A stretch of DNA of 30,291 bases from a virus. Positions 1 through 30,291 of this stretch are shown here, piece after piece. Within the stretch, counting starts at the first letter, position 1. Every line of letters begins with the position of its first letter. The notes under the pieces are model-generated. The model did not search any database, had not been told where the DNA came from, and saw only the letters and a program-made list of their open reading frames with translations. The stretch is taken from positions 1 to 30,291 of the IMG/VR virus record IMGVR_UViG_3300046002_001510; one strand, written 5' to 3'. The position numbers and the translations under genes were made by a program.

Positions 1-3
1 TAG

Positions 4-33
4 AAAAACCGTGCTGAAGTTGCAAGGCTAATA
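4..33. repeat. end overlap, left copy
   Basis: Thirty bases identical to 30262-30291, in the same reading frame of the tape measure gene. The three bases before it differ (TAG here, GCT at the right end). Most simply an assembly overlap of a circular or circularly permuted molecule. Confidence 0.9.
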
Positions 34-1020
34 GAAGATGCGAACATCGCTATAATGGCAGATGGCGAAGCAAAAGAAATAGCAACTATTAAACTAAAGT
101 ACAAACGTGCAATTGAGGAAACTCAAAAAAACGAAAAATACTTAGCAAGTGAAAAAGCTATAATCATTAAACAACTTGAGACACAACAAACTTCGGAACT
201 CTTAAACATTGAAAAAGCTAAGCAAGAAAAGTTAGACGCTTTAACAATAGAGCAACGTGATAAAGAGATAGAAGCGGAAAAGGAATTTCAAACAAGATTA
301 CAAGAACAAGAAACTGCAATCACTAATTCAAAACTAAGCGCGCAAGAACAAGAAATACTTAACGTACAAAACAAATACGCAAAACTTTTAGAGGAAGCTA
401 AAAAGTATGGAGAAGATACGAAAGTAATTGAAGACCAAATAGGACAAGAAACTGCTGACATTCAAAAGAAATATGCGCTTAAAAAGATAGCAGATGCACA
501 GGCAGAACGTGACGCAAAAATTCAATTTGCAAGTGATATAAACGCGGGACTTTCTCAACTTGGAAACATATTCATAAATGACCAAAAGAAACTCGAGAAG
601 TTCCAAAAGGCTACTGCTTTAGTTCAAATCGCAATCGATACGGCAAAGGCTATTAGTTCACTCGTTGCAATGTCTCAAGCAAATCCATTAAATGCGGTAA
701 CTGGTGGAACAGCAGGGATAGCACAATACGCTTCGGGTATCGTTCAAATATTAACGAACGTAGCAAAGGCTAAAGCATTGTTAAGCAATCCGAGTGCTTC
801 GGCTTCGGGTGGTGGTGGCGGTACTTCAGCAAGTGCCTCAAGTGCTTCAGTAGCTACTCCATCTATTAATATGTTTGGACAAGGAAACAACGCTAATAAT
901 TTAACAGGTCAATCAATGCAATCAAATCAAACGGTAACAGTTCAAGCGGTTGTAAGTGAGACTGAAATAACAGCGACACAAAATAAAATGAAAATAATTG
1001 ATTTAGGTTCTACATTATGA
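4..1020 (+). CDS. tail tape measure protein, C-terminal part (continues from 29221)
   Basis: This is the C-terminal half of the tape measure protein, which sets tail length and sits in the tail lumen. The frame is open from base 4; the TAG at bases 1-3 precedes the repeat shared with the other end of the contig and looks like an end artefact. Joined to the segment at 29221 through the shared 30 bases, the protein is 685 residues. Visible here are a long charged coiled coil rich in K, E and Q (to about base 520), then a hydrophobic helical stretch (about 590-780), a Gly/Ser/Ala-rich linker with a GGGGG run, and a short polar tail. This order is typical of siphophage tape measures. The next gene overlaps its stop by four bases (ATGA), so translation is probably coupled. 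Assignment rests on architecture and context. Confidence 0.8.
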   Translation, partial: KNRAEVARLIEDANIAIMADGEAKEIATIKLKYKRAIEETQKNEKYLASEKAIIIKQLETQQTSELLNIEKAKQEKLDALTIEQRDKEIEAEKEFQTRLQEQETAITNSKLSAQEQEILNVQNKYAKLLEEAKKYGEDTKVIEDQIGQETADIQKKYALKKIADAQAERDAKIQFASDINAGLSQLGNIFINDQKKLEKFQKATALVQIAIDTAKAISSLVAMSQANPLNAVTGGTAGIAQYASGIVQILTNVAKAKALLSNPSASASGGGGGTSASASSASVATPSINMFGQGNNANNLTGQSMQSNQTVTVQAVVSETEITATQNKMKIIDLGSTL

Positions 1021-1460
1021 CAAGCTACATAAAACTATTGAATGCGATTGACGGGTTTTGTCAACAACATTTACAGATAAAGAAAAACGCGGGGGAGTTC
1101 AGAGAGCAAATGCCAAACTTCAGCACCTTAAATGAAAAGTATCCTTTGCTTTTTTACGTTCCTATTAGCCAAACGATGGGCGAAAATACGAATATCTTTG
1201 CTATGGATATTTACTGTGTGGATATTATACAAAAAGACCGCGCTAATATCAACACTATTTTAAGCGATACGAATTTAATTTTAAATGACTTATATTTGTA
1301 CTTTAGTCAAGGGTCAGATTTAAGCATAGACGCTCAAGCACCTACATTAATCCCAGTCAATAATTTTGATTTAGATTACGTAGCGGGGTGGCAAATGAGT
1401 ATCACGTTTGAAGTTGACCAATACTGTGTTGAGGATATACCGTTTGAGATAGGAGATTAA
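1017..1460 (+). CDS. putative tail terminator / neck protein
   Basis: A 147-residue acidic protein of mixed alpha/beta character, starting at the ATGA overlap with the tape measure stop. I do not see a catalytic motif. The pattern of an N-terminal helix, a stretch with alternating hydrophobic residues and a C-terminal strand segment (WQMSITFEV) fits small tail-completion or tail-terminator proteins, which cap the tail tube at the neck. Its position directly before an HK97 gp10-like protein supports a head-tail joining role. The name is an inference from size and neighbours; it could be another minor virion protein. Confidence 0.4.
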   Translation: MTSYIKLLNAIDGFCQQHLQIKKNAGEFREQMPNFSTLNEKYPLLFYVPISQTMGENTNIFAMDIYCVDIIQKDRANINTILSDTNLILNDLYLYFSQGSDLSIDAQAPTLIPVNNFDLDYVAGWQMSITFEVDQYCVEDIPFEIGD

Positions 1461-1462
1461 AC

Positions 1463-1888
1463 ATGGCAACATTTAAAGTTAAATACGCTACACGTAACAA
1501 GTTAGCGAGGTCGTTACAACAAGAAATTAGGTCGCTTGGATTGGTCGACACAGGCGCGTTATATGAATCGGTTAGGATTTCAGCAATGACTGGGAACGAA
1601 CTAAACACGATTAACATGACGATAAACGCTATGTTTTACTATTTGTTTTTAGATGAGGGAACGAGTAGAGGGATACCGCCTTATTCAATAACTGATAATT
1701 GGTTAAGACGTAGCGATGTACAAGCGATACTTGCTGAAGTAACTCAGGAATATATCGCATGGCAGTTTGAAAAATACCCGCTTTTGGAAATGGCTCGAAT
1801 ACTTAACAATCCGAAAATTAGTATTCAGTTCAATTGGATTGATAGTCCTTACCCGAACTTGCCAACAGCACCAATGACACCGTTTTAA
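1463..1888 (+). CDS. HK97 gp10-like neck / tail-completion protein
   Basis: A 141-residue protein beginning two bases after the preceding stop. It shows the hallmark pair of the HK97 gp10-like group: a VDTGALYESV segment (residues about 28-37) followed by an aromatic run and FLDEGTSRG (about 61-69), corresponding to the DTGxLxxS and YAxxxExGT signatures of that family. Such proteins act at the head-tail interface or in tail completion. The C terminus is proline-rich and unremarkable. Its last four bases overlap the end of the convergent minus-strand gene, and no terminator is visible between them. Confidence 0.6.
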   Translation: MATFKVKYATRNKLARSLQQEIRSLGLVDTGALYESVRISAMTGNELNTINMTINAMFYYLFLDEGTSRGIPPYSITDNWLRRSDVQAILAEVTQEYIAWQFEKYPLLEMARILNNPKISIQFNWIDSPYPNLPTAPMTPF

Positions 1889-2604
1889 ATTCCGTAAGTT
1901 TGCTTCATTGAAAGCATATTAAACACTAAGATAATAGGTAGGTCAGTAAGTTGGTCTACCTTTGTCAAATCCCCACCGCTCAAATCAAAGATTAAACGCT
2001 CCCAGCTAAACTTAGATAGTTTCTTTTCTTCTTCTTCAGCTTTTATATCCTCTTGGTCAAGTTCGTTTTCGTCTAATTCGTCACTTTCAACAACAGGATT
2101 AAATAGATTTTTGTACACTTTTAAGAAGTTATCCCTAAACTCAACAAAGAAAACCACACCGCCAAAGCAATCATTGATTAAAACGTCTTTAAATTCGTGT
2201 TTGCGTTGTTCTAAGTCAAACTGTAAAGGCTCAAAAACACGGTTTCCCCATTCGTCCTGCTTAAAAACTCGGAATAAAATGCTTAGAATCTTGTCAAAGT
2301 TTTGCGCTTCGTTTTCAAATAGATGGTTTAAGTCGATAAATTCTCCAAGTGTGTACCATTCTTTAAAGTGAAAACCATTTATTTCTTGTTTGAAGTTCTT
2401 TGCAGGTGCTGATTTTACCCAAGCATACTCCTTTGTTAACTTACTAAACTCGGATAGGTCTAAATTTTGCAACTCTTCGATGTCGGTATCGGTTAAGATT
2501 GACAGCCTTTCAAGTTCCAAATCAAATGGAGAATCGAAAGGGATTGTTTCCAACCCCCTTAACTCCATGAATGTTTCGACTGTTACGTTATGCCACGCTT
2601 TCAT
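1885..2604 (-). CDS. putative tail assembly chaperone, downstream partner (GT-like)
   Basis: A 239-residue acidic protein on the minus strand. An upstream TTG at 2610 is possible, but ATG at 2604 is preferred. It contains a very acidic linker (EEEEKK region, about residues 190-200) and a C-terminal segment FSWERLIFDLSGGDLTKV..., then a short hydrophobic helix, resembling the T-domain end of phage tail-assembly chaperones. Its start lies inside the 3' end of the upstream minus-strand gene (about 17 bp overlap), the arrangement usual for G/GT chaperone pairs. The frame is +1 relative to the upstream gene and a TAG closes it just upstream, so separate initiation is more likely than a classic -1 frameshift. 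Alternative: an unrelated minor structural protein. Confidence 0.45.
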   Translation of the reverse strand: MKAWHNVTVETFMELRGLETIPFDSPFDLELERLSILTDTDIEELQNLDLSEFSKLTKEYAWVKSAPAKNFKQEINGFHFKEWYTLGEFIDLNHLFENEAQNFDKILSILFRVFKQDEWGNRVFEPLQFDLEQRKHEFKDVLINDCFGGVVFFVEFRDNFLKVYKNLFNPVVESDELDENELDQEDIKAEEEEKKLSKFSWERLIFDLSGGDLTKVDQLTDLPIILVFNMLSMKQTYGI

Positions 2605-3130
2605 CTTCAACTTTTTCTATTTCATTTGTCATTTTCTTAGCAACGTGCCAAATGATAGGTAAAGCAAACGATGCCTTTTGGTCAGCAAACAAAGTAGTTT
2701 TGTGTTTGATGTGTGCAGGTTCGTAGTGTTCTTTTTCTGTTAAGTCGGAACGCTTATATAACACCGCAACCATTTCAGCAATATAAGAGTTTGGATTCTT
2801 AGCGATTAATTTCTCAATTGCTTTTAAATCTTTTACAGACACCTTAAACTCTTCTTTGTATGCTTCGTAAGTGTATCCGTCAATTTCAATAGTGCGCTGA
2901 ATTTCTAAGTCTTTACTTTCGCTATCGTTAAAAATACGAACAACCTCTTTGAACTCGTCAAATTCCAAGTCGTTAATGTCGCTTTCGTCCGCTCCTAAGT
3001 ACGTAAAGATTTGATACCATTTTTCAATAGGTTCGTTTTCACTTCTTAAAATTTCATTCACTTTTGAAAATTGCTTAACGCTCAACTCAGTTGATTTGTT
3101 AGGGATTTCATTTTTTCCAATTGTTACCAT
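2588..3130 (-). CDS. putative tail assembly chaperone, upstream partner (G-like)
   Basis: A 180-residue acidic, mostly helical protein read from the minus strand, the first gene of a two-gene reverse operon. The N terminus (NKSTELSVKQFSKVNEIL) and the many short amphipathic helices resemble small tail-assembly chaperone proteins that coat the tape measure during tail building. No enzyme motif is present. A perfect -7 box (TATATTTG on the minus strand, 3153-3146) lies 15 bases before the ATG, so these two genes have their own promoter, divergent from the capsid genes. Function is inferred from pairing, size and position near the tail genes. Confidence 0.45.
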   Translation of the reverse strand: MVTIGKNEIPNKSTELSVKQFSKVNEILRSENEPIEKWYQIFTYLGADESDINDLEFDEFKEVVRIFNDSESKDLEIQRTIEIDGYTYEAYKEEFKVSVKDLKAIEKLIAKNPNSYIAEMVAVLYKRSDLTEKEHYEPAHIKHKTTLFADQKASFALPIIWHVAKKMTNEIEKVEDESVA

Positions 3131-3145
3131 ATACTAATTTTTTAA

Positions 3146-3153
3146 CAAATATA
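3146..3153 (-). promoter_or_regulatory. -7 promoter box for the reverse-strand gene pair
   Basis: On the minus strand this reads TATATTTG, a perfect match to the Bacteroidetes -7 consensus TAnnTTTG. It lies 15 bases ahead of the start at 3130. No clear -33 TTTG is found at the usual 19-21 base spacing; one TTTG sits only 11 bases upstream, so strength is uncertain. Confidence 0.5.
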
Positions 3154-3181
3154 CAAATTTTGAACAAATAATTTTATATCT

Positions 3182-3196
3182 ACATAATAAGTATGG
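3182..3196 (+). promoter_or_regulatory. late-gene start element (ACATAATAAGTATGG)
   Basis: The element runs directly into the start codon of the prohead protease gene (ATG at 3193). It differs by one base from identical 15-base copies at 23158 and 29210 and is related to the copy at 5738. It may be a promoter for leaderless mRNAs or a translation-initiation context; position alone cannot decide. Confidence 0.45.
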
Positions 3197-4170
3197 ATAA
3201 ATTGCCTACTTACAAAATTACTATTGACCCTGAATACAGCGAGGGCGAAGACTTAGGAATCGAAATGATTGCTTTTACGTCACGTCCTGCGGTTAAAGTT
3301 AAAGGAGTAGCGTTCAATTCACATGAACAAATGTACTTTGCTGACACGCTTAAAATGCGTATCGTTGCGCCTGCTATGATTCCTATGGAAATTTACAGAA
3401 ACGATGAGGGCGAAGAGTACTATGTATCATTTACAGCCGAAGAGATTGAAAAGATACACGCTAAGTTCATGTCAAACTTATCTAACAAAGATATTTTTAA
3501 CATTGAGCATAATGCGGAAAATAAAGTCCCTGCTTATGTATTGGAAGCATGGATAGTTCAAGACCCTAAAAACGACAAAGCGAAAGCGTACGGTATTGAC
3601 GTACCAAAAGGTACTTTGATGTTGACCGCTCAAGTAACAGACGAAGATTACTACAACGAACTTGTAAAGAGTAACCAAGTAGGATTTTCGATTGAGGGTT
3701 TCTTAGGTATGAAATTGAACGAACAAAAGACGGAATTAAATAATCAATATAGTATGAAGTTACCAGATGGAGAGCACCTAATCGAAGGTAAAATCTACGT
3801 CGTAGAAGGCGGAGAAGTTATCGAGGTTAAAGATGCACCTGCTACTGAAGTAGTAGAGGAAGAAATGGCAACTGAAGTAATCGAAGAAGAAGTAAAAGAG
3901 GAAGAAATGGCAACGGAAGAAGTTGTTGAGGAAGAAGTCGCAACTGAAGAAGTTGAAATGGCAGTCGACCCAACAGCAGACGCTGAGGCTATCCTTGCTA
4001 TCGTTACACCTTTGTTAGATGAAAAAGTTAACGAATTGTTGCAAGTAATTGCAGAATTAAAAAATTCTTTGGAAGTAGAAGTTGAGCCTATCGAAGAGGA
4101 ATTAAAAGAAACTAAATTATCAGCTCACGAAAAATTTAACGCGTTCAGAGACGCATTTTCTAAAAAATAA
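3193..4170 (+). CDS. XkdF-like prohead protease with fused acidic scaffold-like region
   Basis: A 325-residue protein. Residues about 1-170 resemble the XkdF-type prohead serine proteases (Peptidase_S78_2): an IVAPAMIPMEIYR segment, NIEHN with the likely catalytic His at 106, a PAYVLEAWIVQDP stretch, and GFSIEG with the likely catalytic Ser at 166. Residues about 210-262 are a very acidic repeat built around EEEMATE-like units, followed by a helical, coiled-coil-like region to the C terminus. The natural reading is a protease joined to its own scaffold: the acidic/coil part would guide capsid assembly and be cut away on maturation. The major capsid gene follows after four bases. It starts at the conserved late-gene element. 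Confidence 0.8.
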   Translation: MDKLPTYKITIDPEYSEGEDLGIEMIAFTSRPAVKVKGVAFNSHEQMYFADTLKMRIVAPAMIPMEIYRNDEGEEYYVSFTAEEIEKIHAKFMSNLSNKDIFNIEHNAENKVPAYVLEAWIVQDPKNDKAKAYGIDVPKGTLMLTAQVTDEDYYNELVKSNQVGFSIEGFLGMKLNEQKTELNNQYSMKLPDGEHLIEGKIYVVEGGEVIEVKDAPATEVVEEEMATEVIEEEVKEEEMATEEVVEEEVATEEVEMAVDPTADAEAILAIVTPLLDEKVNELLQVIAELKNSLEVEVEPIEEELKETKLSAHEKFNAFRDAFSKK

Positions 4171-4174
4171 CAAA

Positions 4175-5092
4175 ATGGAAAGAAATTTAAAATTTGACTT
4201 GGACATCGAAACAAACGCATTATTGTGTCCAAACCCGAACGAGTTTTACGGTCGTTCTTACTTAGCTGAAGATACAGTAGACAACTACCGTACTTTGCCG
4301 GGTATTAAATCAGCTACTAAATTAGCTAACGTTACTTTTGGTAATATCTTACAAGCTTCAACTTGTAACTTTACAGCTCCTACTGATTCATTAGATGCAG
4401 TAGACATCGACGTATGTGCATTGTCTGCAATGGCTCAACTTTGTCAATTTGACTTAGAGCAGTCTTTCTTAGCTTTGCAAATGGCTCAAGGTTCAAACGG
4501 AGATTTTTCAGTAGCTTCTTTCATGAACTTCTACTGGGGAGAAATGGCGAAACAAATCGGCGAAGACGTTGAGTTGTTACGTTGGCAAGGTGACACAGCA
4601 AGCGAAGACGATACTTTAGCTTTGTGTGACGGTTACATCAAAAAAATGTTAGCAGATGCTTCAATCATTGACGTAGCAAATACTACAATTACAAGTGCTA
4701 ACGTAATTACTGAAATCGTAAAAGTAATCAACGCATTACCTTCAACAGTTTCTCGTAAAAAAGCAGACTTGCGTTTGTACGTTGCTTCTAACGTAGCTAA
4801 CGCTTTGGAATTGGCTACTGCTTCAGGTAACACTCAAACATACATCACTACTCCATTAGCTTTGACTTTCTTAGGTATCAAAGTAGTAGTTGCTGAGGGT
4901 ATGCCAAACGATACAATGGTTTGTACTGTTAAGAACAACATGATTTACGCTTTCGATGGCGAGGGTGATGGAAAAGCAATTAAAGCTGTTAACTTAGCTG
5001 ATACAGTTGCAGAGCCTTACTTACGTTCACGTGCTAACTTGAAAGTTGGTTTCTCTTACGTTAACCCAACTGAAATCGTTTTATACTCATAA
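4175..5092 (+). CDS. major capsid protein
   Basis: A 305-residue protein directly behind the protease/scaffold gene and ahead of a strong terminator, as expected for the major capsid subunit. The composition (few charged runs, many Ala/Thr/Asn, alternating strand and helix) and the C-terminal region (KVGFSYVNPTEIVLYS) fit an HK97-fold shell protein; there is no long N-terminal delta domain, consistent with scaffold being supplied by the preceding gene. Codon use is noticeably restricted compared with neighbours (repeated GCT, TTA, GTA and CGT codons), the usual sign of very high expression. No recognisable sequence signature is decisive; position, size and codon bias carry the call. Confidence 0.82.
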   Translation: MERNLKFDLDIETNALLCPNPNEFYGRSYLAEDTVDNYRTLPGIKSATKLANVTFGNILQASTCNFTAPTDSLDAVDIDVCALSAMAQLCQFDLEQSFLALQMAQGSNGDFSVASFMNFYWGEMAKQIGEDVELLRWQGDTASEDDTLALCDGYIKKMLADASIIDVANTTITSANVITEIVKVINALPSTVSRKKADLRLYVASNVANALELATASGNTQTYITTPLALTFLGIKVVVAEGMPNDTMVCTVKNNMIYAFDGEGDGKAIKAVNLADTVAEPYLRSRANLKVGFSYVNPTEIVLYS

Positions 5093-5111
5093 TCCGATTA
5101 ATATTTTAACC

Positions 5112-5146
5112 AAAAGGGGAGGGCGTTAAATCTCCCTCCCTTTTTT
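5112..5146 (+). terminator. intrinsic terminator after the capsid gene
   Basis: AAAAGGGGAGGG (5112-5123) pairs with CCCTCCCTTTT (from 5134) over an 8-base loop-containing turn, with one G-U pair, and ends in six T residues. It lies 20 bases after the capsid stop and 14 bases before the next gene, so it likely limits read-through from very abundant capsid mRNA. Confidence 0.85.
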
Positions 5147-5159
5147 AATACTTTTAAAA

Positions 5160-5669
5160 ATGGCTTGTACAACACTTACAGCAATCACAAAAGGTTGTGA
5201 TAATAACATCGGAGGGATTACAGCTATCTATATCAATGATATGGATAACGTAGGAACACCAACAATTGACCAAACTGCTTACATGGTTGACGCTCAAACA
5301 GTCACAGAACCATACGAAGTATTTGAATTTAGACGTAACACAGGTAATTTTACCGAAGAGTCAGCAGTAGACTTTGCTAACGGTTCTTCTTTCGTTACAG
5401 CTACAATTACTTTGATGTTCCACAGACGTGAGGCTTCAAAATCTAAAGCTATCAAAATCCTTTCAGAGGGACAAAGAGACTTAGCTATTATCGTTAAAGA
5501 TGCAAACGGTAAATATTGGTATTTCCCTTATGCTCAACTTTCAGCAACTGCTGAAGGTTCAGGAACAGCAAAAGCAGATGGTTCTAAATATTCTGTTACA
5601 TTCATCGCAGAAAACGAGAACTTGGCTTACGAAGTTGACCCTACAATCATCGCAGGATTACTTGCATAA
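5160..5669 (+). CDS. probable major tail tube protein
   Basis: A 169-residue protein flanked by two intrinsic terminators, so it forms its own strongly expressed unit like the capsid gene. Its features are an N-terminal CTTLTAITKGCDNN segment, a strand-rich body with EFRRNTGNFTEE, an FHRREASKSKAI motif region and a KDANGKYWYFPY stretch. This pattern is common to a small structural protein conserved in Bacteroidetes siphophages, most likely the tail tube. Codon use is restricted as in the capsid gene. The alternative is a head decoration protein; abundance and beta-rich content fit both, but no other tail tube candidate is seen. Confidence 0.6.
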   Translation: MACTTLTAITKGCDNNIGGITAIYINDMDNVGTPTIDQTAYMVDAQTVTEPYEVFEFRRNTGNFTEESAVDFANGSSFVTATITLMFHRREASKSKAIKILSEGQRDLAIIVKDANGKYWYFPYAQLSATAEGSGTAKADGSKYSVTFIAENENLAYEVDPTIIAGLLA

Positions 5670-5689
5670 AATACCTTGTAAATAAAGAG

Positions 5690-5716
5690 AGGGAAGTTAA
5701 TAGCTTCCCTTTTTTT
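5690..5716 (+). terminator. intrinsic terminator after the tail tube gene
   Basis: A 7-bp stem AGGGAAG/CTTCCCT (5690-5696 with 5704-5710), a 7-base loop and a run of seven T residues, 20 bases after the preceding stop. Confidence 0.85.
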
Positions 5717-5737
5717 GTGAACTTTTTTTAAAGATTA

Positions 5738-5752
5738 ACATTATAGTTATGA
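5738..5752 (+). promoter_or_regulatory. late-gene start element, divergent copy
   Basis: ACATTATA starts 11 bases before the ATG at 5749, the same spacing as in the copies at 23158 and 29210; the following bases (GTTATGA) differ. It directly follows a terminator, so a new transcription or translation start is needed here. Confidence 0.35.
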
Positions 5753-6099
5753 TATACATTGAAAAAGATATACTTAACACAATTGTTTTGACGCTTACAG
5801 AAAGCTCAACGCTATCTAATCCTTATTATGTATTCGAGTTTGAAAACGATTTTAACACGGCAACAGAACCTATATACTTCTATGCGCCTGACTTGTCGAC
5901 TTCAAAACCGCGATACAATAAATTCGAATTAGCTGAAGGAGTTGATGTAACCTTTGTAATAGGTCAATACAGTTATAAAGTATATGAAAGTGCAACAGTT
6001 CCAAATCTTAGTTTACCAAACCCAGTTGAGGGATTGCATGAAATTGAAGAGGGTAGAATGGTTGTCGATGGTGTCTTAACTAACTCAATTTACGAATGA
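5749..6099 (+). CDS. small beta-rich virion protein
   Basis: A 116-residue acidic protein predicted to be mostly strand (YYVFEFENDF, VTFVIGQYSYKVYES) with a C-terminal EEGRMVVDG turn. Its place between the tail tube and portal genes, and its four-base overlap with the portal start, suggest a minor structural or connector protein. I do not recognise a named family. Similar short beta-rich proteins are commonly found in the structural clusters of Bacteroidetes phages. It is the first gene of the unit running through portal, connector and lysis genes, and begins at a divergent copy of the late-gene start element. Confidence 0.45.
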   Translation: MIYIEKDILNTIVLTLTESSTLSNPYYVFEFENDFNTATEPIYFYAPDLSTSKPRYNKFELAEGVDVTFVIGQYSYKVYESATVPNLSLPNPVEGLHEIEEGRMVVDGVLTNSIYE

Positions 6100-7433
6100 A
6101 ATTTTTAGGTTTTAACATTGGAAAAAGCGAAAGCGTAAGCGTTGAAAGTAACAACTATCAATCGTTTTCAAGTCCATTTATGAAAGTAGGCGAGGGCAAT
6201 TTGTCACTACCTTACGTTAATGCACGTCAACAGGTTAGCGGATATATCCGTTTTGGAGTAGATAACCTTTACCCTCAATTAATTAACCAACTTTACTACA
6301 CGTCTCCCTTACATGGTGCGATAGTTGACTTTAAAACAAACGCTACAATTGGCGGGGGTTATGAAATTAAGACGGATTCAAGTGTAACAGCTATTGAAAA
6401 AATGGAAGTTTACGCTTTTGAAAAGAAAGTAGACTTAGAACAGTTGCTCGATAAGATAACAAAAGACGACATTCTACATAACCGTGTTTATTTTAGACTT
6501 GTATTTAACTCAAATAATGATTTAATTCGTGTTAAGCACATAGGAGCTGAGAAAGTTAGAACGTCAAAAGACAAATTAACATATTTTATTTGTGACGATT
6601 GGACATCGCAAATTGACATTGAGACTATTTACCCATATGACCGTAAGATATACCAAAGAGAGTGCTTATATGTGTACGAAAAGAGTTGCGTAGGTCAAGA
6701 CGTTTACCCTTTACCAAGTTATACAAGTGCATTTAATTGGGCGTTCTTAGATGGCGAAATGTCATACTTACAAAAGTCTAATATCTTAAACGCTATCTTC
6801 CCGTCATTTGCTTTTATGTTCCCTAAAAAGCCACAAAGCGAAGAGGAAAAAGCAGGATTAAGAAAAACAATTGAGAGCGGAAAAGGTGCAAGAAATGGCG
6901 GTAAGGTTTTAAGTTTCTTTGCTAACAATGCAGACCAACTTCCTAAGATTGAAGCGATACCAACCAACAACAACGACAACTTATTCCAAGTAACAACTGA
7001 AAGTATAGACAGTAAGATATGTCAAGCGCATACAATCGACCCTATTTTGATGGGTATTCGTGTAAGTGGTAAACTTGGTTCGGGGTCTGACATCAAACAG
7101 TCGTATATCATTTTTGAAAAGAACGTAATTTACCCACAACGTCATAAGATTGAAAAGATAGTTAACGACTTGTTTAAAATAGCTAAGATTAAAGCTACAT
7201 TCACACTAAACAACTACCAAATTGTTAATGAAACAATCGTAGAATTAGAAGGAACGGGTAAGAAAACAACAGATGCTTTGAATGCAATGTCTCCATTGGT
7301 TGCTACAAAAGTACTTGAGTCAATGACAGAAAACGAGGTACGTGCTTTAGCAAGTTTACCACCAGTAGACGGTGGCGACAAAACGAAATCACAGATAGCA
7401 ACTGAAACAATAACAACTACAACTACTGTATAA
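6096..7433 (+). CDS. portal protein
   Basis: A 445-residue protein with the layout of phage portals: an N-terminal region with LYYTSPLHGAIVDFKTNA (about residues 67-84), which is the entry helix segment; a wing with GGGYEIKT; a central beta-rich part (LIRVKHIGAEKVRTS); and a C-terminal stem/crown region containing MGIRVSGKLGSGSDIKQS and a long helix. Twelve copies form the channel at the capsid vertex through which terminase pumps DNA and to which the tail joins. It overlaps the preceding gene by four bases and shares a stop/start with the next gene. The C terminus is a Thr-rich tail. Size is usual for SPP1/HK97-like portals. Confidence 0.85.
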   Translation: MKFLGFNIGKSESVSVESNNYQSFSSPFMKVGEGNLSLPYVNARQQVSGYIRFGVDNLYPQLINQLYYTSPLHGAIVDFKTNATIGGGYEIKTDSSVTAIEKMEVYAFEKKVDLEQLLDKITKDDILHNRVYFRLVFNSNNDLIRVKHIGAEKVRTSKDKLTYFICDDWTSQIDIETIYPYDRKIYQRECLYVYEKSCVGQDVYPLPSYTSAFNWAFLDGEMSYLQKSNILNAIFPSFAFMFPKKPQSEEEKAGLRKTIESGKGARNGGKVLSFFANNADQLPKIEAIPTNNNDNLFQVTTESIDSKICQAHTIDPILMGIRVSGKLGSGSDIKQSYIIFEKNVIYPQRHKIEKIVNDLFKIAKIKATFTLNNYQIVNETIVELEGTGKKTTDALNAMSPLVATKVLESMTENEVRALASLPPVDGGDKTKSQIATETITTTTTV

Positions 7434-7942
7434 TGAATTACTTTATAACTGAAGCATACTTAAAAAATCAAACACCGATTACAGCAAATGTCGATGTTAA
7501 AGATGTTACTCCTTACATTAGAACTCAGTCAGATTTAAGAGTACAGCCAATTTTAGGCACTTACTTTTACAAATATTTGTTGGCTAAGTATAATGCTGAG
7601 ACATTAACAACAGACGAGGAAACACTTGTCGAATATATTAAGCCAATTGTAGCGTGGCGAAGTGCTGAAGATGCTGTTTTCGGATTGAGTTACCAACTTA
7701 AAAACAAAGGTTTGCAAGTTCAAAACGGAGACTATTCTAACTCAGTAACACAAAGTGAAGTAGCTTTTGCTCAAGACCACTACGCACAAAAAGCTTCATT
7801 CTATGAGGTTCGTTTGATTAACTATTTAAAGGCGAACAAAAATTTATATCCTGAATTTACTGACATGTTAAACACAGATAGCGACATCAAACCATTAAAA
7901 ACACAGGAGAACGGATTTAACGACAGTATTTTGTTTATATGA
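7433..7942 (+). CDS. head-tail connector (adaptor) candidate
   Basis: A 169-residue, mostly helical protein directly after the portal and overlapping it by one base. The N-terminal part (VTPYIRTQSDLRVQPILGTYF) and the following helices resemble the gp6/gp15-type adaptor proteins and Bacteroidetes phage proteins of similar size that sit next to portal genes. Such adaptors form a ring under the portal. No catalytic motif is visible. The call depends on neighbourhood and fold impression. Confidence 0.55.
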   Translation: MNYFITEAYLKNQTPITANVDVKDVTPYIRTQSDLRVQPILGTYFYKYLLAKYNAETLTTDEETLVEYIKPIVAWRSAEDAVFGLSYQLKNKGLQVQNGDYSNSVTQSEVAFAQDHYAQKASFYEVRLINYLKANKNLYPEFTDMLNTDSDIKPLKTQENGFNDSILFI

Positions 7943-8370
7943 AGTCTTTTATTGCCTCTTATTATACGTACTTTTTACAAGCGTTGTTCGTCTTTTTCGC
8001 ACCAATTAAAGGCATTATAATACTTGTTGCCTTATCGACTGTTTTAGATACTTGCTTCGGTGTTTGGAAAGCTAAACAATTGCGACAAGGTGTTACATCG
8101 AAAAACTTTCGTCATGGTTTTATACCTAAGATACTAAGCTATGTTACCGCTACTATGTTAGTGTATGCTTCAGACTTTTTTATTATTAACGAACTTACAA
8201 AGTCGGTAGTTAGTGTAGAGTTTTTATTCACTAAGTTAATTGCACTTGTATTAATATCTATTGAGGTTAAGTCAATGGATGAATCATTTGAGAAAGTAAA
8301 AGGCTATTCATTCATTAACAAAGCAGTTGATTTAATTATCAAAGCTAAGAACATAAAGAAAGAACTATGA
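7939..8370 (+). CDS. holin
   Basis: A 143-residue inner-membrane protein with three or four hydrophobic segments (about residues 8-37, 62-84 and 92-110). The DTCFGVWKAKQLRQGVTSKNFRHG loop with the following helix matches the phage holin family 4 / toxin-secretion holin group, where an acidic residue at the end of the first helix and a K-rich loop precede a second helix. Holins accumulate in the inner membrane and time lysis. It overlaps the previous stop and the next start by four bases each, so it is coupled to the spanin candidate downstream. Confidence 0.85.
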   Translation: MKSFIASYYTYFLQALFVFFAPIKGIIILVALSTVLDTCFGVWKAKQLRQGVTSKNFRHGFIPKILSYVTATMLVYASDFFIINELTKSVVSVEFLFTKLIALVLISIEVKSMDESFEKVKGYSFINKAVDLIIKAKNIKKEL

Positions 8371-8879
8371 CAACAAAAGGAAACTTCCCGCACTTAGACG
8401 TTGCTAAATTTATTTTATTCGTTATAGCTTCAGCGATAGTTTGGGGGTTTTTATTTAGTTGTTCAGCTTCATATCATTTACGTAAATACGAAAAGAAAGG
8501 CGGTAAAATAGAACACGTTACCGACACATTAACTTACTATCAAAAAGATTCTGTTTTAATTCAAACAAAAGACACTACTTATTTCCAGTATTATTATACC
8601 CAAAAAGATACAATAGTAAAACAAAATGTATTTTTATACCCGAAAACACGCTTTATTCAAAGGCTTGAAATAAGACGATTTAAGGATAGTTTAAAATTTG
8701 AGTTAAAGAAATATACTGATTCATTACGTCATGCCTTTAGAACGCATAAAATAAACGTAAAACACGATACTAAAGTAAAAGTATCAGAACAAAAAACACA
8801 ACGAAAGAAAAACCGCCCTATTTGGATACCGATAGCGATATTAATTATTTTGCTTATTATTGCATTTAGGTTTAAATAG
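8367..8879 (+). CDS. candidate single-gene spanin (lipoprotein with C-terminal membrane anchor)
   Basis: A 170-residue protein with an N-terminal hydrophobic segment ending in LFSC (Cys 32), which can serve as a lipobox, then a basic/Thr-rich periplasmic middle part (about 35-145) and a strongly hydrophobic C-terminal helix (WIPIAILIILLIIAF, about 152-166). Outer-membrane lipoprotein at one end and inner-membrane helix at the other is the topology of unimolecular spanins such as T1 gp11, which fuse the two membranes at lysis. It sits directly after the holin. The lipobox has Phe at -2, which is unusual, and the N-terminal segment is long, so a simple bitopic membrane protein remains possible. 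Confidence 0.55.
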   Translation: MTTKGNFPHLDVAKFILFVIASAIVWGFLFSCSASYHLRKYEKKGGKIEHVTDTLTYYQKDSVLIQTKDTTYFQYYYTQKDTIVKQNVFLYPKTRFIQRLEIRRFKDSLKFELKKYTDSLRHAFRTHKINVKHDTKVKVSEQKTQRKKNRPIWIPIAILIILLIIAFRFK

Positions 8880-8905
8880 CGTTCCAAACGCATAACACTT
8901 TATTT

Positions 8906-9940
8906 ATGGCAAAGATTCGCCCGAGAATAACAAGCGAGGAGTTTGAAATTGTACAACAGTACCGTGCAATAAAAGAGGAATCGAATGAAATGGGAATAGA
9001 CCACCAAGATGTAAAACACGGTTGGTTAAAATCAAAGAACGCAAGTTTATTTTTCGCTAATCCTGACTACAAAAACAAAAATCACAAAGATTTTGAAATA
9101 CTAAAACAAGGTATTGTAGAAATTGTAAAGGATTCAGCACCTAAATATCCCGAGATAAAGCGTAATAAATGCGAGGACGGTCATTTATTAGTGATTGATA
9201 TTGCAGATTTGCACATCGGTAAGTTGAGTTCGGTGTTTGAAACGGGAGAAGAATACAACCAAGAAATAGCAGTACGAAGAGCAAAAGAAGGTATGCAAGG
9301 AATACTTGACAAGTCAAAAGGTTTTGAGATTGACATGATTTTATTTGTTGCTGGAAACGATATATTGCACACCGACAACACACGATCAACAACAACAAGC
9401 GGAACACCTCAAGATACAGACGGAATGTGGTACGAAAACTTTTTGAAAGCTAAACAACTTTACATTGAGTTATTAGAAAGTTTAATGTCAATCGCTGAAG
9501 TTCGTGTAATGTACAATCCAAGCAACCACGATTATACACATGGGTTCTTTTTAATGCAATTAATTGAGGCATACTTTACTAATTGTAAGCACATTTCTTT
9601 TGATGTTAATTTAAGACACCGCAAAGCGTACAAGTACTATAATAATCTAATCGGTACAACTCACGGAGACGGAGCAAAAACAGATAATTTACCAATCTTA
9701 TTAGCTACTGAGTTTCCTTTGATGTGGTCAACTACTGAAAGACGGTATATATATTCGCACCATTTACACCACAAAGTTGCAAAGGATTACATCGGAGTAA
9801 CATTTGAAGCATTACGAAGCCCAAGCGGTACGGATTCATGGCATCACAAAAAAGGTTATCAGCATTCACCAAAAGCAGTTGAGGGATTTGTACATCACAA
9901 AGTACATGGACAAGTTGCACGTATAACACACAATTTTTAA
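8906..9940 (+). CDS. calcineurin-like metallophosphoesterase
   Basis: A 344-residue protein with the ordered metal-binding motifs of the metallophosphoesterase fold: DLH (Asp101, His103), GND (150-152), SNHD in place of the usual GNHD (206-209), HGD (253-255) and a His-rich HHLHH segment (285-289). These residues hold two metal ions that cleave phosphomono- or diesters. Related phage proteins are widespread in Bacteroidetes phages, but the substrate is not known; nucleic acid processing is a reasonable guess. It lies between the spanin candidate and the endolysin, an unusual place for a DNA-metabolism enzyme. The C terminus is basic and His-rich. Confidence 0.85.
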   Translation: MAKIRPRITSEEFEIVQQYRAIKEESNEMGIDHQDVKHGWLKSKNASLFFANPDYKNKNHKDFEILKQGIVEIVKDSAPKYPEIKRNKCEDGHLLVIDIADLHIGKLSSVFETGEEYNQEIAVRRAKEGMQGILDKSKGFEIDMILFVAGNDILHTDNTRSTTTSGTPQDTDGMWYENFLKAKQLYIELLESLMSIAEVRVMYNPSNHDYTHGFFLMQLIEAYFTNCKHISFDVNLRHRKAYKYYNNLIGTTHGDGAKTDNLPILLATEFPLMWSTTERRYIYSHHLHHKVAKDYIGVTFEALRSPSGTDSWHHKKGYQHSPKAVEGFVHHKVHGQVARITHNF

Positions 9941-9944
9941 AGAT

Positions 9945-10391
9945 ATGAATTTAAGTAAACACGTAACAGTTGAGGAGTTTTGCTTTTCCCCTACTGCAAT
10001 TAGAGCAGGAATTAAAAACGTAATGAGCCTTGAGCAATTAGATAATGCTAAATTGCTATGCGAGAAAGTCTTTGAACCATTACGGGCGCACGTAGGTAAA
10101 CCTATTAAGATTAATTCAGGCTTTAGAAGTCCGTCTTTGAATAGGGCTATCGGTGGCTCAAGTTCCTCACAACATTGTAAAGGACAAGCAATGGACTTAG
10201 AATTACATGATAAAGAGTTGTTTGATTGGATTATAGATAACCTTGAGTTCGACCAGCTAATCAGCGAGTTCGGAACTGACACACATTTCGCATGGTTTCA
10301 CATTAGCTACACACGTACAAAGAATAGAAAGGAAGTATCAAGAGCAACAAAAAAAGCAGGTAAGACCGTTTATTCTAAATATATTCGTTAA
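9945..10391 (+). CDS. endolysin, peptidase M15 family
   Basis: A 148-residue zinc peptidase of the M15 type (Peptidase_M15_3-like). The SGFRSPSLNRAIGG motif (58-71) is followed by the three zinc ligands in the expected order: His77 in SQH, Asp84 in AMDL and His119 in WFHIS. These enzymes cut peptide bonds in peptidoglycan stem peptides. No signal peptide is seen, so export would depend on the holin encoded upstream. It is the last gene of the lysis unit and is followed by an intrinsic terminator. Confidence 0.9.
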   Translation: MNLSKHVTVEEFCFSPTAIRAGIKNVMSLEQLDNAKLLCEKVFEPLRAHVGKPIKINSGFRSPSLNRAIGGSSSSQHCKGQAMDLELHDKELFDWIIDNLEFDQLISEFGTDTHFAWFHISYTRTKNRKEVSRATKKAGKTVYSKYIR

Positions 10392-10430
10392 CTTTGAGGC
10401 ACTAATTTCATCGTTAGTTTGTTTGTAAAG

Positions 10431-10462
10431 ACCGTTATTTTAATTAATAGCGGTTTTTTTTT
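10431..10462 (+). terminator. intrinsic terminator closing the lysis unit
   Basis: ACCGTTATT (10431-10439) pairs with AATAGCGGT (10446-10454), nine pairs with one G-U, followed by a run of about nine T residues. It separates the late genes from the early promoter region at 10549-10579. Confidence 0.85.
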
Positions 10463-10524
10463 ATTAAAAAAGTTTCGTTCTGAAGCCCAATAAAATCAAC
10501 ACTTTCAAAAATAAATTAAAAATA

Positions 10525-10546
10525 ATTGTAAATAAATTGTAAATAA
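10525..10546. repeat. tandem 11-base direct repeat upstream of an early promoter
   Basis: ATTGTAAATAA occurs twice in direct succession (10525-10535 and 10536-10546), ending just before the -33 box. An 11-base period places both copies on one face of the helix, as for a regulator-binding pair. Confidence 0.5.
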
Positions 10547-10548
10547 CT

Positions 10549-10579
10549 ATTGCTGTATTAAATTTAATACATATATTTG
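10549..10579 (+). promoter_or_regulatory. early promoter with palindromic operator in the spacer
   Basis: The -33 box ATTG (10549-10552) and the perfect -7 box TATATTTG (10572-10579) are 19 bases apart. The spacer contains a perfect 16-base palindrome, GTATTAAATTTAATAC (10555-10570). The same arrangement, box for box, occurs at 17554-17584. The transcript would start about 10587 and the first gene at 10602 has a short leader. Confidence 0.75.
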
Positions 10580-10601
10580 CATATATCAAAAACGAAAAAC
10601 G

Positions 10602-10682
10602 ATGAAAAAAGAAACGATTGAAAATTTAGTAGTAGCGTTGATAGCATTATCAGCATTTATCTTAAGCGGTTTATACAGATGA
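10602..10682 (+). CDS. 26-residue membrane peptide
   Basis: A very short gene, first of the early run: a charged start (KKETIEN), then an uninterrupted hydrophobic stretch (LVVALIALSAFILSGLY). It is placed 15-20 bases after the predicted transcription start and its stop overlaps the next ATG (ATGA). The start context AAACGATG recurs at other early genes. Unknown function; a single-pass inner-membrane peptide is all that can be said. Confidence 0.5.
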   Translation: MKKETIENLVVALIALSAFILSGLYR

Positions 10683-10897
10683 GACAGTTACACGAAAGAG
10701 CAATTGCGTTACTCGATATGATTAGCGCATTTGAAAGCAAGAAACGTAATGCTTGTGAGTTTTACAACAAGTGGGAAAACAGACACTTTACCCAAGTTTT
10801 ACAGGATTGTGCAAATGACATTGATGTTTACGATAGAGCAATCAAAAGACTGAAAGCAAGTTACAATAAATTAATCAAACAAATAGCTGAGATATGA
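10679..10897 (+). CDS. small helical protein, unknown
   Basis: A 72-residue protein, basic at the C terminus, that looks like two or three amphipathic helices (ALLDMISAFESKK, DVYDRAIKRLKASYNKLIKQI). It overlaps both neighbours by four bases, so it is translated as part of the early polycistron. No motif is recognised. Confidence 0.6.
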   Translation: MRQLHERAIALLDMISAFESKKRNACEFYNKWENRHFTQVLQDCANDIDVYDRAIKRLKASYNKLIKQIAEI

Positions 10898-11061
10898 AAG
10901 AGATTGAGTGCGAAACTTGCGAGGGTACAGGAACACTTGAGCGAATGAATTGCAGAAACGGAAGCAACGATTGTTGTGGCGGTTGTTACATCGAGGTAAC
11001 TTGTGAAGATTGTTTAGGTTATGGATTTACTGAAATAGAAGATTATGAAGAAGAAGATTAA
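10894..11061 (+). CDS. small DnaJ-type zinc-finger protein
   Basis: A 55-residue acidic protein with two CxxCxGxG units, CETCEGTG (6-13) and CEDCLGYG (37-44), separated by a Cys-rich stretch with CCGGC. Two such units can build a zinc centre like the one in DnaJ, but the J domain and substrate-binding domain are absent. Similar stand-alone Cys-rich proteins occur in many phages. The role is unknown; binding to protein or DNA is possible. It starts within the stop of the previous gene and ends in an acidic tail. Confidence 0.6.
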   Translation: MKEIECETCEGTGTLERMNCRNGSNDCCGGCYIEVTCEDCLGYGFTEIEDYEEED

Positions 11062-11242
11062 CGACAAATATTTAAACCGTCTTTTATTTGTTTTAACGGT
11101 GTTTATTATACTATTTAATACAATGATACCAAAACGAAAAGTAAAGTCATTAGAAACGCTTAAAATAAGCAAAGAGGAAGTTGAGTTAAACAACGGAATA
11201 CAACAAGGAAAACACGAACCTTTTAATTACGAGATAAAATGA
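11045..11242 (+). CDS. small membrane protein, unknown
   Basis: A 65-residue protein with a basic N terminus, one hydrophobic segment (LLFVLTVFIILFNTMI, about 13-28) and a polar C-terminal half. The topology suggests a single-pass inner-membrane protein. Its ATG lies 17 bases inside the preceding gene. Family not recognised. Confidence 0.5.
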   Translation: MKKKINDKYLNRLLFVLTVFIILFNTMIPKRKVKSLETLKISKEEVELNNGIQQGKHEPFNYEIK

Positions 11243-11397
11243 AAGAAAAAACAGCAGTTGAATGGTTGGCTTTTATGTTAGAAATGCAAGGAACAATTAC
11301 ACCTTTAGATATTAAACAAGCTATACAAATAGAAAACGAGCAAAAACATTCTGAGTACATGAGAGGCTGGTACGATGGAGTAGACATAACTAAATAA
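11239..11397 (+). CDS. small acidic protein, unknown
   Basis: A 52-residue protein (MKEKTAVEWLAFML ... YMRGWYDGVDITK) with an ATGA overlap to the upstream gene. Similar short proteins beginning with a TAVEWL helix and ending in a GWYDG-like turn are frequent in Bacteroidetes phages and prophages. Function unknown. Confidence 0.6.
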   Translation: MKEKTAVEWLAFMLEMQGTITPLDIKQAIQIENEQKHSEYMRGWYDGVDITK

Positions 11398-11407
11398 AGA
11401 CGAAACG

Positions 11408-11610
11408 ATGAAACGACAAACAGCAAAAGCAAACATACAAAGCATGGCTAACTGGTGGCGTGAACCAAAGAAAATAAGTTGCGCTAAAGACAAAGGAGGT
11501 TCTTTTAATATGCAACTTTACTTGGACTATTTGAGTGTAATTAATAACCTTAAACATAAGACTATAACAATTGAACAACAGAAAAGTATAACTAAACAAC
11601 AAGAACAATG
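11408..11610 (+). CDS. small basic protein, unknown
   Basis: A 67-residue Lys/Gln-rich protein with two Trp residues near the N terminus and a Gln-rich end (TKQQEQ). The start has the AAACGATG context shared by several early genes. Its last codons and the next start lie in a 26-base stretch repeated exactly at 12293-12318. No domain recognised. Confidence 0.5.
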
Positions 11611-11616
11611 AAACAA
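11591..11616. repeat. 26-base direct repeat across a stop/start overlap, copy 1
   Basis: Identical to 12293-12318. It covers the last codons of one gene (TKQQEQ), the ATGA overlap and the first codons of the next gene (MKQ). Two further, shorter look-alikes of this junction exist, such as GGAACAATGAAA near 13257. Confidence 0.9.
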
Positions 11617-11760
11617 GAAACAGATTTTAGTCGTAGTTTGTTTGATTTTGCTGAAAACTACGTTAAGACAAATAATGAATTTCATAAGGAACGTAAAGAG
11701 ATAAAAAAAATGATTGATAATGGATATCAATTACAATTAGTTCATTTGCGAAAAGAGTAG
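11608..11760 (+). CDS. small protein, unknown
   Basis: A 50-residue charged protein (SLFDFAENYVK ... LQLVHLRKE), probably a single helical hairpin, overlapping the upstream stop by the ATGA arrangement. A 40-base gap follows before the next gene. No motif recognised. Confidence 0.5.
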   Translation: MKQETDFSRSLFDFAENYVKTNNEFHKERKEIKKMIDNGYQLQLVHLRKE

Positions 11761-11800
11761 TCAAATAATGTGGTGTAAAAAAAAATAAATACAAATAAAA

Positions 11801-12163
11801 ATGAAAACAAATGAAGAAATTATAAAAGAATTGTATTGTAACGTATTGTTAAAATCAATGTCTGGAGCAAGTGTTGAAATTGCTATTAAAGACGCTGAAT
11901 TAGCAGTAACAGCGTTTAGCAATCAATTTGAACCAGTTGATGTTTTTAAACCAATAGATGATTCAATCATTAAAATATATAATCCTGAACAAGAAATGAA
12001 TATTTTGAACTCACTCGTTAAAATGAGAAAATTTAGATTTAAAGGATGTAGTCAAAGTTATTCAGAAACAAAAATACCATCAATTGATTTAGGGGGTTTT
12101 CCTTATTGGTTAATAATTAACATTGAAGGAACTCTTCAAATAGAAACTAAAAACCCAAACTAA
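11801..12163 (+). CDS. unknown protein
   Basis: A 120-residue acidic protein: an N-terminal helical part (EEIIKELYCNVLLKS, DAELAVTAFSNQFEP), then a beta-rich half ending in WLIINIEGTLQIE. The segment EIAIKDAELAVTAF resembles sequences in small phage proteins of unknown role. No catalytic residues can be picked out. Confidence 0.5.
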   Translation: MKTNEEIIKELYCNVLLKSMSGASVEIAIKDAELAVTAFSNQFEPVDVFKPIDDSIIKIYNPEQEMNILNSLVKMRKFRFKGCSQSYSETKIPSIDLGGFPYWLIINIEGTLQIETKNPN

Positions 12164-12175
12164 ACAAAAATAACA

Positions 12176-12313
12176 ATGAAAAATATACATGTATTGCCAA
12201 ACATTCCACAAGAAGAACTTAAACAAGAGCTTCATATCTGTAAGTATTGCGGTGTTGAAACTACTCAATCTGATGATGAATGTTATGCTAAGACTAAACA
12301 ACAAGAACAATGA
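12176..12313 (+). CDS. small Cys-containing protein, unknown
   Basis: A 45-residue protein with one CxxC (ICKYCG) followed by a further Cys (DECYAK), which might bind a metal but lacks a full second pair. The last six residues and the overlap with the next start are identical in DNA to the junction at 11591-11616. Confidence 0.45.
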   Translation: MKNIHVLPNIPQEELKQELHICKYCGVETTQSDDECYAKTKQQEQ

Positions 12314-12318
12314 AACAA
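12293..12318. repeat. 26-base direct repeat across a stop/start overlap, copy 2
   Basis: Exact copy of 11591-11616, 702 bases downstream, again at an ATGA gene junction. Confidence 0.9.
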
Positions 12319-12576
12319 CCAAACAAAGAGGAAATAGAAAAGCTATTAACATTGGTCGGAGTGCTTCCTGTTTTAGCTGATTTCATGGAAGATTTAAACA
12401 GTTCCGTGTTTACGCAGTCATTAAAAAACAAATGTAACTTACTAATCAAAGAAATACGACAAAAAGACGAACTATTAATGCGAGGAACTGACTTAAGTAT
12501 AATCGAACAACAACATAATATCGGACTTGCATTTAGACAATGGCACAAACAAAACTTTAAAAACGATGAAAACTAA
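12310..12576 (+). CDS. small helical protein, unknown
   Basis: An 88-residue protein that looks all-helical (EEIEKLLTLVGVLPVLADFMEDL and a C-terminal Gln/His-rich helix). It overlaps the upstream stop and the downstream start. No family recognised. Confidence 0.55.
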   Translation: MKQPNKEEIEKLLTLVGVLPVLADFMEDLNSSVFTQSLKNKCNLLIKEIRQKDELLMRGTDLSIIEQQHNIGLAFRQWHKQNFKNDEN

Positions 12577-12838
12577 AAAAGATTATGAATTAGAAATAGT
12601 TGATTTTTTTAATAAGTACATAAGAGACAGCTTAGAAAAAAAGTTGTTAATTATGAATCACACAAGCGATTTTGTAAAATGTCCTTATGTATATTTTGAA
12701 AATGATGACTTGGAGTTTATTGCAGGTGAAATTATTGACTTTGTTAAATGGGACGTTATAAATAAAAAATTTACAGAAATAGAATACCCTTGGGATAACG
12801 AAAAAGGAGAATTACAATACAATATAATTAAACTTTAA
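12566..12838 (+). CDS. small acidic protein, unknown
   Basis: A 90-residue protein starting at ATG 12566, chosen over an upstream in-frame ATG because it has the AAACGATG context and a natural 11-base overlap. It is rich in aromatic and acidic residues (CPYVYFENDDLEFIAGEIIDFVKWD). Function unknown. Confidence 0.5.
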   Translation: MKTKKDYELEIVDFFNKYIRDSLEKKLLIMNHTSDFVKCPYVYFENDDLEFIAGEIIDFVKWDVINKKFTEIEYPWDNEKGELQYNIIKL

Positions 12839-12849
12839 AAACGATTAAG

Positions 12850-13260
12850 ATGATTTTAGAATACGTAAAACAATGGGAAGAAAATAAAGGATTATTACAA
12901 AAATCTTTTGAAGATAATTTACCTAAAAGTTATGAAGATATTTATAAACGACTTTTTGAATTAGTTGTTACCAATCCAACATTTAGCTATAGCAATGAAT
13001 GGAATTGGGAAACATATAGGTTAATTGACGATGGAGATTATCAAGGGCATCAAATATTTGTTTTAGCAAGTAATGTATATCAACCAAGTTTATGGGATTA
13101 TATTTTTACAGATGTTTCTTATGGAAGTTGTTCGGGTTGTGATACATTTGAACATATAAAATATAGTGGAACATCTAAAGAAGAACAAGTAAAAGAATTT
13201 ATGACTTTAGCACTTCACATGGTGCAAGAAACAAAAACATTTAATAGCAAGGAACAATGA
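12850..13260 (+). CDS. unknown protein of the early region
   Basis: A 136-residue acidic protein, Trp/Tyr-rich in the middle (NEWNWETYRLIDDGDYQG, PSLWDYIFTDVSYGSCSGCD) and ending in a helix. The SYGSCSGCDTFE segment contains two Cys residues three apart. Proteins with this DGDYQG...YGSCSGCD pattern are recurrent in phages and bacteria as uncharacterised proteins. Overlaps the next gene by four bases. Confidence 0.55.
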   Translation: MILEYVKQWEENKGLLQKSFEDNLPKSYEDIYKRLFELVVTNPTFSYSNEWNWETYRLIDDGDYQGHQIFVLASNVYQPSLWDYIFTDVSYGSCSGCDTFEHIKYSGTSKEEQVKEFMTLALHMVQETKTFNSKEQ

Positions 13261-13682
13261 AATACGATTCACACGGAACACGAATGAGATTAAAGAACCA
13301 ATTAAATTGGAATAAGATAGGTAACTTTGATATGGTTAGAATACAACGATATTGTCCTTTAGATTTTGACTTAATTACAGGACAAAACAGAATAACTAAC
13401 ATAAAGATTTACCGTCAAGTAGTACATACTTTATTATTTGCTTCGGGTTATGGATATAGCGAGATAGGTAGACTTTTAAACCGTGACCACGTTACTATCA
13501 TGCACTCAGTTAAAACAGTGTCTAACATGATTCAAATACACGATATGGCTTACATTAAAGCTATTTGGGAAATGTCAAAAGATTCAGAGTATTATACTGG
13601 AGAATACGAGGAAAAGACGAATAATTTTGTAATAAGTCAAATTATTTTACAAAAAAGGTTTGAAAGTATGAAAGTTATTTAG
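13257..13682 (+). CDS. DnaA domain IV-like DNA-binding protein
   Basis: A 141-residue protein whose residues about 52-95 match the C-terminal DNA-binding domain of DnaA: a helix, then YSEIGRLLNRDHVTIMHSV, which carries the RDHxTxxH signature that in DnaA contacts the DnaA box. The AAA+ part of DnaA is missing. A stand-alone domain of this kind could mark a phage origin or compete with host DnaA. It starts within the stop of the upstream gene. Downstream lies a promoter and a structured RNA. Confidence 0.75.
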   Translation: MKYDSHGTRMRLKNQLNWNKIGNFDMVRIQRYCPLDFDLITGQNRITNIKIYRQVVHTLLFASGYGYSEIGRLLNRDHVTIMHSVKTVSNMIQIHDMAYIKAIWEMSKDSEYYTGEYEEKTNNFVISQIILQKRFESMKVI

Positions 13683-13690
13683 TATATTTG
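13659..13690 (+). promoter_or_regulatory. promoter reading into a structured RNA
   Basis: The -33 box TTTG (13659-13662) and -7 box TATATTTG (13683-13690) are 20 bases apart, a full match to the Bacteroidetes consensus. It overlaps the end of the DnaA-like gene. The expected start, about seven bases downstream (near 13697), is exactly where the foldable RNA begins. No palindrome sits in the spacer. Confidence 0.75.
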
Positions 13691-13696
13691 CGCATG

Positions 13697-13776
13697 AAGC
13701 GTAGGAACTTCACGAAATTTTACTGAAAAGCTGTCATGAAAAGGTTATCCTACGCACCTCGATTGATGGCTTTTCG
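13697..13776 (+). ncRNA. candidate pseudoknotted RNA (leader or small RNA)
   Basis: Helix B: 13725-13736 pairs with 13764-13775, twelve continuous pairs including two G-U. Its 27-base loop has an inner AGGU/ACCU stem (13742-13745 with 13756-13759) that displays a 10-base loop. Helix A: GCGTAGGA (13699-13706), at the very 5' end of the predicted transcript, is perfectly complementary to TCCTACGC (13748-13755) in that loop. The two helices interleave, forming a pseudoknot. The fold ends 15 bases before the ATG at 13791, so it may control that gene or be a separate RNA. I cannot assign it to a known family. Confidence 0.6.
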
Positions 13777-13790
13777 CATTTTAAAAAATT

Positions 13791-14438
13791 ATGGCAGAAG
13801 GAAAAAAATCTTTTGTGTTGTATTCAGACCAACGTACAATTATTGATATGTTGTCAGATGAAAAAGCAGGGCAACTATTAAAGCATATGTTTGCATATGT
13901 TAACGATGAGAATCCACAAACAAACGACCCTTTAATTTTATTAGCGTTTGAGCCTATTAAATTGCAAATGAAACGTGATTTAATTAAGTGGGAAAAAACA
14001 AAGGGAGTTCGAAGTGATGCTGGTAAAGCAAGTGCTGAAGCTCGTAGATTAGCAAAAGAACAGCAACAAACTTTAACAAATTCAACAAATGTTAATTTTG
14101 TTCAACAAAGCTTAACAAATTCAACTGTTAATGTAAATGATAATGTTAATGTAAATGTAAATGTAATTAATACTATACCAACTAAAGAAATGTTTGTGGC
14201 TTATGGAATAGAAAAAAGTCCTGATGTAAACATTGAATCGTTACGATTAAAATACGATGCTTGGATTTCAAGTGATTGGTGTACTAATAAAGCAGGAAAG
14301 TTGACAAAAATTAAAAATTGGAAAGCTACGTTATTAAATACTTTACCATATTTGCCTAAACAACAAAAAGACGAAACGAAAGACGACTACATGAATAACG
14401 TTATGAAACAAGTTAATCAATTAAAACAAATGCAATGA
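13791..14438 (+). CDS. DUF6291-like replication-region protein
   Basis: A 215-residue protein. Residues about 1-75 (SFVLYSDQRTIIDML, then AGQLLKHMFAYVNDENP and an LAFEPIK segment) resemble the DUF6291 domain found in phage replication clusters. The middle is low-complexity, with two LTNST units and alternating Asn-Val. The C-terminal part (about 140-195: a helix, WISSDWCTNKAGKLTKIKNWKATLLNTLP) resembles the tail of phage replication initiation proteins. The position before a methyltransferase and an ATPase fits a role in starting DNA replication, perhaps loading the ATPase. This is inference. Confidence 0.6.
   Translation: MAEGKKSFVLYSDQRTIIDMLSDEKAGQLLKHMFAYVNDENPQTNDPLILLAFEPIKLQMKRDLIKWEKTKGVRSDAGKASAEARRLAKEQQQTLTNSTNVNFVQQSLTNSTVNVNDNVNVNVNVINTIPTKEMFVAYGIEKSPDVNIESLRLKYDAWISSDWCTNKAGKLTKIKNWKATLLNTLPYLPKQQKDETKDDYMNNVMKQVNQLKQMQ
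14127..14168. repeat. simple 6-base repeat (Asn-Val codons) inside a gene
   Basis: Imperfect tandem GTTAAT/GTAAAT/GATAAT units encode alternating Asn-Val in the linker of the DUF6291-like protein. Such tracts change length easily by slippage. Confidence 0.8.
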
Positions 14439-15061
14439 AAGTAACAGAAAAAATAACAATAACGAATGAAGATAACATGGAACTTATGAAGCGTTATCCT
14501 GATAACTATTTTGATTTAGCAATAGTAGACCCGCCTTATGGAATTAATGCAGGAAAAATGACGATGGGAAGTGGTAAGCATAAATTTAAACAAGGTAAAG
14601 ATTGGGATAGTGCAATACCAAATGAAGATTATTTTAACGAACTAAAACGAGTGTCTAAAAATCAAATAATTTGGGGAGGTAACTATTTTCCATTACAATT
14701 AAATAACAACTGGATAATATGGGATAAGTTGAATCCTAATTTATCATTTAGTGAGGCTGAGTTAGCATGGTGCAGTATAAATAAAAATGTTCGTGTTTTC
14801 AAAAGATATTCAGCAATGGAAGATGAAGATGAAAAAAAACAACACCCAACACAAAAACCAATTGCTTTATATAAATACTGCTTAGAAAAATATGCAAATA
14901 AAGGAGAGAAAATACTTGACACTCACTTAGGCTCAGGAAGTATTGCAATAGCTTGTCATGATTACGGCTTTGAATTGACGGCTTGTGAATTAGATAGTGA
15001 GTATTATGATAAAGCTATTCAAAGAATAAAAAACCACACAAACCAACAAAAACTATTCTAA
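14435..15061 (+). CDS. DNA adenine/cytosine-N4 methyltransferase (DPPY type)
   Basis: A 208-residue enzyme. The catalytic motif DPPY is at 32-35; the SAM-binding motif appears near the C terminus as DTHLGSGS (162-169), and HPTQKP (137-142) precedes it. Catalytic motif before SAM motif, in a short protein, is the beta-class order of amino-methyltransferases. No restriction enzyme gene is nearby, so it is an orphan methylase that may protect phage DNA from host restriction or mark it. It overlaps the preceding gene by four bases and shares its final base region with the next start. Confidence 0.88.
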   Translation: MKVTEKITITNEDNMELMKRYPDNYFDLAIVDPPYGINAGKMTMGSGKHKFKQGKDWDSAIPNEDYFNELKRVSKNQIIWGGNYFPLQLNNNWIIWDKLNPNLSFSEAELAWCSINKNVRVFKRYSAMEDEDEKKQHPTQKPIALYKYCLEKYANKGEKILDTHLGSGSIAIACHDYGFELTACELDSEYYDKAIQRIKNHTNQQKLF

Positions 15062-15981
15062 TGATTTTAGAAAACGGACATAGCACAAAATACTTAAATG
15101 ATTACCTTGACGGAAAAGTTCCAACGGGTTTAAAATTAGGTTGTGACTTAGATAAACACTTTGTGCATAAACACGGACAGTTTAACATAATTCTCGGACA
15201 TGACAACGTAGGTAAAACTTACTTCATGGAATGGTACTTTCTTTCGTTAGTTACAAACCATGATTTAAAAATCTGTTTATTCATGGATGAAAATTATCAA
15301 GGCAAAGTAATGCGAGACTTAATACAGATGTATGCGGGAAAAAAGTTCATGGATCTAACTTACAAAGAGGTTAGAAGATTCGAAATGAAGATGGAGCATT
15401 ATTTTAAATTTATTGACAACACAATACGTTACACTCCTGAGGACTTAATGTCGGACTTTATCAAAGCTGATTGCGATATTCACTTAATCGACCCTTTTAA
15501 CGGTTTAAAAACACCTATGAGTTACAGTTCCAACTACGATGTATTAAACGATTTAAAGCAGTTTACAAAGACGGGAAAAAGTATTTATGTAAATGCGCAC
15601 CCAAGTAGTGCAAGTGGAAGACGCTCGGCTATATATCCTGAAAAACATGATTGGTCGGGTCACGTTATGCCACCTTTGAAATCGGATATTGAAGGCGGTA
15701 AGGCTTTTGCAAATAAAGCAGATGACTTTTTGGTAGTGCATCGACTTACACAACACACGAATTTATGGAATTACACAATGGTTGAAGTGGTAAAAGTTAA
15801 AGATACTGATACGGGCGGTAAACCAACGCTATTGAATGAGCCTATCTTATTGGATTACAACTACGGACTTGGATTTAAAGTAGCTGGTAAAGACGTCATC
15901 AAAAGAAACCACGACATTACACCGATAAAAGAACCGATTACAAATAGTTTTAATAGTTTCACAGAAAATATACCTTTTTAA
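15061..15981 (+). CDS. RecA/DnaB-like ATPase, probable replicative helicase
   Basis: A 306-residue P-loop ATPase. Walker A is GHDNVGKT (46-53), followed by a conserved YF..EWYF helix; the Walker B-type strand is DIHLIDPFN (139-147), and a NAHPSSASGRR stretch (178-188) resembles the sensor segment of RecA/DnaB-fold proteins. Phage proteins of this type act as hexameric helicases or as strand-exchange-type ATPases. It lies behind the candidate initiator and methylase genes and is the only helicase-like gene seen. No primase domain is attached. Exact enzymatic role is not certain. Confidence 0.75.
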   Translation: MILENGHSTKYLNDYLDGKVPTGLKLGCDLDKHFVHKHGQFNIILGHDNVGKTYFMEWYFLSLVTNHDLKICLFMDENYQGKVMRDLIQMYAGKKFMDLTYKEVRRFEMKMEHYFKFIDNTIRYTPEDLMSDFIKADCDIHLIDPFNGLKTPMSYSSNYDVLNDLKQFTKTGKSIYVNAHPSSASGRRSAIYPEKHDWSGHVMPPLKSDIEGGKAFANKADDFLVVHRLTQHTNLWNYTMVEVVKVKDTDTGGKPTLLNEPILLDYNYGLGFKVAGKDVIKRNHDITPIKEPITNSFNSFTENIPF

Positions 15982-15983
15982 CG

Positions 15984-16277
15984 ATGAATGAATTAGATGT
16001 ATTAATTAGAAAAGCACAATTATCTACTGTTTTGCACCGTGTAAAATTTGCACTTGACGACCTTGAGCAGAAAGCACCACATAAACACGAACTAATAAAA
16101 TCACAAAAGGAAAGCGTAAACGACCTTTTAGATGTTCAAGAATTAGTTTATCATTTAGTAGATGAGAATAAAACGTACAGACTTAGAAACATAAGTCTTG
16201 AAAAAGCATTAATTTTGAACGAAGTTGAAATGCAAAAGATGCGTGAGGAAGTTGAATCAATAAAGCAATTATTATGA
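15984..16277 (+). CDS. small coiled-coil protein
   Basis: A 97-residue, nearly all-helical protein with heptad-like stretches (VDENKTYRLRNISLEKALILNEVEMQKMREEVESI). The AACGATG start context recurs here. Such a protein may dimerise. No family recognised. Confidence 0.55.
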   Translation: MNELDVLIRKAQLSTVLHRVKFALDDLEQKAPHKHELIKSQKESVNDLLDVQELVYHLVDENKTYRLRNISLEKALILNEVEMQKMREEVESIKQLL

Positions 16278-16462
16278 CACCAAAAGAAAAAGCAAAAGAG
16301 TTATTTGATAAGTATAATAAAACAGTAAATACTATTACTTATACTCCAATTAAAAAATGTGCATTAATTGCAGTTGATGAAATATTAAATCTTTGTTGGA
16401 ATGGCAATGAAGTAGGAATTAAATATTGGAATGAAGTCAAACAAGAAATTGAAAAGTTATGA
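16274..16462 (+). CDS. small protein, paralogue of the one at 19691
   Basis: A 62-residue protein: MTPKEKAKELFDKY, a CALIAVDEI helix and a YWNEVKQEIEKL end. The gene at 19691 encodes the same three segments with a longer loop between them, so the two are paralogues within one genome. Proteins of this type are very common in Bacteroidetes phages and have no known role. Overlaps both neighbours by four bases. Confidence 0.65.
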   Translation: MTPKEKAKELFDKYNKTVNTITYTPIKKCALIAVDEILNLCWNGNEVGIKYWNEVKQEIEKL

Positions 16463-16686
16463 CACCATTAAACGAAGTTATGTTTCAGCTACAAAAACAC
16501 GAACTTAACCGTGATTTAACGCTACATAAAGGTTGTTACATACCGAACATTAAGAATACAGTAGAAAGTCTGTTAAACGTTCTTAAAAGACAAAAAGGAA
16601 ATAGAGCATATTTACCTTACTACTTTACGATTGTAAACATTTTAAATAAATTGAATGATGAAAAGAAAAGCAAAGGAAGTTATTGA
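16459..16686 (+). CDS. small protein, unknown
   Basis: A 75-residue basic protein with a repeated helical character (LNEVMFQLQKHEL, SLLNVLKRQKGN, VNILNKLNDEKK). It starts in the preceding stop and its 3' end overlaps the next small gene by 29 bases. Nothing further is recognised. Confidence 0.55.
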   Translation: MTPLNEVMFQLQKHELNRDLTLHKGCYIPNIKNTVESLLNVLKRQKGNRAYLPYYFTIVNILNKLNDEKKSKGSY

Positions 16687-16807
16687 AATGTATACTTATA
16701 TACGTGTTCAATTGGATAACACAAATGATTGGTATGTAAAAGAAATTTTACAAAATTTATACCGTGTAATTCAAGAAATAGAAATTGAAAAAGAAGATGA
16801 AGACTAA
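16658..16807 (+). CDS. small protein, unknown
   Basis: A 49-residue protein (KRKAKEVIEMYTYIRVQLD ... VIQEIEIEKEDED) fitting in the gap between its neighbours, overlapping the upstream gene by 29 bases and the NinG start by 11. Charged ends surround a strand/helix core. Short and unsupported by motifs, so it is a moderate-confidence gene. Confidence 0.4.
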   Translation: MKRKAKEVIEMYTYIRVQLDNTNDWYVKEILQNLYRVIQEIEIEKEDED

Positions 16808-17345
16808 CTACGACCGTAACTGTAAAGAATGTAATGCTACTTTTGTGCCTTATAAGACTACGGATAGACTTTGTTATGTTTGCACTAAGACAAAACTTGC
16901 TTTAAAGAACCTCGAAAAGATTAAAAAAGAAAAGGTTAAGAAACAAAAAGAGGATTTACTTACGCTCCAAGATTATTTGAAGTTAGCTCAACAGGTTTTC
17001 AACAAATGGATTAGACTTAGAGACGAAGGATTAGTTTGCATAAGTTGCCAAAAGCCAATGAGGAAAGGAAACATTGATGCGGGTCACTTATGGAGTGCGG
17101 GGGGTCATTCAAACGTGCGATTTAACGAACTAAATGTAAACGCTCAATGCAGTAGACCATGCAACAAAGATAAAGCTGGAGACATTAACAACTATCGTTT
17201 AGGCTTTGTTAAAAGATATTCAGTTGAACAGTTAGATGAACTTGACAAAATAGCAAATATTACCCGTAAATGGACAAAAGACGAATTAAAAAAGCTAATA
17301 GCTGAATATAAACTAAAAATAAAAGAACATGAAAGTAATAATTGA
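16797..17345 (+). CDS. ninG: NinG/Rap-type recombination protein
   Basis: A 182-residue protein with the NinG architecture: an N-terminal zinc finger (Cys9, Cys12, Cys26, Cys29), a Lys-rich helix (33-52), and a C-terminal HNH-like part with CISC (81-84), AGHLWS (95-100), NVNAQCSRPCNKDKAGD (113-129). Lambda Rap/NinG binds branched DNA and cleaves recombination intermediates such as D-loops and Holliday junctions. Start at ATG 16797 rather than an upstream TTG. The ERF and exonuclease genes downstream complete a recombination set. It overlaps the next gene by 17 bases. Confidence 0.88.
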   Translation: MKTNYDRNCKECNATFVPYKTTDRLCYVCTKTKLALKNLEKIKKEKVKKQKEDLLTLQDYLKLAQQVFNKWIRLRDEGLVCISCQKPMRKGNIDAGHLWSAGGHSNVRFNELNVNAQCSRPCNKDKAGDINNYRLGFVKRYSVEQLDELDKIANITRKWTKDELKKLIAEYKLKIKEHESNN

Positions 17346-17529
17346 ATTTGATGACCAAGACGAAGCGATGACAGCATTAAATGCTGTATATTGGAAAAAG
17401 ATAGTTCGTGATTTAGATGAGTATTTAAGACGTAGGATTAAACATTCAGATGAAGATGAAACAGTACGACAAGAAATAAGAGATAGACTACACGAATTGT
17501 TAAGCTATTACAATTTAATTTTAGAATAA
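17329..17529 (+). CDS. small acidic protein, unknown
   Basis: A 66-residue protein starting inside the end of ninG. It has an N-terminal strand (MKVIIEFDD), a helix (EAMTALNAVYWKKIVRDLDEYLR) and a second helix. This is a recurring small phage protein pattern (an IEFDD..EA..A.NA start) of unknown role. It ends the unit before the 17577 promoter. Confidence 0.6.
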   Translation: MKVIIEFDDQDEAMTALNAVYWKKIVRDLDEYLRRRIKHSDEDETVRQEIRDRLHELLSYYNLILE

Positions 17530-17553
17530 ATAAAAAAAAATATTTAAAAAAGT

Positions 17554-17584
17554 ATTGTGCATTAAAATTAATGTATTATATTTG
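17554..17584 (+). promoter_or_regulatory. early promoter with palindromic operator, second copy
   Basis: ATTG (17554-17557), a 19-base spacer, then TATATTTG (17577-17584). The spacer carries CATTAAAATTAATG (17560-17573), arms CATTAA/TTAATG with two central bases. Compared with 10555-10570 the shared core is ATTAAAwTTAAT, in the same position relative to both boxes. Transcription would start near 17592, 20 bases before the ATG at 17613. Confidence 0.75.
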
Positions 17585-17612
17585 TAGAAACAAACAAACA
17601 AAACGAGGAATT

Positions 17613-17831
17613 ATGAATAAAGAAATTTTAAAATTAGTAAGATTTGTTAAGCATGAAAATAATCAAGAATGTACATCGTATTTTGATATAGAATACGAGT
17701 ATAAAGATGAAACATCTTATTTTATTGAAAGCAGATTTTTAAAGTTTACATATAAAAACGAAAATGGTAATATTCCATTAAGCGGAACGTATGATGAATT
17801 AATTAATAAATTTATATCTAATGAAAAGTAA
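17613..17831 (+). CDS. small protein behind the second early promoter
   Basis: A 72-residue protein from ATG 17613 (an upstream ATG at 17571 lies before the promoter start and is not used). Strand-rich: KLVRFVKHENNQE, SYFDIEYEYKDE, FLKFTYKNENGN. The first gene of a new transcript. No family recognised. It overlaps the next gene by eleven bases. Confidence 0.55.
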   Translation: MNKEILKLVRFVKHENNQECTSYFDIEYEYKDETSYFIESRFLKFTYKNENGNIPLSGTYDELINKFISNEK

Positions 17832-18093
17832 GACACAATTACAAAAAGAAAAAATAGATGCTATCTATAACTCTTTAAGATTTACAGGTGTTGACTATGC
17901 CACTTTAAAAAAGTGTTTAGATAATTTCCTACAAGCTGAAAAAAATGTATATCGAACTCATTTTTTAACCTCAAAGCATGATTGTACGGTAAAACAAAAA
18001 ATAAGACATGAGTTAAATTGTGAGGATTTATTTATTAAATCTGAAGTATTGCAATTAGTTATTGACGATTTAAGTAAATACCAAGCTCTTTAA
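17821..18093 (+). CDS. small helical protein, unknown
   Basis: A 90-residue, basic, helical protein (LQKEKIDAIYNSL, YATLKKCLDNFLQAEKNVYRTHF) with several Cys and His residues but no clear zinc pattern. A structured non-coding stretch follows before the ERF gene. Function unknown. Confidence 0.55.
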   Translation: MKSKTQLQKEKIDAIYNSLRFTGVDYATLKKCLDNFLQAEKNVYRTHFLTSKHDCTVKQKIRHELNCEDLFIKSEVLQLVIDDLSKYQAL

Positions 18094-18103
18094 ATCACTA
18101 AAT

Positions 18104-18229
18104 TAGTCAGGTGGCGGAAAGATAAGAGACGCTAATACCTAAGAGTTCCACCTATTTCTCCGTGAGTTGAGAAGCAAAGGTTAAGGATAAATGGAATTCA
18201 TGCAGGGGTAGGTCCTGCCCTGACTACTA
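18104..18229 (+). ncRNA. candidate tRNA-like structured RNA
   Basis: Terminal helix TAGTCAGG (18104-18111) with CCTGACTA (18219-18226), then T-G, a D-arm-like hairpin (GCG 18114-18116 with CGC 18130-18132), and a 5-bp/7-base-loop hairpin (18202-18218) directly joined to the 3' strand, as a T-arm would be. In place of an anticodon arm there is an 8-bp helix (GAGTTCCA 18143-18150 with TGGAATTC 18192-18199, one G-U) holding an inner hairpin (18156-18173). The 'T loop' lacks the TTC signature; its TAGGT (18209-18213) is complementary to ACCTA (18137-18141), giving a pseudoknot. It may be a processed tRNA relative, or a leader of the recombination genes. Confidence 0.55.
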
Positions 18230-18249
18230 ATAATTTAAAACAAATAACG

Positions 18250-18765
18250 ATGAAACATTTATTCAAAGCGATTGCAGACTTTCAACAAGAAGTGCCTGTA
18301 ATTCACAAAGGAACACAAGGGTACGGTTACTCTTATTCAGATTTACCCGCTATTTTCAAAGTGATTAATCCGTTACTACAAAAACACGGTTTAGGATTTA
18401 TTCAATGTATTAATTCACATGATGGTGTAAACTATTTAAACACGGTTATTTTCCATTCAGAAAGTGCTGAAAAGATTGAAAGCAGTACTTTGATTCCAAC
18501 CGTAGCATTAAAAGGCATGAACGATTACCAATCTTTTGGAAGTGGAATAACTTACTACAGACGTTACGCTTTAGCAAGTATGCTCGGATTAGTTACGGAC
18601 AAAGACACTGACGCTTCAGGCGAACAAGTAAAACACGAACCTAAAAAGCAACCTATCAACGATGAGCGTTTTGTAAAAGCATTACAAGCAATCAAAGATG
18701 GTAAAGCTAAGAAAGACGATTTATTAAAATTCGAGTTAACACCCGAACAAAAAGCAATGTTATGA
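18250..18765 (+). CDS. erf: ERF-family single-strand annealing protein
   Basis: A 171-residue protein of the ERF superfamily of phage recombinases, which anneal complementary single strands and help circularise or recombine phage DNA. Family marks are the N-terminal LFKAIADFQQEVP helix, YSYSDLPAIFKVINPLL (about 27-43), HGLGFIQ, and the conserved SFGSGITYYRRYALASMLGL segment (about 98-117). The C-terminal tail after GEQ (about 127) is polar and variable, as usual. It starts in the AACGATG context and overlaps the exonuclease gene by four bases, matching the paired annealing protein/exonuclease arrangement of phage recombination systems. Confidence 0.9.
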   Translation: MKHLFKAIADFQQEVPVIHKGTQGYGYSYSDLPAIFKVINPLLQKHGLGFIQCINSHDGVNYLNTVIFHSESAEKIESSTLIPTVALKGMNDYQSFGSGITYYRRYALASMLGLVTDKDTDASGEQVKHEPKKQPINDERFVKALQAIKDGKAKKDDLLKFELTPEQKAML

Positions 18766-19433
18766 TAGTACGTTGTTCAAGTTTAGGTAAGTTGATGATT
18801 GAGCCTCGTTCAAAAAGCGAGGTTCTAAGTCAGACCGCAAAGAGTTACATCGAAGATTTATTTAATGAATTGGAGTTTGGTTACCGTAAAGAGTTTAGTT
18901 CACGCTACACCGACAAAGGTTTAGAAATGGAGGACGAAGCGATACAGTTTGCAAGTGAGCAGTTCGATTGGGATTTTGTTGTTAAAAACACGGAGCGTTT
19001 TACAAATGATTATATAACAGGCGAACCTGATATAAACACGGATAGCTTATTAGCTGATATTAAGTGTAGTTGGTCTTTAGATACATATCCTATGTTTGAA
19101 GCTGATTTAAAAAACAAGGATTATTATTGGCAGTTGATGGGCTACCTTTGGCTCACGGGTAAGACTCAAGCTGAATTAGTTTATTGCTTAATGAATACAC
19201 CTTTACAAATAGTTGAAGACGAAGTAAGACGTGCGCACTGGAAAGCGGGACTAATTGACGAGGACATTGATTTGAGACACGAAGTGCAAACAAAACACAA
19301 CTACGATAACATACCAAGTAAGCTAAGGGTAAAGCGTTACATCGTTGAACGTGACGAAAAAGCAATAGAAAAGATAATCGAAAAAGTAGAAATAGCAAGA
19401 GAATACTATAATATGTTAAAAGGTTTAATTTAA
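18762..19433 (+). CDS. PD-(D/E)XK exonuclease (YqaJ/lambda exo-like)
   Basis: A 223-residue nuclease. The active-site pattern is visible: an acidic helix GLEMEDEAI (53-61), GEPD (87-90) and ADIKCS (98-103), giving Asp90, Asp99 and Lys101 as the D...DxK triad. This is the lambda exonuclease/YqaJ-type core, which digests duplex DNA to expose single strands for the annealing protein encoded just upstream. The C-terminal half is helical and charged, with a DEKAIEKIIEKV helix. Length is typical. Confidence 0.82.
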   Translation: MIVRCSSLGKLMIEPRSKSEVLSQTAKSYIEDLFNELEFGYRKEFSSRYTDKGLEMEDEAIQFASEQFDWDFVVKNTERFTNDYITGEPDINTDSLLADIKCSWSLDTYPMFEADLKNKDYYWQLMGYLWLTGKTQAELVYCLMNTPLQIVEDEVRRAHWKAGLIDEDIDLRHEVQTKHNYDNIPSKLRVKRYIVERDEKAIEKIIEKVEIAREYYNMLKGLI

Positions 19434-19445
19434 AAACAAATACAA

Positions 19446-19688
19446 ATGGAGTACAACAACGAGAACGCTGGAGCAATTTTCAAGAATGAAACTGCAACAG
19501 GAAACCAACCAACCTACAGAGGTAAGATTAATGTAGACGGTGTAGATAAACAAATCGCTATGTGGGTAAAACAAACAAAAGACGGTAAACCTTTCTTTTC
19601 TGTTAAGATTACAGAGCCTTACCAGGCTGAAACAACTCAAGCACCAAAGCCACAACAAAAAGACGAACACACGGATTTACCTTTTTAG
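19446..19688 (+). CDS. DUF736-like protein with SSB-type C-terminal tip
   Basis: An 80-residue protein with the pattern GAIFKNE..TG, Y-G-KI, a short strand around QIAMWVKQ and KPFFSVKITEP, resembling the DUF736 family of phage and plasmid DNA-region proteins. The final residues (EHTDLPF) imitate the acidic DDLPF-type tip of bacterial single-strand binding proteins, which recruits DNA repair partners. It follows the recombination pair. The body is too short for a full OB fold, so it is likely an accessory rather than an SSB proper. Confidence 0.6.
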   Translation: MEYNNENAGAIFKNETATGNQPTYRGKINVDGVDKQIAMWVKQTKDGKPFFSVKITEPYQAETTQAPKPQQKDEHTDLPF

Positions 19689-19690
19689 TT

Positions 19691-19921
19691 ATGACACCAA
19701 GACAAAAAGCAGCAGAATTAGTAGATAAATTTTGCACATATCAACCAATGAATGAAGATGTAACATTTGTTTATGATGGATTTAAAGCAAGTAAACAATG
19801 TGCGCTAATAGCAGTTTATGAAATAATCAATGCAAATCCACATTCAAATCCATTTAATACAAATGTTTATTCAACCATGAGTTATTGGAATGAAGTTAAG
19901 CAAGAAATTGAAATGCTATGA
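19691..19921 (+). CDS. small protein, paralogue of the one at 16274
   Basis: A 76-residue protein with MTPRQKAAELVDK, QCALIAVYEII and SYWNEVKQEIEML, shared in order with the gene at 16274; it has extra residues between (PMNEDVTFVYDGF and NPHSNPFNTNVYS). It is the longer form and the one usually seen in Bacteroidetes phages. Role unknown. It starts two bases after the upstream stop and overlaps the HTH gene by four. Confidence 0.65.
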   Translation: MTPRQKAAELVDKFCTYQPMNEDVTFVYDGFKASKQCALIAVYEIINANPHSNPFNTNVYSTMSYWNEVKQEIEML

Positions 19922-20139
19922 AAGCGATTGATGCAATAATAAACATTGAGGAGATAACACGTAAAGCGATGCAAGTTCACTTTGAAAATACGTGCGAAAG
20001 TCCGAGAGCGTTTTGCCAGCGTAGTAAGTTACAACAAGGACAGCTTAACAAGTTTTTACGACATGAAGGCGGTTTAAACACGGAAACTTTACAGCGAATA
20101 GGTAAGGCACTTAATAACATAAAATGGAAGCACTCTTAA
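19918..20139 (+). CDS. small helix-turn-helix regulator (Cro-like)
   Basis: A 73-residue protein. After an N-terminal helix, residues about 28-50 (SPRAFCQRSKLQQGQLNKFLRHEG) fit a helix-turn-helix and the next helix (NTETLQRIGKAL) completes a lambda-repressor-like unit, as in small Cro-type proteins. It could bind the palindromes at 10555 and 17560, but the sequence does not show this. Its last codons overlap an intrinsic terminator, so it is the end of its transcript. Confidence 0.7.
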   Translation: MKAIDAIINIEEITRKAMQVHFENTCESPRAFCQRSKLQQGQLNKFLRHEGGLNTETLQRIGKALNNIKWKHS

Positions 20140-20154
20140 CGGGGTGCTTTTTTT
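20128..20154 (+). terminator. intrinsic terminator at the end of the HTH gene
   Basis: AAGCACTC (20128-20135) pairs with GGGTGCTT (20142-20149), one G-U, followed by a run of seven T residues. It overlaps the last codons of the HTH gene and ends the recombination transcript. Confidence 0.85.
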
Positions 20155-20169
20155 ATTTAAAAATAGTTG

Positions 20170-20177
20170 TATATTTA
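20170..20177 (+). promoter_or_regulatory. possible promoter box before the membrane protein
   Basis: TATATTTA differs by the last base from the TAnnTTTG box; it stands right after the terminator and 15 bases before the ATG at 20192. No convincing -33 box is seen, so this is a weak call. Confidence 0.3.
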
Positions 20178-20191
20178 CAAAAAAATTATAT

Positions 20192-20440
20192 ATGACAATT
20201 ATTTTATTAGTAGCGTTCGCATGGTGGTTTGTTAAATTTGAGCCTTTACATTTTGCAATTGACTACGTTTTTGAGTTCTTTAGACCGACATTTGTTACAA
20301 ATTGGATACATCATTCACTTTCATGTTATAAATGTGTAGGGTTTTGGTCAGCTTGGATTATTACGGGCAACTTTTTTACTGCTTGTCTCGTTTCATTAAT
20401 ATCTTACACCTTAGATTTATGCTTACAGAAATTGACATAA
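20192..20440 (+). CDS. small membrane protein
   Basis: An 82-residue protein with an N-terminal hydrophobic segment (TIILLVAFAWWFV), a middle aromatic part with CYKCVGFW, and a C-terminal hydrophobic helix (FFTACLVSLISYTLDLCL). ATG 20192 is chosen over an upstream frame start at 20144, which lies inside the terminator. The CYKC motif in a small two-helix phage protein is a common pattern of unknown role. Overlaps the next gene by 22 bases. Confidence 0.6.
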   Translation: MTIILLVAFAWWFVKFEPLHFAIDYVFEFFRPTFVTNWIHHSLSCYKCVGFWSAWIITGNFFTACLVSLISYTLDLCLQKLT

Positions 20441-20625
20441 AATACATCGAAAGTATCCGTTTGGAAACACAGCACGTTCAAGAGAGTAAAAGTGTCTTAA
20501 ACAAGCTAAAAACGATAAAAGAACGGATTACAAACGAGAACTTTACTAAATGCTTTTGCTCAGGAGTAGTGAGAAAGCAATATTTAAAAGATTTTTTCAA
20601 TTGGTATGAAAGCTATCCTCGATAA
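20419..20625 (+). CDS. small basic protein, unknown
   Basis: A 68-residue helical protein (TEIDIKYIESIRLETQ..., then CFCSGVVRKQYLKDFFNWYESYP) with a CxC pair. Start at ATG 20419, just inside the previous gene. Similar short proteins precede sigma-like genes in Bacteroidetes phages. No function assigned. Confidence 0.5.
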   Translation: MLTEIDIKYIESIRLETQHVQESKSVLNKLKTIKERITNENFTKCFCSGVVRKQYLKDFFNWYESYPR

Positions 20626-21154
20626 ACTACTCACAGAAAACTACAACGAAGTAAGTCGGTATACGCATTACTTTCTGAGTAGGCTAAAATCCAACCTCGA
20701 CTGTGATACTGTCATTAACAATGCCTACCTTTCATATATTGAACACGACATCAAAGGAAAAACCCCAACTTTAGACCATGAGGTCAAGTATTATTTTAGT
20801 CATTTAATAAAATGCGAGTTACTATGGCAGTCAAAAAGCAAGTTAGAAATAATAACAAGCGTTGAAAATGACTACATAGCTGAAATAGTAGATGACGAAA
20901 ACACGAACGCTATAATAGTTGAACTAAACATAAACCGTTACAAAGCTATTTTAGACATATACAGAGATAGCTTAACCGATAAAGTAAAGCGAGTATACTT
21001 CGATACGTTCCTAAGGTTGTCAAAACAGAAAGAAAAAGCATACACAATACGAGAATTAGCAAGTCACTTTGATATTAGCGTAGGCACAGCACACGGAATG
21101 ATAACAGAAATCAAAAAGGAACTTCGAGAGCTTGAACAGTTGTTGAAAAATTAA
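20606..21154 (+). CDS. sigma-70-like regulator candidate
   Basis: A 182-residue protein with the size and layout of a small sigma factor-like protein: an N-terminal helical part with DCDTVINNAYLSYIE (about 33-47, resembling the region 2 start), a charged linker, and a C-terminal helix-turn-helix (TIRELASHFDISVGTAHGMITEIKKEL, about 147-173) like sigma region 4. It lies just ahead of the packaging genes, so a role in switching to late transcription is a fair guess. Region 2.4 residues that would read a -10 box are not clearly conserved, so it might be an ordinary DNA-binding protein. Confidence 0.5.
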   Translation: MKAILDKLLTENYNEVSRYTHYFLSRLKSNLDCDTVINNAYLSYIEHDIKGKTPTLDHEVKYYFSHLIKCELLWQSKSKLEIITSVENDYIAEIVDDENTNAIIVELNINRYKAILDIYRDSLTDKVKRVYFDTFLRLSKQKEKAYTIRELASHFDISVGTAHGMITEIKKELRELEQLLKN

Positions 21155-21172
21155 CATTTTAAATAAAAAGAG

Positions 21173-21403
21173 ATGAGCAAAATTAAAGCGGAATACTACG
21201 GAAAAGTAATTTCTAAATACGATAGCATATTAGGCGAAGTCAGAATCGAGATTGACAAAGTAAAACCAAGTCAACACAACTATTTACGTGCTATGGGTTT
21301 CGGTCATATCTTTGAAACTACAAAGTTTGTAGGGATTGAAGAGGAAAAGCCTAAAAAAACACGAACAAGAAAAGCTAAACCACAACAAGAAGAGGAAGAA
21401 TGA
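21173..21403 (+). CDS. small protein with basic/acidic tail
   Basis: A 76-residue protein: a folded part (EYYGKVISKYDSILGEVRIEIDK, QHNYLRAMGFGHIFE) followed by a tail of lysine/arginine, then glutamates (KKTRTRKAKPQQEEEE). Such tails often touch nucleic acid. Proteins of this type are frequent ahead of terminase genes in Bacteroidetes phages. Function unknown. Overlaps the next gene by four bases. Confidence 0.6.
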   Translation: MSKIKAEYYGKVISKYDSILGEVRIEIDKVKPSQHNYLRAMGFGHIFETTKFVGIEEEKPKKTRTRKAKPQQEEEE

Positions 21404-21576
21404 CTTACTTTTTAATTTGCTACGGCAAGAATATGCAAAAGAGAGCATATGAAATAATGACTATGCTAAAAGATAGCGAGACACATTTCGTTATTTATAA
21501 TTTTCCCGATGACCATAACAGCATATCGATTGACATGATAAGCGAAGACGAATTTCTAACACATTACGCACTATAA
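21400..21576 (+). CDS. small protein, unknown
   Basis: A 58-residue protein starting in the upstream stop (MTYFLICYGKN ... DEFLTHYAL) with a strand-helix-strand appearance. It ends 12 bases before the small terminase gene. No family recognised. Confidence 0.5.
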   Translation: MTYFLICYGKNMQKRAYEIMTMLKDSETHFVIYNFPDDHNSISIDMISEDEFLTHYAL

Positions 21577-21587
21577 AAACACGAACA

Positions 21588-22007
21588 ATGGCAAAGCATA
21601 AATACATAGAAACACCCGAGAAGCTATTTGAACTATTCGAAGAGTATAAGAATAACTTAAAACCACGTGAAATACAAAAGGCAACACCAAAAGGAGTAGT
21701 CTCAGAGTTCCATAAACCACCGTTAACATTCGAGGGTTTTCTTAACTTTTGCGAAGATACAATTTGTTGCGTTCATCAATATTTCGAGAATCGCGATAAC
21801 CGATATTTAGAATATGTGAATATCTGTTCACGTATAAGACGATTAATCCGTCAAGACCAAATCGAGGGCGGTATGGTAGGACAGTTCAACCCAAGCATTA
21901 CACAACGCTTAAATGGACTTACTGAGAAAACAGATGTAACAACGAATGGCAAAGACATAAGCAAAATCGAAATACAGATTGTAACGAATGAAAATCAAAT
22001 CGACTAA
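21588..22007 (+). CDS. terS: terminase small subunit
   Basis: A 139-residue protein directly upstream of the large terminase and overlapping it by 20 bases. N-terminal helices (TPEKLFELFEEYKNNL, LTFEGFLNFCED), a central aromatic helix pair (CVHQYFENRD) and the FNPSITQRLNGLTEKTDV segment fit the small terminase group that recognises packaging sites and brings DNA to the large subunit. The C-terminal part is polar. The cos/pac site is not identifiable from the sequence. Confidence 0.82.
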   Translation: MAKHKYIETPEKLFELFEEYKNNLKPREIQKATPKGVVSEFHKPPLTFEGFLNFCEDTICCVHQYFENRDNRYLEYVNICSRIRRLIRQDQIEGGMVGQFNPSITQRLNGLTEKTDVTTNGKDISKIEIQIVTNENQID

Positions 22008-23136
22008 GATATTCCAAAAGAACTGGGAAGCCTTAAACAGCGAGAATCGGTTTGTAGTTAATCAGGGAGGGAGTAGGTCGTCTAAGACTTATTCCCTTTG
22101 TCAGTTAATTATAGTATGGTGTTTGCAGAATCCGAATAAGGTAGTCTCAATCGTTAGAAAGACGTTCCCTGCTTTACGTGCTACTGTGATGCGTGACTTC
22201 TTTGAAATCATGAAAGAGCTTGAAATATACGACAAGGCAAGTCATAACATGAGCGAAAACATATACAAGTTTCCAAACGGTTCGATAGTTGAGTTCTTTA
22301 GTGTTGATGACGAGCAAAAGATTAGAGGTCGTAAACGTGACTTAGGCTGGTGCAATGAAGCAAATGAGTTATGGTTTGAGGACTTTCAGCAGTTGAACAT
22401 GCGTACCGAATCAAAAATGATATTCGATTACAATCCTTCAGATAGTGCAAGTTGGTTATACGAACTACCAAAAGACGAAACGACCATAATCAAATCCACG
22501 TACAAAGACAATCCGTTTTTACCTGAATCGATTAAGAGACAAATAGAGGACTTAAAAAGAACCGACGAAGCATTGTATCAAATCTACGCTTTAGGGGAAC
22601 GAGCGATAAGCAAACAGAATATTTACAGCAATTGGACATTCATAGACGAAAAGCCTTTGCGCTTTCAATCGTTTGTTTATGGGCTTGACTTTGGTTACAA
22701 TCACCCGACAGCTTTAGTGAAAGTATGGCACAATGAAAAAGACTTGTACATCGAGCCGATTATATACGAGAGTTACCTTACTACTTCGTTACTGATTCAA
22801 AAGATGCAGGACTTAGGCATTGACCAAAACACGGATATACTTGCCGATTACTCACGACCTGAAATAATAGCCGAACTTCAGATAGCAGGATACAACGTAA
22901 ACAACGCAAACAAGGAAGTTAAAAAAGGAATCGATGACGTTAAGACATTCGGAATCTATTGTAAGAACGACCCGAACATGAAGCGCGAATACGATAACTA
23001 CAAATGGAAAAAGGTAGGCGACAATATAATTGATGAGCCTGTTAAAATGTTTGATGATGCGATGGACGCTATTAGGTACGCGACACGCTTTGTTAAAGAA
23101 CAATACTACACCGATAATTCGTATTTCAGTTTCTAA
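21988..23136 (+). CDS. terL: terminase large subunit
   Basis: A 382-residue packaging motor of the PBSX/terminase_3 type. The ATPase Walker A variant is GGSRSSKT (27-34), with a Walker B-like segment DLGWCNEANEL (118-128), whose Glu is likely catalytic; DYNPSD (147-152) is the coupling motif. The nuclease domain begins about GLDFGYNHPTA (232-242, Asp234), and the acidic residues FDDAMDAIRYA (355-365) close the active site. It translocates DNA through the portal and cuts it. The length is slightly short but all key segments are present. Confidence 0.95.
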   Translation: MKIKSTKIFQKNWEALNSENRFVVNQGGSRSSKTYSLCQLIIVWCLQNPNKVVSIVRKTFPALRATVMRDFFEIMKELEIYDKASHNMSENIYKFPNGSIVEFFSVDDEQKIRGRKRDLGWCNEANELWFEDFQQLNMRTESKMIFDYNPSDSASWLYELPKDETTIIKSTYKDNPFLPESIKRQIEDLKRTDEALYQIYALGERAISKQNIYSNWTFIDEKPLRFQSFVYGLDFGYNHPTALVKVWHNEKDLYIEPIIYESYLTTSLLIQKMQDLGIDQNTDILADYSRPEIIAELQIAGYNVNNANKEVKKGIDDVKTFGIYCKNDPNMKREYDNYKWKKVGDNIIDEPVKMFDDAMDAIRYATRFVKEQYYTDNSYFSF

Positions 23137-23157
23137 TGAACTAAACAAAATTTGAAC

Positions 23158-23172
23158 ACATTATAAGTATGG
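23158..23172 (+). promoter_or_regulatory. late-gene start element (ACATTATAAGTATGG)
   Basis: A 15-base element covering the ATG at 23169, identical to 29210-29224. TTTGAACA stands immediately upstream and also occurs upstream of the copy at 3182. It begins the tail gene unit. Confidence 0.5.
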
Positions 23173-23537
23173 AAAACACTTTTAAAAATTGGGTGCAAGA
23201 AATTGCAAACGTGTTAGGAGAAACGACTACGAATGGCGATTGGTGGCAAACGATAGCGGGACACTTTGGGATTGTAGCTGAAAACGGAAACTACCAACAA
23301 GCGTTGTGTACTTACTTCGATGCTAACGTAGACTTGGGCGAAAGTTTTATTCAGGCTTTAGCTGAGGACTTTGGTGCTACGGGAACTGTAAACGGTTCTT
23401 GGATTGAGGCTTTAGCGTCTGAGATTAGCGCAACGATGACATTGATTAACACTTTTAAAACACGAATAGCAACAGATAGCGGAACGGTAGAAGCTGAAAA
23501 TTGCTTAGTACAAACATTAAATAATTTAGAAATATGA
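23169..23537 (+). CDS. repeat protein of the tail region
   Basis: A 122-residue acidic protein with an internal repeat of about 17-18 residues. Aromatic anchors at Trp8, Trp25, Tyr42, Phe60 and Trp78 are each followed by a (Q/E)xLA-type helix and usually Asn-Gly before the next anchor. No known family is recognised. It lies between terminase and the lectin-like tail protein and overlaps the latter by four bases, so it is probably part of the virion or its assembly. It begins at the conserved late-gene start element. Confidence 0.6.
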   Translation: MENTFKNWVQEIANVLGETTTNGDWWQTIAGHFGIVAENGNYQQALCTYFDANVDLGESFIQALAEDFGATGTVNGSWIEALASEISATMTLINTFKTRIATDSGTVEAENCLVQTLNNLEI

Positions 23538-24769
23538 GTTTATTAGATACAGCGAGTTTAGTTGTAACACCAAACGGGACGAAAGCGAGTAAGTTGTATT
23601 CCGTAGTTCCAAGCGATGGCTCGGGAGATTTAAGCGTAACAAGAGCAACGACAGCGACACGAGTTAATTCAGCAGGGTTGATTGAAAGCGTAGCGAGTAA
23701 CGTACCACGTTTAGACTACACAAACGGAAGTTGTCCGAGTATATTAGTTGAGCCACAAAGAACGAATTTAATTACTTATTCACAGCAATTTGATAATTCT
23801 AATTGGGTTAAAACAAATGTAACAGTAACAGCTAACTCAACTACATCACCTGATGGAACTGCAAACGCTGACACCCTTACGTCTACAAGTACAGTTGCTC
23901 AATCTATATTTCAAAATAATACTATTCTTGCAAACACTCCTTATACGTTTTTTATTTTTGTTAAAAAGGATAATAACGAGACAAGGTTTCCAGAATTTGT
24001 ATTAAGAACAACGGGTGTAAGTTTTGTAGAACAATACGTTCAATTGAACACAAAAACAGGAGCAACTGCAATAAGATTTGCTACAGGTGGCACATCACAT
24101 AAAGTTGAAAGTTTCGGTTCTTATTGGAAAGTAATGTTGACAAACATAGGTCTTTTAGATGTAAATGTTTTAACTTCAATTGTGCCAGCTGCAAGTGATG
24201 TCATTGGAACTTTCAACCCACAAATTGGAAGCATAATAACATGGGGCGCACAACTCGAAGCAGGTTCTTACGCTACTTCTTACATACCTACAACCTCAGC
24301 AAGTGTAACACGAAACGCAGATGTAATTTCAAAGACGGGTATTAGTTCTTTGATAGGACAAACTGAGGGGACGTTTTTTGTTGATGCTTATATTGATGAG
24401 TTGACAGATTTAAATGCATGGTTTTTAAAAGAAAATGCAACCTTTGATACATTCGTGTTTTTACAGCGTGAGACTTCGGGAATCATTGCAGTAGGTTACT
24501 ATGGTAGCGGTGCATTACAAGCGAGAATTGAAACGGGTACAAGTCAACCAATAGGAAGATACAAAATAGCGTTTGGATATAAAAATAATGATTTCGTTTT
24601 ATACATTAACGGTATTCAAATAGGAACAGATACGAGCGGAACTGTTAGCGGTTTAATGGATTACATTGATTTACATTGGACTCAAACGGGTAAAAATAAA
24701 CAAAACACGGTTGCCCTTTGGAAAACACGATTAACAAACACACAACTTGCACAACTTACTACGATATGA
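23534..24769 (+). CDS. putative receptor-binding tail protein with lectin-like domains
   Basis: A 411-residue Ser/Thr/Asn-rich protein. The N-terminal part (about 1-75) has the recurring TRATTATRVNSAGLIE and EPQRTNLI patterns seen in tail-associated proteins; residues about 80-245 look like a carbohydrate-binding jelly roll (WVKTNVTVTANST, YTFFIFVKKDN, GAQLEAGSYATSYIPT), and about 275-400 like a LamG/concanavalin fold (GTFFVDAYIDEL, FVLYINGIQIG). Together they suggest a host-surface or capsule sugar-binding protein. No enzymatic motif is seen. Overlaps both neighbours by four bases. Confidence 0.65.
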   Translation: MSLLDTASLVVTPNGTKASKLYSVVPSDGSGDLSVTRATTATRVNSAGLIESVASNVPRLDYTNGSCPSILVEPQRTNLITYSQQFDNSNWVKTNVTVTANSTTSPDGTANADTLTSTSTVAQSIFQNNTILANTPYTFFIFVKKDNNETRFPEFVLRTTGVSFVEQYVQLNTKTGATAIRFATGGTSHKVESFGSYWKVMLTNIGLLDVNVLTSIVPAASDVIGTFNPQIGSIITWGAQLEAGSYATSYIPTTSASVTRNADVISKTGISSLIGQTEGTFFVDAYIDELTDLNAWFLKENATFDTFVFLQRETSGIIAVGYYGSGALQARIETGTSQPIGRYKIAFGYKNNDFVLYINGIQIGTDTSGTVSGLMDYIDLHWTQTGKNKQNTVALWKTRLTNTQLAQLTTI

Positions 24770-25062
24770 TTTACAAACTAATATACACCGACCACGATAG
24801 CGCCATTGCTGATTTATTAGCTAAAGGCATTTTGATTAACACAACTGATTTAAACGGTAACGAGATAAACACGTACGCACAAAGTACTCACGCAGTAGTT
24901 TACATAGGTAAAATAGTAGACACTCCCGCAGTAGTTGAGAACATGGAAGTAATCAAAGAGGCTACGTACTTGAAAGGCTACCACGTTGACGTTATGACTG
25001 ACTTAGAGATTGAGTTCGATAACGCAATAACACCAAACAATCCGAAACACTTATTCGCATGA
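24766..25062 (+). CDS. small tail-associated protein
   Basis: A 98-residue protein using the ATG at 24766 in the previous gene's stop. N-terminal MIYKLIYTDHDSAIADLLAKG, then a strand-rich middle and DVMTDLEIEFDNAI; compact and acidic. In related phages similar short proteins follow the lectin-like gene and may be its chaperone or a small tail component. Not recognised further. Confidence 0.5.
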   Translation: MIYKLIYTDHDSAIADLLAKGILINTTDLNGNEINTYAQSTHAVVYIGKIVDTPAVVENMEVIKEATYLKGYHVDVMTDLEIEFDNAITPNNPKHLFA

Positions 25063-26549
25063 ATACGATAGCAGTTCCATACAGTTTTAGTCCTGCATTT
25101 AATCAATTGCGTTTTATATACGATTCAGCTAACAAAAACAAAGACGGATTTAAGTATATATTTACGCTGTTTAATGCAACGACAAGCGAAAAGATAGGAG
25201 AATTTAAAGTATTGCCTGACTTTCCAAACGGATACGGTAACATTGACCTATCGCGCATTTTACAATCTTACGTTACAAACGATTTCAATCCTTTGTTTCC
25301 TAACTTCGGGACTGCTTTAAACACGAACTTTAAATACTTTCTAAAAGTAGGTGAAGAGTATGTCGAGAGCTACGCTTACACAAGTAGTTTAACGTCTGAC
25401 AGCGGTAACGTAAAGATTACATTTACAAACCCGTTTGTTGTAGGAGACCAAGTTTATATTGACCAAGCAGACGGGGGCGTAGCAAATCCAAACCTACAAG
25501 GATATTTTACTGTAATCGGTCAAGGCTCAGGCTATATTATTGTTAATTCAGCTTATTCAGATGTAACAAGTACGTCAATTGATGGGACGGTAAGATACGC
25601 AAACAACCAAAAGACGGTTGACACTGACATTATCACACTCGATGACATGGTAGTGTTTAATGGTGCGCAAAGTTTCGCAGACTTTACAACGTATTCAAGT
25701 TACAACTATTTAAGCAATCAATACAATTTGGAGTTTTACGATAGGGTAATCGCAGACGGTGGCACATTTGAAGCGTTGCAGTGTTTAGATTCAGTTCTTA
25801 CAAGTACGGTTAAGTTCTTAACAAACCAACCTTTAGACGGTTTCTGTATCACGCCAACTCAGGACTTGTATTTATCTTTAGCAAATAACTACATTACAAA
25901 CGGTTCGATTCTATTTGTGAATAGCAACGGGGACGAATTGGTTTACAACCTAACAAATGACGATGTAACAAGCATGGTTAACGTGGGTGCTTCAGCAAAT
26001 CCGAGTACAGTAATTACGGGAACGGCAGGACTAATCAAAGACGACACAGAATGGTATACATTCCAATTTGTCAACAATGACTTAGTAACTACATACAGCG
26101 AGGTTTATAATGTTTGTATCGATAGACGTTGTAAGATTGAAGATTACGAGATTTTGTTCTTGGATAGAATGGGGTCGTTTAGTTCTTTTGCTTTTCAGTT
26201 GAGAGCGTACGATAAAGGCAACGTCACACGCGACAGTTATAACCGTGACATTCAAGGAGCAGTTACAGACGGTAAATGGGGATATGAAACAAGCGATTTC
26301 GGAATGACCTACTTAAACACGAAAGTTGAAAAGACAATCGACTTGAATACTAACTACATGAGCGAAGCAATGGCTATCTATTTCGAGGAACTAATTACAA
26401 GCCCTCAGACGTACTTAAAAGTAAACGGTCAATACTTTGCTTGTTTAGTACAAGATAATTCATTTGAAGTCTTTAAACAAAAGAATAAGAACCTTATTAA
26501 GCAAAAGCTAACTGTGAAATTAGCAAACCAAAACGCAATCAATGGTTAA
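25059..26549 (+). CDS. tail structural protein
   Basis: A 496-residue beta-rich protein, large and Asn/Thr/Asp-rich as tail proteins are. The first part (AVPYSFSPAFNQLRFIYDS, residues 5-23) and the PNGYGNIDLSRILQSYV stretch recur in Bacteroidetes phage tail proteins; residues about 125-185 look like an inserted beta domain (GDQVYIDQADGGVANPN); the C-terminal part includes CIDRRCKIEDYEILFLDRMG. It overlaps its neighbours (four and eight bases). Probably part of the distal tail or baseplate-like tip. Exact position in the virion cannot be told from sequence. Confidence 0.6.
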   Translation: MNTIAVPYSFSPAFNQLRFIYDSANKNKDGFKYIFTLFNATTSEKIGEFKVLPDFPNGYGNIDLSRILQSYVTNDFNPLFPNFGTALNTNFKYFLKVGEEYVESYAYTSSLTSDSGNVKITFTNPFVVGDQVYIDQADGGVANPNLQGYFTVIGQGSGYIIVNSAYSDVTSTSIDGTVRYANNQKTVDTDIITLDDMVVFNGAQSFADFTTYSSYNYLSNQYNLEFYDRVIADGGTFEALQCLDSVLTSTVKFLTNQPLDGFCITPTQDLYLSLANNYITNGSILFVNSNGDELVYNLTNDDVTSMVNVGASANPSTVITGTAGLIKDDTEWYTFQFVNNDLVTTYSEVYNVCIDRRCKIEDYEILFLDRMGSFSSFAFQLRAYDKGNVTRDSYNRDIQGAVTDGKWGYETSDFGMTYLNTKVEKTIDLNTNYMSEAMAIYFEELITSPQTYLKVNGQYFACLVQDNSFEVFKQKNKNLIKQKLTVKLANQNAING

Positions 26550-29199
26550 GATACAAATAGAAAACGGATACCTAAATGTAAAGGACACGTCAAACTTTCC
26601 AATTACGTTTAAGGTTTCCGACATTCGAGATGTAAGTACGCGAAAAGGTACGTTTTCAAAAACGATTACTTTAGTAGGGGACGACAACAACAATCAATTG
26701 TTAGGTCATTTATACGACATCAACATACAAACAGGTACGTTTAACATAAATGCGTTAACACGTTGCACGGTATTACAAGACGAAATTCCAATCGTCGAAG
26801 ATGCTTACTTACAATTGATAGCGGTAAACAAACTACAATCGACAAGCAACTTTGAGCAGGACGTTGAATATAGCGTAATCGTAAAAGATTCGCAAAGTGA
26901 TTTTTTTACAAAGTTGGGAAGTGCTGAATTGACTGACTTAGACTTTAGCGACTTTAACCACTTGCTCACAGCCGATGAGGTTATCAATACCTTTTCAAAC
27001 ACGGACAAATACAAATATATTTTACCATACGCACCGTTAAACACTTACCCACTAAAGGAGTTTAAACCTGCTATCTTTGCGAAAGAATACTTCGATAGGA
27101 TTTTTGCACGTGCTGGGTTTAGTTATTCATGGGCTACAATAGCAAACGAACGCTTTGAAAGGTTGTTGATTCCTTTTAATGGAGACGTTAATAAGACGGA
27201 TTTCACACCTTACAATGTAGTTTTTAACAAAGCATTTAATTTCGGTACTAATTACACAAACACGAATAACTGGGTAAATTACAATTTGACGGGTGTAACT
27301 GAAACACAAGACGCTTACAACTTATTCGACCCAACAACGGGGGAATATAATAGTCCTTTCAATTTAGGGAGTGGCGAAAGTGTTGACGTTAGCATTCCGA
27401 TAAGTTACTCGATTAGCTTTAATAATCCAACAGCGTTAAACTTAACACCACTTGCTTTTATAACTCACAAATTAAATATAAAAGTATTTAAAAACAACAT
27501 ATTACAGCAAACGATAGCAGTAGACCAACTACTAAACTACGTATACCCGTCTTTAGTACCGCCTGGAGTTACTCAATTTCATGCAGTATCCTTACTTGTA
27601 AACTTTCAATTGTCAAATATATTAACAACTGACAATATAAGATTTCAAGTTTCAACAGATAACCTTAAAAATGGGAACTTTGTAAACGGTGGCACAGCAT
27701 ATAACGTAGGCTTTAAGTGGGATTTTACTAACTTTGAAGCTACACTCACGCCAAGTTCAAATATTACAGGATACAACTCAACAGTTGATGTCAATTTGTA
27801 CGTACCTAAAAAGATAAAGCAATCGGATTTCATTAAGTCGATATTCAATATGTACAATTTGTACGTTGACATTGACCCGACAAACCCGAATAACTTAATC
27901 TTAATCACACGCGATAACTACTACGATAGTGGAGCGGTTAAGGATTGGACTAAGAAACTCGCAAAAGACCGTGAGCAATCAATTACATTCTTACCCGAAC
28001 TAACAAAAAAGAAATTAACACTTTCATATAAGCAGGATTCGGACGATATTAACAAAACTTACTTTCAGCAGATTAACGAGGTTTACGGTCAAGTATCATT
28101 TACTTTTGATAACGAATATATCAAAGACGAAGAGCGTAAGGAATTAACATTCAGTCCGACACCTATTTTAAAAACCACTTTTGGTGCTTACGTTCCTGCT
28201 TTGAGCGGTGCAAGTCCGAACACTAACATACGTATTTTGTATGATGGAGAGTTGACTACTTCGACTGCTAATTACATCATTGAGAATTACGTAGGAAGTA
28301 CGGTAACAGATAACCAATATTCATACGCTACTCACTTCGATAATCCGTTAACACCTACATTTGACATTAACTACGCTACGTGTGATTATTATTTTTACAA
28401 TCCGTTAAGCATTACAGCGAATAACCTTTATAATATTTACTGGAGACGTACAGTAAACCAAATCAACAAGGGTAAAATGTTAACCGCTTATTTTGATTTA
28501 AGAGCGAACGACATAGCTAATCTGAAGTTGAATGATAAAATACGTATCAATAACAGTTGGTGGTCTATTAATTCAATCAATGACTACAACGCAAACACGA
28601 ACCAACTAACTAAAGTTGAACTTTTAACAATTGACGACGAAGTAGACTTGCCACCATTCAAGACAAAACCTAAACAACCTTACACGGGAACAACTCAAGT
28701 AATAGGCGATGTTATTGACAAGTTCTTTAACAACAACAACGTAGTAAGCGGTGGCGGTTCGGTAACTGGCGAAATAGGACAAACAGCAAACGATGGCGAA
28801 AGTGTCGTAAAATCAATTACAGCGAATGTCATTAACGGTGTGCCACAACTTAATAAAGAGGTTTACATCGCTAAGCTAACACAAAGCGGAACTAATGCGC
28901 CTGATGTTGTGGAATTGATTAATACTTTTGGCTTTAATATCACACCAAGTTACATTGATAAAGGAGAATACGCTTTGTCAGGTTTTAGCCTTGAGGATTA
29001 CGGGATTACCGATTCGTTTGAGAATGTAGTTTACAGCATTGAAAACACGAACGGAATTTTAGACAAAGACTTTGTAGAGTATTACTGTGAGGGAGATAAC
29101 CTTTTCATTAATACGTACAAAAGCGGAAGCCATGAAAACGATGTTTTACCAAGCGATACAACACGTAGCTTTATAATTACAGTTACGTTGTACATTTAA
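26542..29199 (+). CDS. large distal-tail / tail tip protein
   Basis: An 885-residue protein, the largest of the genome. It begins with a strand-rich domain with DIRDVSTRKGTFSKTITLVGD, a pattern repeatedly found at the start of Bacteroidetes phage tail hub proteins; the middle contains several beta domains (ending near a FDLRANDIANLKLND-type segment and NSWWSINSINDYNA); a Gly-rich linker (NNNNVVSGGGS, about 730-745) leads to a C-terminal domain of about 140 residues. It sits just before the tape measure gene. Likely the tail tip or hub. No lytic enzyme motif is visible. Confidence 0.65.
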   Translation: MVKIQIENGYLNVKDTSNFPITFKVSDIRDVSTRKGTFSKTITLVGDDNNNQLLGHLYDINIQTGTFNINALTRCTVLQDEIPIVEDAYLQLIAVNKLQSTSNFEQDVEYSVIVKDSQSDFFTKLGSAELTDLDFSDFNHLLTADEVINTFSNTDKYKYILPYAPLNTYPLKEFKPAIFAKEYFDRIFARAGFSYSWATIANERFERLLIPFNGDVNKTDFTPYNVVFNKAFNFGTNYTNTNNWVNYNLTGVTETQDAYNLFDPTTGEYNSPFNLGSGESVDVSIPISYSISFNNPTALNLTPLAFITHKLNIKVFKNNILQQTIAVDQLLNYVYPSLVPPGVTQFHAVSLLVNFQLSNILTTDNIRFQVSTDNLKNGNFVNGGTAYNVGFKWDFTNFEATLTPSSNITGYNSTVDVNLYVPKKIKQSDFIKSIFNMYNLYVDIDPTNPNNLILITRDNYYDSGAVKDWTKKLAKDREQSITFLPELTKKKLTLSYKQDSDDINKTYFQQINEVYGQVSFTFDNEYIKDEERKELTFSPTPILKTTFGAYVPALSGASPNTNIRILYDGELTTSTANYIIENYVGSTVTDNQYSYATHFDNPLTPTFDINYATCDYYFYNPLSITANNLYNIYWRRTVNQINKGKMLTAYFDLRANDIANLKLNDKIRINNSWWSINSINDYNANTNQLTKVELLTIDDEVDLPPFKTKPKQPYTGTTQVIGDVIDKFFNNNNVVSGGGSVTGEIGQTANDGESVVKSITANVINGVPQLNKEVYIAKLTQSGTNAPDVVELINTFGFNITPSYIDKGEYALSGFSLEDYGITDSFENVVYSIENTNGILDKDFVEYYCEGDNLFINTYKSGSHENDVLPSDTTRSFIITVTLYI

Positions 29200-29209
29200 T
29201 TTTTACTAT

Positions 29210-29224
29210 ACATTATAAGTATGG
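29210..29224 (+). promoter_or_regulatory. late-gene start element (ACATTATAAGTATGG)
   Basis: Exact copy of the element at 23158-23172, ending in the tape measure ATG (29221). Confidence 0.5.
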
Positions 29225-30291
29225 CACAACAAGCAATAGAAATTCCAATTAAGTTAGGCGGGTTACAGCAACTGAAAAAGGAAATACGAGAAATAAAAGG
29301 GGAGTTAGCAAGTGCTACCGATCCCGAACAAATGCAACAACTTGCACAAAGAGCGGGGGAATTAAACGATAGACTAAAAGACGCAAACGAGCAAGTAGCA
29401 GTATTCTCAAGCGGTTCAAAGTTTGAAAGTACAAGCAATGCACTCGGATTAATGGGTAGCCAAATACGTGACTTAGATTTCGAGGGTGCGTCTCAGTCGG
29501 CTAAACTATTTGCGGGTTCGTTAAAGTCTATTAGTCCTGCTGAAATAGGCACACAATTAAAAGGTTTAATTTCTATTGTTGGAACAATGGCAAAGGCTTT
29601 CGTTTCGTTTGGTGCTACACTTTTAACAAATCCAATCTTTTTAATAGGTGCTATCATTGCGGGTGTAGTTGCTATTATTGTGGCATTGATGTCTAAACTT
29701 GGACTACTTAAACCAGTGTTAAAAGCGATAGGTGATTTCTTTGGAGCTATTGGCGATGCTATTGAAGTAGTGATTCAATCAATTAAAGATTTCTTAGACT
29801 GGTTAGGCTTAACTTCATTTGCTGAAGAGGAAGCCGCAGAAAGGTCAATGCAAGCACAAGAGAAAAAAGCAGATGCTTACAAGTCGGCTTCAGATAAAAG
29901 AATCGGAGCAATTGACCAAGAAATTCGAATGGCTCAACTTGAGGGTAAAAGCACTTACAAGTTAGAACTTGAAAAACAACGGTTGATTAAAGCGACGGCT
30001 TACGCTTATGCAAAGGCTTACCAAATGCGCATACAAAACATGGTTGCTTCAGGAGACTATGACGCTAAAGAGGTTGCAGACTTAAAGGCAAAGCTAAAGG
30101 AACAACGTACTTTGATGACTACTTCAAACAATGAAATTCAGTACATTAAAAAGAAACACGTTGTTGACGCTCAAAAAACTGAGGACGAAGCACACAAGAA
30201 AAGTGTTGATGCTGGAAAAGAGGCTAATAAAAAACGAATTGAAGCGCAAAAAGAATATGCTAAAAACCGTGCTGAAGTTGCAAGGCTAATA
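29221..30291 (+). CDS. tail tape measure protein, N-terminal part (continues at base 34)
   Basis: The first 357 codons of the tape measure gene, open to the end of the contig. The N terminus (IEIPIKLGGLQQLKKEIREIK, with a coiled coil to about residue 60) is followed by two strongly hydrophobic segments (about 105-165, containing LLTNPIFLIGAIIAGVVAI), then long charged helices. Hydrophobic segments between coiled coils are typical of tape measures, which may insert in the host membrane during DNA delivery. The last 30 bases equal bases 4-33, where the same frame continues. Joined length is 685 residues, which would suggest a tail of about 100 nm by the usual scaling (inference). Confidence 0.85.
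   Translation, partial: MAQQAIEIPIKLGGLQQLKKEIREIKGELASATDPEQMQQLAQRAGELNDRLKDANEQVAVFSSGSKFESTSNALGLMGSQIRDLDFEGASQSAKLFAGSLKSISPAEIGTQLKGLISIVGTMAKAFVSFGATLLTNPIFLIGAIIAGVVAIIVALMSKLGLLKPVLKAIGDFFGAIGDAIEVVIQSIKDFLDWLGLTSFAEEEAAERSMQAQEKKADAYKSASDKRIGAIDQEIRMAQLEGKSTYKLELEKQRLIKATAYAYAKAYQMRIQNMVASGDYDAKEVADLKAKLKEQRTLMTTSNNEIQYIKKKHVVDAQKTEDEAHKKSVDAGKEANKKRIEAQKEYAKNRAEVARLI
30262..30291. repeat. end overlap, right copy
   Basis: Matches bases 4-33 exactly and ends with the window itself, as expected for an assembly overlap rather than an internal repeat. Confidence 0.9.

Follow-up and report, generated by a model that had tools for sequence, protein, structure and literature searches.

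The window, an IMG/VR virus record of 30,291 bases, carries upstream of its erf-like gene an RNA that we read as one of a large phage family of tRNA-scaffolded core RNAs, which would be matured through their tRNA-like frame and whose exchangeable core would probably work in conflict; we put the probability of this reading at roughly 0.7. The tRNA-scaffolded architecture is well supported, and the function is one that we infer. The loci compared with the window are labelled L plus a number.

As the original prediction had described, the window RNA shows an acceptor-like helix, a U-G junction, a D-like hairpin and a T-arm-like hairpin (Table 1). Among the features of a tRNA, it has the 7-bp acceptor (18105-18111/18219-18225), U8 (18112), A14 (18118) and A73 (18226), and U-1 (18104) is able to extend the acceptor pairing, the acceptor-like helix then being 18104-18111/18219-18226. 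The elbow features G18-G19 and UUCRANY are missing (loops GAAAGAUAAGAGA and GGUAGGU), as had been predicted for the T-loop signature, and the T loop belongs to a class with GGYAGNN in place of UUCRANY. A readable 5-bp/7-nt anticodon stem-loop is also missing and in its place are the core helices at 18143-18199, with the long helix and inner hairpin that had been proposed to replace the anticodon arm. The minimum free energy of the RNA was -38.9 kcal/mol (z = -2.54), and 2 of 200 dinucleotide shuffles were as good. ARAGORN made no tRNA or tmRNA call for this RNA in the window, and the Rfam search that the original prediction had proposed returned no known family at gathering level and nothing meaningful at E<=10, RF00005 included. 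The suggested kinship with tmRNA found no backing, because no tag reading frame was found in the RNA and it gave no tmRNA match with Rfam or ARAGORN; moreover, position 3-70 is U-A, and the alanine identity pair G3-U70 of tmRNA is missing. With the window RNA as blastn query, no real match turned up in 50,697 phage records, and an exact 28-nt scan for it across IMG/VR found none.

Table 1. Features of the tRNA-scaffolded RNA and its surroundings in the window
Feature	Position	Strand	Basis or remark
Promoter-like site, Bacteroidota-type, TTG-N19-TATATTTG	17555..17584	+	sequence; upstream of the block
Block of two small ORFs and the RNA	17602..18231	+	missing at the same site in the closest relatives
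Whole tRNA-scaffolded RNA, tRNA positions -1 to 73 (C74 = 18227)	18104..18226	+	fold, alignment, family consensus
Acceptor stem, 5' strand AGUCAGG	18105..18111	+	equals family consensus
U8-G9 junction	18112..18113	+	U8 kept in 19/19 GGYAG-class members
D arm GCG/CGC, loop GAAAGAUAAGAGA	18114..18132	+	loop without the G18-G19 doublet
Exchangeable core	18143..18199	+	4 compensated pairs; recurs on an unrelated scaffold, L174 1690-1825
Core, long helix	18143-18149/18193-18199	+	alignment
Core, second helix	18150-18153/18178-18181	+	alignment
Core, inner hairpin	18155-18160/18169-18174	+	alignment
T arm GCAGG/CCUGC, 7-base loop GGUAGGU	18202..18218	+	abuts the closing helix; one compensated pair
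Acceptor stem, 3' strand CCUGACU, A73 (18226), C74 (18227)	18219..18227	+	family-wide A73, C74
erf-like single-strand annealing protein gene	18250..18765	+	PF04404, E 2.4e-28

Homologues of the window core were found in L358, L372 (with L375 identical), L346 (truncated where the contig stops) and L174. In their alignment 99.2% of the pair cells were standard pairs, and both-sided compensated changes, which the original prediction had named as a check on the structure, occurred at five pairs, two in the long helix, two in the inner hairpin and one in the T stem; the slid controls were all 0, and 2 of 500 shuffles reached five. The structure of the window RNA is real. In a separate group of 12 members sharing another core, nine compensated pairs were observed, a value that none of 500 shuffles attained. 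As to the predicted 5-bp T-loop pseudoknot, 18137-18141 can pair with 18209-18213 in the window, but the pairing between the T loop and ACCUA had zero covariation in the homologue alignment; since it does not vary, apart from a single pair that is broken in L372, it is unproven. An obvious complement for such a pseudoknot is missing in the other members of the GGYAG class.

IMG/VR was scanned with patterns for the frame (at least 120 stretches in each scan), and the compared loci from these scans were examined for elements with a 7-bp acceptor and a T arm. At least 366 elements, at least 336 of them unique, passed this test, and as lower bounds the family counts over 280 distinct copies spread across about 200 loci of IMG/VR. 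They share a frame of the acceptor AGUCAGG/CCUGACU, a D arm, a T arm and A73-C74 that is tRNA(Leu)-like, in agreement with the tRNA-Leu flavour recognized in the original prediction. Among the matches listed, the AGUCAGG acceptor occurs together with U8 in 289 of 336 unique elements, A73 in 280 and C74 in 303 of 309; U-1 is preferred across the family. The elements are 66-180 nt long (median 102, among the matches listed), with a core of about 30-140 nt between the D and T arms. Their placement is intergenic, since just 23 of the 366 elements among the matches listed lie within an ORF of at least 100 aa. A Bacteroidota -7 box, TAnnTTTG, is present no more than 25 nt upstream in 23 of 278 copies among the matches listed, clearly above background. 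The box is enriched in the 20 nt immediately 5' of the RNA, and it stops 4-5 nt short of the RNA at two recurrent sites. Many family members score 30-47 bits with Rfam RF00005; the window RNA has no such score. The highest copy density among the matches listed was 12 in 14 kb, in L282.

Among 85,000 prokaryote genomes the frame pattern was detected in only three stretches, and the sole carrier found among the 50,697 phage records was MW202828, an uncultured spring-water phage, the pattern not being found in cultured phages within that set. MW202828 (L379) is a complete circular uncultured phage genome, and at L379 637-697 a second short tRNA-like element directly follows the first, before a terminator-like hairpin. 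The 'tRNA-Pro' of Tenacibaculum phage pT24 was considered as a member and set aside, since it shares just the T arm and part of the acceptor and is not a clear member. In the same phage (L345, record 191400-192520) a region of about 1 kb that has no annotated ORFs includes four annotated tRNAs, three of them called 'Sup', 'Undet' and 'Undet', as well as more tRNA-like T arms; this region may contain divergent relatives of the family in a cultured phage. Several tRNA-scaffolded RNAs also lie at L341 1034-13958, with seven tRNAs, a tmRNA gene, a GOLLD RNA and a freshwater-1 RNA.

The cores behave as modules. Among the matches listed, the middle parts of 309 unique elements fall into at least 241 unrelated core groups, 202 of them singletons. 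At one site, in seven phages whose flanks are 87-96% identical (250+250 bp), the same constant ends enclose five unrelated cores, and two further swap sites hold two and four cores, respectively. When copies with related cores were compared in pairs, 134 of 162 pairs among the matches listed had no homology in their flanks. The window core itself recurs in L174 on the acceptor GAGAUAG/CUAUCUC, with an ordinary UUCGAAU T loop and a hairpin in the D loop, and a core of L282 recurs in L367 on the scaffold AGCAGAG/CUCUGCU. In a scaffold-blind test, IMG/VR was scanned for 19 letters of the core of the 12-member group, with matches in coding sequence set aside. Among the matches listed, all but one showed an acceptor paired at 7/7, the exception being L387, in which the T arm and the 3' acceptor strand are intact and the 5' strand lies outside the stretch examined. 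The acceptors recovered in this way include AGUGCAG/CUGCACU, AACAGAG/CUCUGUU and AGUCAGA/UCUGACU, and most copies have the AGUCAGG frame, so that the dominance of AGUCAGG is not just a search artefact. Folding of the cores holds for the core groups tested, and the energy signal over all cores, taken in isolation and compared with dinucleotide shuffles, is weak (mean z -0.45 versus -0.22 for random segments, with the same share below -1.5). As to antisense targets, no signal was found, the longest complement of a core to its own locus averaging 9.1 against 8.9 for foreign loci.

These observations bear on several other explanations. Of the roles offered in the original prediction, a processed tRNA decoy or a regulator may apply. 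The frame might itself be the active part and serve as decoy or sponge for a host factor that binds tRNAs, such as a defence nuclease, an aminoacyl-tRNA synthetase or EF-Tu, the core serving as a modifier of size or affinity. LeuRS does not read the anticodon, and the Leu-type D arm with A14 and the A73 would suit such a role, as would the strong conservation of the acceptor letters even among copies picked by their core alone. With this D arm and A73, and a LeuRS indifferent to the anticodon, leucylation of the frame may be possible. Nevertheless, conservation and modularity of the core are unexpected for a decoy and members with quite different acceptors exist, which makes it a rather unlikely account of the family.

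Less likely still is that the frame merely marks RNase P and RNase Z cuts between cistrons while the middle drifts freely. RNase P and RNase Z need the acceptor and the T arm, and it is these that are conserved; the elements are, besides, intergenic and co-directional (568 flanking ORFs on the same strand and 53 on the opposite one, among the matches listed), and the middle sequences are hugely diverse. However, the cores keep their structure through compensatory changes and move intact between different scaffolds, and in some copies about 4-5 nt separate a promoter box from the RNA, so that nothing would be left upstream to cut off. That the elements are decaying or recombinant tRNA pseudogenes from phage tRNA arrays is very improbable, even though ordinary tRNAs occur in 74 of 197 loci among the matches listed, scores with the Rfam tRNA model are weak and some copies have duplicated T arms. 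Against it stand frame letters repeated almost identically around unrelated middles, the covariation in both the window RNA and the 12-member core group, the exchange of cores at fixed sites, and the lack of a tRNA array in the window according to ARAGORN. Conserved cores that travel leave both pure punctuation and pseudogenes short as explanations.

In the window, the recombination region has the gene order NinG, small ORFs, Erf annealing protein, exonuclease and SSB-like protein, and because of this gene order and the TTG-N19-TATATTTG promoter-like site a Bacteroidota host is suggested for the phage. The RNA sits between a small ORF (end 18093) and erf (start 18250). Two small ORFs lie between the promoter and the RNA (17613-18093); they have no relatives in the compared loci and are therefore not a constant partner of the RNA. 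The homology of L006 to the window covers 16837-17601 and then 18232-19434, with the 630-bp block missing between them, and a similar promoter-like site is located directly 5' of erf in L002 and L005-L007. Searching with the window RNA by blastn, we found matches in relatives at other intergenic places, in L085, L086 and L082 (the exonuclease-SSB gap) and in L043, and these copies have a textbook T loop, a Leu-type D arm and an unrelated middle sequence. The leader of erf that was originally suggested, or a cis-acting regulator of it, which would fit an RNA end lying 23 nt before the erf start, is thus scarcely credible, since phages with Erf 94-99% identical lack the RNA at that site, several of them with a promoter directly before erf, and family members stand beside many unrelated genes, e.g. 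between structural genes in L259. Hence, erf is a neighbour of the window RNA and not its fixed partner.

Two classes of elbow can be distinguished in the family. Among the matches listed, the ordinary class has a UUCRANY T loop and the D-loop GG in 236 of 258 members, whereas the GGYAGNN class, which includes the window RNA and keeps A14 in 19/19 members, has the D-loop GG in 1 of 19. The joint loss of the D-loop GG and the T-loop UUC gives a Fisher P of 2e-16, a value to which the shared descent of the class contributes. The D loop and T loop, which touch each other in the tRNA elbow, have changed together, and this points to a different tertiary contact in the elbow of the GGYAG class; in the window, the predicted 5-bp pseudoknot could supply this contact.

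Other departures from the common frame were also observed. L142, L174, L195, L206, L209, L295 and L328 have an extra hairpin in the D loop, e.g. GGTTAGGGGTGTCCCCTGACGTGGTAGACGC, which is a second insertion point besides the core. Elements with two T arms, one of them inside the core (L341 1553-1642, L176 3721-3807 and L296 6877-6966), look like a tRNA nested in another. Leu-like tRNAs with an anticodon-arm-like hairpin and a very long variable arm (L348 4199-4338, L350 7301-7450, L184 5303-5469 and L247 836-991), most of which share GGGTTGACCACAAA or a similar sequence, are possibly another class of tRNA-core fusion.

In the tRNA-scaffolded core RNAs, two short constant segments form the acceptor, D and T arms of a Leu-type tRNA and rebuild its elbow end, and an independent core, folded in the groups tested, replaces the anticodon arm and variable region. 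For RNAs of this build we propose the following mechanism. The frame would let host RNase P, RNase Z and the CCA-adding enzyme trim and protect the RNA, and LeuRS and EF-Tu may also act on it. The core would be the working part and would probably bind a protein or an RNA in phage-host or phage-phage conflict, a role suggested by the allele pattern of the cores; such a role would explain why core diversity at a fixed site is allele-like. The constant ends, of about 25 nt each, could provide short homologies for core swaps by phage annealing recombinases. A wider proposal, which we advance tentatively and at somewhat less than even odds, is that phages of uncultured Bacteroidota use modular RNA effectors to counter host defences or competing phages, with hundreds of unrelated cores on a host-matured tRNA frame swapped like cassettes at fixed sites, and with a subclass (GGYAG T loop, D loop without GG) that would have a different elbow contact.

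The family shares with tRNA-Leu (RF00005) the 7-bp acceptor, U8, G9, A14, the Leu-type D arm GCGGAAUUGGUAGACGC, the 5-bp T arm with its 7-nt loop and A73, and differs from it in having a core of about 30-140 nt instead of an anticodon arm; the window member in addition lacks the UUCRANY T loop, the D-loop GG and an ARAGORN or Rfam call. Like tmRNA (RF00023), these RNAs have a tRNA-like end and a large insert replacing the anticodon arm, but the window RNA is only about 120 nt long with no tag frame found, and the cores are not conserved between members. The stable RNAs C and D of phage T4 (species 1 and 2) are small, are made with tRNAs and have an unknown function; by description they resemble the present RNAs as small stable phage RNAs made with tRNAs, but each is a single RNA and not one of many with exchangeable cores. 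GOLLD and ROOL are phage-encoded structured RNAs of hundreds of nucleotides that form RNA nanocages (PMC12286853). They, too, are often near tRNA islands, but have no tRNA frame around an exchangeable core. The same architecture is that of engineered tRNA scaffolds, in which a foreign RNA replaces the anticodon arm for recombinant RNA expression in E. coli (PMC3753655). The proposed benefit, processing and stability, is also the same; those scaffolds are man-made, whereas the phage family is natural, abundant and under phage evolution. A literature search of partial coverage (few subscription journals, no bioRxiv) returned no description of such an RNA family, which is thus apparently undescribed, a statement that concerns its architecture and evolution, not its function.

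If the proposed reading is true, nature invented the tRNA scaffold of biotechnologists, and phages carry on it a library of structured RNAs that can be swapped, from which many new functional RNAs could be drawn. It would also explain why many tRNA calls in phage genomes are 'undetermined' or odd, and it would offer a natural experiment on the rebuilding of the tRNA elbow. For the phages themselves, the family would represent a new kind of accessory gene, one made of RNA.
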